A stretch of 64,000 bases of DNA from positions 46,714,681-46,778,680 of the forward strand of contig NC_063450.1 of assembly GCF_020379485.1 (NCBI RefSeq), in the 5' to 3' direction. The notes under the pieces were generated by a model, which was given only the letters and a program-made list of their open reading frames with translations, ran no database searches and was not told where the DNA came from. Shown here piece after piece: positions 1-64,000 of the stretch. The position numbers were made by a program, and so were the translations under genes. Source of the stretch: Brassica napus. Lineage: Eukaryota > Streptophyta > Magnoliopsida > Brassicales > Brassicaceae. Every line of letters starts with the position of its first letter. The first letter of the stretch is position 1.

Positions 1-510
1 AAATTTTTATTACCACCATTTAAAACTAAACGTGTTAGACCAGATACAGCTCGTTCCGGCAATGATTTATTTTAAATGATAAGTTCAATTTTGTAATACT
101 CTGCAAACATTTAGCTATTCAACACTAAATTTATTTCAATCCCCAAAATCACAGCATGACACGGTACTGCTATGATAATGTGACTAATGTCAGTAGAACA
201 AATTAAGATCGCAAAATGCTATGTCTAGCAAGTCAACGGTTCATTGTTACCTCTACAACTGGACATGAGAGTTCAATTGGAGCTTCTTTTACTCAAACAC
301 ACGTTTTTTCGCGACAATGTCGTGAAGTAATTAATTTTCTCTTATCTTGACAACAAGTTGAGTTAATTCAAACGCAGCCACTTGCTCCAGTTTCTGTACT
401 CTATTAATTACAATTTATATCTTTTAAGGAACATATTGTCTTATCAAGAGACAACATTAACTTCTCACAAGCCTTTTTCTTATCAACTCTCACACGCCTT
501 TTATCCATCG
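1..510. other. AT-rich intergenic DNA
   Basis: I see no credible gene here. The only open frames are short and lack similarity that I recognise. The segment ends at the ATCCATCG copy (503-510) that serves as the left target duplication of the SINE that follows. Confidence 0.5.
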
Positions 511-776
511 TTTTTTTTTTTTTTTTTGCTAAAAAAAAGATTAAATCCGGTTCTATTAAAGACACAGACCTAACCCCCGGGTGGGAGGTGCAACCCACGG
601 ATGGATCCTCTCCCGGGTATTCAAATGGGCCGTAAACATGGACCCATATCCGCGTGGCCACATGTGGAGCTAGTAATTTCGCACTAGAGGAGAATCGATC
701 CCTGGCCTGGACCAACAGGGCAACTCCTCCTCTAGTGGAAACCACTAGGCCACCACGATGTGGTTACCATCCATCC
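511..776 (-). mobile_element. tRNA-derived SINE, minus strand
   Basis: Read on the minus strand, the 5' end carries a polymerase III A-box-like TGGCCTAGTGG and, about 50 bases on, a B-box-like GGATCGATTC, as in tRNA-derived SINEs. The element ends in an A-rich tail, visible as the run of T at 511-527 on the plus strand. ATCCATCG occurs at 503-510 and again at 777-784, which fits a target-site duplication, although the right copy lies in a CATC microsatellite. The long open frame on this strand is a by-product and not a gene. Family assignment within Brassicaceae SINEs is not made. Confidence 0.65.
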
Positions 777-784
777 ATCCATCG

Positions 785-1105
785 TTTTTCTTCCTTTGTT
801 TATTTCAATAATGTGGTTCGAGTTTGGTGGAAGTTGCATTGAGAGTGCATTATTTAACTTCTCTATTGTCGCAATTTTTTTTTTTAAAAGTCCCCACGTT
901 CTTTTCATTATTAACAGTATGGAATTTATGTATATAGTATACAGTAAGTTAGTAACATGTAAGGTTGATGAAGAAATTTAATGAGTGTTATACTGTATAT
1001 TTTTTCGAACTTAGATTAAGAAACTCGTGGGGTCGTGTCCGAAAAGAAAATGAACAATGTCAGTGCCTAAAGGAGTTCTACACTTCTGCAAGGATACAAA
1101 TGGTG
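785..1105. other. non-coding DNA
   Basis: AT-rich sequence with homopolymer T runs. No gene or clear element boundary is visible. Confidence 0.4.
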
Positions 1106-1745
1106 TGTAGGCCGGTGCACGGATTAGATATTCGGGGTTTTGAAGGTATTTGTGATTTGCTTCGTATGTCACGAATATCTAATTTTTGATTTGCTTTGCT
1201 TCGGAAAAAATGCGGATATTTTTTGCGAATATTTACGAATACTTACGGATATCTCATATGTTTTGATTAATACAAATAATCTTAAAAATTTGATACAAAT
1301 TTGTTTTGTAAAATATTTTTTGCATGGTATACATGATAAAAATTAAAAGAAGTAGTGAATCTACATAGTTTGTAAATTGGTTGAACTTAGTTAACTATAA
1401 TAACACAAAACTTAAGAAAAAAATTATAATTGTCATAAATGTGTTCTCTTCCTTTTATGTAATATTTTTATATAAGTAATAATGTGAATAGAATTTATCA
1501 AATCATATGTTACAATAATAATTATATAATATAATCAAGATATACATGTATTTATATATTGCCAGATCGGATCAGATATCCATTTCCCAAAATTTTAATA
1601 TTTGTGATTTGCTTTGATTTTAACGGATATTGATTTTTAGTATTTGCTTTGCTTCGAAAGTTTACGGATATCAAGAATTTTCGGATCGAATCGAAACGAA
1701 TAACGAATCGAATCAAATTTAACGGATAACATGTCTAGCCCTAAT
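1106..1745. repeat. degenerate repeat rich in GGATAT/CGAATA words
   Basis: The two ends contain the same diverged words in repeated and inverted form: TTTGCTTTGCTTCG at about 1190 and about 1648, and many GGATAT, CGAATA and ATATCCG variants. The outer edges (GGCCGGTGCACGG at the left, TAACATGTCTAGCCC at the right) look like the ends of an old non-autonomous transposon, but I cannot define a target duplication or a clean terminal repeat. Confidence 0.4.
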
Positions 1746-2850
1746 GGTGCGACCGTTTTAGGACCCAATTCCATGTTTGATAATTAAATATCCAATTTAT
1801 ACACATATATGTGAGAAATGTCTTTAAATAATACGAAAATAAAATTTTGTTTCAATAATAGCACTCAGTAAAGAATAAAAATAAAAATATTCTCATATTT
1901 ATAACTATATGATTAATTAAATATATTAAATCAAAAAATCAAAACATGTAAAAATAAATTATATAATAGATATATTTTAAATTTGAGTTTAAAATTTAGT
2001 GATTAATATTTAGGGCTTAGTATTTAGAATTTGAGTTTAGAATTTCATATTTGAATGAATCAGTTTATGATCTGTTTCATTTATATCAATATACTGGATA
2101 TATCCATGAATTTAATATATCCAAAATCTATTATCTTATCCAATAGAAACATAACGGTATCTCAAATTCTTAGCTTTTGTAGTCATACGCCATCAATATT
2201 ATTAAAATTAAAATATTTTTTCGTATTGTTTAGATACACGAATAGCAGCAGTATAAATAAAAATTGTTTGGATACATAAATAGCAGTATAAAAAAAAGTA
2301 TATGTATTTTTAGTAATTTCATTAATATAATTACATTAATTATTTTTCCATATTTTGCTTTGTTTAACAATTTTATTAATTAATTATCTTAACAATACAT
2401 CACATCATTAATTATATTATTGTAGTAATAATAGTGCAGATTTGCATTTATTAATTAATCAACATTAAATTTGTGCCAATAAAAAAATAAAAACAAATAA
2501 AAAAATAACTGGGTTTTGCATATGGTTAAACGTTTGGTTTAGTTTGTTTAACTAAAACTTTATTTTTAATTTTAGTTTAAATTGATGAAAAATTATGTAG
2601 TCAAAAACATAATTCAAAAACATATTTTTGTGAATGAAATAATAACTTAAATCAAAATAATAAAAATATATTACATTTATTGTCACTTAATTTTTCACTT
2701 CATATAATTAGTTTACTAAATACAAGACTATTTTTATTTCACTTAATTTAGCCAAAACACATAGAAATAATTCTTTGTATTAGTTTATAAAATCAGTTAA
2801 GCATGAACATTAGCTATCAGTTTAAGTACAGGTTGTTCTTTTCAGCTATT
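1746..2850. other. AT-rich intergenic DNA
   Basis: Very AT-rich with many simple A/T runs. No coding signal, RNA gene or defined repeat is visible. Confidence 0.45.
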
Positions 2851-3430
2851 TTTTTTTTTTTGAAATTGGGCTCTGCTTGAATATTATAAATTTATGTGTG
2901 GGTTTTTAGTCGAGTATTTCTAGGTTTGGATAAGTTCGGTTCTGATGTATAGGAACTTAAAAATATCTAAATAACAAATATATATGAACCGAGTTCGGAT
3001 ATTTATACCAAAAATAACCATATTACCCGATTTGGTCCAGGTCTTTTGAATACAATTAGTTATATTACGACACATCTAAAATATATGACACTAATATATG
3101 AAAAAAAAATATCAATGTATAAAAATGTAAAAACCAATGTCCTCGCAAGTCTATAGTTAATATTAAACCGGCCAACTTCTTCTGACTCGTGGTATTCTTT
3201 TAAAAAAAAAATCTGATAAATTGTGGATATATTTAGGCTTCGAATGTTTACAACCGCCCCGCCCCGCACCGCAGTTAACAGTAACAAAAATCTCTACATA
3301 TACTATATATCTATACGTTTTTATAAATGTTAAAACCGCACCGCAGTTGAACCGCTTGTCCCGCACCGCTCAAACCACAGTAACCAAAGCACCTTGGTCA
3401 TTTCCCAAAGCACCTTGCTTTTATAAGCTC
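2851..3430. repeat. old repeat with CCGCACCGC clusters
   Basis: Clusters of CCGC words occur at 3245-3275 (CCGCCCCGCCCCGCACCGC) and 3335-3370, separated by AT-rich sequence. A poly-T stretch begins near 2851. Such CCGCACCGC-containing tracts are common in dispersed Brassicaceae repeats. No boundaries or coding capacity can be supported. Confidence 0.35.
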
Positions 3431-3530
3431 TGAATCAAACAGTTATTTGGTTCTGTGCCATCCTCAATAAATGACCCTATTTGTTAATACTATAGTACTC
3501 CATATGTGAACCAAAAGGAAAAAAAAAACC

Positions 3531-3539
3531 TTATATAAA
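3531..3539 (+). promoter_or_regulatory. TATA box of the GDSL gene
   Basis: TTATATAAA lies about 180 bp upstream of the ATG at 3715, in a stretch followed by pyrimidine-rich leader sequence. It is placed by inspection only. Confidence 0.5.
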
Positions 3540-3714
3540 CCTTGCTTCTTTAACTTCCATCTATCTTTCTATTTCATACTCACCTCCCTTATTTAAACTT
3601 TTTTCATAGAAAATAATAATAGTATCCGTCTTTGGTTCTTCACACAAAGGGTCCCTTTTTTCTAGCTGTTATTTTCACGGGGAAAGTCAATTTAAAACCG
3701 AAAACAGATCAGCA

Positions 3715-5622
3715 ATGCCGTTGCTTGTTTATCTTTCGCAAGTTATAGCATTGTCGATCTTGTTCATCCCTGAGGTGTGTCTCGCCGGTAAAAACATTCC
3801 GGCAAGTTTTGTGTTCGGAGATTCATTAGTGGATGCCGGAAACAACAACTATTTAACCACATTATCAAAGGCTAACTATGATCCTAATGGGATTGATTTT
3901 GGATCGGCTACAGGAAGATTCACCAACGGAAGAACCATCGTCGATATCGTAAGTAAGTAAATTATTTAGTTGTCTTAATAATCTTTTTTTACCTCTTACG
4001 AAAAGTATTCTAACACGTCTGCATGCAGAGTGAAAGCCGCAATAATAATTATCGTATTTAATGGCAAAACTCTATACTTTGACCTCTTTATGAAACAAAA
4101 CAACGTTAAGAAGTTACTATTTAAAACAAAAAATTTGTTCAAATCAACGAACGAAGCTAGTGACGTTTTGTTTGATTTAGAAAATTTTGTTCAAATCAAC
4201 TTGTATTCAGACTTGAATTCCCGTTTGACGGGTAGTTAAATATAGTACTATTTAAAAAAAAAAAAAAAAACAAAACAACGTTAAGAAGTTAGAACGAATC
4301 AAATGTGTTTCGAACTGTTTAATCCGGTTTTATTACATTTATATACATAGACCGGTTATGACACTCTCGCGTGCAACGTTTAAAAATTCTTTACATTTTG
4401 GACCTGTTCTTCCAAACCACCAGTCACTGAAATCAAATTCTAGTTAAGTGTTTGCGTTTTAGTTTGATCAAAACAAATACTAAACCGGTAATTTTGAAAA
4501 CCGCAGTTCAGGCATTAGGTTCCGATGAACTAACTTCACCGAACTTAGCACCCACGACAAGAGGATCCCTCGTTCTCAAAGGCGTAAATTATGCTTCCGG
4601 CGGAAGTGGAATTCTTAACTCCACCGGAAAATTATTTGTAAGCACATTTTTAAAAGAATATTATAATTCAAAACATTTTATTTGCAGTTATGGTTACAAA
4701 CAAAGAATCATTACAGGGCGACCGAATAAATGTGGATGCACAACTAGACAACTTTGCAACCACGAGACAAGACATCATTTCTTGGATCGGTGAATCCGCG
4801 GCAGCTAAATTATTCCGGTCAGCAATTTTCTCGGTTACAACCGGTTCTAACGATCTAATCAACAATTATTTCACTCCGGTCGTATCAAATCTTGAACGGA
4901 AAGTCGTGCCTCCAGAAGACTTTGTTGATACAATGATCTCAAGATTCAGATTACAGCTCACCGTATGTCTCTTCTCTATGAACTAAACCAATTAAGTGGC
5001 TGGCCAAACTAATTACTAGTATATGGTTTTGTAGAGATTGTACCAGTTGGGCGCAAGGAAAATCGTGGTGATTAATGTAGGTCCGGTTGGTTGTATACCT
5101 TTTTCGAGAGAGTCTGATCCAACGGCAGGAAATGAATGCTCGGTGGAACCTAATGAAGTGGCACAAATGTATAATCTCCAGCTTAAGACTGTCGTGGATG
5201 ATTTAAACTCTAATCTACAAGGTTCAAGATTTGTCTACGCAGATGTTTTTCGCATTGTTTATGATATCATCCAAAACTATGGATCTTACGGTGAGTAAAT
5301 ACTTATAATCATTCTCTTAACAATTAATGCTATTCAAAATATTATTTCGAATTTTTAACTTATAGTTTTCATATATTTTTGTGTAGGTTTTGAGAGTGAG
5401 AAGGTTCCGTGTTGTTCGTTAGCTGGGAAGGTAGGTGGGCTGATTCCATGTGGACCATCTTCCAAAGTATGTGTGGATCGTTCCAAATACGTATTTTGGG
5501 ATCCTTACCATCCTACAGAAGCTGCTAACATCATCATCGCCCGGCGTCTCCTCTCCGGCGATACCTCTGATATTTTCCCGATTAATATCCGGCAACTCGC
5601 TAACCTTAAGCTAAACACATAA
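3715..5622 (+). CDS. GDSL esterase/lipase, At4g16230-like
   Basis: Five exons: 3715-3952, 4507-4637, 4717-4962, 5035-5290, 5387-5622, giving 368 residues in one frame. The second of two overlapping donors in exon 1 (GTAAGTAA at 3953) is chosen because it keeps the frame and yields VIQALGSDE. Residues 1-24 are a hydrophobic secretion signal. Block [14 protein letters not shown] carries the catalytic Ser37. [11 protein letters not shown] supplies the Gly block and [11 protein letters not shown] the Asn block. Near the C-terminus, [10 protein letters not shown] supplies the catalytic Asp and His. The product should be a secreted SGNH hydrolase acting on ester or acyl substrates that cannot be predicted from sequence. 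From memory it is near-identical to Arabidopsis At4g16230. All catalytic blocks are intact, so it is probably functional. Confidence 0.9.
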
Positions 5623-5944
5623 ATCTTGAAGATAAAAGCCCATGTAGATGGGGTTGGCCCGGGTAGCTATTGGGGTTTGCATTTTGATCTAGTTAATTTT
5701 TTGTTTGTTTTAATATTTTGTCTAATCTCTCAAAGAAATTAGAAGCGCGATTAATGTTGTTGGCTTTCCATTGTTTCACTAAATCTTCTCAGCATCTAAG
5801 AGCACCTTTAACGGTTATATACCGTAATAGTTTCTTAAAAAATAAAATTATTACTATTTTATTTGCATGTCCATGCTCAATTTTTTTTTCTGAAAATTAA
5901 TACTTTAATTTACTGACAACTGTAGAATTTATTCTACATAATAT
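5623..5944. other. 3' flank of the GDSL gene
   Basis: Presumed 3' UTR followed by AT-rich DNA. AAGAGCACCTTTAACGG near 5808 resembles a MITE end, but no partner was confirmed. Confidence 0.4.
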
Positions 5945-6626
5945 CTAAAGAAACGTAAAAGATTTATCTTTGTTCTCTCTCTTACTTTTTGATTAATTTT
6001 ATTTTTTAAATGATGAAAATTTGGGAAAGAATTTTAAAGGAGAAATCTCTTAAAATAAACGTAAAAGATATATTTATGGTTAATTTAAAGAGCTTCGATG
6101 GATTCATTGAAGTCTTTATTCTGAGCTTATTGCAATATCACTCACTTAGGAAGCAGTTTTCGGTGGATTCACCGGATCTGTTATCGTTTTCATCATCCTC
6201 CTTGGTCGAGGATAGAATCTTACAATCATACCTCCATTCTATGAACGGAGATGTTCTTTCGGATTCTTTTCCGAGTTATTGTTTCAGCTTACTCGCCGGT
6301 TTGTTTCCTTGCGTAGCGGTCTGTACGGGGCCAGAAAGTGCAATCAAGATTACTTTGGTTTTTCTTGTTGGTGAGGGTTGTCTCTCAACGTCACTTGTGA
6401 CTAAATCTCAGCTATCCGACTTTGCCGGAAATGCTTTATCGACGCATTAAAGCCATGTCTCGAATTCGCTGTCAACTTCATATGAAGACTTATTATGTTT
6501 AATTGCTTTTTTTGTTGTAGTTTATGGTTTGTCTTCAAGAGGATGTTTAATTTCCTCTTGTTATTGTAGTCGTCAAGTTTGAGTTTAATGAAAGTTGTGT
6601 TTCAAAAAAAAAAAAAACTAAAGAAA
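5945..6626 (+). mobile_element. short poly-A retroposon, copy A
   Basis: CTAAAGAAA occurs at 5945-5953 and again at 6618-6626, directly after an A-run (6604-6617), as expected for a target duplication made by a poly-A retroposon inserted on the plus strand. The body is clearly related to the minus-strand element at 21359-22048: both share a GGTGGNTTYACNGG segment, a CGGGGCC segment, an ACGTCACTT segment and the tail TTTAATGAAAGTKGTGTT just before poly-A. The 146-codon open frame at 6010-6450 matches no family I know and is not conserved in copy B. It could be a truncated LINE or a non-autonomous retroposon of the Sadhu type. The latter is inference. Confidence 0.65.
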
Positions 6627-6635
6627 TAAAAAATA
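6627..6635. repeat. left 9-bp target duplication of the MULE
   Basis: TAAAAAATA here is repeated exactly at 15726-15734. Nine-base duplications are typical of Mutator-like elements. Confidence 0.9.
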
Positions 6636-6675
6636 GGGAGAATTGCCAAGTGTGACTCAAAACTTGGAGTCAAAC
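6636..6675 (+). repeat. left terminal inverted repeat of the MULE
   Basis: Begins GGGAGAATTGCCAAG and continues into GTGACTCAAAACTTGGAGTC, which is matched in inverse orientation at the right end. The outermost 15 bases are less conserved than the inner 24. Confidence 0.85.
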
Positions 6676-6794
6676 CCAAAACAATACCCCAATTTGGGTC
6701 AAAGGCAAAAGTAACCTAAAAGGCTATTGAAATTACAACTATCCCTTTGTGACCAAACAAAAAAAGGAATTTTTTTTACGTTTCTACCCCTCGC

Positions 6795-6910
6795 AAGTCG
6801 TCTGTTTAGACGACTTGAAAATAAGTCGTCCAGACGACTTAACTGAAAGTCGTCTGTTTAGACGACTTGAAAATAAGTCGTCCAGACGACTTAACTGAAA
6901 GTCGTCTGGA
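6795..6910. repeat. 52-bp tandem repeat built from GTCGTC palindromes
   Basis: Two complete 52-bp copies (GTCG words at 6797 and 6849) and the start of a third at 6901. Each copy contains AAGTCGTCTG-TTTA-GACGACTT and AAGTCGTCCAGACGACTT, so every copy can fold on itself. It lies about 120 bp inside the left element end. Confidence 0.85.
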
Positions 6911-7604
6911 CAGTTAGTCTTAAACATAATTTAAAAATTTTGTAAAAAATATTTTGATAAGTGAAAAAATGGGAATTATGTAATTAACATATGTCTTAGG
7001 AGGTATAAATTAAGATATAACAAATTTCAATTGTTTTCAGCATAGATGAGTGAAAGTAGTGAGTCATGATATTCTTTAGTTTATGTTTCATCAACATATG
7101 TTGTAGTATTGTATGTGTTCTTAGGGTTAGATTTTGGAAAGCATTAAAACCGTTTTTGAAATTTTTTAAAATTACTTATGCGTGTTCATTTCTGTGTATA
7201 GTAAACACTATTTAAGTATAATTTGATTTTATAACGTGGTTAGTTAGTTAATCTAGTCATTTTAGTTTAGGGGTTCATTTTAGGGTCTAGGACGACTTAA
7301 TATTTTGTCGTCTGAAAACAGACGACTAAATATTAAGTCATCTATTGTACATTATCAGCCATAATAAGTCGTCTTAACCGGACCAAACCTTAAAGTTTAC
7401 CAATGTACTTTTAAAGCTAACCGGATTATTTACCCAATATATAAGGTGATTTTTTCCTTTTTTGTTTCATTTTTCGCGAAATTCAGAAACCCTAACAGTT
7501 CTCTCTCAAAGGCGATTTCGAATTCCCACGATTTCCGAACAAACCATCGTTCTCAACGTCGGCTATCTATCTCACTTCATTCTCACTGTTGTCGCCGCAG
7601 CTTC

Positions 7605-7850
7605 TTCTAACCCTAGCGCCGCCGATTCCTCTAAACCCTAGCGCCGCCGATTCCTCTAAACCCTAGCGCCGCCGCTTCCACTATTTCCGAACAAACCGTC
7701 GCCCTCGCCACCGTGGTCACCAACGTTCTCACCGCCGCTTCCTCTAAACACTAGCGCCGCCGCTTCTTCTAAACCCTAGCGCCGCCGCTTCTTCTCTGTA
7801 AACCTTAGCGCCGTTTCTCTGTAAACCCTAACGCCGCTAAGTCATCAATC
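7605..7850 (+). repeat. 25-bp CCCTAGCGCCGCCG leader repeats
   Basis: CCCTAGCGCCGCCGATTCC starts at 7611, 7636 and 7661 with a 25-bp period, then recurs in diverged form to about 7840. Several copies are joined to AAACCCTA (a telo-box-like word). The tract lies in the presumed 5' leader of the ULP1-like gene. Confidence 0.75.
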
Positions 7851-7938
7851 TCGAGGAAAAGATGAACTTAAAACGTTGTCTCTATCAATTTACTCATTCT
7901 CACCGTTTCACGTTTATTTTTTCAGATCTATAACCGCA

Positions 7939-10900
7939 ATGACGAGTACTCCAACTCCTTCTGCGACTGGAAGACTTGTAAGTAATTTAAGTCGTCTGGA
8001 AAGTCTTCCAACTGGACGACTTAGTAGATGACTTAAATATAAGTCGTCCATTTGGAAGACTTTCCAGACGACTTAATTATAAGTCGTCTACTAAGTCGTC
8101 TGGACTTTTATTGTTGTCTTTGATTATTTTGCAGACAAAAAGGATGGATATTCCAGAACTCCCCCGTATGTTATACACATCAGGGGAAGAGCCAGAAGCC
8201 CACAATAGCATTTCGTATCATACGGATAACAGCAAGTTGCATACTGCTCTTAGGGAAGCTCTTACTGATGACGAATTTGAAGAGTTGAAGGAGTCGAGTT
8301 TGGGAGTTTTCATCAAGTTCAAGGACCAGGGATTTGGTTGGGCTTCAAGGCTGGTTCACTACATGCTCAGTTTCAAGCTGGACATTAAGAAGAAGTATGA
8401 GATGTGGTCTCTCGTTGGTCCAGAACCTTTGAGGTTTTCACTGTTAGAGTTTGAAAACCTCACTGGTCTAAACTGCGAGTACATCGAGGACCTTGAGACA
8501 CCAAAATGTGACGTTACCCAAGAGATGGTTTCTTTCTGGGGGATGCTGGGAGTTCATCTGGAAGCTGGGCCAACTACTGATCAGATAATATCAGCACTGA
8601 ACAGATGCGGGGATTGGTCCAGGGAAGATCGCAAGCGGCTCGCGTACCTCTCCATCTTCACTGGATTCATTGAAGGGAGAAAGTTTTCAACCGCTACACG
8701 ATCTACTCTGGCAAGGCTAGTGATGGATTTAGAACGGTTTGAGAATTATCCATGGGGGAGAGTCGCGTTTAAGGTGCTGATGGACTCTTTGTGGAACAAA
8801 GAAATTACTGGCTGTTACACCGTGGATGGGTTTATACAAGTTCATCAGGTCTGTGCGTACACAGCTATGCCGGAATTGGGTGCTAGTATTGGTGGTCCCA
8901 GAGCAGACAGTCCGTCTCCACCGATACTGGCTTACGAGGGCAGCAGAGGCCGCAGATCAATGAAAGCTGCTATCTTGAGTCAGGTATTTACTTCAATCCA
9001 AAAGACTGCGCAGACGACTTATAATAAGTCGTCTGGAAGGTCGTCCAGCTGGACGACTTATCTAACTCGATTCTTCTATTTACTGCAGACCCGCGTGATC
9101 AACTTTGTTGAGAAGGACATTAGTGAAATGTGGCCAAAATGGGACTCTGATGTTGAGGACCTGCCCGCGGAGAACATCATTAAAGTCATGTATGAGCGGA
9201 GACCGTGGAAGTGGACCATGGATTGCTGGGAAGTCACTGGTACTAAAGTCTATACAAAACCTAAGGTTGTGACTCCATCGAAGAAAGCCAAAGAGATGGT
9301 TGTGTTGGAGGAGGAGGAGGAGGAGGAAGACAATCCAAGACCTCGGAAGAAAGCTCGTAAAGAGGCTCCTAAAGTGGCTAGTGAAGAGGCTAGAGAAGAG
9401 GCTAGAGGGGTGACCAGAGAGGATTTGGAAATTATGTTCAAGGGCGTAGCTGACTGCATGAAAGAAGGGTTTAAGAAGTGCATGAGGGAGATTAGGAAGT
9501 TGTCCGATAGATTGGAAGCTGTGGAGAAGAAGGTTGGTGTCACCAATCAGGCTACCCCTCCACCTCTAACCAATCAGGCTACCCCTCAAGATAAACAGCC
9601 TACCCCTCTTGCCAAAGAAACCGGGGGTAGTAACAAACAGGCTACCCCTCATGCCAATGAAACCGTGGTTAGTAACCAGCCTCCTCCTCATCAAACCAAA
9701 CAGCAGCCTCCTCCTCCTCAAAAGAAACAGCCTCCTCCTCCTCCTCCTCAAAAGAAACAGCCTCCTCCTCAAAAGAAACAGCCTCCTCAAATCAAAGAGG
9801 TTAGTATCAAATCCAGGGTTAACTAGTTGTCCAGACGACTGTAAAAGTTGTCTGGACGACTAGTTGACCCTGGACGACTTAAACGTAAGTTGTCTGGACG
9901 ACTAGTTGACCACGGAAGACTTAATTTTAAGTCGTCCAGGGTCAACTAGTCGTCCAGACGATTTATATTTAAGTCGTCCAGGGTCAACTAGTCGTCCAGA
10001 CAACTTTTATTTAAGTCGTCCAGACAACTTTTATTTAAGTCGTCCAGGGTTAACTTGTGTGCAACTTTTATTGCAGAGATGGTTGCCGGAGGATACAGCA
10101 ACCGAGGCGAACTCGGTATATAAGATCTTGCCGGAGGATAAAGCAGATGGTGTCACCTCCAAACAACCGAGCCTCGCTTCCACCGAGCCAAGCGATCCAG
10201 TTTCAGAACCGAGCCTGGTTGTATTGGACAAGCGTGCAAAGAGTAAACGAGCGAAGAAACCTGCTCCCACTGTGAGATCTCCTTATACGGCAGAGAAAAA
10301 AAAAGATAAAGTGGCAGCCTATAATCCATTTCCGCCAGTAAACAAAGATAAGTTGAAGGAACTCGCTGATTGGTTGAAAACTGATCCGTAAGTGATTGCT
10401 TTACCCATAATAGCTTGATTTAGTCGTCCAAAACTGATTGCTTTTTTGTTTGCAGTCATTATTCAACTAAGACCGAGGACAAACCACGTACATCACCAAC
10501 AAGGTGGTACCACTTCCTCCAGACAGCCAGAGGATGGCTGGAAGACTGCGTAAGTCTTCTGCACACGATTTAAGTCGTCTACAAAGTCGTCCAAGTAGAC
10601 TACTTTCCAGACGTCTTAAAGATAAATCGTCTGGAAAGTCGTCTACTTGGACGACCACGTAGACGACTTATATTTAAGTCGTCTGGTAACTTCTAACTTG
10701 TTATATTTAATATGCAGCATATAGATGCTTGGATTAATGTGCTAAGGCAGAGGTATCAAGAGAACCCACAAGCTTTCAGGAGCGAGCGAATGTGCTTCCT
10801 GGATCACAACTTTTCCCAGTCTTGGAGAGAGCAGTATCACCTCTTCAAAACATCGGAACCTGATCACAAAGGTTTAGGAAGAGTTCTACCTGGTGGGGCG

Positions 10901-11425
10901 TCGAATTTTTATGACGGATCAATACCTTCATTTTGCCAATCAAACAAGAAGTGGGGGGAGGACATTGATGATATCTATGCGCCAGTGAACTTGAACGACA
11001 ATCATTGGGTTGCTATTTGGATATCGATCCCTAAGAGGCACATAGTCGTCTGGGACAGCATACCTTCATCTAGTGTACCAGACGCATGGGATGCGATAAT
11101 GGAGCCTTTTCTCCAGATGGTCCCTTATCTGCTTGTTGAGTGCGCAGCCACCGACGAAATACGGGTCAAATACGGGTTGGAGCCATACACATATGAGAGA
11201 CCGCTGAAAGGTGTACCCACGGCCAACAATGGTGATTGTGGCGTGTACGCTGTAAAGTACATTGAATGTCATGCTCTTGGGGTCTCCTTTGACCCTAAAG
11301 ACTTTGCTAGGTGCAACGCGAAGAAAATGAGGGATAATATGGCGGTGGATATATGGAAGGAGCTTGTTGATCAGCATTTGAAAGAAAATGTGGATGGTGA
11401 TAAGTTCGTGGGCATATATGATTAG
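7939..11425 (+). CDS. MULE-borne DUF1985/ULP1-like cysteine protease
   Basis: Six exons join in frame: 7939-7977, 8135-8983, 9089-9799, 10077-10387, 10456-10549, 10718-11425, for 903 residues. The first exon encodes only MTSTPTPSATGRL. An N-terminal DUF1985-like region (FRFSLLEFENLTGL, GWASRLVHYML) is followed by a Glu-rich, basic and then Pro/Gln-rich linker. The C-terminal C48 peptidase fold has His764 (DNHWVAIW), Asp781 (IVVWDS) and Cys842 (NNGDCGVYAV). The usual oxyanion-hole Gln before the Cys is not visible: the sequence reads VPTANNGDCG. Known ULP1 enzymes cleave SUMO or similar tags. The role in transposons is not known. Every intron contains GACGACTT/AAGTCGTC repeats. The intron at 8984-9088 is 105 nt, keeps the frame and has no stop, so its retention would still give protein. 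Confidence 0.85.
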
Positions 11426-11910
11426 ATTTGTGTTTGTATTTGAACCTGTCTTTGTATTTGAACATGATTTTTTAACGAGCGAAATATTTGTATTTCAGCT
11501 TGTCTTTGTATAGATTTGTAAATATATAAGTTGTCTGGAAGAAATAAGTCGTCTGGAAGGTTTTCCAACTTGACGACTTACAAATAAGTCGTCTAGAAGG
11601 TTTGGACGACTTATTATAAGTCGTCTGGAAGGTTTTCCAACTGGACGACTTACACTGGACTTCTAAAAATAAAATACACTGGACGACTTACACTGGACTT
11701 CTAAAAATAAAATACACTGGACGACTTAGTAGAAGGTAGTCTAAAAATAAAATACACTTGAAGGGATAGTAGAAGGTCGTCTAAAAATAAAATACACTGG
11801 ACGACTTAGTAGAAGGTCGTCTAAAAATAAAATACACTGGACGACTAAAAATTTAGTCGTCTGGACGGGTAATCAAGACTGGACGACTTAAATTTAGGTC
11901 GTCTGGACAA
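11426..11910. repeat. shared 3' region with GTCGTC units and ~40-bp tandem repeats
   Basis: Lies between the two convergent stop codons. It holds paired GTCGTC/GACGAC words and, from about 11650 to 11850, at least four copies of a unit of about 40 bp containing CTAAAAATAAAATACACTGG followed by ACGACTTAGTAGAAGG. Both transcripts probably end inside it, so it could be transcribed on both strands. Confidence 0.8.
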
Positions 11911-14289
11911 CTAGTCAACTGGTTGTGTACATTGTGGTTTCGTATGGCCAGTTTCCTTGCAGTTTGAGCATCTCCGTGCCCTGTGTTTCTTCCTGGGTTT
12001 GTGTCCTCTCATCCTAGATAGCTCCAACCAAGATTGCCATCTTGATTTCTTCGGTCTCCCCCGACCACGCTTTAGTTCTGGAGGAAAGCATTCTCGTTCC
12101 TCAATATGTTGTGACACGATAGGATATATATTCTCTGAGTATCCTGCATACAGATAATTCTTTGAGTACAGTGGACATACAAGTGTGGAGATATGCAAAC
12201 CAGCATGTGTTCCAGCAGCTATAGCATGAGAGCAAGGTATTTTCTCCACTCCATAGACACCACAATCACACTTTGCATGTTCCAAATCAACCACACAGTC
12301 CATTTTGCCACCTTTGACAAAGAAATGCCATCCATCAATTGGTTCGACCGTCATCGTATCCGCTATCTCTTCTCGAACAGCAAGCAAGTATTCAACACCC
12401 CCGCTATGTTCAGTTGTGAGACTCAAAGCATCTTGTCTCCTTTTCCAATACCATTTTCCTAACTTCTGCCTTATGAACTCCAGCAGGAACGTAATCGGAA
12501 ATCCTCTTGCTCGCTTCAGTGCGGAATTAATAGATTCAGCAATGTTGCTTGTTTTTATGTTGAACCTGTTCCCCTTACAATAAACCCTTGACCATAGCCT
12601 GACGTCGGCTTTCTCCAAATACGTTGCAAGTTCCGGGTTTGCACTCCGTATCTCAGCCATGTACCGGTCAAAATCGTAAACCGTGTGAGCATAAGCAGCC
12701 CCTTTCACCAAGTACATGAGATGTTTCCCTTTAAACTTTTTGACAATGTTATCTTGAAGGTGATAATAACATATTCCTCGGGTTGCCCAAGGAAACACCT
12801 TATCACACGCACTTTTAATGGCCTTGTGCCGGTCGGAGACTATCACCAGAGGCTTGTCATGAGATATACAACTAGCCAATTTTGTGAAAAACCATTCCCA
12901 AGAAGGTACATCTTCCTCATCCACGATCCCAAAAGCCAATGGGAATATCTGAAAATTGCCATCTTGTGCGGCTGCAACTAACATAGTTCCTCCATACTTT
13001 CCACTTAGGTGAGTTCCATCCACCACAATGACCCTTCTCTGATACTTAAAACCTTTGATAGAAGCTCCAAAAGAGAGAAATAGATACTTAAATCTTTTCA
13101 TAGAATCAAGTTCTATCGCCGTGATAGAATCAGGATTTGCAATGGAGATTTGCTCGAGATATGATGCCAGACGCGAATACCCTTCTTCTGCTGATCCTCT
13201 CACCAATCTTTGTGCATATAACAGTGCTCTGTATGAAGTGGTGTAATCAAGCGCCATGCCAAACATGTTCCTCATTGCATCAGTGATATGCTGCGGAGTT
13301 ATCCCATCAATGATTCCAACACGATCAATGAAAAGACTACCTACATACTTCGGAGTACAGTGTCTCCGCTGAGCGATTCGGTCTCCCGCTGAGCATAAAT
13401 GTTTTTCCACATACTTTGTTACCCAAAACGTGTTTGTCCCATGTTTGACACTCGCTCTGACCTTCCATCCACAATAGCTAACCCGACATGTTGCCACAAC
13501 GAGAGTTTTCGTTGATTTGTATAATCTGAAAGAAAACTTACCCCTCACTGCTGCCAACCGCAGCTCTGAAAGCAGTGCACCCTTGCTAACAAAACTCTGG
13601 TTGACATAGATACTGGTACCATTCGATTTTCCTCCTTCAATAGCATTTGTCTTAGCATATGTCTTTTGGATTTCTTCAAAACAAATATTATCATCATCTT
13701 CCTCGTCCTCATCTGGAACCTTTCCATAAAGACTGTAATCCCCACCATTCTGATCCGTTTCACCAACAATAGAATTATCAGCATCCTCCTCCCCATTTTC
13801 CTCCTCCCCATCTTGATTTTCATCTTCAACAAACTCATTATCACCAACATCTTCATCATCATCACCAACATCTTCTTCCCATTCACCAGCTTCATCATTA
13901 TCACCAACATCTTTTTCCCATTCACCAGCTTCATCAATATCCCTTTTCTCTGAAACCGTTTCGACCTTGCTGCGGCTTGATACACAAAGACATACTCTAT
14001 GGGTTTTGAGTATCTCCAGCAAGTTTCGAACTTGTCTATCACTTGTAACATGAATGGGAAGACTGCCTGGAGCCATCATCATTTCTGCTGGTAATGAGTA
14101 GCTAATCTCCACACTCACTGTTCTCATGTCCAGGTTATAATCTTCTTGAGCCATTGCAACAAGTTCAGCATGTGTTGAATCTTCATTCAATAAAAACAAT
14201 CTTGCTCCTTTGAGATCATCAACCACAAAATCCCAACGGAAATCTCTCAACAACCATTCTCCATACACTGCATGTAACTGAAAAATCAT
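11911..14289 (-). CDS. MULE transposase (MURA-type)
   Basis: 792 residues in one exon. The start at 14289 is chosen because TTTGCAG directly precedes it in an AT-rich intron-like stretch; the open frame runs upstream to 14418, but that part is made of repeats. In order: an N-terminal region with a long Asp/Glu-rich tract, a MuDR-type DNA-binding segment (CRVSYCGWKVRAS), the MULE catalytic core with Asp424 (VVDGTHL) and Asp486 (VSDRHKA), the CYYH motif (GICYYHLQDN) and probable Glu585 (NIAESIN). These are followed by a SWIM zinc finger (CDCGVYGVEKIPCSHA) and a CCHC knuckle (CSNCKETGHTKPQC). All recognisable domains are present without frameshift, so it is likely active or recently active. It would cut and move the element through its terminal repeats. 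Confidence 0.9.
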   Translation of the reverse strand: MIFQLHAVYGEWLLRDFRWDFVVDDLKGARLFLLNEDSTHAELVAMAQEDYNLDMRTVSVEISYSLPAEMMMAPGSLPIHVTSDRQVRNLLEILKTHRVCLCVSSRSKVETVSEKRDIDEAGEWEKDVGDNDEAGEWEEDVGDDDEDVGDNEFVEDENQDGEEENGEEDADNSIVGETDQNGGDYSLYGKVPDEDEEDDDNICFEEIQKTYAKTNAIEGGKSNGTSIYVNQSFVSKGALLSELRLAAVRGKFSFRLYKSTKTLVVATCRVSYCGWKVRASVKHGTNTFWVTKYVEKHLCSAGDRIAQRRHCTPKYVGSLFIDRVGIIDGITPQHITDAMRNMFGMALDYTTSYRALLYAQRLVRGSAEEGYSRLASYLEQISIANPDSITAIELDSMKRFKYLFLSFGASIKGFKYQRRVIVVDGTHLSGKYGGTMLVAAAQDGNFQIFPLAFGIVDEEDVPSWEWFFTKLASCISHDKPLVIVSDRHKAIKSACDKVFPWATRGICYYHLQDNIVKKFKGKHLMYLVKGAAYAHTVYDFDRYMAEIRSANPELATYLEKADVRLWSRVYCKGNRFNIKTSNIAESINSALKRARGFPITFLLEFIRQKLGKWYWKRRQDALSLTTEHSGGVEYLLAVREEIADTMTVEPIDGWHFFVKGGKMDCVVDLEHAKCDCGVYGVEKIPCSHAIAAGTHAGLHISTLVCPLYSKNYLYAGYSENIYPIVSQHIEERECFPPELKRGRGRPKKSRWQSWLELSRMRGHKPRKKHRARRCSNCKETGHTKPQCTQPVD

Positions 14290-14339
14290 CTGCAAATATT
14301 CAAAATAAAACACATTAGTAAACATAGAGAAAATGAAGA

Positions 14340-15200
14340 AGTTCAATAAACATTGCCGCAGACGACTTAGCATTAAGTCGTCCAGAAGACTTAAAGGTAA
14401 GTCGTCTAAAGAGGTCACTTTTGCAATTGAAAATTAAAAGGGACGACTTAATTCTAAGTCGTCCGGCTTTGTTTGTTAAAAAAAAAACTTCAGACGACTT
14501 ATATATAAGTCGTCTACGAGAAACGGGCTAGTTTTGCATTTGACCGAATCGTGTCAGATCTTTGACTATTTCTGGACGACTTATAATTCAGTCGTCTCTG
14601 GGAAAGTTAAAATTTCAATATTTTATGAAAACTTGACGACTTACGTGTAAGTCGTCCTAGGTTAGTTTTGTAATTGAAAAATAAAACTTGAAATTTAACT
14701 TTCTCCAGACGACTTAGATGAAAGTCGTCCAGCTAAACGACTTAATTTAAGGTCGTCCGGGATAAGCAAAGTTTGACCAGAAAATTGGGAAAAATTCTGG
14801 ACGACTTTGCTTTCCCCGGACGACTTTAAATTAAGTCTTCTGGAGGGACGACTTTATATTAAGTCGTCTGGTTAAAGTTAAATTATGAAGTTTTATTTTT
14901 CAATTACAAAACTAACCTAGGACGACTTACACGTAAGTCGTCAAGTTTTCATAAAATATTGAAATTTTAACTTTCCCAGAGACGACTGAATTATAAGTCG
15001 TCCAGAAATAGTCAAAGATCTGACACGATTCGGTCAAATGCAAAACTAGCCCGTTTCTCGTAGACGACTTATATATAAGTCGTCTGGAGTGTTTTTTTTT
15101 AACAAACAAAGCTGGACGACTTAATTTAAGTCGTCCGTTTGACCAGAAGACTCATCAGTAAGTCTTCTACATACAGATGACTTACTAGTAAGTCTTCTAC
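14340..15200. repeat. subterminal palindrome array upstream of the transposase
   Basis: Dense GACGACTT and AAGTCGTC pairs separated by short AT spacers such as TATATA or ATTT. Each pair is itself a hairpin. The array lies between the transposase start and the right element end, so it covers the promoter and leader. Confidence 0.85.
14441..15136. repeat. ~700-bp foldback with ~260-bp arms
   Basis: Arm 1 (14441 to about 14703) reappears as its reverse complement at about 14874-15136. Landmarks match in reverse order: GGCTTTGTTTGTTAA versus TTAACAAACAAAGC, CGAGAAACGGGCTAG versus CTAGCCCGTTTCTCG, GATCTTTGACTATTTC versus GAAATAGTCAAAGATC, and CCTAGGTTAGTTTTG versus CAAAACTAACCTAGG. The loop is about 170 bases. 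Transcription through it would give a long hairpin RNA. Confidence 0.9.
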
Positions 15201-15686
15201 GCGAACAGATCTTGAAAAAAAATTCAAATTCGTACCTTAAACTAGGTGAGATGACTTCGTTTGCACACAGGGTCTTCTCCAACCACCCAGAACCTCAAAC
15301 GAAAGCAACCGTAAGTCAAAACGAAAGAAATATGGCTCTGTCAACCATAGCCCATATTTTGAATCAAAAGCTTGAGTTTTTTGGATGAATATAGAGAGAA
15401 AGTGAAAGAAATGTTGTTTTTAGTTCATAACAATTGAAACAGAGAGAGTGTAAAGAGATTTACGTGCATTAAAGGGCATTAAAAGCTCCAAACAGTTCGT
15501 ACAAGGTTGTTGCCACTATTCATTGCAGTGGCAATATTGTAAATACTTGAAGAAGATGAGGTTGAGACAGTAAAGAAGCCATTTTCGAAAAAAAAAAAAA
15601 ATGTTAATGGCATTTTCGTAGATAAAATGCAGGTGTAGGGTTAAAATCTCAAAAAAAAAAGAGTCAAAAGAAAAGGTTAGTTTTCT

Positions 15687-15725
15687 GTTTGACTCCAAGT
15701 TTTGAGTCACTTTTGCAAAAAGCCC
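15687..15725 (-). repeat. right terminal inverted repeat of the MULE
   Basis: The reverse complement begins GGGCTTTTTGCAAAA and runs into GTGACTCAAAACTTGGAGTC, matching the left end. Confidence 0.85.
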
Positions 15726-15734
15726 TAAAAAATA
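15726..15734. repeat. right 9-bp target duplication of the MULE
   Basis: TAAAAAATA, identical to 6627-6635. Confidence 0.9.
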
Positions 15735-16500
15735 TTTAAAAATTAAACAGTAGGCGAGAAGTCAAGCTGAGATTCTCAATGAGACTTTCTTGAAAACTCT
15801 TTAGAAGTTTAGAACCTTTGTACCCATTTGGCAATTAGTGATTGGTTTTCTATTATTAACAAAATTAAAATTAAATAATGTACTTATATCATATTAAAAT
15901 ATTAAATAAAAAATGGCTAAGAAACTTAAGATGAGAAACCCACTAATAACTCTAAGACTTCAGCTGGATTACATATTTTTGGAAGGAAATGCTTTGAAAT
16001 GATTAATTACATTAGTTCCATAAAAAAAAAATTACTATCTTCGGTAGAAAAAATCATTTTGTATATCGTTTTTACTTCATCACTTTTAAATGTAAGGGTA
16101 CAATTTTGTCTAACATTGGACACTTCACACTCGCGTGTATATACTACAATTTGAATCAGTTGTTCTTTACAAGACTTTATGTACTACATTATACTATATT
16201 TATTACAATTGATTCATATTAATAATATGACAACAAACGTAATACATATTGGATGGCGATAATGATGAATGAGAAGACGGTCCTGGTGGGAGAAGAAGAA
16301 AAGGAGTTAAGGAGGATGAAGAGAAGGAGGAAGAAAAATAGGGAAGGAAACGTTCTTGCATATAGTTTCTAGTTTCGTAAAATCATTATATTGGTATATT
16401 TTGATTAAAAAAATTAAATACTAAAGATTCTTTTAATTCTTTAGAAATTTAACAAAACTCAACATTCCCACTAACTCTTCATTAGTCTCAGTTTCAGTAT
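15735..16500. other. AT-rich intergenic DNA
   Basis: No gene is visible. A purine-rich GAAGAAGG stretch at 16280-16350 has no supportable reading frame. Confidence 0.45.
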
Positions 16501-16504
16501 CTAA

Positions 16505-16965
16505 ACGGGAATAGTTGTTCTTGTGATATGTGTGGAGCAGACCCGGAGTTAACGGGCCAGACAGTGCAGCCACACCCAGGATTGACCCAAGGACCGGCTA
16601 GTGATTATGAGTACAAACAGCTTCTAGAAGGCAGCGTATACGTGCGTTTAGACATGCCTGGCGTTTCCGAAGACAACGTTAACATCAATATCGACGAGTG
16701 ACGACGTGAATAGGAGTGTGAATTAATGTGGTTAGTGAAGTTCCTGCCGTCAGCCTTGACTCAGGTGGTCGGTCATATTCTGCTGACGCTGCTCTGCGAG
16801 GCCCTTCTGCCTGCACATTTACACCTCCTCTGGAGAGCAACGTCGAGAACAGTGTGGTGTGCCTCTTCATCCATCCAGCTTGATTTCATTTCTAAAACAC
16901 GTTTGTGTTTCTTTTTTAGTTCCATATTCCGCAGAAGAAGTCGGGATTATGTAGTATTTTAATGT
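16505..16965 (+). pseudogene. decayed HSP20-like copy
   Basis: The sequence matches exon 3 and the 3' UTR of the live gene at 18968-19876. Shared pieces include GGGAATA-TTGTTCTTG, GTGGAGCAGA, TTTAGACATGCCTGGCGTT, a TCAGGTGGTCGGTC segment (TCAAGTGGTCGGTC in the live copy) and AGTTCCATATTCCGCAGAAG. The frame encodes SVYVRLDMPGVSEDN and then reaches a stop (INIDE*) before the rest of the domain, and later parts are frame-shifted and shortened. No start or upstream exons are recognisable. It is therefore a dead tandem duplicate of the alpha-crystallin-like domain. Confidence 0.8.
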
Positions 16966-18420
16966 TCTTCATCACTATGTTTCAAATACGAATATATAAC
17001 GTATTTTTAGCAAATAGTAAAAGATTCCACCAATAAAAGACTCATGCGACATCTCAAGGTAAACAATAATTATAGAAACCAAAAGTTGAAACCCGAATGT
17101 CGATGCGAAGAATTTTTCTGATTAAAAACTTGAAAGAAGGCGTTTACGGTCAATGATGAAGACAATTTAATATTACCTTTTTATTTGTTTGAAATTTCAG
17201 ATAATAATGCATAATCATTTCTTTTTTTGAAGATTAGATTTACTCACAAAATTTTCAAACTCAAGCTTCGGGATGATGTACAGTAAGTTTAATAAAGTAC
17301 CATAACATAGCAAATCAATTTCAAAAATTTAATGTGAAGCATGGCGATACTATACATTATCCTTGTTCGATGAATAGACTCGAGTATATACGAAAATTCT
17401 CCTCAAGAGCGGAGCAAGAGTAAGTCAAGTGGTGCAAAGGGATTTGGTTCACCTATGCTACACCAAAATTTGTTTCACCTCTTACACCTATGCAAATGAA
17501 TCTCACAGAATGTATTATTTCCAGATATCACTGGAGTAATCCTAATAACAAAGGGAACTAACATTATTGTTTAGTGTGTTTCTTTTCTAAAATTCACTTT
17601 AACGCACATAATTTATTTGGACAGAAACTATATTATATGTTATGTACTTTTTCTAGCGTAAACCGCTTAAAATTAGAAACCCACCATCTCTTAAAGCTAC
17701 AGATATGTTCCTCGAAGTTAGTTACAGCTATATAGTTTTCTACATATGTGTTTTATGTTTTGATAAATCATACTTTAGCTATATATATATATGTCATATA
17801 CATAAGAATTTATGTCGTAGCGTACATCTATTAATCTTTTATGCGTGATCTAGCCTATATTGATCTATTTCCAGAAGAAACTTAAATCATTGGATTCCAT
17901 TGCGAATTATAATCACTTATTTGGTTGGATAAACAACAAAAGCTAAAAGACAAACTATATTTCTAACAGAATGAATTCATTGATTTTGGACATGCATCTA
18001 CATCAGTTGTGCATTATCAATATGTATATTTGTATTTTTTAATATGTTTTCTTTCAGTAGATAGGAAAACATCCGTAAACTGTCGTCGATTGTATCGATG
18101 GCAGCATCTCACAACAATCGTCGTTAGGGAACATTTTCTTAATTTGGGGGTACATTACAATTTACACGGCTCTAAGAATGTAGTAAAGAAACTCTTTAAA
18201 AAAAAGAATGTAGTAAATTAAAGATAATATTCTACTAGATATGAATCTTTAATCCAATGAATCTAATTGAATGTTTAGAGTTTCTATGCCTTTCGGAAAA
18301 TTGCATCCATGCCCAATCACATAATGTTTTGGCCCATAAAATATTGAATCAGATGGACTCCTTGAAGTTATATAGTTTGTCAAAGTAAGCATAGTACCAC
18401 GTCAGCTTTGGAGTGACATC
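16966..18420. other. intergenic DNA with first copy of an HSP20-flank repeat
   Basis: The part from about 17590 to 18190 is repeated in diverged form downstream. ACGCACATAATTTATTT at 17603 recurs near 21282, AACAACAAAAGCTAAAAGA near 17932 recurs near 20988, and CGTCGTTAGG near 18119 recurs as TTGTCGTTAGG near 21127. No gene is visible. Confidence 0.6.
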
Positions 18421-18433
18421 CCTACCTTCCGCC

Positions 18434-18441
18434 TATAAAAA
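18434..18441 (+). promoter_or_regulatory. TATA box of the HSP20-like gene
   Basis: TATAAAAA in the context CGCCTATAAAAATCCC. The coding start is about 530 bp downstream, so the leader is long and may contain an intron. No heat-shock element (repeated GAA/TTC) is clear nearby. A CCACGTCAGC word lies about 35 bp upstream. Confidence 0.5.
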
Positions 18442-18967
18442 TCCCAAAACACAGAAGAAAAAGATAAACTGAGAAGAAAGAAACCTTTTAGTAGCAGATC
18501 AAAGGCAAGCTCGTCATGGTTTTATATGGGTCTTGTGTCTTTCTTTAGAAGTATATATCTTTAAAATGTTTTCTTCACAAATTTTCAAATGGGTTTGAGT
18601 AGTATTCCAAGAAGTTGAAATCTTTCCGAATGTTTTTCCCACAGGTTTGAAAAATGGGTTTGTGTAATATTTTCAAGCAAATGTCAGATCTTTTGTATAT
18701 CTTTCCTTAGGTTTAAAAATTGATATCTAAAAATTATAAACCTTTGGAGTTGATGCATATTTTCATAGGTTTATGTAACCCTAACAAGCTCTACCTTACA
18801 AACCATGCAGTAACCCTAACAAGCTCTCATTGAATCATGGTGATCATCCTCTGTGCAAATCCTTTCCCCCACTCTAGCCGTATAATCTTCTGAACCAAAA
18901 GCCCAAATCTCTCTCTCTCTCTCATTTTTCTACAATTACGTAAGTTAATTAATTCTTTTTCTTTTCG

Positions 18968-19876
18968 ATGTTGATTGGAGCAGAAGGGTTTTACGCTACC
19001 AACAACCCGTTTCAGACAAGTGGGCCAAAAGGACGCATCGAAAGCAAGATGATTGGGAACAATAGAATATTCATGAGGATTGATTTACCGGGGGTTGAAC
19101 AAGGAAACGTTACTGTTACCATTGACGACTCAAAGAGAGGTGTGCTTATCAAAGCCGAGGAGCAAAGTCGCAACAAAAATGTCTCCTCCCTACGCAGCTA
19201 CGAAACCCACGTCACTCTCGGCTACCATTGCAGCGAGATATCTACCATCGACAACCCTCAAGTAACCGACGGGGTTCTCAGGCTATTCATCTCCACGACC
19301 CACCTTAACATCTACGGGGTTCCATGCTCTGCCGATGAAGGTATGCTCTTTTCACATTTTTTTTTGGGTCAAAACTCTTTTCACATTTCTTTTCTCAACA
19401 TTTACATTAGAAGTCTTTAATTAAAATGTTATTTGTTTTGGTGGTCAAAGATATCCACGGCCGCCTTGTCCTTGACGAACCCGATGGTAAATTTTATTAA
19501 AATTAGTTTTATTACAATGGTAAAATTTTATTAAAATTATTCAGTGTACGGGAATATTTGTTCTTGTGGAGCAGATCCAAATATGGCTTATGAGTACGGG
19601 ACGCTCCCTGATGGCAGCGCATACTTGCGTTTAGACATGCCTGGCGTTCCCAAAGATGACTTCACTACCGACGTCGTCGACAAGGGGAGCGTAAAAGTGA
19701 CTGGTCACGCTCCTGCCGTTAGCCACGACTCAAGTGGTCGGTCTTACTCTGCTGACGCGGGTATGCTCTGCGATCCTGGCGTCAGAATTTCCTATCTTGA
19801 TGATGAGCTGGAGCGCTACGCGGAGAACGGTGTGATGCGCCTCATCATCCGTGATCCGTCCAGCTTGATTCCATGA
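18968..19876 (+). CDS. two-domain HSP20-like protein (At4g16540/16550 group)
   Basis: Three exons join in frame: 18968-19340, 19451-19486, 19545-19876, for 246 residues. Two diverged alpha-crystallin-like segments are visible. The first contains RIFMRIDLPGVEQGNVTVTI with GVLIKAEE after it, the second SAYLRLDMPGVPKDDF with SVKVTGHAP after it. The RxDxPG core of small heat-shock proteins occurs in both, but the C-terminal IxI motif does not. Classical HSP20s have one domain and oligomerise as holdase chaperones. This protein belongs to the divergent Brassicaceae group with tandem domains, whose function is not established. The middle exon encodes only 12 residues. The last-exon domain is the one duplicated in the pseudogene 2.5 kb upstream. 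Confidence 0.75.
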
Positions 19877-21343
19877 TGAAACCTCGTTTGTGTTTCTAGT
19901 TCCATATTCCGCAGAAGATCTCGGGATTATGTCGTGTTTTTTTTTAGAATGTTTTTCATCAGTACGTTCCAAAGACGCATATATAACGTATTAATAATAA
20001 TTGATGAATGATGACCCTAATAACTATCATTCCGCGATGTGTCTATCAAATTGCAAAGAATATTTACAAATATATTTTTGCAACGAGTACACTGAAATTT
20101 TGTGGGCAATTAACTCTTTGAGTAGGAAGCAAATAATGAAAGATTTCACCAATAAACTCACAACACATCCTTTCCACTTTTCTATCTGTTGAAACATCTC
20201 TCTATGCATGGACAGGTGACAAAAAAAAAGGCTTACATACTTTTGAAACTATCTTCTAATCTCTCTGCAACACGTCTCCTTTCCATCTTTTTTTTTTTTG
20301 TCATCCTTGTGATTTAATCACCGCCTGAATGCATTTCACACACTAATTTATTTAGAGTACTCTTCTTCCTGATGACTATAAGTTTGGTTTGTGCTTATTC
20401 AAGTTAAAACCAATGGGATTTCATCTACCAAAAAGGTCTCTAATCCAACGCTGAAATAAGCGAATACCTGGTTATCAAACGACGATTCTGAAAAACAGGT
20501 CTCTAGCCCAAATAGTGTGTTGTCTGATGTTATTACAAACACACTCACCAAAAAGAACGCCCTTTAAGTCTCTGTCTGACACTCAATTCTAAATCTGGTA
20601 TTGGTAGTCAAAAGAAGGTATTCAATTCAACTGTAAAAGACTGAGGGTCTATTTTTTTAGTTAATTATCAATGGGGGGGAAGTATCGAAGACAAGGGGTG
20701 GGACATACAATAGATTTTGTATCCAAGCATACGCCTCTTACCGTCTTACGTGTGAATAACTCAGATTTTTATTTATGAGATATAAGGGGAATGTGCCTGT
20801 TGCATGTATATGATCCAACATAGAAAAATATTTAACTTCTTTGAAATATTCTCTTTTTAAAAGGTATACTATAATTGCGTTTACTACCTCCTTTCTTAAC
20901 AATTCTGAAATCAGATCCACCTTATAATGATCTACTTTCGAAAGAAAGTATTGACACCACTGCAAATTATAATCGCTTATTTGGATAAACAACAAAAGCT
21001 AAAAGAAAAACTACGAATTGTGTTTCTACTTCAACAAAAGCTAGAAGAAACTTAAATTATTGTCACAACTACGAACTGTGTTTTCTTTTCCACAGTTCAC
21101 TTTTCGATGCCAGCGTGTCATAATAGTTGTCGTTAGGTAACTTTGTCTTAATTTGGGGTACATTACAAATTACACGGCCCAAAAAGTCTCAGTATATTTT
21201 TTTTTACAAATTTCATATTACCCCTTATATATGTCAATGGCGGAGAGGTCAAAAGTATATTTTTTACAATTCAAACTTACGCACATAATTTATTTTTGAT
21301 TGAAACTATATGTTAAGTACTTCATTTATAAGGTAACCGCGTA
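19877..21343. other. 3' flank and second flank-repeat copy
   Basis: The first 120 bp match the flank after the pseudogene. The part at 20740-21190 contains diverged repeats of both 17890-18180 and 22180-22290 (GGGGAATG, GTATATGATCCAACATAG). No gene is visible. Confidence 0.6.
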
Positions 21344-22065
21344 GAAACCCACAATCTCTTTTTTTTTTTGGAACACCACTTTCATTAAAAAAAACTTAAA
21401 GTCTCGGACTACAAGAGTTCATAGAGCTACGAACATAAAACCATACAACACAAACGATAGATTTAGAGAAACCTCTAAAATAAAGAGACAACGAATTCAT
21501 AGCAAAGCTTGAATGCGTCAAATTCACGGCAGAACCGGAAGGTTGAAATTTAGTCACATTGAAAAGTGACGTTGATATCCAATCCGCACCTCGGAATATC
21601 GTTGAAACGAGATCCGCTGCATCTTCAGGCCCCGAACGGACCGCTCCACAAGATAACAAGACGGTTATAGACTTGGAAATACACCTTCGCACATGGGCAG
21701 AAGGGGAAACACTTATCCGAGAGAAGGCAGGTGGTGATGATGATGATGATGATGATGAAGATGACAACGAACCCAGTAAACCCACCGGTAAAAAGACAAC
21801 TAGTATTCTCTTCAGGAAAGAGAGGTATGACATTGTAAGCATATTGGTTTCGGTAAACAACCCGATGAATCCATCGGAATTCTTTAGCAAACTGGCTAAG
21901 TAGACCAGCCTACCCCATAAAAATGGACTTTGAAACTATGTTGTGAGACTGAATGAAATTTAAAAGGCTCACTAGGTCCAATCTACAAGCAAATAGGTCC
22001 ATCTCACAGGCTTGAGCAATGGTGTTCTATTGACGTTGACAGGAACTCGAAACCCACAATCTCTT
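21344..22065 (-). mobile_element. short poly-A retroposon, copy B
   Basis: GAAACCCACAATCTCTT occurs at 21344-21360 and 22049-22065. Between them lies an insert whose minus-strand 3' end is TTTAATGAAAGTGGTGTTCC plus poly-A (the T run near 21360 on the plus strand). The related flank copy near 17680 reads GAAACCCACCATCTCTTAAAG without insertion, so it acts as an empty site. The body is related to copy A at 5945-6626. A GAT microsatellite lies at about 21735-21758. The 164-codon minus-strand frame is interrupted compared with copy A and is not called as a gene. Confidence 0.75.
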
Positions 22066-24130
22066 AAAAAGCAATATTTTCGTCGAAATTACCTATAAAT
22101 AGTTTTGTACAGGAGTGTTTTTTATGTTTTGATAAATCATATATTTTAGGTATATACATTTCCTATCAGATTTTGTGTCGCAGCATACGTCTCTTACGTG
22201 TGAATTATTCAGATTTTTATATATGAGATATAAGGGGAATGCGCGATATTGCATGTATATGATCCAACATAGAAAAATATATAACGTTTTGAAATTTTCT
22301 CTTCGGTGCATGCTATACATGGGCATAATATTATCCCAATCTAAATTCCAGCTGAACCAAAAAAATATGCATGTCATCAAAATTTAATTGTAATATTATT
22401 AACTTTGAACAAATAGCGTAAAATTTTACGAACAAAACTGTGGAAATAATCAGTTTTGAATATATTTAATTATGTTCCAATTACACAACTTGCGTCAGAC
22501 CACAGAAAAAAACAAATTCTAACATTTAAAAAAAAATAGAACAAAACCATTAAACATATGATATTTAGTAACTTAATAATGACAAACAATCGTATATAAA
22601 GAAAAACATAAATATGTATTTTATTAGTTTTTAAATGATTGAATTTGTTAGCAAAAAGTCATGGACCAAAGTACTAGTTTGTTTATAATTTGATGATATG
22701 ACATAGCGTATCTGTTTGACTCTTTTTGTGTGTTATCAAGTGTAAAATATTGAATCATATTTGTTTATAATTTGTTATTAATTCTGAAAAGACTAAAAGA
22801 GGTAATAATTAGAAGAAAAAAAAAAGATTGGTTATCACTTATCACAAATTGCTTTCTCTTTGAAAACGTAACTTCATGTCTTTGTGTCAAGGTTCATAAT
22901 TTCTCCCTGCGACGTCGCTCATCAGCAAGCAACAATACATTATACATATGCATCTTCCTTCCTTTTGTCTCTCTGTCTTAATTGGAACTTCTGATTTTCA
23001 TATTTTTGTTGTTTATGTTTGAATCATATTTCATATACAATGTTTCTGAGTTTTTTTATTTGTGTGTTTTGTATCATTTGTGTGTTGATAACTTGACATA
23101 ATGTATCATATGTTTTTGTTGTGGACGTATGTCACGTTTGAATACTAAAGTTTCATGCTGTGTCCGTATTTAAATTTTCTGTTTTCCGTCCCATTTCATG
23201 CCGTATCCGTATTTAAATTTTCTGTTTTCCGTCCCATTTCTGGTCTCGTTCCCGTCTCACTTCTCAGTGCAGCCTGAACTGAGGAAAAAATTCTAGATCC
23301 CCCCGCCGCGCTAGTTTGATGTTTTTGCTGTCGTTCCAACACTAGAAAAGTTAATTATATTAAGCAACGTATTGATGAACTTCATATATAAAAATATACA
23401 TGTTCAAGGATAATAAATAGCTCATCAAATAAAACGAATCCTCCTGAAATTCACAAGGAAAACTAATTTGTGGCCCAGTGGGGCCATCCTGTGGACTGCA
23501 AAAAGGTTTTTGTAATGGTGATATTTGCTGGCCAGCAGCCCGGGTTTACTATGGAACAGTTGAAACTACTAATTGATCAGCACAACATTTTAAGATTTTT
23601 TTTATAGAAAAATTCAGCTAAAGTATATTTTGCGATGTGGCAAAGGAGTAACAAGAGGAACACCATAATCAACCAATGGACCGCCATAACAATAACATTA
23701 CATAACGTCACATAATAAAGCTCCATCAGAAGTAGAAATTATTGAAGAAAAAATCGCCTTTAGAATCTCCATTGTATAAACCACGTCATTTCCTCATTTA
23801 TCAAGAAGTTATTTCAAAGAAGCAGATGGTTAAATGTCGAAGAGAGTTTGGCATTAAATTGATATGATGACGAATTTGGTCTTGCTAATTGCTATATTGC
23901 AACGCCATAGGTGAAGCATCTTCTCTCCTTTACCTGGGGCAATGTTCTGAGGAGGTTCTGATCAGGGTTTTACATCAAGTGGATGTGTCTTTCATTATCC
24001 CCTCAGTGATACTTGTTTTTCAACTCATGCAGATTGTTTTTAGTATTCCATAGAGCTTACCATATTTTATAAATTATGTATTGCATTTACATTTCAGAAA
24101 GGATCACGTTTAGTATCGCTTTATATCATT
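22066..24130. other. intergenic DNA
   Basis: The first 250 bp are the third flank-repeat copy. A tandem duplication lies at 23155-23243. The rest is AT-rich without coding signal. Confidence 0.45.
23155..23243. repeat. two-copy tandem repeat
   Basis: The words CATGC-GT-TCCGTATTTAAA and TTCTGTTTTCCGTCCCATTT occur twice in the same order, about 45 bp apart. Confidence 0.75.
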
Positions 24131-25189
24131 AATTCAGTTGCGATCTTAATTAGGGGTTGGTATTTGCACTGTAGTCTCTAAATGTTTTAATGAGTTTAGT
24201 TGGAGAAGCATATGCCATTGTTATTCTTTTTTTTTTTTAACCACATTATTATTCAAGTTCATGGCCTAAATTACAGCTATAGCAGTTTTCTTGTACGTGA
24301 TTTATAGAATATGTTACTAATCTCTCTCTTCGTAGCTCCTTATCGTCTCCACATAAATAGAAGCGGAGGCCGTTACTCAAGCAAGCAAAAAAAAAAAACT
24401 CATATCCATTTTCTTCTGACACCATTACTCTGTAAGTTGAGTCACAGAAGGGTGGTGTGCGAGTGACCAAAGTTGTGTGTTTAGAGTTATCCAAATCATT
24501 TGGTTTTTGAATGGCCCTGCATCGGCAAATAGCCCACCTTTCAGCCTTTATGTTGTAAAGGTGATTTGTTTAGTTAGTTAGGACAAGTGCTGCTCCCAAG
24601 TCCCAAGGCTATGCCTTAATTATTATTATGGTTTTCACCATCCGAGTACTAAATTGAATATACAATACGGTACGTATTCAATAGTGAGTCTATGTACTGT
24701 CCTTGTTGTTTGCCAAAGCTAATATTTAATGTTAAGATGAAGTCAAGGTGCGTATTAGTCTCTTGACCAAACGAAACTCAATTAGTGGAAAAGATGAAAG
24801 ACTGACCACAAAAACAACATATTGCTGGTGAAATCGGTTCAAAGTTTACCCATCCAGTCCACATGTGAGTAAACGATCTGTCGATTTGACTGAGAGTATG
24901 AGACCAAATGTGGGGGTAATTAGTAACAAAATTAAAACTATAGGGTGACAAATTGCAATAATCGGAGAGTGTATGGAAGAGCAATCAAACCAAAAAACAA
25001 AAGAAAAGAAACAAAAGGTTGGTCGATTTGAGTATTGAGTTGAATCAAAATTGGTCCTTTTTCTCTCTCTCTTAAAAAAAGTTTAAGTTTGTGTGATCTC
25101 TCAGGACGCTTTTACTGTGCTTCCTCCTCATCAAATTCTCCGTCCCTACTAGTTTCAATCAAGTTTTGTTCGAAAAGCAAGAATCTTTA

Positions 25190-25468
25190 GAGCAAGCGCA
25201 TTAATGAACCTTGTTTATTATTTGAATTTTTTATTTTTTTTTTATTTTTTATTTTTCGTTTGATTTTTTTTTAAAAATAAAAAATAAAATAAAAATAAAC
25301 TGACAAATAGCAGGTCGCCACGTGACGTGGGGTCCGCTAAACATTAACAAACCGGGTTCATGCGGAAGGAACGTGGCGAGACGAGGTCTTCGCTGTTGTT
25401 TATTATAATAATTTTTTTTTCTCGATTTACGTGTGAACCTCCTCTAAAACTCTTCAATGCGGTTGCTC
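25190..25468. mobile_element. MITE with TTA duplication
   Basis: 279 bp. The ends are GAGCAAGCGCATTAATG and, inverted, GAGCAACCGCATTGAAG. TTA flanks both sides (25187-25189 and 25469-25471). The paralogous block near 28660-28675 reads AATCTTTAAAAACC and lacks the insert. A 3-bp TTA duplication fits the Tourist/Harbinger group. Confidence 0.8.
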
Positions 25469-25540
25469 TTAAAACCAAGGGGTCCTGTCTTTATAATCAA
25501 AGTGTGTCCATAAAATTCTGATCAGATCCGGTTTAATAAT

Positions 25541-26460
25541 TTCTAAAGAATAGAAATTTAAATTTCTTATTTAATATTTACCTTATTTATTTTCTCCACA
25601 ATTATATCATTTAAACCTCAAATGCGAGATCCACCCACACACGTTTATCATCTCCATATCCGTTTATATGTAGTAGACTTATTACATTGGTAAATACACA
25701 GCCATTATTAATGTTAAATATATTGTTGCTTTGTTGAGTTTACATGTCGTAAAACATTAGTCCTTCAAGAAGCTATATATATTAGTGAATTTTAAAAGTC
25801 AATCTTACACTATATTTTTAACCTGTGTAAACAGTAATTTCTTCATATTTTTTGAAAATCGCTCACCATATCAAAATGTATGCATGGATTCTTTGATAGA
25901 TTATATAGTAGTTAATTTTATCATTTAAAGCTTTCATTTGATATTTTAAATACGAGAATATGCTGATTTTAAATTACAATATATATATATATATATTTTT
26001 TAAAAAAATTATATAAAAGTTGATAGGTATTGTTTAAGAGTTTTGAAAACAAAAAAGATCAATAGGAAAACATTAACCTTATATATATTTCATAAATATT
26101 CCAAAATATAAATATCTTAACAAACAATCTACTAATCTCTTTAAAATCGACAACTTAACAAATTAATACCAAAATTAAATCCTATAAATACATTTAACAT
26201 AAATTATAGAAAAATGTTTAAAACATAAAAAAACTATCAATACAAAACGGGTTTAAATATATAATAGTTTGTTTTAAATTATACTATTAAAATAAAATCA
26301 AAGTAAAATAAGTTAAACAAGCGGTTTAAATAAATAAACGTGCGGATCAAAATTATATGAAATCTTCAAAATTTTAGTCTAATTTAAAATAACAAAAATA
26401 AATCATATAATAGTCTAAGTATGAAAAAAATTATTTTTATTACGTAAATAAAATTTTCAA
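25541..26460. other. AT-rich insertion of unknown type
   Basis: Absent from the paralogous block at 28740-28755. No coding capacity, and no clear terminal or target repeats. It may be a non-autonomous element with eroded ends. Confidence 0.4.
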
Positions 26461-26854
26461 CCGAATATTAGATTCGCATCTGTAATACTTTTTTCTTTAT
26501 TATAAGATACATAGATTCATAGATTATACTTTTCTTTTGGTTCACTTCTCTCTCTCCTCAGGTTTCAAGAAATTATTTTCATTTTTCCCAAAGAAATTGT
26601 TACACAGTAATTTAATTTAAATTAAGTAACTTAGAGCATCATTTTCTCCGGTAAAATTTCCTAATATTTGTATGATATAGTATATTGCTTGGATTTGGTT
26701 AGTTGGGTTTAAAGGAATTGTAACAGGCTTCAAGAGAGGCCCAGATATTGAAAACCAAGAGCGTGCCGTGAAGAAAAAACAAAACAGGGAATCTTTTTCT
26801 AATTAATTTCCTCAAAGCAAAACCTTAAGAGATTAGGAATTGAGAGAGAGAGAG

Positions 26855-27640
26855 ATGGATTCGTCCGTGTTTAGATGGGCGAGGGAGAAGCTGGAGAAGG
26901 AACACAGAGAGAGCAAGGAAAGTGGGAAGCTGAAACTGGAACGAGAGAAGAAAGACAAGGATGCTGCGGAAAGGCAACGCCGAGCCGTTGAAGCTTCTCA
27001 AAGAGCCAAAAGGCTTGAAGCCATTGAAGCCCAGATGATGAAGGTTTGGGGTTTTTTTCTTTCTTTCTGTAATTAGAAATTCATTCAATGTTGTTATTAG
27101 AAAAGGCAAATTTGATAACTCTTATCTTATCTTACACATGGGGTTGGGTTGGGTTAGGTTGAGGAACCTAGAAAACGTGGAGGTTATATTATACAACCCA
27201 TACCTCCATGGATATTGAAGAGGACTAATATGCCGCCACAAGACGAGGAGGAGGTTTTTAGATGGGATGATGATGAAGAAGAAGGTGCTGAGTGGGAAGT
27301 AGGAGAGGCTCCTGGTACAGGTCGTCTCCCAATTCGCACCTAATTAGTTTATAATTATGAAACAACAAAACCAACACATTAGTTAGCTTTGTTTATGTTT
27401 CAAAAGTAGATAGAGAGCGTTTGCTCGTGGAGGAAATTAAAAGGCAGCTTTCTTTGATTGGTGCAGAGCTTCAAAGGATATTATATGTGGTTACTTTTTC
27501 GTTTTTCTTAATTTGCAGGAAAGTTTACTTGGAATGATGATGAAGAAGAAGAAGAAGAAAAGGAAGAAGAAAGACGACAACGACAACGACTGCGACTGTT
27601 GGCAAAAAGACGGAAAGCTAATGGATCAACCAAACGATGA
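26855..27640 (+). CDS. small charged protein of unknown function
   Basis: Three exons join in frame: 26855-27043, 27158-27314, 27519-27640, for 155 residues. The N-terminal 65 residues are a highly charged helix (EKLEKEHRESKESGKLKLE, ERQRRAVEASQRAKRLEAIE), probably coiled coil. A conserved-looking centre GGYIIQPIPPWILKRTNMPP follows. The acidic end has two related patches, VFRWDDDEEEGAEW and KFTWNDDEEEEEE, and closes with a basic tail rich in Arg and Lys. If the second intron is not removed the protein ends as GTGRLPIRT at 27343. I do not recognise the family. The mixed acidic/basic tails suggest a nuclear protein, by inference only. Confidence 0.6.
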
Positions 27641-27817
27641 TATGGTTCCAGAGCGATTAAGTTATGTCAAGTGTGCGTCACTTCTAATCAGGGTGTTTGC
27701 TCTCTCTGTTTCTTTTATGCAAGACTCGTAAGTCTTTTATACGATAAAAATAACTGGGGCTGAAATTAAAAGCATATAGTAGCTTATTGGGATTCTCATC
27801 ATCTACACCAAAGGTTT

Positions 27818-27850
27818 ATACATTTATTTATTTATTTATTTATTTATTTG
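27818..27850. repeat. TTTA microsatellite
   Basis: About seven TTTA units in the 3' flank of the small charged-protein gene. Confidence 0.9.
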
Positions 27851-28019
27851 CACTTATGTAGTCTCTGATGCTCTTATTAGATAATAAATGAAAGGTGGAT
27901 TGGATGTTTATGCATGCTTTGCATTAGTTATGACTTATGATGAAGAGAGTCGTGGGTCACATTGTTGGTGTTAGCTTTTTACGTGCTTAGAGTATTAATA
28001 CAGATTTTGGAGTAACAAC

Positions 28020-28860
28020 CATCTTAGGGTTTGGTTTTTGCATTCTAGTGTCTAAGTGTCTTGAATGAGAGTCTAATTGGAGAAGCATCAGAAGCCATCG
28101 TTATTTAAGTTCTTGGCCTAGAAATTATTATTATTATGGTTTTCAACATCTGAGTACTAAATTGAATATACAGTCAGTAGTTTTATTATTAAATAGTAAG
28201 TTTATGTACTGTCCTTGTTGTTTGCCAAGGCTAATAATTAATGTAGATGAAGTCAAAGGTGTATTAGAGTCTCTTTTATCAAAAGAAACTCAATTAGAGG
28301 AAAAGATGAAAAGACTGAGCACAAAAACAACATGTTGGGGAAATCGGTCCACATGTGAGTAAACGATCTATCGAAATGTGGGAGGTAAATTAGTAACAAA
28401 AAACTAAAACTGTAGAGTGACAAATGCAATAAACAGAACCAATAGAAGAAAGTAAAGTAAGGGGAATGAATAGTAAGTGGGGGGAAAGACGCAACAATCA
28501 AACCAAACAACAAAAGAAAAGAAACAAAAAGGTGAGTATTGAGTTGAATCAAAGATTGGTCCTTTTTCTCTCTTTTAAAAAAAAAAGGACGCTTTTACTG
28601 TGCTTCCCCCTCGTCAAATTCTCCGTCCCTACTATAGTTTCGATCAAGTTTGTACGAAAAGCAAGAATCTTTAAAAACCAAGAGGGTCCTGTCTTTATAA
28701 TCAAAGTGTGTCCGTAAAAACTCTGATCAGATCCGGTTTAATAACAAGAGAGTATAGATTCGCCATCTGTAATACTTTTTTTTATTATTATAATAATAAA
28801 GCCCACCCTCCAGAGAGGTTAAGATATAAGATTAGATTACCCTTTCTTTTGGTTTTTGTG
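28020..28860 (+). promoter_or_regulatory. 5' flank of the SnRK1 beta-2 gene
   Basis: The block immediately upstream of the ATG at 28873, also present as a diverged copy at 24130-26545. No clear TATA box: AAGATATAAG lies near 28820. The preserved common segments between the two blocks are candidates for promoter elements. Confidence 0.5.
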
Positions 28861-28872
28861 TGTGTGTGTGAT

Positions 28873-30034
28873 ATGGGAAACGTGAACGCGAGAGAAGAAG
28901 AAGAAGAAGAAGAAGAAGAAGAAGAAGCCAATAGTAACAACCACCACAACGACAACGACAACGACGCTGCGAATCGCTCTCATCAAGCTTCCGACTTTAC
29001 ACCCTCCGAGCAGCTCATGGGTGGTCATCATCACCACCAATCTCCTCCTCACAGCCCTCGCGCCACTCAATCTCCCCTCATGTTCGCTCCTCAGGTTCTT
29101 CTCTCTTCTCCCCACACCCCAAGATTCAAACTTTTGGAATTAAAAGATCTGAAAAAAAAAGTTTGTGTCTTTTTGTTTTTATTAGGTTCCGGTGATTCCT
29201 CTCCAAAGACCAGACGAAATCCACATCCCTAACCCTTCCTGGATGATGCAATCGCCTTACGAAGAGGCTTCCAACGAGCAAGGCATCCCCACCATGATCA
29301 CTTGGTGCCACGGTGGTAAAGAGATCTCTGTTGAGGGATCTTGGGATAATTGGAAGTCAAGGTCTTTTCTTTAGCTTTTTTTTTTTTTTTAATTTTGATT
29401 TTGGATTCTTTCATAATCAATTTCAACTCTCTCATTGTTCTTTGTGTGGATCAGAAGTCGGCTGCAGAGATCTGGAAAAGACTTCACAATAATGAAAGTG
29501 CTTCCCTCAGGTGTCTATGAGTACAGGTTCATCGTCGATGGACAGTGGATGCACGCCCCTGAGCTCCCTTTTGCTCGTGATGACGCTGGCAACACTTTCA
29601 ACCTTTTGGACCTCCAGGTAAAACCAACCCCTCCTTTATAACTACTGTTTGTAGAGAGAGAGATCTATGTTTGATTCATTACTTTGGTTTCGTGTGTGTA
29701 ATGCAAGGACTATGTTCCTGAAGACATTCAAAGCATATCCGGGTTCGAGCCTCCGCAATCTCCAGAGGCTAGCTACAGCAGCTTGCTTCTGGGAGCTGAG
29801 GATTATTCCAAAGAGCCGCCTTTGGTTCCACCGCATTTGCAGATGACTCTGCTGAACTTGCCGCCGGCCAACCCTGACGTGCCGTCGCCGCTGCCGAGGC
29901 CTCAGCATGTGGTTCTCAATCATCTTTACATGCAGAAGGGGAAAAGCGGTCCTTCTGTTGTTGCGCTTGGTTCCACTAACCGCTTTTTAGCAAAGTATGT
30001 AACTGTGGTGCTCTACAAGTCCCTCCAGAGGTGA
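28873..30034 (+). CDS. KINB2: SnRK1 regulatory subunit beta-2
   Basis: Four exons join in frame: 28873-29094, 29186-29361, 29455-29617, 29708-30034, for 295 residues. It matches Arabidopsis KINB2/AKINbeta2 (At4g16360) almost throughout, from memory. MGNVNARE is an N-myristoylation context that anchors the subunit to membranes. A glycogen-binding-type CBM48 follows ([36 protein letters not shown]), then the C-terminal ASC domain that binds the catalytic and gamma subunits ([41 protein letters not shown]). The kinase complex senses energy shortage and reprogrammes metabolism. An (E)n tract coded by GAA repeats at about 28894-28929 and a His cluster make the N-terminus longer than I recall for the Arabidopsis protein. 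Confidence 0.93.
28894..28929 (+). repeat. GAA microsatellite inside KINB2 exon 1
   Basis: About eleven GAA/GAG codons encode a poly-Glu run right after the myristoylation motif. It is in frame and could vary in length between accessions. Confidence 0.9.
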
Positions 30035-30494
30035 TGCTAATCATCATCTTTACAGGGTCTTATCTTAGTTTGGTGTTTCTTAAAAGTTAAAACTCATGGA
30101 GAATGGGTGAGGGCACTATAAGAATTTATTGTAAGGCCGGCAAATCTCTGTTTTTTGGTTTTGGTTTGTGGCTTTTCAAGTTTGCACAACAGTTACCTGC
30201 AAGTCTTTATATTATTGTTTTGGCTTTCAAATCTAGCAAAGTCATGTGTGACTGTGGAGTCTGTGACAGATGATTATATATGCTAAAGCATCTGCAGACC
30301 ACAAATACAACGGTGGAAAAAAAAAATGACATCCATTCTCAAATTAGTAGTAGGTTCATTATCTCAAATTTTAAATCTAAAAGCATTCTGATGGCCACTA
30401 TCTAGCAGTAGAAAAGAGCTGTACAGAAAGAAGCAACAATAGAAAGAGCAAACACATGTTGTTTATATGTTTGAATCTAATTGAGTTTGTAAAT
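30035..30494. other. 3' region of KINB2
   Basis: Presumed 3' UTR and spacer. No other feature seen. Confidence 0.5.
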
Positions 30495-30601
30495 TTAGAA
30501 AAGAGGACAGCCTTTGGCTCTGATTCCAGGAGCCGTGGGACAGGAAGCAAGAGGGCAGTGGTCTACTTCTGTGTCCGGGCAGGGCGAAGATACAAATTTC
30601 A
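30495..30601 (-). pseudogene. C-terminal relic of an OPT3-like transporter
   Basis: Read on the minus strand this encodes KFVSSPCPDTEVDHCPLASC, continuing PTAPGIRAKGCPLF and a stop. The pattern CPLASCPTAxGxxxxGCPxF is, from memory, the typical C-terminus of plant oligopeptide transporters. Arabidopsis carries OPT3 (At4g16370) at exactly this place between KINB2 and the HIPP gene. No other OPT exons are visible between 30.6 and 33.6 kb, so this is a remnant left after gene loss. Confidence 0.6.
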
Positions 30602-32500
30602 AAGTTTACTTAACAGACCAATCGTGTGATGCATCATAACTAACAATAGCATAGCCACTTTGGTACCTAGAGGACCACAGTTTTGATAGGCATGATCTTC
30701 GCTGGAACACAGAGAAATTGTATCGCTTTTTTCATGAAAGTATATCCAGGAACGAACAGATGTCAACATGTTCCTAAACATGAATACTCATCAATCTCTA
30801 AACTTAAGTCTTCGATCTTATACTATTCAGCTTCCAGCTTGTTCGTGAAGACCAAAATGATATCGTTGTGGAAAAAGAAAACAAAAGGATTAATGAAAAT
30901 AAATGGAGCGGGTCCGTTCACCAAATTGCTAAACCTGCAAACCCAAACGAAGCTACCATATTGGAGCCTAGATTATTAGATAGGGTCACATGATGTACAT
31001 ATAGGCCCCTAGGCTTTAAACCCTTAACAATATCCTTGTACTCTTCTTCTGCACCATGCATGTGACAACAATATGAACTCAATCACTAACTTAGCTCTCT
31101 ACTTATTTAAAAGTCAAAAACACGTCACATCTGAGATGATTATATCATATAAACTGACCTTTAGTCTTATAAATTTTTGGACGTTTCAATGATATATATT
31201 GTTCCCATTACGATGTGGTAAGATATTCAAATGTTTTGACATATCTTGTTTTCTATCTCCTGTGAATAATCGCTTCGTGACGTATAATTATATTTTCTAG
31301 ATATTGGAGCTTGTTTATAACGTAGCACATGTACGAGTTTCTTCTTACATACTAAGCACATATATTGATGCTGCGAGTAGTGGAGCTTGTTTATAGTGTT
31401 AGACATTTTCACCAGTTTTTCTAACATAGTATGAAAGCAGATATTGTTCTTAATCTTAACGTGAGCTTCGTTTTTAGATTAAAGAATGAAAAAAAAATCA
31501 TCATCCAAGAGAGACACCTTAGATAATAATTTCACACAAATTTAACAGTGATCTGATGATGTAACAAGAAAGCTCATAGACATGATTGTTACATAAAAAG
31601 CAAGCACGTACGTGTGTCTACTGTGTATGTGCACTTTTATGGAATTAAAAATGACCCAAAAGTCAGATTGTTAAAAAGTTTATCGTCTTCGTGAAACAGT
31701 ACCGACTACTTATCAAAAAAAAAAAGAAACAGTACCGACTAATGAACATACCCGGCCATTTGCTCATAACAGTATTGGATAAACTTAGAAACAAGATGAG
31801 CTTTTAATATAATGATAAACTATGTCTGCGAGAAAACGTGAAACGGCCCATTGAGTTATAGAGAGATAAGGCGATGAAGAGTCAAAGAAGAGGTTCTCCT
31901 TTTAATATTTGCCATCTGCTTCCCCCATCTATTTAATATTTATCATATTTCTCAAGTGTCTTTTTCAGTTTAGCTTTTTTGAAAAACAAAAACAAAAGTC
32001 ACATTTGTTGGTTACCAACTAAATCCGCATGTGACGAATCTTCCAGCTCCTTGTTTTTGTTGTTTTCTTTCGTTCTATTTTCTTCTTAGGTATGATGAAT
32101 TGATGACGATGATTGTTCTATTTGTTTCTTAGTGATATACTATAAGATAGAAGTGGGAGTGGTTAGATTAATAGAGTTGGAGTTGAAGTAACATTTACAG
32201 AGATTCTCTACCATTTCTAAAGCATATCTCTACAAAACAAAAATAAGAGAGAGAGAAAGAGACGGATACAAACAGAGTTTCACTGAAGGCAGAATGAGAA
32301 CACCGACATAGCAAAATGTATAATACTTATAATAAAAAATGGGTTATTTTCAATCCAAACATTTCAAATGAAATAGCTGACAAGATTCTTAATAAGATTC
32401 TTCGAAAAATAATACAAATACAAAGAATAATAAAAGTTGTTTAGGTATTTTAATTTAAGAACAAAAAACCTGCAATATCAAATAGACCGGAAAAGGAGAA
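30602..32500. other. intergenic DNA without genes
   Basis: AT-rich. I looked for OPT3, CBL or PPR-like frames and saw none. A GAGA run lies near 32250-32270. Confidence 0.45.
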
Positions 32501-32501
32501 A

Positions 32502-32945
32502 GGGCAAATTTCCAAAATAACACATTTCTAAGTTTATATCACAAAAATAGCATTCAAAAACTAAAAAGACCAAAATAGCACATTTCTAAGTTTATCCTTT
32601 GAAAATTTTAATTTTTTTATTTTTCAAAATTTGAAATCTTATCCCCAAAACCTCATTTTTCAACTCTAAACCCTAAACCCTAAACTCTAAACCCTAAACT
32701 CTAAACTCTAAACCCTAAACCCTAAACTCTAAACCCTAAACCCTAAACCTTAAACCCTAAACCCTAAACTCTAAACCCTAAACCCTAAACTCTAAACCCT
32801 AAACCCTAAATCCTAAACCTTACCCTTTAACTCTAAACCCTAACTTTGTGACTTTTGATAAAACATTAAGTGATATTTTTGTGACTTTTGACCTTGAGTG
32901 CTAGTTTGGGAACAAAAACTTGATTTAGTGCTATTTTTGTTTTTT
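32502..32945. mobile_element. probable small non-autonomous element with telomere-like core
   Basis: The left side starts GGGCAAATTTCCAAAATA and repeats ACATTTCTAAGTTTAT at about 32523 and 32580. The right side (to about 32945) contains AGTGATATTTTTGTGACTTTTG and GTGCTATTTTTGTTTTTTTC, complementary in character to CAAAAATAGCA near the left. Near-match 9-mers AAGGAGAAA and AAGAGGAAA flank it. This layout resembles abundant Brassica non-autonomous MULEs, but the ends are not clean. Confidence 0.45.
32657..32848. repeat. interstitial telomere-like repeats
   Basis: More than twenty copies of AAACCCT/AAACTCT, the complement of the plant telomere word TTTAGGG with frequent one-base variants (CTCTAA, TCCTAA, CCTTAA). 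Confidence 0.9.
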
Positions 32946-33280
32946 TCTCAAGAGGAAATATGAATCTTATTCAAAAATGATAAATATGTCTCCTCAGTGT
33001 GGTAAAGAGAAACATGAAATTTCTCCATAAAATATTCCAAAGTTTCAGTATTATATACCTTCAAAAATTAAGTAATTTTATTAAAAACTGAATCATGAAT
33101 ATAATACATAACTAATTTTATTACAATTATCAATACAAAATATCAAAAGATATTTAAAATAATCATATTTATCATTTTTAAACAATTATTCTTAGAAAAA
33201 TATTTAACAAAAACACATAATGATAAAAACAATTTTAATTTGAAAAGTTATAACAAATATATTGTTACAAAACATTCAAA

Positions 33281-33308
33281 TCCGCGAAACTGCGGGCATT
33301 CACCTAGT
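33281..33308 (+). mobile_element. candidate Helitron 3' end
   Basis: TCCGCGAAACTGCGGG can form a short stem (CCGC/GCGG) and is followed after 9-10 bases by CTAGT at 33304-33308. A hairpin just before CTRR-T is the usual Helitron 3' terminus. No 5' terminus or helicase gene was found, so this would be a non-autonomous copy at best. Confidence 0.35.
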
Positions 33309-33618
33309 AATATATTAAATGAAATAGCTGCCGACTGGTGCTTTAAATACTTCATTCAATATTTCATGTTAATTAATGTAATAAAACTAAAAAGAAACTA
33401 AGAATGAAAGATCGGTCAGGTCAATTAATGGCAACTATGAAAGTTAGTGATGTGAAAAGGTTTTTCAGTGATGCATTATTGTACCTTCACCATTTTTTTT
33501 CTTTAAAAAAAATAAAACCAAGAAAATAATACAGACAGCAAAAAGAGACTGACAGAGTTTTCGATAAAATCATCCGCGTGTCGTGCTGCCATTAGTTGAA
33601 TAAGGTTTGAGTCTGTGT

Positions 33619-33627
33619 TATAAAAGG
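33619..33627 (+). promoter_or_regulatory. TATA box of the HIPP gene
   Basis: TATAAAAGG, 96 bp upstream of the ATG at 33715, followed by a CT-rich leader. Confidence 0.65.
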
Positions 33628-33714
33628 CTACAACTTACCACCACCCATCTCTCTCTCTTGAAGTAGACTCTAGGCCACCGTCAGATCTAAGATCTCATCT
33701 CTCAGTTCCAAGCC

Positions 33715-35031
33715 ATGGCCGAGAAGGGCAAGGAGAAGGTTGTTTTCTTCTCTTCTCATTCTTGTTTTGTTTTACTTTCGGTTGACAGAGAAAGTCGTGG
33801 TTTTTGTATGTGGGTGGGTCTTTAGAATTAAATTAACTATCTTATGGAGCTTTTGATTCTCTCCTTTTCTGCTCATTTCTTGTTTTTAAAATATTTTCTT
33901 GTGGATTTTTTTTTTGTATTTGTATTTGTGAGATGTGTTGGTTTTGTATGGACTAAAATAATGCAATCAAACCATTTAAAAAGGGTAAAACTCGTGGGAG
34001 TGATAAGAGAATCTTCCTTTCTTTGTGTCAGAGATCGAATCAGTTCTTTCTCGGTAATTAGATGTTTTAGAAACGTCTAAACATAAAGTGTTTTGTTTCG
34101 ACTTTTACCACTAATAAGAAAGAACCTGAAGATTTTAATGACGTCAATATCCAAAAAAAAAAAAAAAAACAGGTAACTATGATGAAGTTGAAGGTGGATC
34201 TTGAGTGTGCCAAGTGTTACAAGAAGGTCAAGAAGGTTCTTTGCAAATTCCCTCGTGAGTTACTTTTTCTCTTAACAAGATTCTTGTGGATTATCATTAG
34301 TTTGAGTTTGATTTTGATTGGTTGAGGAAATGGACTGAGTGGATGATGCTTTTGTGTGGTTTTGAACAAGAGAAATCAGAGACCAAGTGTTTGATGAGAA
34401 GTCCAACATAGTCATCATCAAGGTGGTTTGCTGCAGCCCTGAGAAGATCATGGACAAACTCTGTTCTAAAGGTGGCGGCTCTATCAAGACTATCGAGATC
34501 GTCCAGCCACCCAAGCCGCCTCAGGCTCAGCCTCAGCCACAAGCTCAGCCTCCTCCCCAAAAGCCCAAAGATGCTCCCAAAGCCGCCGAGAAGCCTAAGG
34601 AGGGCGAGAAGCCTAAGCAACCTGAAAAGCCCAAGGAGTCTGGAAAGCCGAAGGAAGCTGAGAAGCCTAAGCAAGCAGAGAAGCCCAAAGAAGCCGACAA
34701 ACCCGCAGCGCCTAAAGCCGCACCAGCTCCTGCACAGGGACAGGCGCCTGCTGCAGCCCCAAAGCAGGCTGGACCACCACCACAAGCGATGCCGATGATG
34801 ACACATGGGCAGCCAGTAGCGATGTGTTATGGGCCATACTATGATGGTTTTGGAGGTGGGCCAGCGTTCAGTGGATACGGAATGCCTCCGCAGCCGCAAC
34901 AGTACGAGACTTATGGCCGACCTGTGTATGACAGCTGGGGAGGAGGACCACCACCTAGTTACCGACAATGCAACCTCAATAGATGCGATTACTTCAGCGA
35001 AGAGAATCCACAAAGCTGCTCCATCATGTGA
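33715..35031 (+). CDS. heavy-metal-associated isoprenylated protein (HIPP), At4g16380-like
   Basis: Three exons join in frame: 33715-33738, 34173-34254, 34373-35031, for 254 residues. The acceptor at 34372 is chosen because it gives FPQIRDQVFDEKSN in frame. The N-terminal HMA-type domain (MMKLKVDLECAKC...) keeps both metal-binding cysteines (Cys-Ala-Lys-Cys). A long Lys/Pro/Glu-rich tract of PKEAEKPK-like repeats follows, then a Gly/Pro/Tyr-rich part, and the chain ends in CSIM, a CaaX box for farnesylation. HIPPs bind metals or protein partners at membranes or in the nucleus. It appears complete and orthologous to At4g16380 from memory. The first exon codes only eight residues. Confidence 0.9.
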
Positions 35032-35538
35032 TATGAGTTATTCCCCTTTACTCACTCTCTTTGAATCTTGATACAAATAATGAAAAGAATATATAGAGAG
35101 ATGTTTACGTGTAATCTTGTGATGGGGTCCATAAGGAAGGATCGTTGTATTTTGTAAACATTATAAGAAAACTGTTTCATTTTCTTAAATATGAATCAAG
35201 AATAATAGTATTTCCCTTTTATCATTTATATCTATTTTTCTTACGAAGCTACTAGTTCTCATGAAAGATCTTCGTAATGCTAGGAAACTCAGGCTTATAC
35301 ACATTTTTTGATTAGGTCTGCTTCTCCTTAGTTCATGGTTTTTCTCTTTATTATCCTCCTATTGACTTTAATGATGAGGGGGTTGGCAAATTGACTTTTC
35401 CTCCTAGTAAGCATGCTCTATTGATTTGTGTTTCATTTTACAAGTAATATTTAGGACTTTAGACATTATTCATATCAAACAAGATATGTTTTTCAAGTGC
35501 TGTTACATTAGCTGAGCGTACTAAAGAAAAAGAGTTAG
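35032..35538. other. 3' flank of the HIPP gene
   Basis: AT-rich with several ATAAA/AATAATG words that could guide polyadenylation. No further gene is visible. Confidence 0.45.
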
Positions 35539-35886
35539 TTGTCATATGATGGTCCGCACGTTGGTCCAAGAGTTGAATATAAAACTGTACGAGTCAAGGC
35601 ATCATCACAAACCACATCACTACACAATATGGGCATTCACACATTGCGATGTAAGAGTGGAAAGAAAGTTAGAGATGTCTTATTGGATGAGAAAGCAACA
35701 GAGAAGGCCAAGAATCCACCTCGAGGGACAAGGCGGCGCATAAAGATCATTCTGACGAGAAAGCAGCTCGAGCTGCTACTACTGAATAGTGCAGAAGGCG
35801 TTTCCTCTAAGCTCCCAAAGACTTATGGTAGCTGCAAGCGGAAATGGAAGCCATCTTTGCAGACAATAGTAGAGGTAGATAACTAA
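35539..35886 (+). pseudogene. eroded ORF with PADRE/DUF4228-like C-terminus
   Basis: An open frame runs from a TAG at 35536 to the stop at 35886. Its first ATG is at 35629, giving at most 85 residues (MGIHTLRCKSGKKVRDVL...). The C-terminal stretch RRRIKIILTRKQLELLLLNS followed by KRKWKPSLQTI resembles the end of plant PADRE (DUF4228) proteins, where a KIxxTRKQLExLL segment precedes a W-x-P-x-L-x-x-I signature. The usual N-terminus is not found upstream. It may be a relic or a last exon whose partner I missed. I do not know its Arabidopsis counterpart. Confidence 0.35.
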
Positions 35887-36612
35887 TGATGTCCTTACTC
35901 TTCATACTCAGTTTCTGTACAAGTTTGAATCTCCATGTAGCTTGCAGCAGAGTAAGCAGAAGTGAGAGAGTTTTGATCACAACTCCATCTAGTAGTTGGA
36001 TTTTTCCTTGTCAGTCTTGTGTTCAAAAGAAAGATCTTGTGATCTGTAAAGTGTTCAACTTGCAGTTCCTTTTATGGGTTTGTTTTTGTTAACCTATTAA
36101 GTTGTTATCTCGAATTCTTTAATGTTAAATCAATTACTTTTGTGTGGTAATGACAAAGTTGATGCCTTTCCATTGGAATATGATGAAAAGGAAGAAACTT
36201 TGCAAAGCGATTCGATTCTTGTTCCTTCATTCTCCTCTTTTTTTATTTGTAAATAGTTTTCTATTCTTTCTAAAACAAAGTCTTTGTGTTTGGTAATCAA
36301 AGATGAAGAAAAGAGACGAAACCCATTCCCCTGGACAAAGCCATCTGCAATGACGGTTATGCCCCTTCACATTCTCCAAACCATGGGGGTCTTCATGTCA
36401 TTGTAGGTAGAGTAGTTATGAATCATCGGTTAAACTAATGGTAAACATAGGGAATAATCATTCACCAAGCACAAGCCACTAAAGAAAAGCACCTGAGAAC
36501 TTGTGTTGATCAACCAAGCTGACGTTAAAAACCATCTCAATCCCCTTCCTCACAAGCTGCATTCATCATAGTTCTTAGCTTCAACATATCTCTCTCTCTG
36601 GATCAACAAGAA
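35887..36612. other. intergenic region upstream of the 88-residue membrane protein gene
   Basis: No gene visible. Likely contains the promoter of the downstream gene. No clear TATA box. Confidence 0.4.
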
Positions 36613-36879
36613 ATGGAGATTCAAGCAAGACTAATGGAGTACAAGTTCCATGTCATGATCACAATCATCGTGATCGTGGTTCTGTCGTCCCTCGTGTACG
36701 CAGCACCGAGAATCCTCGACATATTAGCTTACTTCTGGCCTCTGTTTGCGTCAACGGCCGCCTTCTTAGCAATGGCAATCACCTCCGGCGGCTTTCAACA
36801 GCTCTCAGATGAAGCTACCGGCGAGGGAATCATGGATTACGTCGCCGGACGGCCTGAAGATTCTTACAAATATAATTAA
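36613..36879 (+). CDS. small membrane protein, At4g16400-like
   Basis: Single exon, 88 residues. Two hydrophobic helices: roughly residues 15-35 (ITIIVIVVLSSLVYA) and 37-60 (ILDILAYFWPLFASTAAFLA). The polar C-terminus is EGIMDYVAGRPEDSYKYN. It matches from memory an uncharacterised transmembrane protein at At4g16400. It is convergent with the next gene, whose stop is only 158 bp away. No catalytic motif is visible, so no function is proposed. Confidence 0.8.
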   Translation: MEIQARLMEYKFHVMITIIVIVVLSSLVYAAPRILDILAYFWPLFASTAAFLAMAITSGGFQQLSDEATGEGIMDYVAGRPEDSYKYN

Positions 36880-37037
36880 AAGATTTGTACCCATCTCCTA
36901 AGTCTAACAATGTACAAAGTTGATCCCTTTATGTCAAATAAAATGTTGATTGATTATAAGACTATGCAGAAACAGAGTATCAATGACCATAACAGAGTAT
37001 TATTAATGAAACAGAACAAACAGACTCTCTCTAGTCT

Positions 37038-37583
37038 CTAGTATCCATAATCATAAGCGAACTCGTTGACACCAACCATAGCCGAGACCACTTGCGAGAC
37101 GATATAGAAGCTTCCACCTAAGATGATCACAATGAGAACGGCGGAGATTGGGTTCTTGAGTAGCTCGAAAATGGGCTCAAAGACAGCTGAGAGAGCTCCG
37201 GTGCTGACGGTGAGAGCGTAAAGACCGTACCTTCTCACGTTGTCCCAAAACTCTTCCATCAAAGGACCTTCTGGTCCCAAAGCCATCGCCTTTTCTCCGT
37301 CCATTCCCATCACCAAAGCCATCATCAGCCCTACCGAGACACCGGTCACCAAAGCTTGTCTCAGTTGCTTCTTCTCCAGACCCAAAGTTTGTGTCCTTTC
37401 AAGCTTGGTTCTGTTATTTTCCACCGTTAATCTTTTGCACTGAACGCGGCACGATGGCCTGGTGCTTATGCTTGAGCTCGGAGACACCTTAGCTGCTGGT
37501 AATAATCTGCTACTGCTCAAATGGAGGTGAGGTTGCAGAGAAGATACTTTCATTTTGGGGAGAGACATCATCATCATAGTCAT
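37038..37583 (-). CDS. plastid-targeted membrane protein, At4g16410-like
   Basis: Single exon, 181 residues. The first 50 residues are rich in Ser and basic residues with few acidic ones, as in chloroplast transit peptides. A hydrophobic segment (LVTGVSVGLMMALVMGM) around residue 85 and a second near the C-terminus (ISAVLIVIILGGSFYIVSQV) follow. The middle part GPEGPLMEEFWDNVRRYGLYA is well conserved in plants. It corresponds from memory to At4g16410. A thylakoid or envelope location is inferred. Confidence 0.8.
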   Translation of the reverse strand: MTMMMMSLPKMKVSSLQPHLHLSSSRLLPAAKVSPSSSISTRPSCRVQCKRLTVENNRTKLERTQTLGLEKKQLRQALVTGVSVGLMMALVMGMDGEKAMALGPEGPLMEEFWDNVRRYGLYALTVSTGALSAVFEPIFELLKNPISAVLIVIILGGSFYIVSQVVSAMVGVNEFAYDYGY

Positions 37584-37775
37584 CTCACTTCTTCCTTGTA
37601 GTTAGTCTGATTCTATCTTTATATACTTTTAGATTGTGTGGCTCTCCTGCACCTTATCTCTGCGGATAAGTGAATCATTTTTTATTATTATAAACTACAT
37701 ATTACACAAGGGAATGTCGACAAATAACTCAGTAGAGCTCACACATACATGCATGATAGATACAACACAAGTCCC

Positions 37776-40306
37776 TTAAAGCTGAGCAATACCCTTCTTC
37801 ACAAGCATATCATAAACTCTGTCTACTTTGGTCGGATCAATCTTGAAAAGGCTATAAGCATCTGACTTCTTTGTAACATTCCCTTTGAATATCTCATGTG
37901 ACATCACTTGCTGCATCTGTAGATAAACCGGTGGAACCAACTTGGTCTCGCTGCAAAGACGCTTCTCCTGCCAAAAAAAAAAATCAAACAAACAACTCTC
38001 TTCTTTCAGTTACAGCAATAAAAAAGAAACTCATCTCACGCTTGTTTCAGGTCACTAGACAACTCACGGATTCAGACAGCAGTTGCGACTCTTTGAACCC
38101 AATCATGCCCAAGTCATTCACATAGCTTGAAGATGCTTGCACAGGACTGCTCTCTTTCCCTCTGTTCACCCCTTCTTCGCTCTCTCTCTTCCTCTTCCTC
38201 CCTAGATACCTCTCTGCTTCAGCCGTTGAACGACACCCTGCCATTTGAGCTTCCTGCTCCAACACAATGAGTCCAATCTAAGCAACCAAAACGCACAGTT
38301 TTGAGAGAGTAGCAATGTCCTCCTTACCTTGAGATCTTTGAGCCGTTTCACCATGCGGTACTCGCTCACAACACTATTAAGTAGCTCTTGATGCTCTTCT
38401 TTTGAATGAAAGCGCATGAAAACGTCTAAACGCCGACACTGCTCTTTTTCCTCCTGAGACAGCTCCTTCTCAAAGGGATTTGGGTACAACAGGTTTCTTT
38501 CTAGTATGAACTCCTTTCTACGTTTCCTCTCATCAAGCCTGCATATATATCAGAATCACCTGCATATTAGCATGGACGGCAAAAAAAAAGAGAGACTGTT
38601 TCTCTCCTTGCAATCTTAAAACTTGTACCTTTTCGAAAAGATACGCAAGACACGCAGCTTCAGCTTTTTCTCTTCGGGAGTATCGTTCTGTTTGAACTCC
38701 ATCTCAGCCAAGAGCTGCTCAGCATCATTGTCATATTCAGGGTCGAACTCTTCTCTTTTGTGGTTGTAACTACTCAGTTCAACCAAAGAGTTGTTTCCCG
38801 GGGTGACAGGTTTCTTTCCTCCAAAGCTCCTGTCTGTATGAGATTCTGACCACAAATCACATCAAAACATAGGAAAAAGGGAGAATATATCTACCAGTAT
38901 AGACACAATAACAAATATTGAGCCCTTTTTGTTGGATTTTTAAAATACGGTCGATCAAATTAACTTCTTACTTACTAGATCAGATATAACTACTGGTGCA
39001 AGCCAGAGCAAGAAAAACACAACGAGAAGCACAACTATGTTTGAATCAGATATAACAATACCAAGCAAAAGGACTCACCTTTTTGTGTGTCTTCAACTCT
39101 GCAAGAGATTTGGAAAAGAGATGAGAAAGGGTATCACTATAGAGAATCTGCGAAGAAGAGAAGGAGAGACATACTTGACTTTAGGAGGAGAAAACGGGTA
39201 ATCTTCTTTCATGTGCTGCGCTACTGTGAAAGAAGAAGCCATGGCTTGAAGTTCTTTTTTGCTCTTCCCTGCTACATGTGACATATCCTGGGAGATAAAA
39301 AAAAACAAACGATACCTCTAAGATTAATAACATAACAAAAAGGCTAGCACTAATATATGTTTATAGGGGCATTACAGGAAGTGGGAAAAAGGGGGAGTTC
39401 AAGTAAATGTTTCTGTAGTGGTCGAGACACTGTTGTTTTCTCTTCGTTCCCACATGCTCCGCGACCTCAGCCCAGTTTCCCATCCCATAAATCTCAAGTC
39501 CCTGGATTAAGACTAGAAATAAAACTACAGTTTCCTGAAAAAGCATAGGCCTCATATCAGAGTAAGGAGATCTAGTACTTTACCTCCAAGAGAAGCATTT
39601 CATCATCCGCACTCCAGTCCGGACAAATAAGTGGGAAAGTTAGATTTCCCTGACAGAACAAACAAACTCTATTTGCCTCAGATAATGACGCTTTCTTAGT
39701 GAATCAAACACTCTGCAAAACTAAATAAAAGATAGGGAGAGAAGCAAATGCAAACTGACCATAACGCGGTAGGCGTGATCACGTTTGTGAGGAGTGATCT
39801 CAGCACCAACAGACATACATTCAACACAGAGATCGAAATCAGGACAGACAGCACATTTGATCCTGATCTTGCCAGTAATGTCTTTCTGGCAATAATCGCA
39901 GTTGTACTTCCCTCCTCCCTCCGTACCTTGAACTGGACTCTCCACAAGAGAAACAATGAGTAAAGAAACAAAAAAAAAAAAGAATCTTTAGAGAAAAGGG
40001 CTAAGCTTGATGAGAGATAGTTTTACCGATAGACGAAGACTCAAAGTTGTCCACATTAGCTGCGTTTTTCTTTTTCCTCGTTCTGCAACCAACACAAAGG
40101 ACACAATCACATAGATTGAAGATAGATAGGGGAGAGCACTATATCTACTGAAAGTTTTCTAAAAGCCACAAAAAATTTGAAGCTATATATGATCATTGTC
40201 CTAATTCGATCAATTTTGAATTCCACAATACTAGAAAAGAGGAGGCATATACTAACCTAAGGGTAGGGTCTTCGAAATTGTGGAAGTTACGACGAGAGCG
40301 ACCCAT
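37776..40306 (-). CDS. ADA2B: transcriptional adapter ADA2b
   Basis: Eleven exons join in frame (complement): 40306-40257, 40082-40027, 39932-39760, 39649-39584, 39501-39376, 39287-39175, 39098-39079, 38845-38629, 38538-38328, 38253-38068, 37967-37776, for 469 residues. In order: a basic N-terminus, the ZZ zinc finger ([21 protein letters not shown]), the SANT/Myb domain ([20 protein letters not shown]), the central ADA2 region ([20 protein letters not shown]) and the C-terminal SWIRM domain ([20 protein letters not shown]). ADA2b bridges the GCN5 acetyltransferase to activators in the SAGA complex. From memory of At4g16420, this copy lacks about 15 residues before [11 protein letters not shown] and differs after ELQAMA. 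Confidence 0.93.
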
Positions 40307-41519
40307 CAATTGATGCCCCCACCCACCCAAGCAGGAGGAGCCCGAACAATGTCGAGTCGACGGAGGGTTACCTTAGAATAAAGATCTAATCGGGAATTCA
40401 ATAACGACGACGGTGGCCTGAGTTCTTCTGTTTAGAACTTTCTGACCTGAGCAGATTTAGGGAAGTCCGACGACAAAAGGGTGTTGTTTCTGTTTACTAA
40501 CGCTATTCTTAAACGCATTTTACTGATTAGTATTAAATTTCTCTACAAATGCATTATTTTATAATTATTATTAGTTTCAATAATTTTAATTTTATACTCT
40601 CTCTCTCTCTCTCTATTTAACTTTAATTGATGTTTAAGATTTTTACACAAAAAATAAAAAATGGAAATTTTTATATAGTTTATCTTAGTAAAATAAAAAT
40701 GACATTAAATAAAACTATTTTAATCAATAAAAATAATGACATTAAATTTTATCTAAAATTTTCAACCAAAAAAAAAAATTTGGACAAAAGAAACAAAAAA
40801 ATTTAAACATCAAATAAATTGAAAGAATAGACATGGATACAACTAACTTCTCTTTTATTCTAAAAAAGTGGTCTTCAATCCTATTTTATTTTACGCTTCA
40901 TAAATGAGGTAAAAGTCTGGAGGGGGGGGAGGGGTTGGGGGAGGGAATAGGAAAATATAAAATTTAACTCAATTACAAAATTACCTGAAAAAATAATAAT
41001 ACTTTATCTGTATCAAAATAATGGATTTTAAGATTTTTACATATCGATTAAAAAATTACAAATTTTTATTCAATTTTAATCTTTTTCGTTTGTCTAAAAA
41101 CAATTATAGTACAGATAATTCAACGAATAAAAAATCATATCGCATAATATAAATATTCAAAAACATAAAATTTCATTTACTTTTTACATAAAATTTTTAA
41201 AACATCACTGAAACAATTTTTGTTTTGAAACACCATTTAAAGTGATGCCGATGGGAGTAATACGTTAGAAATGCTTTGACCAGCTGTTTTCGTATGCTTT
41301 TTTTCTTTTTGGGATTCACAATTGACTTTCTTTCTAATTGCACATGTGCTGCATTCACATTATCATCAAATGCAGTAAGATCATAGGGGTTAGCCAAGAC
41401 CCGAGATAACAATGTGGACCTGATTGGTCAGCGGTGATGGCTAGTAATTAGTGGGATCTCTATAGTAAGCCTTGCAGTTCTTTCACGTGTTTGCTTATTT
41501 ATTTGCACGAGTTTTCCTT
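40307..41519. other. intergenic region upstream of ADA2b
   Basis: Contains the presumed ADA2b promoter and leader, a CT microsatellite at about 40600-40614 and a G-rich tract at 40922-40945. No gene visible. Confidence 0.45.
40922..40945 (+). other. G-quadruplex-type G-run cluster
   Basis: Four G-runs of 8, 4, 5 and 3 separated by single A, TT and A. This satisfies the usual short-loop quadruplex pattern. It lies about 600 bp upstream of the ADA2b start. Confidence 0.75.
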
Positions 41520-41524
41520 GCAAC

Positions 41525-42312
41525 TGTAGGAACTTTATTTTACAGACAACTGATATTTGTAAAAAATAATATAAACATAGATTAAAATTTCAATACCAAA
41601 ATATAAAAATAAAAAAGAATTGCAGAGTCGAAATAGTTAATTTCTTTCCTTAAATCTTTAAACGCCAAGTGTGACGGTTTCATGGCGCTCAGATTCCCAG
41701 GATACAACTGCAGCATTGTTTCTGTTTACCATCACCGAAAAACAGAATCTATCGACCATATTTCTGTGATGTACTCTCAGACTCAAAATAAAATAAAAAT
41801 ACTAGCATAACTATTCTGAGTGGAGAAATGTTTTTTGATTGTATGAATGTGTGTATTTTCTATAATGCTAACAAACCCTTTTATAGAAAAATCATGAGAA
41901 GCACGAGTTTCATTTTTCAACACAAAAAATGAAACCTCCATGGTGCACTAATGGAGTCTTTAATTCTTGTCAATTATTATGTGAATTTATTCCACATTTT
42001 GACCAAGAAATTAAAGAGTAAAATTATTTTTTGTTTGACCAATTCAAACTCAATAATATACTTTAAAATGAATTTCTTTTTTATATTTTATCAATATAAA
42101 AGATCAACATATATTTGATTTAAGTTAATGAACATGAAGTCCAACTAACAAATCAAAACTCAAATCCAAGATCAAATATCTAATGTATGTATTTGCTACT
42201 TTATACAAGATTCTTAAATCACACACATTAGACCTCAATTTCTCATTCAAATAAAACTTCATTTTTGACATATGAATACCTTATTCATAATGTTCAAAAA
42301 ATAGTTCCAACA
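41525..42312. repeat. left LTR
   Basis: Matches about 44395-45190. Contains a TATA-like CTTTTATAG near 41878 (44770 in the right copy). Confidence 0.85.
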
Positions 42313-44394
42313 ATCCCCCACATGAATAGAAATGACTCTAGACACTGGACGACTCGACAGACTTGACTTCCTAGACAAGACTCGACCTAAGGACTTTTGA
42401 GAGTACAAACGAAAAATCCACTGCATGATGAGTTGGTAGCAATTTTCCAACCTTGAATCAGTCATTGTTAATAGCTATCGGATTTACTCGGCCAAGAGGT
42501 GGTCATGATGTCTTGAACCTCTCGGGCTTTGGTGTAAACCTAGACAATAGCTACAACACAGCTTTATTCTCTCACAGAACTAGGTTCTCTATTGTGTTCA
42601 TTTTGGCCGTGAACAGTCCTGGTAATCATGAGTGAACTTGGAGAATTTAGCATTTCCTTCATTCTCCTAGAAACGGCCCCATTTCACACTCACAAGGTGA
42701 TTTGCCATTAGTTTTGTTTAGAGGAGTATCATGTACTACTCCATTCATATCTCAAAACAATGGACACAAATCATTAAAAGCTAATGCTTATCCTTTATTC
42801 CTTACATGTAGCACTGTTTAATCATCATAGGAACTGGGTATAGACCGAAGTCATACAGTGTTTTGGGCAGATTTAGTTTGACTTAGTTGTCTCCTTGAAC
42901 CTATTTCTTGGGATCTCCAGTCAGTTAGGTAGAGTTACCGCCAAACCTCATCTTAATTCACAGGCTACCCATTCATTTAGATGATATAACAACTTGATCT
43001 CATGACACACCTTTAATATAAGGATCCTAGATTGTCATCAGAATGAACATAATCTCTTGAGATTGGTCGAGATCAATTGTCTAATGATTTTTGTCATCTT
43101 TTATTCAAGATACAATTAACCATTATACACAAAACTCAGTGTATGACACTAGTTTTTTTTTTAAATCATGTTGTGATAACTATCACTAAGTTCATATGAC
43201 CTCTTGCCAACGACTTTATATAATATGGTAAGCAAAGCTTCCCCCACATTTCTTGAGGTAACTTAAAAACATGCATATTTACATTTAACATCTCTTAAGA
43301 GTTTAGAAAGTTAATCTACAACTCTTTTAGATTTAAATGAATAAAAAGAAATTTCGAAAATTATTACAATTTTCTTGAAAAATGTGTTTCATTCTTAGAA
43401 ATTCACATTTTACATGCAAATATTTTCATAGTTCTCTCAAGTTGATTTATAAATCCAACTTGTATGTTTTGGATTTTTCCAAAACCATATTTTTCTTTTT
43501 AGCAAATATACATATCATTATAAGATATTATTTTTGCCATCAAAACCATTATATGATTATTCTCAACCATATTGACTTTATAAACTACAATACACATGTC
43601 AGTTTTAGTCATGTTGGTCTGAAAATTCTCACTGTTTTTGCATGGTCAATCTTTTTTACAAAATTGCATTTAAGCATTGATGAAATAGAAATGTTTTTGA
43701 TTAATATCAATACATTTTATTTCCTATGACAAATGATTTATATGTGGCAGACCTCTCCCAAACTTAAGTTGGGGCGTCGATTCACAAAAATCCATTTTCA
43801 TCCATATAATTTGATCTCTCAAAGATCAAAATGTTTTTTTATATATATATATAACTATGGTATCACCATACTTAAAAATTGAATCAATTTTCTTTTCTCA
43901 TGATCAAGCTTTTCTTTTCTCTTGATCAAGCACTTAATAATCAAATTAAGTATTTCCAAGAAAATCTGAAACAAGAAATCAAAACGTTAGTCATTCTCAT
44001 TCTTGATAATTAAAACAAATAAATTATCTTTAACCAAGTCAAACATTTACACATTTTTGACTATTGAAAAAAAAAACGTTTTTAATTATTTAATAACAAA
44101 AATCAAGATACCAAATCAGAATCTCTAAAGTCTTTAAACGACTTTCAGCAAATCAAAGTTAAAGTCAAAGTCTCAAAGACAACATTGATGATCAAGCGTG
44201 AGGCTGTAAGAAGTTAAACAAGTTAACGCAAGGATGCCAAAAATAATAATAATTAATTGATCAATTAACCAGTAAACGATGATAAACGATTGAAACTAAA
44301 CCATAGTATGAATCGGATCTGAATAGTCAATAACTACTGATCCATGAACAAAACTCTTTCTTCTTTTGAATACCTGTTATTGAATCGTTTAACA

Positions 44395-45190
44395 TGTTCT
44401 GAAAAAACAACTTTTAACAAATATCAGTATTGTTAAGACAACTGATATTTGTAAAGAATAATAAAAATATAAATTAAAATTTCAATATCGAAATATAAAA
44501 ATAAAGAAGAATTGCAGAGTCGAGATAATTAATTTATTTCCTTAAATTTTTAAACGCTCCATAGTGTGACGGTTTCATGGCGCTCAGATTCTCAGGATAC
44601 AACTGCAGCATTATTTCTGTTTACCATCACCGAAAAACAGAATCTATCGACCCTATTTCTGTGATGTACTCTCAGACTCAAAATAAAAAAATAATAGCAT
44701 AACTATTCTGAGTGGAGAAATGTTTCTTGATTGTATGAATGTGTGTATTTTCTATAATGCTAACAAGTCCTTTTATAGAAAAATCATGAGAAGCATAAGT
44801 TTCATTTTTCAACACAAAAAATGAAACCTCCGTGGTGCACTAATAGAGTCTTTAATTCTTGTCAATTATTATGTGAATTTATTGCATATTTTGACCAAGA
44901 AATTAAAGAGTAAAATTATTTTTTGTTTGACCAATTCAAACTAAATAATATACTTTAAAATAGATTTTTTTATATATTTTATCAATATAAAAGATCAACA
45001 TATATTTGATTTAAGTTAATAAACATGAAGTCCAACTAATAAATCAAAACTCAAATTCAAAATCAAATATCTAATGTATGTATTTACTACTTTATACAAG
45101 ATTCTCAAATCACACATATTAGACCTTCATTTTTCATTCAAATAAAACCTCATTTTTGACATATGAATACCTTATCAATAGGTTCCAACA
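44395..45190. repeat. right LTR
   Basis: Matches the left LTR. Its first 40 bases contain extra sequence compared with the left copy, so the exact start is uncertain. Confidence 0.8.
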
Positions 45191-45195
45191 GAAAC

Positions 45196-46220
45196 TTGGA
45201 CCCATATGACATCTATATTGTTGTCAACTCTGGAGTTAGATTATGTAGACACGACGTTAGCGCTTTTTATGTCATGTGGAATAGCCTACATTCCAAATCA
45301 ACATCTCCCGTCAAAAGTGGAATGCATGTAGTTGCTATGAACTGATGTACATGAATGAAGTCTCTAGTTTGAGTGAATTTTTTTTTTTTTTTGAACAACC
45401 CTTTAGTTTGAGTGAATTGAATTCAAAAAATATGTGAATCCGCGACAATACAAAATACCTACATTACATGCCATGGTCACGTAATCACGTCATTACAAAA
45501 CAAAATACCTGCATTAGGTTCGAAATTTTCCTGAAGCGAAATTTCTAGATTTCGATTAAATTATGGATAAAAATTTTGTTTGATTCACAGTTAAATTTGT
45601 TTTTTTTTTCTAAGCTTGCTTATCAGTTTAATTCAGCATTCAGTTAGTTCGATTTTCTATATCTTATAAATATATTTTTTAATCAAACCATATCAATTAG
45701 AAGTAAAATTCCAAATCAAACTAAATGAACTAGTCCAATTTTGAACAGAAAAATACAAATTGACCAAAAGGCAAAATGAACAAAAAAAAAAAAACTGAAA
45801 TAACACAAATAAAAGAAATATTTAATCAAAAATTAAATCCAAAATTAAAAACAACTTGGTTAAATGTGGTAAAATTTTCATTAACGAATTGAATTAAAAT
45901 TTTGCTCGGTTTATGTCAATCATACTAACCAAAAATCAAATAACTCTAACCATATAAACCAAACTACCCGAACCCGCCAACCTATTATGGCTCGATTAGA
46001 TACCATACCAGTATACCACACATGTAACTAGGGGTAGGTTAGTCAAAAAAGGGTAAATAATAACGTTTGCAACTAGAAAGGGGAAATGTTTTTAATTCAG
46101 ACACGATTCAGTTTCAACTTCAACCCATTGTCTCATAAAATCAAAGCTCAGGTTCTGTCTTCTCTCTAGTCAATACTTTCTCCTCAAAAACAAATTAAAG
46201 ATACAAACTTTAAAACCCCT
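45196..46220. other. intergenic region upstream of the bHLH gene
   Basis: AT-rich. No gene visible. It should contain the promoter of the bHLH gene. Confidence 0.45.
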
Positions 46221-46260
46221 TTGCCCCTTCAACTAACATCGGTGGACCCTCAACAAGAAA

Positions 46261-46266
46261 CACGTG
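46261..46266. promoter_or_regulatory. G-box in the leader of the bHLH gene
   Basis: CACGTG 43 bp before the ATG. G-boxes bind bHLH factors such as MYC2 and JAMs, so feedback control is possible. Confidence 0.5.
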
Positions 46267-46308
46267 ATTCTCCTTCTTCCTCACATCTCCTTGTAAGCGC
46301 CGATCTCA

Positions 46309-47694
46309 ATGAACGTTACAGGAGAATCAATGGTTGGTCAAAAGTTCTGGGAGAATCAAGAAGACCGAGCGATGGTGGAATCCGCCATAGGCACCGAAGC
46401 TTGCGAATTTTTCATCTCTTCAAACACTTCCCTCCCCAAGCTACTCCCGCCGCCGCCGCCGCCGCCGACTGATCCCAATCTCCAGCAAGGCTTACGCCAC
46501 GTCGTCGAAGGCTCGGACTGGGACTACGCCGTTTTCTGGCTAGCTTCAAACGTGAACAGCTCCGACGGCTGCTTCTTGATCTGGGGAGACGGCCATTACC
46601 GTGCCACCCAAAAGGGAAACTCATCAGATAAAGAAGACGACGAGACCAAACGGCGCGTGCTTAGCAAGCTCCACTTGTCTTTTACCGGTTCGGATGAAGA
46701 TCATCGCCTGGTGAAGTCGGGAGCTCTTAGTGATGTAGACATGTTTTATTTGGCTTCTTTGTATTTTTACTTTAGGTGTGATTCGACTAAGTACGGTCCC
46801 GCTGGAACTTATGTCTCTGGGAAGCCGCTTTGGGCTGCTGATTTGCCTAGCTGCTTGAGTTACTACAGGGTTAGGTCTTTCTTAGCTAGATCCGCTGGTT
46901 TCAAGACTGTTTTGTCTGTACCCGTGAACTGCGGAGTTGTTGAGCTTGGTTCGTTGAAGTTGATCCCAGAGGATAAGAGCGTGGTTGAGATGGTGAAGTC
47001 GGTGTTCGGTGGATCTGACTTTGTTCAAGCTCCCAAGATCTTTGGTAGACAGCTGAGCCTCGGCGGGTCGAAACCGCGGTCGATGAGTATCAACTTCTCG
47101 CCCAAGATGGAGGATGACTCTGGTTTCTCCCTGGACGCATACGAGGTCGGGGGTTCGAATCAAGTCGAGGCGGCGTTGTATTTAACCGACGAGCAGAAGC
47201 CGAGGAAGAGAGGGAGGAAGCCTGCCAACGGGAGAGAAGAGGCCTTGAACCACGTGGAAGCGGAGAGGCAGAGGAGGGAGAAGCTGAACCAGAGATTCTA
47301 CGCTTTGCGCGCCGTGGTGCCTAACATCTCCAAGATGGATAAGGCCTCTCTCCTAGCGGACGCGATCACGTACATTACCGATATGCAGAAGAAGATAAGG
47401 GTGTACGAGACGGAGAAGCAGGTGATGAAGAGGAAGGAGAGTAATCAGATCACTCCGGGGGATGTTGATTATCAGCAGAGGCACGATGACGCGGTGGTGA
47501 GGGTGAGCTGCCCGTTGGAGACTCATCCGGTTTCGAATGTGGTGCAGATGTTCAGGGAGAATGAAGTTACGCCTCATGATACGAACGTGGCTGTGACGGA
47601 GGAGGGTGTGGTTCATACGTTCACTGTCCGGCCTCAGGGTGGATGCACTGCTGAGGAGTTGAAGGAGAAGCTCATTGCCTCTCTCTCGCAGTAG
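46309..47694 (+). CDS. JAM3: bHLH transcription factor, bHLH3/JAM3-like
   Basis: Single exon, 461 residues. The N-terminal bHLH-MYC_N domain ([46 protein letters not shown]) binds JAZ-type regulators. The bHLH domain begins about residue 308 with the DNA-contact residues His315, Glu319 and Arg323 ([17 protein letters not shown]), followed by the helix-loop-helix [17 protein letters not shown]-terminal ACT-like dimerisation region follows ([17 protein letters not shown]). Family knowledge: JAM1-3 repress jasmonate responses in competition with MYC2. From memory it corresponds to At4g16430 (bHLH003). A short Pro run follows the first domain. Confidence 0.9.
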
Positions 47695-47970
47695 TGATTG
47701 ATATGTAAAAGTGTGGTAGTGTTGTTTATTGGGGTTGTATCAATTGTACTATTACTAGCCAACTAAAACAAACTCAGGCTTTAGTAGGAGTGTGTAATTG
47801 TTACTTTCTATATCATCTTGAGATTTGTTTTTGATAAATAGAACACTAAGGTCCAGTTTTACATATATTATCACAAAGAACATCATCAGTTTAACATATA
47901 CGGAAACAGAAACAAAAGACCTGCACTTAACGATAACATTTCAATACTACTAAAGACCAAAGAGCTGTTT
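47695..47970. other. convergent 3' spacer
   Basis: 276 bp between the stop codons of the bHLH gene (+) and the CASP-like gene (-), so the two 3' UTRs may overlap. Confidence 0.5.
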
Positions 47971-49011
47971 TCACTTCCTCACTGCATCGTTTGGCTGTCT
48001 TTGGGTGGCACCACCGTACAACCGGAAGAGACTGAAGGCAGAAATGGAGGAGACGAAAACCATAGCTATAGAGGCAAGCAAGGCGCTGGCGGTTCCTCCA
48101 GCCGCTCGGTTGCAGAACTTGCCAAACATATTGCACACTTTCATCCACTGCAGCTTTTCCTCGCCTCTTATTCCAATCAAACCAGACTCCGCTGATGCTG
48201 CTATTGCAGCCACACTCATGTAAGCCATCGCCTGCTCATTATTAACACCCATTACACTTCAAGTTTTAGACTCTTGAAAATGAAAAGAAGATCTCTTCTC
48301 CTAGATTCAACAAACAAGCAACATTCTCTACCTAAAAGTACATCCCATCAGATATCCAACCAAACCCATTAAATGCTTGTAAGACTTTTCAACATATCAA
48401 ACCCTACTTTTCTATAATCTGACCCAAAGCCGACCATGAGAGATCAATAACGACAAAGCCAAACCCACAAACTTTCACAGCAACTCCACTAATTTTGGTT
48501 AACAAGAAGATGTATAGAGAAAGAAACACAAGACTAGACTAGACTAACTCACCTGATCGCTTAAGAAAATGGCCCAAGCAAGGGACTTGTTGAGCAGAAC
48601 GCTACCTTTCATCGAACCCACCACGCAACGAACTGACTGCAACAAGGAATAAGCGGCAGTTATCCCATTTGCCACCACTAAGAACCTGCATCCAACGAGA
48701 AGAAACAAAAAAAGACTCAAAACTTTACAAAGTGAACTGGTGTTGAGTTGCTAAAACTGAAAAAGGGGAGGGTTTTGATGAGCTAACACAAGTGCCTTCA
48801 TGTCGGTGTACTTAGCCCTCTTCTCAATAGTAAAGATTTTCTTGACCTGAGTGTCTGTGACTATCAGAATAAGCGCGAGGAGAGCGAGAGCAGTAGCGGA
48901 GCACCTTAAGAGCACCTCCGTTAGCTTCAGTTTCCGATCAATCAGCTTCATCTTGCCTCCGTGCGAGACGGCGACGTTTCCAGGACTGCTTCCAACCCCC
49001 GAGTAACTCAT
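47971..49011 (-). CDS. CASP-like membrane protein 2B1-like
   Basis: Three exons join in frame (complement): 49011-48788, 48685-48553, 48231-47971, for 205 residues. Four hydrophobic segments fit the CASP/MARVEL fold: [55 protein letters not shown] and [19 protein letters not shown]. Conserved CASP-like residues are visible, including the Arg of the first helix ([10 protein letters not shown]) and Asp in the third (LSDQAMAY). CASPs organise membrane scaffolds and lignin deposition. CASP-like members are mostly of unknown function. From memory it corresponds to At4g16442 (CASPL2B1). Confidence 0.85.
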
Positions 49012-49700
49012 TTGACAGAACAGTGTCCGTGGAGACCAGAGAGAAAGAAAAAGACAAGTTGGGTTGAACAGTCTTTAAAAAATAGTTGCCTCCCTCAGCG
49101 TACCACTTAATAAGAAACATAGTTAGAGAAGCTGCCAAGTCTCTAAATTAAGATTGTGTAGTGCTAATAGTTTAGTTACTGTCTGAACCCTTTTTGATTA
49201 GGACACAGAAACATAGTTAGAGAAGCTGCCAAGTGGTGGAAAATCTCTTGTAAGCGTATTTAAAGATGCATTTAATACGAAAGTGAAATATCACAATGAA
49301 GTTTAGGATCTTTTTTTTTTGATCAAAGGATCTTTAATCAAAGGATTATGATAGTACTCTATGTTCGCCTTTTAATGTTTGTAGGAAAGTGGAAAAGAAA
49401 GTAAAGAAGTTTAACTTCTAAGATGGGACTTTGTATGGCCACACACACATACTGTACTAACAACACTACACCCTACAAGTATTAAATGAACACCATTGTC
49501 TCTTCTACTTACTATTATTTATTACACTTCACATCTCCCAATTAACCAAACCCATATTTGGTCCTTCAATATGCTTCAATGCCATTTGTTATTGGTAGAA
49601 TCCAGCATAAACCGGAGAATAGGATCTATCATCTATATAATGTACAAAAATGCTCAAGTTAGATGAGGAAAAATAAACAATTATGGCACAAGTGTCTCCT
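49012..49700. other. upstream region of the CASP-like gene
   Basis: The 26-base sequence around ACATAGTTAGAGAAGCTGCC occurs twice, at about 49117 and 49211. Otherwise no feature seen. Confidence 0.45.
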
Positions 49701-49762
49701 AAAAAGGCTACAACTTTAAACTGAAGAACATTATAAAAATTCACTTTGTTGAGGAATGTGAT

Positions 49763-50875
49763 TTAGAACTCCACGAACTTGCACACATATTTGCTCACTC
49801 TGGTTGAGAGTATCAGCCACGGTATGATCCCAACCTGTATTTTTCACACAACCAACCAACCAACCAACACTCTCATTCTCATAACAACAGCTCAAAGCAA
49901 AATGAACTAAGAAGCAAGAGAAGAAAGAACCTACCATCACATGGCCTGCCAAGTGACCTCCTGTTCCCCAAGATAACAACCTCCCTGAGAAAGACCACCA
50001 CATTCAGTTTTTGGAACCTATATATGTTTTACCAAACCGGCAAATCAAACAAACAAACTCACCAAAGGGTTGAACAAGTTGCTTAGCAATCATGGCAATC
50101 GGAGTCCTCCAGAACCAAAGTACCAAGATTAGGTATACCACAACCTAGAGACAAAGTTCTTAGCAACATCTCTCACATAAGGAGTTTTCGAAAGAAGAAA
50201 AAAAAAGGTTCAAAAACACAACTCAGATTTACCTTTGAAACAATCAGAACGTTTCCATACAGATCGTAAGACAGATTTACATCTTTATTATGCTTCTCCA
50301 TATCTGAATTTCACAAAGCAAATTAACAGATACACACACACACACACACACACCTATACAAGACCAACAAGATTGCAATGCTGTGGTAGGTACATGATCT
50401 GCCATCAGACTAATAATCATAGAGCTAAATACACTGAAAGCATACTCACATAGTGCAAGTTCTTTCTCTTTAGTAGCTGCCGACCTCCTAAGTTTAGCCG
50501 CTTGCGCAAATGTGGCTGGCCTGCGAGAGTGAATCACTCTTAATGAACACAAACCAGAGAGATAGAGAGAGAGGGTCTAATAAAAAGATGAGCTTACTGA
50601 GACAATGCAGTGGCCTCTCTCAAAAGCTGCTTAATTTCGGATCGCAGCTCTGCTTCCTTTGTATTATTATTACTCGACCCTTTCTGCTTAAAATTTTCAG
50701 AAGTTTAAAAAATGTATTTTTTTACTCGTGAAAACGGCAGAACGTTTTGTTATTTATTTACCTTCTTCAATTGGTCGAGCCACTTTGATAGCAGCAACTG
50801 GAAGACAACGACGAGGAAGAATGTCACAGGAGCGGCCAAAAAGCCACGATCTTCTATCGGATTCTCTCCTTCCAT
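49763..50875 (-). CDS. GET1: GET1 (WRB-like) tail-anchor receptor subunit
   Basis: Seven exons on the minus strand, starting at 50875 ([20 protein letters not shown]). They are approximately: 50875-50762; one ending near 50597 ([18 protein letters not shown]); one near 50518-50452 ([20 protein letters not shown]); one near 50304-50233 ([18 protein letters not shown]); one near 50145-50060; one near 49985-49936; and a last one ending at the TAA at 49763. About 175 residues. An N-terminal membrane helix is followed by a coiled coil and two C-terminal helices ([28 protein letters not shown]), the CHD5/WRB layout. GET1 with GET2 docks GET3 at the ER to insert tail-anchored proteins. From memory, At4g16444. 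Confidence 0.88.
50331..50354. repeat. CA microsatellite in a GET1 intron
   Basis: About eleven CA units in the intron downstream of the third exon. Confidence 0.9.
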
Positions 50876-52290
50876 TAACCCTTTTCCCTTCAAACACAGC
50901 AATCAGCTAATTGAAACTTAAAATATTCAAATTCACAATGTAGGAACCCTAATTCGATCCGTATATAGATTTTATTTCGAGGGTAGATGACAAAATCGGA
51001 ACTTGCAGTCTCCGTCGTAGAGAATTTCAAGCGGAGGAGCTGATATGGGTTACAGAATTGAAATTGAGAAGAGGATGATGGGTTGGCTTTTTTTAAAATA
51101 AGAAAGTATAATTATAATGCTAGAGTACTATCTCCAAAAATAATTCAATTTTGAAATTTCTAAAACTTGAAGTTTAAAGATGTTTTTTTCTCCAAAATCA
51201 AAATTTCAAACTCAACTTCAAAACTATTTATACTTTATAATATGGTCTTTATATTTGTCATAACTAATCTAAATTCATAAAAATTTTATAAATAACTAGC
51301 ACATATATAAACATATTACAACAATATTAATTAATAAATATTCTATTAAAATATAAAAAATTAAATAAAAATACCTTAATTAATATTAAACTTCAAACAA
51401 AATACCATATTATTCCATAAAATGATTTTCGTAATACATATATGATCTAGTAGTGCATTTTGAAGTAAAAATGGCTCTCCTCATTTTTACTTTGTAAATT
51501 ACGAGCTAAAATTTGTTGAAATCAGATGATATTGATACTTGTAAATACATTAAATCGAAACAAGAAAGTAAAAGAGAAACATAAAATATTTGCTAAAAGA
51601 CTAATTTATTTTCGATGATATTAATACTCGTGAATATATTCGATATGAACAAGAAAGAATTGTAAGAAAAAGACATCAAAAACAACAACAACAACCATCT
51701 TCAATTACACAAAAAAAAATTGGACAATATTTGAAAATTTTGAAGGTTTCGGATCAAACTTACCTGATTATTAGTGTTGTTGTGATATTTAAATTTGTGT
51801 AATAGTTATGTCTTCAGGTAATTTTTAAAAAACTTTTTGTTGAATTCTTTTTGTATATTATTGTTGTCTTAATCTAGTTTAAAATATTTTAAATTTTATT
51901 TTAAAGTTTTGTTTAATTTTATGTGTAAAATTTAAAATCTGTAAACAAAATTTAAAATATTTATGAGACATAATTTTTTTAAGGATTAAAATAATAAACG
52001 AGAAAATATTTATGAATCATAAAGGTGATCTGTGATTGTAGGAACCAAAATGCAAATAAAAATATGGAACTTCAAATTTGAAGTTGAAATTTCTTTTTGA
52101 AAAGCAAAAAACTTTATATTTGAAGTTATAAAGTTTCTTTTGGAGATGCTAAACAAAATTCAAGCCCTTAAAGTGTAAACGTAGGAGTTAACCTTCTTAA
52201 CAGGCATTGGACTGCTAGCTTAAGATGATGAGGGGATAATCGGCCCATTATACTAAAACCAAACTGTTGTCTCAGAGCAACCTCAACGGT
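50876..52290. other. upstream region of GET1 and AT-rich DNA
   Basis: Pyrimidine/purine-poor AT-rich sequence. No gene. AACTTCAAATTTGAAGTT-like words near 52070-52130 are imperfect inverted repeats. Confidence 0.4.
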
Positions 52291-52514
52291 TGAAACCCAT
52301 GTTAAGGTTCTAAACAATTAAACATAAATACTTTTTTAATGTAATTAGATTAGACAATAAATTTTGAATAAAACTGACCAATAGCTAAACTACAAGTGGG
52401 CTTACGTTGGACGTGGCCTTACTATTATAGACTCATAACTATTTGAACATAACTTCTTCTTTTAAAAGTTTGTGTTCAAAAAAAAAAGTTTGTAATATTC
52501 AATTTTTTTTTATT

Positions 52515-52648
52515 ATAGTGATCTCAAAGTGAGTCTATAATAAAAAGTTTGTTACGTTGGACGTGGCCTTACTATTATGCACCTCTCAAAGTGAGGCCAA
52601 GTCCAAGGTAACAAACTTTTGATTATAGACTTACTTTGAGATCACTAT
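52515..52648. repeat. near-perfect foldback (MITE or hairpin locus)
   Basis: ATAGTGATCTCAAAGTGAGT at 52515 pairs with ACTTACTTTGAGATCACTAT ending at 52648. Inward, AAAAGTTTGTTAC pairs with GTAACAAACTTTT and TTGGACGTGGCCT with AGGCCAAGTCCAA. The loop is about 20 bases. Related text (TACGTTGGACGTGGCCTTAC, AAAAGTTTGTGTTCAAAAA) occurs at 52402-52480 and 52660-52710, so it belongs to a nested cluster. Confidence 0.85.
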
Positions 52649-53029
52649 TTGTCCTAAAGGCTTTACTATTATAGATTTATAGCTAAATTTTAAAAGTTTG
52701 TGTTCAAAAATAAAAATAAAAAAGATAAGTTAAAAGTGATGTGTCTAGATTGATTTTCATTAAATCTATAAAGGTTATATGCATCTCTCAAAGTGATCTA
52801 GGAAGATAATTCTCAAGAGAAATAGCATGTAAAGATGGGAGGACACAGGAAGATATTTAATAGAAATGATAATATGAAAACAGGGATAAGAGTTGTATCA
52901 ATACGAATAGACGAGTCGTTTGGGCGAGTACAAATTTACTACATGTGGAGCACGAGTCCATGTGGTAAAACAGTTTGAATCATTTGCTGTGTCCATATAC
53001 ATCAAAGACGGAATTGTTAGACCATCTCC
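52649..53029. other. intergenic spacer
   Basis: Contains the right part of the hairpin-related repeat cluster. No gene. Confidence 0.4.
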
Positions 53030-53180
53030 GATAGTATACTAAATGTTTCTCTATAATTCTATCATAAAATTGAATTTGCTCTAATGGTTCAGTCCGTAAT
53101 ATTAGAGTTATTCTATAATAGAGTTACTCTATTTTGAAATGAAATATAGAGATAATTTTTGTGTGCTATTGGAGATGCTC
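53030..53180. mobile_element. 151-bp MITE
   Basis: The ends GACCATCTCCGATAG and, inverted, GAGCATCTCCAATAG form terminal inverted repeats. TTA flanks both sides (53027-53029, 53181-53183). GAGCATCTCCAA is a common terminus of Brassicaceae Tourist-like MITEs. Confidence 0.8.
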
Positions 53181-53183
53181 TTA

Positions 53184-55588
53184 GGACAATATACTAAAAC
53201 TCTTGGTATTGTTTTCTTAATAAGATCTAAACTTTTTAATATTTGAATCTGAAGTATAGACGTGTGTATCTCTCGTTGAATCCTTGAAATATTGATTAAT
53301 ATGCAACTATGTTATGTCTTAGTGTTGAGTGTTACCGTGATTTCAATTAAGCTGGATTTTGTTGTAATTTTGCCTTAATGATTGCTAGTATACGTTTTGT
53401 GGAAGTACACGCATTGATTACTTAACCTCGTCAAAAAAAAATTGTGTTAATCATGATATTTTACATGTACTTGCCCATTCATATGATGGGTTATATAATC
53501 TTGCTATTATTCCCGAGGAACGGTCCAAGTAATAAATTGAAATGTTGATAAGAGATAACTCATTTAAGTAGCAAAAATGTGAGCCTTGATGGCAAGGACA
53601 AGAAAAGAAAGGGTGGTATCCAAAGTTATAATGTCGTCTAAGGGTAAAAATAAACGAGAGCTAAAAGTACAACATGGAGAGTAAAAATATGTTAAAACTT
53701 AATTGTAACATATTTCCTTTTACGTTGGAGTGGTTGTAATGGGAGCAGAAGAAGTAGGCACGCGTTGTCTCCAATGTCTCTCAACTAATCTAAAGACATT
53801 TTATGTTTTGTCTCATCCGATCCCACTTAATTAATTATAGTTATGTTAACCATCTATCTAATTGGGTTTATCATCACATCAGAGCATTATCGATGAGTTC
53901 GCAGGTACCGAAGCAGGAACAATGTAAATCCAAATCCTAAACGTCGTAGCATCTTCAGCTTTGGTGTATGCATGCCATTACATTCCAATTACTTCCCGAC
54001 AAATACATTTGCTCCCACCACTTTTGATGTGCGCTTTCAGTCTTTACGTACATCCCCATGTCTACGTCTTTCTTTTCAACCCCCGCTCCATCTTCTAGCT
54101 AGAGTGTCTCGCTTCTTTTGTTAGAAACTGTTAAAATCAAATAATCCAAGTTAATATAATTAACCAAACGTTTGCCACGGCTCTATAAGGTGGTGGATAC
54201 TGTATAAGTTTGCCACGGCTCCATACATTTACGTTTTTCTTCGCACATGAAAAATATAGTAATGTACATGCATGTATGTTTTTCATCATGGGAAGGGAGA
54301 TTATTGATAGCATTTCGATCGAGAGATAAAACGAGAAGATCGAGAGAGAATGTCTTTTGCGTAAAAACGAGTGCTCTTTTCCACAATTTTCAATCAATTA
54401 AAATACATATCCTATCTTATGCTGATATTATAAAGCATTTTCAACACTGATATAATCTCATATTTTCATTAAAATTCAATCATACCAAAAAGAAATTCTA
54501 AATCAGTTATATTATGATATGTGTAGCTGGGTTTGTCAAAAAAAAAGTTGAATATCTCATTTGAAAGACTCTTTTAACATTTCTACACTCTGTTTCCTTC
54601 TTTTCCATTTTTTTCTTCTTTTTATGTTGAATATAAACCTTTTGAAATACTCTCATTCTGGGTGATCTTATTTGTCTTTAATTTCAATATATATAGGCCA
54701 ACCTTTTATATACTTTTTCCTAATTGCCAAATCATAAGAAGTTAAAACATAAAAGTGGTTTAACTAATTTATAGAAACCATTAACAACTTTTGACACTCT
54801 TCTTTAAAGTGTGTTCCCATTAAAATTCTATGCCACTGATATAACTTTAAACTCCACCGAGAAGATTTGATGTGGAGACATAGAAGTGGCTCCATTTCAC
54901 CATCTCCCAAGACACCAAAATCTCTCCTAAACCCTTTTTGTCACTCCCTTTTCTTATTCGCTTTTCTTCCAATTAATAGTAAAATCTCATTTGAGTTTTC
55001 TTGAATATAAGCTTTTTGAACTAGTCTGTATTATTAGTGATTATGCATTCTCATTGCATTAAATAAGCAAGAAGGTTACCCTTGATGCGATATTCAATTC
55101 AAGCAATAACAAGACGATTATGTATACAATCAAGCATTAATAAGACAAGTACGTATACAATCCAGATTCGTGGGAAAATAATTAAGTTTCCTTTAGAAAA
55201 GGAGCCCTTAGAAGGAGGTAAGTGGGACGCATAATAAAAAGAGGTTTAGAAAAACTCAATAATCATCCAAACAAATCAATCCATGTGCTTCCCTTCAAAC
55301 ATTCTTCTTGTCATTTTCCTCCCAACCATCTTCTATTTTGGCCAACTTTTGCTGCTTTTAAAAAGAAATTCAAATATGCAAGTCTCCACTCACACATAAC
55401 ACATTCTCTTTTTACAATCCTTAGATTGTCCTTTTTGCCTTCTTCCTCTTGTTCTCTTCCAACTTTACTCCTGATTCTCTTCCTTTCGGAATTTCATCGA
55501 ACTACTCATCAACCCTATATAATTTTTCATTTATTAATTATATTCTCATGCAGATTAAATAATACGAAATTTCTACCTTTTTCCTTCA
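53184..55588. other. intergenic DNA
   Basis: No gene, RNA or defined repeat beyond a short direct repeat TTTGCCACGGCTC at about 54171 and 54211. The last few hundred bases include the promoter of the next gene. Confidence 0.4.
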
Positions 55589-55590
55589 TA

Positions 55591-55599
55591 TATAAATAG
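55591..55599 (+). promoter_or_regulatory. TATA box of the At4g16447-like gene
   Basis: TATAAATAG, 98 bp upstream of the chosen ATG. Confidence 0.6.
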
Positions 55600-55688
55600 A
55601 CACAACGCACGTAACATGGCCCCAAACCCTATAGCAACACACCCTCCACGACTCGTATCATTACTATTGTTATTATACTTTGCACGTC

Positions 55689-56066
55689 ATGAGTTCGATG
55701 GCAAGAGACCAAAATGAACAAATAGTAATCCAGTCTTCTATCGCCTTGCTTCAAGAAAAATTCAGACAACTTCAGAGAGCGCGAGAGTTAAGAGCTGAGC
55801 GAGAACTCCTTAACCCTAAACCTAACCACCAAGACACCAACATCTTACAATACTACAGCGAACCCTCGAGTTTTGGTTTCTTCCAGTTTCTACCTCTAAA
55901 GTGTCAAACAACCTCGTCGCAGAAGCTCCTCTCCCTCTCCTTATGCCCTCACTCCACCTCTGATCCCATTGAAAAGCCTAGCCTTTGTCATCAGTGGCCA
56001 AATAAAGAAGACAAGGTGGTTGGGGTTGATCGATACGACGACGTTGATACGTCTCTACGTCTCTGA
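55689..56066 (+). CDS. conserved plant protein of unknown function, At4g16447-like
   Basis: Single exon, 125 residues from the first ATG (MSSMARDQNEQ). A second ATG at 55698 would give 122 residues (MARDQNEQ) and is also plausible. The N-terminus is a charged helix (SIALLQEKFRQLQRARELRA) likely to form a coiled coil. The rest is low-complexity, Ser/Pro-rich, with the conserved-looking block SLSLCPHSTSD near residue 88. The gene position between GET1 and the complex I gene agrees with At4g16447 from memory. No function can be assigned. Confidence 0.7.
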   Translation: MSSMARDQNEQIVIQSSIALLQEKFRQLQRARELRAERELLNPKPNHQDTNILQYYSEPSSFGFFQFLPLKCQTTSSQKLLSLSLCPHSTSDPIEKPSLCHQWPNKEDKVVGVDRYDDVDTSLRL

Positions 56067-56166
56067 ACTCATAAAATAGCTCCTTCATCTATTTTGTCTT
56101 TTAATTATAAATATGTACGTATAACCTTTTATTTTTGGTTGGTATGTTCCTTTGAGGAGTCTTGTA

Positions 56167-56443
56167 GGTGGTAATGATATGTATGGTTCAACGGCGATCA
56201 TATATATAGTATTAATCATTTCGAAGCTATATTTTAAAATATTACGATGATAATTAACGATGGTTGACAAAACTTTTTTAACTATCCACGGACTAACTGA
56301 ATTAATTAATTAACGATCCACTTATAATTAATAAAATATACATATCCCTGGTAATAATGATATGTATTTTTCAAATGCGATCACATATATAGTAATAATC
56401 ATTTCGAAGCTATATTTTATATTACGATGATACTTTACGATCT
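56167..56443. repeat. two-copy direct repeat of ~95 bp
   Basis: TAATGATATGTAT...CGATCA-ATATATAG...AATCATTTCGAAGCTATATT occurs at about 56170-56262 and again at about 56348-56440 in the 3' flank of the At4g16447-like gene. Confidence 0.8.
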
Positions 56444-57388
56444 ACGAACTCATTGAGTTATTGATCCTTGTTCTGGGATGGGTACCATCAATTGTCAAGT
56501 TAATCTACTTATTCGCGTCCTTGCAAATGTTTCGTACACTTCTACTTATATATACTTCCAAGTCCCGCCAAAAAAAGACATCGTAAAGAAGCATACATGT
56601 ACTTGAAATTCGATTTATGTTGGTCTTCACTTGCACTTGTTCAAACCCTGATATTTTTTCTCAAGAAAATGTACGTTTATATATTTATTTCTTCAAAACT
56701 AAGAATTTCTCATACAAGTCAGGACAAAAAAAAATTGTAATCGCAATCAAACTTATTTGCATGTATTTGGGCCAGTACTCTTTTAACTCTTATATTTGTC
56801 AGTAATAGTGAGAGACAGCTAGAAACTGAAGTTCCATTCGGTCATAACCAGATTTGAATAAAATATTTTCTGAAAGAAAAATTATATATTCAAACATAAT
56901 CCATCATTATTATTTGTTGATTATAAACTACACAGCTAAATTTGGTGTTATAGGGATCTTAATACTTGAAAATCATGTTTCAAACAATTTAAAGTTAGGT
57001 ATTATCCTTGGTTCTAAGTGAGAATGATCATATGTGTAAACTGGTATGGTTGGTCCAATATTAATGAGCCAAATGCTTAATTGAGACTCGTCTGATCTCT
57101 AGTTTAGGAACGGTTTAGAGCTTAACTAGTGCATAAGAGAATCTAATTAGTGGTTGAGGTTTAGTAGACGTAATTAAGAAAGCGAGTTATAACAAAGTAA
57201 CTCTAGCTTCGACGTTCCATCCTTAAATGGGCCAGAGATCCGAGAGCCCAACAAAGAAGTTTGTGGGTCGGAGAGAGCCTCCAAACGAAACAGAGTCTCC
57301 CCCTGCTTGTGTTGCAATTGAATTAACCTAAGAGAGAGGAAGATAGATTCACAGTTGGTAGAAGCAGAGATTCGCAGATCGATCGAAG
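56444..57388. other. intergenic DNA and leader of the complex I gene
   Basis: No gene. The last 150 bp before the ATG are leader-like. Confidence 0.4.
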
Positions 57389-57809
57389 ATGAACACTGAC
57401 ATCACTGCCTTGGAGAAGCCCCAGTACCCCGTCGTCGATCGGAACCCTCCATTCACGAAAGTCGTCGGAAACTTCAGCGTCCTCGATTACCTCCGTTTCT
57501 CCACCATCACCGGCGTTTCCGTCACCGTCGGCTACCTATCAGGTCCACCTCTCTCTCGAAACTTTTGCATTTCATTGGTTTAATCAATCTTGTTGGAGTG
57601 GGCTCCTGATCGGCGTTTCGGATTCGGCGATGTGTTTAGGGATCAAGCCAGGGATCAAGGGACCGTCGATGGTGACGGGAGGACTGATCGGACTCATGGG
57701 TGGGTTCATGTACGCTTACCAGAACTCCGCGGGCCGTCTCATGGGCTTTTTCCCTAACGAAGGCGAGGTCGCGGCAAGTCACCAGAAGCGTGGTGGTTCG
57801 ATCAATTGA
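57389..57809 (+). CDS. mitochondrial complex I 20.9-kDa-type subunit (At4g16450)
   Basis: Two exons, 57389-57542 and 57640-57809, give 107 residues. MNTDITALEKPQYPVVDRNP is the conserved start of the fungal and plant NUXM/21-kDa accessory subunit (PF10785-type). A hydrophobic segment (VSVTVGYLSGIKPGI, continuing GGLIGLMGGFMYAYQ) fits two membrane helices, and FFPNEGEV follows near the C-terminus. It is an accessory subunit of NADH:ubiquinone oxidoreductase in the inner mitochondrial membrane. It is very similar to At4g16450 from memory. Both splice sites are canonical. Confidence 0.9.
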
Positions 57810-59380
57810 ATCTAGGGGTTTTCCTGGGTCTCTGTTTGTAATTGGATTTTGATTTTCTTTCTCTGATATTTGTTGCTGTTTTGAGGATACGTTTGCCTCT
57901 GTTTGTCTGTTTATGATGACTTATGGGTAATAAAAAAAGACTGAGCTTTCTCGCAAATGTGTGAACGGTTCTGTGATTGTGATGTTGCATTGAGGATTTA
58001 GACTATCTGGTAGGATCATGTTTAGTGTAGTTTGTGTAAGTATTGGTTTGCAGAGGGAGGGGGACTGATGAACAAGGGAGCAGCTGCACTCGAGTCTCTC
58101 ATACTGATTCTGCCTCGGTTCATGGTGTTGGTCCTCACTATCTATCCAGCTTTGCCTAGGAAAGTTAGTCTTGAAATATTCAGTCCCTGCCTTGATTTGA
58201 AATCCTTTTTTTTTGGGGGTTTGTGGGTAAGCTAGCTTTCGGCATCTCTGTTTGACATTAAGGTTTGAATTCACTTGCTGTATTGGGGGGTAGTTAGTAG
58301 TTGTTTGTGATAAAGATAGTTTGCCTTTATTAGCATTGGCATTGTATTTGGAGTATAAGAAGAGTCCTTGACGCGATTCTTCATATGTGGTTTGTTTAGA
58401 TTTGGTTAGTTGTTGTGCAGCTTCTGCACACTGCACATGATGTATCGAACGAGTGATATGTGTCCGAGACCTTTCTATGGATAAGCAGAACCTTCTTTTT
58501 CCTTCAGTTCTTCTCTCCACCTCCTAGTGCTTGGATTCTTCTTTCATGTCATGACTCGTGTCTCTTTTGTTCAACTTTCTAGACTAGTTACATCAATTTC
58601 TCTGGATGTTTATGGTTTTGGGTTTCAATGCGGGTTTTGCGGTGTGCATAAGTGAAATCAAAGTACATTGCAGTCTTAGTACACGACATTATGCTCCAAG
58701 TTGTTAAAATGAAAAAGGTGATGGTCATAAAGCCTATGTCCAATATTAACTGTATACTAATATGAAATCAATTAATTTAAATTAAAATATCTAAAAATTC
58801 ATTAATGAAAATCAGTGAAATTCAAACCCGATTATCAAAATCAGAAAAGACCAAATACTCTATAAGGCCTGCCCTTTATCTTATCTTTTCATATTGCTCT
58901 TCGCTAGAGTTTAATGGCCACATCTTCACCATCGTTTTGTACAGTTGATTGGTTACAATGCAGATAATGAATGAGTTCGGTTGTATACTGCATTGTGATT
59001 CATTTCGTGGTCTATTAGTCCCTATTGACCTTATATTACGGAAAAGAACGCTATCACTATCTCCTTGGGAATCGAATCCCACTACCTCTCCTCTTGAATA
59101 TGAATGAGTTCGGTTGTATACTGCATTATTAACACATTTGCCGACGGTAATTTACTTACAAAATAAAACGAAATATTGTATTTTTCATCTTTAAGATATG
59201 CTTAAAACACAAATATATATTTTTTCATTAAAAGTAAAATGCTCTTATTAAGAGAAAACCCACTTTATTGTAAAAAAAGTTAAAAAAAAAAAGATCAAAC
59301 AAGTAAATAAATGGAATGCCGCTATAGGCTATATATATATATAAATAAGCAAATAAAGATGTGATATGGAAAGTATTTGT
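57810..59380. other. 3' UTR and intergenic DNA
   Basis: Short frames on both strands near 57920-58520 show no family features. The segment GAGGGGGACTGATGAACAAG onward (58060-58180) looks codon-like on + but has no supporting start or exon, so it is not called. Confidence 0.4.
58967..59127. repeat. 28-bp direct repeat flanking a 105-bp segment
   Basis: ATGAATGAGTTCGGTTGTAT plus ACTGCATT is present at 58967-58994 and 59100-59127. The segment between, read on the minus strand, contains GGGATTCGATTCCC, a B-box-like word, so it may be a tiny SINE fragment with a long target duplication. Confidence 0.5.
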
Positions 59381-59739
59381 AGGGGAGAAAGAAACGTTCG
59401 TCGAATCCTCCTCCTCCTCTTCATTCCCTTGATCGCCGTCGTATGTTCAGGTCAGTTGTAGAGAATCATTGTCCCTTCGTTTTTTCGTTTCCTATTTTCA
59501 ATATCGAAATCAGTCACCCTTCGTGTAGTTCTGATCCACTCGAGAGTGCCTGCGTCGTATGCTTTCCGTGTACATGTGTTTTTTGATAGTCTTTGGTTAA
59601 TAAGATTCGTTTCTTGATTTCGCGAAATCACGTCTCGTCTGTTACGTAACGTGTTCGCCAAGTAGTGATAGCTTAGGGTTTCACATGCAAATGTAATGTT
59701 GGATCCGTTGAATTGTGAGCAGCTGCGAGTGATAATAGA

Positions 59740-60426
59740 ATGGAGGAAGAGAGGGATGAATCGAGGAAAAGCAGGAAGGAGAAGGAGATGGAGAGGCGGC
59801 GTCTAAGGGATAGAGAGAGGAGACAGTCTATGAGCCAAGATGAGAGGGAAAGGCATTTAGCTCGGCGCCGCAAGAATTATCAGCTACGAAGGCAGAGAGC
59901 TGAGGTGAGCCGCATCGGCTCTCAGATCCAAGAACTCACCGGAGAAGGGAGCCAGTTAGCAGTGACATCACCTCCACACTCCGGAGATAGCAGTACTGTC
60001 CCGTTGGTTGATTCTGATCAGAGTGAGGCTCTCACAAACAGCATTCAACTAAAGGATATAAAGAATGTAATCATTTGTACGTGGTTAATGTAGGTGTGGG
60101 AATAACAGTGGAGGAGTTCGGTAAACTGGTGGGGACGATACGGCTTAGCCGTGTGAAGCATCTGGCAAGGACACTGAGAAAGTGGAGTACTAATGGTGCA
60201 GAAGCAAGCAGCAGTAATAGTGGAGGAACTAACGCAATGACAAGACGTAATTAATTAAGCTATAGCTAACTCACATATACTTAAAGAGAGGTTTTGATTA
60301 GATGTGTGTGATTTGGTGAAATGAACAGGTGCAATGTCAAGTGGGCTACGTCTGAGTCGAGTGAAACGACTGGTGAGATCAAAGGGACAGCAGGAGGGGT
60401 TGTTGTCACAACATTCACCAACATAA
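59740..60426 (+). CDS. basic coiled-coil protein of unknown function
   Basis: Best model: exons 59740-60022, 60094-60246, 60329-60426, joining in frame for 177 residues. The first 70 residues are extremely charged (RKSRKEKEMERRRLRDRERR, SQDERERHLARRRKNYQLRR), a pattern I have seen in plant proteins of unknown role. Later it has VGITVEEFGKLVGTIRLSRV and the repeat-like LRLSRVKRLVRS near the end, so LSRVK occurs twice. The first intron (60023-60093, 71 nt) is a weak call: a donor at 60067 would leave only 27 nt. A 5' UTR intron probably starts at about 59451 (CAGGTCAGTT). It could correspond to the gene after At4g16450, but I am unsure. Confidence 0.55.
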
Positions 60427-61421
60427 GGTTCGTTATATATAACCTGCAAATTATTTAAGAAAGGTTGAGATTGATGATTAACACATTGTGACCTTTTGAT
60501 TCTCTCATGTAACATTTAGCTCTCTTAAAAAAATCTTCATTCTATATAACTTACTTATCTGCTTTTCTTCTTCTGTGTGTCAACAGGACTCCAGCTTCAG
60601 TAGAGTTCACAAACTTGAACGCCGAGCCTCATATGATATATGTTAGCGTGTTTGTAAAAGTCATGAACACATTATGTTTTGGAGACATTTTTTTAAGCTC
60701 ACCAATTTTGTTTTACAGTACACAAGTGGGAATACATTACATTCTATACAAAAATCTTGTTTTTCGTCGTAGCCGTTTCCTATCCAAACATACATCATTT
60801 TGATTGTTAACGCAAAAAGAGAAATTTCGTAACGCAATTTCAAAGCTTATTTCAGTGTTGAATTTTGCAACAAAACAAGTACCACTAATATATCACAATG
60901 GACTCGACCAAAAAAAAAAACCCACTGCTAGTAAGTAAAAACAATTTTTGATTTGGTTGTTTATATGTATCTGCATGTGAATTGATATATAAGTTTTCAA
61001 ATTTGAGAGATACATCATCAAATGAATCCGATGGTTAATATCTTCCAGAACAGCAATCTGTCTTCCCCCAAGGCTTCAAGATAGATATGATTGTTCACTA
61101 GCTATGCTATTAATCCTTACATAAAGCAAGGTATGTCTCTGAAATAATTAGAGCTGAAACAAGATCGATCATCATAAAAAGGTTACTATAATACATGAAT
61201 GTTCAATTTCTGACTGAGATTTGTTTAGAACAAAGCACAACAAATGTTAGGACTGACATTCATAAATCTAACAGTTCTAAATTCAAATGAAACAAGGGAA
61301 CGAAGAGCATATGTGGAAATCAAAGTTATGGCTTGTTGCACCAAGTCATGTTCTTACTGAACATAATGGCCACCATAGATTCAAAGAAATGTTAAGGGTC
61401 TTTAAAAGACACAAACGTCAA
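60427..61421. other. 3' region of the basic-protein gene and spacer
   Basis: CAACAG followed by GACTCCAGCTTCAGTAGAG near 60585 looks like the acceptor of a 3' UTR intron whose donor would be at about 60428. No other gene seen. Confidence 0.4.
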
Positions 61422-61495
61422 GCTTTCATAGCTCAGTTGGTTAGAGCACCCGTTTAGTAAGCGGGAGGTCTTGAGTTCAACTCTCAATGAAAGCA
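61422..61495 (+). tRNA. tRNA-Thr (AGT)
   Basis: The cloverleaf is visible by eye: acceptor stem GCTTTCA/TGAAAGC, D-arm GCTCAGTTGGTTAGAGC, anticodon arm CCCGT-TTAGTAA-GCGGG with anticodon AGT, a short variable loop, and T-arm TTGAG-TTCAACT-CTCAA, with discriminator A. 74 nt, no intron. TATTTTT follows within 12 bp and can end polymerase III transcription. CAA words lie just upstream, as is usual for plant tRNA genes. Confidence 0.93.
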
Positions 61496-62115
61496 ACTTA
61501 TATTTTTACCCATTTATTTGCTGCATTTTGAATGGGGCCCATTCCTTGTTTTGGGATAGGTAGAGTCTAGGGGCATATTCGGATTATCTGGACTTAGGGC
61601 TTCCGCCGTCATCCATATAAATAAAGCTACGCAGAATACAAATTTCGCATCATCTTTCTTTCAACTGTTTATCCATGGACCCTATCTATATTCATTCCTT
61701 TTCTCTTTGTATTTTTTTTTTTAAAATAAAAGATTTGTTAGGCAGTGATGAGTAAATCGAGATAGTCATGCACCACTCTGATGATTTTTAGTGCTGAGAA
61801 TTTCTCTTACCATATTTCTTCTGAGCCTCTCTTTTGTAGATATTTGCTTAACGTTTTTCATCTGTTGATTTGAACATTTGTCATTGTAAATGTTTAGACT
61901 TTGAAACTTTTTATGGATAATGAAACCAATTTGCTTGAGAAAAAGGCAGTGATGACTCGGAAATATTCAAGCTCAACAGACCGGAATTAGGCGTTTCTTA
62001 CCGAGATTCGTTTCTGTGTCGATACTCCCGCTGAACTGAGCCTTCTTCTCTTTATTGGATAAGCTTTTGAATTTGAGTTTTTTTACCAATCACCTACCGC
62101 TTTGATTTTTAAACC
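61496..62115. other. intergenic DNA
   Basis: No gene visible. Confidence 0.4.
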
Positions 62116-62252
62116 TTTTTTTTTTAATGCTTGATTAGTTTGGGTTGTGGAGATGACTATGAGGATATAATGCTCCCTCTTCTGAGTTCAGCTGAAGTAA
62201 CTTGCTGGCAGAATCGAACCTAATATCACTAGCCACCACTGAGTCATCTCCC
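62107..62252 (-). mobile_element. possible SINE fragment, minus strand
   Basis: On the minus strand TGACTCAGTGG (A-box-like) is followed by AGGTTCGATTC (B-box-like) about 30 bases later. The segment ends in an A-run (the T run near 62117 on the plus strand). No clear target duplication was found, so this is tentative. Confidence 0.45.
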
Positions 62253-64000
62253 TTTATTCCCCTTATATATATTGATATTATTTATGGAGCTATAACGGTT
62301 CTCTTAAGACCTATGGAATTTTCCAAAATCAAATTCACATTCTTCTGCTAAACCCATAAACTATAACCAATAAATTCTTATCCATCCAAACCAGAACTTG
62401 TGTCTGAACGACGGCAGACTATGACTTGAATTTCTCCATCATCACAGGATTCTATGTAGACAGACTGGTATTACAATTCTGTCAGCTAACTTCAAGTTTT
62501 TAGACCAAAAAAGAATCACGACAAGGTGACAAACCAATTTATCAAACAGGAAAACAAGTGATACTTCATCCGGATAGAAGTCAACATCCCAGAATAATTT
62601 TCCATCTGAAACTTGTCCATGCATGAAACTCATATCCAGACTGATGAGATAGTAATCGCGTTGGTCAACGAACCGGACCTGGTTTGCAGTGTTTCATTGT
62701 TCTTTTAATTATTTATTTTAATGAGTTTAGTTGTTAATAATGGAGACTGATTCTTCCTAATGTTTAGGAACTTAATCATCCCACTTTTCCCATTTCATCG
62801 TTATATAGGGATCATGATACCACAATTGCTTCTTGTAACTTTTATCTATTTAAATCAATGCAAACAACAAAAAGAGGTAGTCATAACTACCCAAAAGAAA
62901 AGCGTGTTCTAATGTGTTCTTAATTTGTTCTTGAACAATTTTTTTTTGATTTGAAAAGAGACCTTAATTGGTATCAAATCACATGTTTCTAGATCAACAT
63001 TGATATTTCTTGGCAAGTGACCTATCCAGACATCATTGAGGAGTCCACGTAACCACGTGGAAAACTGATCATTTGAGTTTGATAAGGTTTAAAAGTATCA
63101 ACAACAACTTGACCATGAAAAACTCATTGGGAGACTGTAATCGTAAAAGAACCGTTTGAGCTTGTGATGCAGCGTATCAGTATCATCACCTTCACCGCCA
63201 CTGTTATGGGTTTTCTTGTTTCAGGCTTTACTTGCGTCTTAAGTTATTAGGTTTTCCTTTTCCTATTAGAACTAGTTAATTGTTAACTTTCCTTTTCAAT
63301 CTAGGACTAGCTTTATTCGAGTAGTATAAATAGAGGCTTTGGTTTTATGTAAGCACAGACTACTTTTGATTAATAAGATTTACAGATTTGAGTTTTAAAG
63401 AGCTTTTAACAAATCACTGCGAAGTGTATTCGCACAATTCGTTCTTGTTTTCGTTAAGACTTCAAGAACACGTTACCGGATTTAAGATAAAAACCCTTGA
63501 ACTTGAATTCATAGCTTCCGCTCTCTATCAGGTTGTATCCGTTTTTCTTGTAAATATGTGATACTTCCCTTGCATGCATTCCTGCGACAGCATAGTTGTG
63601 TGCTCCACCGCCTCCACTCCACCTGTAACCCGCTGCACCGTAATAGCCTTACAGCTTCTTTCAAACTCCTTGTAACACATTACACATACCCTGTAATGTG
63701 TTATCCAAGTGATGTTCCTTTCTTTAGCTGATGCTCCACCTGAAAGCTAGAACGTGTTACAGGTGTACAAACTTTGATCTCTTAATTGAAAGCTTCAGAC
63801 TTTACGACCCTCGTAAGAGATAACTACAGTCAAATTCCTGATGAGTCAACTAACCATGGGATGCCCATCTATGCAAGAAAAGCAAACCTGTAGTTCAACG
63901 ATTAAGTTCAAGACAAGTCTTCTCTTTGATTATGTTTTGTTTTATGCAAATAATCAGATCACTACTTCACTACATATCTTGTCGCAACAGAGCAACGTGA
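62253..64000. other. intergenic DNA to the window end
   Basis: No convincing gene. A gene starting beyond 64,000 could have its upstream region here. Confidence 0.35.

What the first reader, a model, noticed from the sequence alone, without database searches (positions are those of the whole stretch)
6790..15185. Several dozen GACGACTT/AAGTCGTC palindromes confined to non-coding parts of the MULE
The word AAGTCGTC and its complement recur across both subterminal regions, in most introns of the ULP1-like gene, in the shared 3' region and upstream of the transposase, yet are essentially absent from coding exons. They occur mostly as pairs around a short AT spacer, so each pair folds into a small hairpin. 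Uniform spread over unrelated introns argues for active homogenisation or selection and not for chance. Possible roles (inference): transposase binding sites, splicing or export signals, small-RNA sources, or an internal replication/repair product. I know of no described function for such an element-wide word family.
Basis: partly seen in the sequence, partly recalled or inferred. Interest (0 to 1): 0.85.

Follow-up and report, generated by a model that had tools for sequence, protein, structure and literature searches.

The report
Transposon packed with anti-silencing target words
A rapeseed-type jumping gene carries dozens of copies of one short DNA word in its non-coding parts, most likely the landing sites by which a protein made by the same element keeps that element from being silenced, with the words laid out as palindromes instead of in one-way rows.

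Summary
63 of the window's 64 exact AAGTCGTC/GACGACTT words lie inside one Mutator-like element (6636-15725, perfect 9-bp target-site duplication). All 63 are in its 3,999 non-coding bp, none in 5,091 coding bp; shuffled non-coding sequence gives 0.24. The best explanation is a known kind of system: the VANDAL/VANC anti-silencing system of Arabidopsis, in which a DUF1985 protein encoded by the element binds a short word in the element's own non-coding DNA and silencing marks are lost (Hosaka 2017). The 'ULP1-like gene' here is a DUF1985-Ulp1 protein, the Ulp1-carrying (KIU) VANC type. AGTCGTCC differs by one base from VANC6's AGTTGTCC. In the same genome, three DUF1985 lineages share AAGTCGTC although their introns hardly align any more; two others carry AAGTCTTC or AAGTCTAC. 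What looks unusual is the layout: inverted pairs with a constant 6-nt gap, and introns and a 622-bp block built as palindromes, the block's centre flipped in 1 of 6 copies. Binding and demethylation were not tested. Transposase sites, hairpin RNA and pure duplication are weaker rivals.

The parts
6636..15725 (.). Mutator-like element, 9,090 bp, with imperfect terminal inverted repeats of 53-55 bp
   Evidence: Local alignment of the ends and flanking 9-bp duplication
6627..6635 (.). Target-site duplication, left copy TAAAAAATA
15726..15734 (.). Target-site duplication, right copy TAAAAAATA
6795..6906 (.). Left word array (9 exact words, inverted repeats inside a 52-bp tandem)
7939..11425 (+). 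DUF1985-Ulp1 protease gene (VANC/KIU type), 6 exons: 7939-7977, 8135-8983, 9089-9799, 10077-10387, 10456-10549, 10718-11425; open frame; exon 1 is my prediction
   Evidence: Pfam PF09331 E 2.8e-26 and PF02902 E 1.1e-36; exons 2-6 mapped with P0121; all introns GT..AG
7978..8134 (+). Intron 1: 6 words; palindrome arms 7987-8023 / 8040-8076, 37 nt, 97% complementary
8984..9088 (+). Intron 2: 3 words
9800..10076 (+). Intron 3: 5 exact words (16 with up to 1 mismatch); palindrome arms 9842-9924 / 9927-10009, 83 nt, 92%
10550..10717 (+). Intron 5: 5 words; palindrome arms 10568-10618 / 10623-10673, 51 nt, 86%
11426..11910 (.). Shared 3' region between the two genes: 10 words, tandem and inverted copies
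11911..14289 (-). MULE transposase CDS (MULE, Transposase_mut, DBD_Tnp_Mut, SWIM); no exact word
14290..15135 (.). Upstream of transposase and right subterminal block: 23 words
14478..15099 (.). 622-bp palindrome: arms 14478-14696 / 14881-15099 (219 nt, 98%); the inner 184 bp is inverted in 1 of 6 copies

Best explanation
The words are target sites of the element's own DUF1985-Ulp1 protein, a VANC-type anti-silencing factor of the Ulp1-carrying (KIU) sort. The element is a Brassica relative of Arabidopsis VANDALs. Proposed mechanism: the protein is made, binds the dense words in the ends, introns and inter-gene regions (the kind of regions that host RNA-directed DNA methylation attacks in VANDALs), local methylation falls, and both genes become active. 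Words are kept by this selection and multiplied by local tandem and inverted duplication. Shown here: word distribution, gene content, word identity following protein lineage, palindromic layout. Inferred: binding, demethylation, and a paired (dimer) mode of reading for the 6-nt-spaced inverted pairs.
For: (1) The element encodes DUF1985 plus Ulp1; DUF1985 is a VANC domain in PMC5735166, and Ulp1-carrying VANC genes are described in PMC13317346. (2) The placement matches VANC21 sites: introns, intergenic and terminal non-coding DNA, upstream of the transposase. (3) AGTCGTCC is one transition from the VANC6 motif AGTTGTCC; 849 of 200,000 random 10-mers come as close to either VANC6 motif. (4) Same genome: the window lineage, L052/L065 and the P0152 lineage (60-74% DUF1985 identity between them) carry AAGTCGTC; L064 carries AAGTCTTC (24) and L056-L059 AAGTCTAC (11-14). 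L064 still aligns with the window at 6914-7139, so a related element has a changed word. (5) With words masked, no intron of the window aligns to L049, L055 or L062; only stretches within 6643-7522 do. To L052/L065 only intron stretches of 25-29 bp align. (6) Both strands are used about equally, so double-stranded DNA is the likely ligand.
Against: No binding or methylation data. VANC21 motifs lie in one orientation; here they are mostly inverted. Within 15 young copies words change about as fast as other non-coding DNA (non-CpG 0.0050 vs 0.0057 per cell), so no selection is visible at that depth. The word is stable across three lineages, unlike the rapid turnover reported for VANC targets. 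The AGTCGTCT half of the words (35, against 37 AGTCGTCC) and the two other words are not within one mismatch of a VANC6 motif. The word-protein link rests on five lineages, and the two deviant ones sit on weakly supported branches (68/51). Relatives hold occasional words in exons (L049 at 3456, L056 at 2176). Only two genes were recognised, where three are reported for KIU elements. AF2 models of DUF1985 were too poor to show a DNA-binding fold.
Confidence: 0.77

Rival explanations
1. Internal and subterminal binding sites for the MULE transposase, used for end recognition or self-regulation.
For: Word arrays lie in both subterminal regions, and the element encodes a transposase with a DBD_Tnp_Mut domain.
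Against: The outer 159 bp and 590 bp hold no exact word; 19 of 63 words are in introns of the other gene and 10 between the genes. End recognition would not need words in introns.
Confidence: 0.06
2. The palindromes act as RNA: intronic hairpins that feed small RNAs or affect splicing or export.
For: Five of five folded stretches, chosen for their words, fold far better than shuffles, z -4.7 to -12.1; arms of 37-83 nt, 86-97% complementary, in introns 1, 3 and 5.
Against: Words and palindromes also lie outside the genes. In L056-L059 every AAGTCTAC points the same way, L056 has no inverted repeat of 32 nt or more within 400 bp, and in L060 the 9 close word pairs are all one way, so the word, not the hairpin, is the common feature.
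Confidence: 0.07
3. No function: words are a by-product of local duplication and of template switching that perfects imperfect palindromes.
For: Tandem arrays and palindromes up to 622 bp; one block flipped in 1 of 6 copies; no clearly slower change in words than around them among 15 young copies.
Against: The same word in lineages whose introns no longer align, the fixed 6-nt gap with 12 different spacers among 15, and a word that shifts with the DUF1985 lineage are not expected of a neutral by-product.
Confidence: 0.1

Closest known systems
VANDAL21 / VANC21 (Hiun), Arabidopsis thaliana, motif YAGTATTAY
   Same: Mutator-like element with transposase plus DUF1985 protein; short motif dense in introns, intergenic and terminal non-coding DNA, much less in exons (PMC5735166, parts 1-3 of 6 read)
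   Different: Different word (YAGTATTAY occurs 0 times here); VANC21 motifs are in one orientation; here inverted pairs and long palindromes. VANC proteins in that paper show DUF1985 and DUF287; here Ulp1, and no DUF287 match in the exon ORFs (E up to 0.01) or in three relatives (E up to 0.1)
VANDAL6 / VANC6, motifs AGTTGTCC and AGTTGTAC
   Same: AGTCGTCC differs from AGTTGTCC by one C/T transition at a CpG; motifs in non-coding regions
   Different: Word here contains CpG; about half of the words continue with T (AGTCGTCT), which is not within one mismatch
Ulp1-carrying VANC genes (KIU, Kaonashi) of VANDALs; Sasaki et al. 2022 (EMBO J e110070, not held; known to me through passages of PMC13317346 and PMC10398659)
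   Same: DUF1985-type VANC plus Ulp1 in one MULE gene; cognate non-coding motif recognition reported in the review passage
   Different: Brassica element; its motif and palindromic layout could not be compared with the 2022 motifs

Membership tests
Mutator-like element | MULE transposase | tested here: met
   PF10551 E 5e-23, PF00872, PF03108, SWIM
Mutator-like element | 9-bp target-site duplication | tested here: met
   TAAAAAATA at 6627 and 15726, no mismatch
VANDAL/VANC system | Encodes a DUF1985 protein next to the transposase | tested here: met
   PF09331 E 2.8e-26; spliced frame open
VANDAL/VANC system | Short motif dense in the element's non-coding DNA, rare in coding DNA | tested here: met
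   63 of 63 non-coding; 6 of 6 near-full copies 67-74 words, 0 in coding-aligned DNA
VANDAL/VANC system | Motif differs between elements with different VANC proteins | tested here: met
   AAGTCGTC, AAGTCTTC, AAGTCTAC by DUF1985 lineage; five lineages only
VANDAL/VANC system | Motifs arrayed in the same orientation (as reported for VANDAL21) | tested here: not met
   Window: 36 of 49 close neighbours alternate. Relatives L056-L059 and L060 do show one-way arrays
VANDAL/VANC system | Degenerate terminal inverted repeats | tested here: met
   Imperfect 53-55-bp match of the two ends with gaps; trait
VANDAL/VANC system | VANC protein binds the motif | not testable with these tools
   Needs EMSA, DAP-seq or ChIP
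VANDAL/VANC system | VANC expression removes DNA methylation from cognate copies | not testable with these tools
   Needs transgenic lines and bisulfite sequencing
KIU (Ulp1-carrying VANC) | Ulp1 C48 domain in the same gene as DUF1985 | tested here: met
   PF02902 E 1.1e-36, same spliced gene, both domains in database relative P0121. HW and DS align with yeast Ulp1 chain 1euv_A at E 0.0024 and DCG is present; that these hold the catalytic His, Asp and Cys is recall
KIU (Ulp1-carrying VANC) | One of three coding genes in the element | tested here: inconclusive
   Only two genes recognised in 6636-15725; small ORFs not tested one by one

The most novel reading that the evidence does not exclude
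A palindromic form of TE anti-silencing: the DUF1985-Ulp1 protein reads GACGACTT-N6-AAGTCGTC as a dimer, the CpG inside each half-site makes binding depend on methylation so that the element flips between on and off states, and whole introns are kept as near-perfect palindromes by arm-to-arm exchange that can invert blocks.
Probability: 0.2. Interest if true: 0.75.

Novelty: new variant of a known kind. Interest (0 to 1): 0.52.

Why it matters
If right, it carries the VANC anti-silencing system to Brassica: one genome holds several DUF1985 lineages with at least three related words (AAGTCGTC, AAGTCTTC, AAGTCTAC) and 14,470 inverted word pairs genome-wide against 0 for the control pattern. That is a natural series for learning how this protein class reads DNA and changes specificity, and a lead for sequence-addressed removal of DNA methylation in a crop genome. 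It also raises a testable question: why would an element that must escape small-RNA silencing build its introns as long hairpins?

Tried and rejected
Selection within the young family: 15 aligned copies show word CpG decay (TpG/CpA) of 5 of 435 cells, against 25 of 1,024 for other non-coding CpGs and 22 of 1,295 for coding CpGs, and nearly equal non-CpG change. No significance test was run and I draw no conclusion. A first version with unoriented copies was discarded.

Helical spacing: same-strand word distances in the window score above random placement at 10.5 bp (p 0.011), but 13 bp scores higher; L064 peaks at 11 bp and L054 at 10 bp. Only eight trial periods were used and pairs within arrays are not independent; left open.

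Fold of DUF1985: mean pLDDT 52 (whole P0121) and 50 (exon 2 alone); too weak, so no fold search was run.

Absence from exons as evidence: rejected, since about 0.1 words are expected there anyway.

Literature: a search for the word itself listed 15 of 9,740 papers, none about transposons by title. Sasaki 2022 is not held, so it may already list this motif. Its abstract, as I recall it, speaks of motif sequence, density and helical periodicity; no call showed me that text.

Searches did not complete: transposase in own genome (17, 19), PF09331 (40, 43, 45, 47, 49), PF03384 (39, 62, 96), the opposite-orientation pair (80, 82, 84, 87, 89, 93), variable-gap pair (105, 110, 113, 116, 117, 119).
Full report
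Observation. The word count is real and far above chance: 64 exact words in 64 kb, 63 of them at 6795-15135. The window lies in a 997-Mb assembly. Three of its contig lengths (30,963,416, 29,581,582 and 29,228,566) equal those printed for Brassica napus proteins (P0110, P0090, P0094), so I take it to be B. napus (inference).

The element. The two ends share an imperfect inverted repeat of 53-55 bp and are flanked by a perfect 9-bp duplication, giving 6636-15725. It holds two recognised genes. The plus-strand gene has six exons with GT..AG introns and an open frame and joins DUF1985 to a Ulp1 protease domain. The minus-strand gene is a MULE transposase. A genome search with the DUF1985 exons gave 163 matches from 78 scored candidates of 6,306; the listed first-exon matches are 94-100% identical. 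Fifteen copies differ from their majority by 0.1-1.2% in coding DNA, so this is a young family.

Word statistics. With the corrected exon map there are 63 exact words in 3,999 non-coding bp and none in 5,091 coding bp; shuffles give 0.24 and 0.11. Six near-full copies carry 67-74 words each, none in coding-aligned DNA. Words sit on both strands, 33 and 30, and mostly alternate. The pair GACGACTT-N6-AAGTCGTC occurs 15 times against 0.26 by random placement with 12 distinct spacers. Genome-wide that pair has 14,470 sites and the reversed control 0.

Palindromes. Pairs are parts of larger inverted repeats: 37-nt arms in intron 1, 83 in intron 3, 51 in intron 5, and 219-nt arms at 14478-14696 / 14881-15099. 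In all six near-full copies the segment matching 14478-15099 aligns to its own reverse complement at 90-92% over its length. In one of the six (L041) the inner 184 bp match the window at 98.4% on the minus strand and 75.7% on the plus strand; in the other five they match at 98.9-99.5% on the plus strand. Five word-bearing stretches fold as RNA with z from -4.7 to -12.1. Five of six relatives looked at show the same habit: longest arms 138 nt in L052, 116 in L049, 74 in L055, 86 in L065, 52 in L064; L056 has none of 32 nt or more within 400 bp.

Relatives and words. I searched the genome with three other DUF1985 proteins and fetched loci. Top 8-mers: AAGTCGTC or its one-base shift in L045-L050 (six of six), L051-L055 (five of five), L060-L063 (four of four) and L065; AAGTCTTC in L064 (24 copies); AAGTCTAC or its shift AGTCTACA in L056-L059 (four of four). 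AAGTCTTC is also a minority word in the AAGTCGTC loci (9 in the window's element, 14 in L052). A tree of 15 chosen rows (13 different sequences; the other loci were left out as close copies or as lacking the exon) groups the AAGTCGTC rows in two starred groups of 5 and 7; the placing of L064 and L056/L057 is weak (68/51). With words masked, the window's non-coding DNA aligns to L049, L055 and L062 only within 6643-7522, to L064 only at 6914-7139, and to L056 nowhere; to L052 and L065 it aligns over much of 6636-7937, and in introns only over 25-29 bp at 8110-8134 and 10389-10417. Several of these loci hold only part of an element. So the word outlives the surrounding intron sequence.

Coding words in relatives. 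The automatic coding mask gave 1-3 coding words per locus in L045-L050, L054 and L056-L059. Reading the alignments for L056 and L049, some are intron or 5' sequence bridged by the aligner, but one in each lies in a true exon (L056 2176, L049 3456). Confinement is therefore strong but not absolute outside the window family.

Unbiased sample. The first eight loci of an 18-bp double-word search (L001-L008; L005 and L006 overlap) have no match within 3 kb to six DUF1985-Ulp1 or transposase proteins at E 1e-4, but all eight align at 70-84% to end regions of the window's element (some short hits are word arrays): they look like ends of related elements.

Known systems. PMC5735166 (parts 1-3 of 6 read; passages) reports that VANC21 binds YAGTATTAY in non-coding parts of VANDAL21, that VANC6 targets carry AGTTGTCC and AGTTGTAC, and that motifs grow by tandem repeats. 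PMC10398659 (part 1 of 6 and passages) reports that host RNA-directed methylation attacks non-coding regions of VANDALs and that VANDALs have degenerate terminal repeats. PMC13317346 (passages) states that some VANDALs carry a VANC gene with a Ulp1 domain (KIU) and recognise motifs only in KIU-carrying VANDALs. The window fits this last type.

Interpretation. The best account is a Brassica VANC/KIU-type system with its own word. The shared start AGT in AGTCGTCC, AGTCTTCC, AGTCTACA, AGTTGTCC, AGTTGTAC and AGTATTAC suggests one reading mode with a variable tail (inference from six words, aligned by eye). The palindromic layout departs from the one-way arrays described for VANC21; the constant 6-nt gap suggests a paired reader (inference). 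Paper searches combining VANC, VANDAL, DUF1985, Ulp1 and Brassica listed no paper, by title or abstract start, on a VANC motif in Brassica (16 of 16 listed, 10 of 97 listed); Sasaki 2022 could not be read.

Limits.

Noticed in passing
window 57459: The only exact word outside the element; a single isolated copy.
   Followed up: no
window 14478-15099; L041: 622-bp palindrome whose inner 184 bp is inverted in one of six copies: an invertible block or an assembly error.
   Followed up: partly
G000:C1, for example 2499267-2502007: Clusters of inverted word pairs about 3 kb long recur along the contig with the same spacers; an abundant, perhaps deleted, related element.
   Followed up: partly
P0121, P0152, P0228; P0126, P0127, P0189, P0217: DUF1985-Ulp1 proteins give weak matches to PF10536, plant mobile domain (E 0.0004-0.01, below the curated cut-off), overlapping and just behind DUF1985; four database relatives carry both labels. 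The two domains may be related.
   Followed up: partly
window 32662-32843: Interstitial array of 26 telomere-like AACCCTA units.
   Followed up: no
L003 887-1964: A right end and a left end of related elements lie back to back: two adjacent or nested insertions.
   Followed up: no
window 9500-9799: The DUF1985-Ulp1 protein has a repeat-rich Pro/Gln/Lys stretch, like the tandem peptide motifs reported for variable regions of VANC proteins.
   Followed up: no
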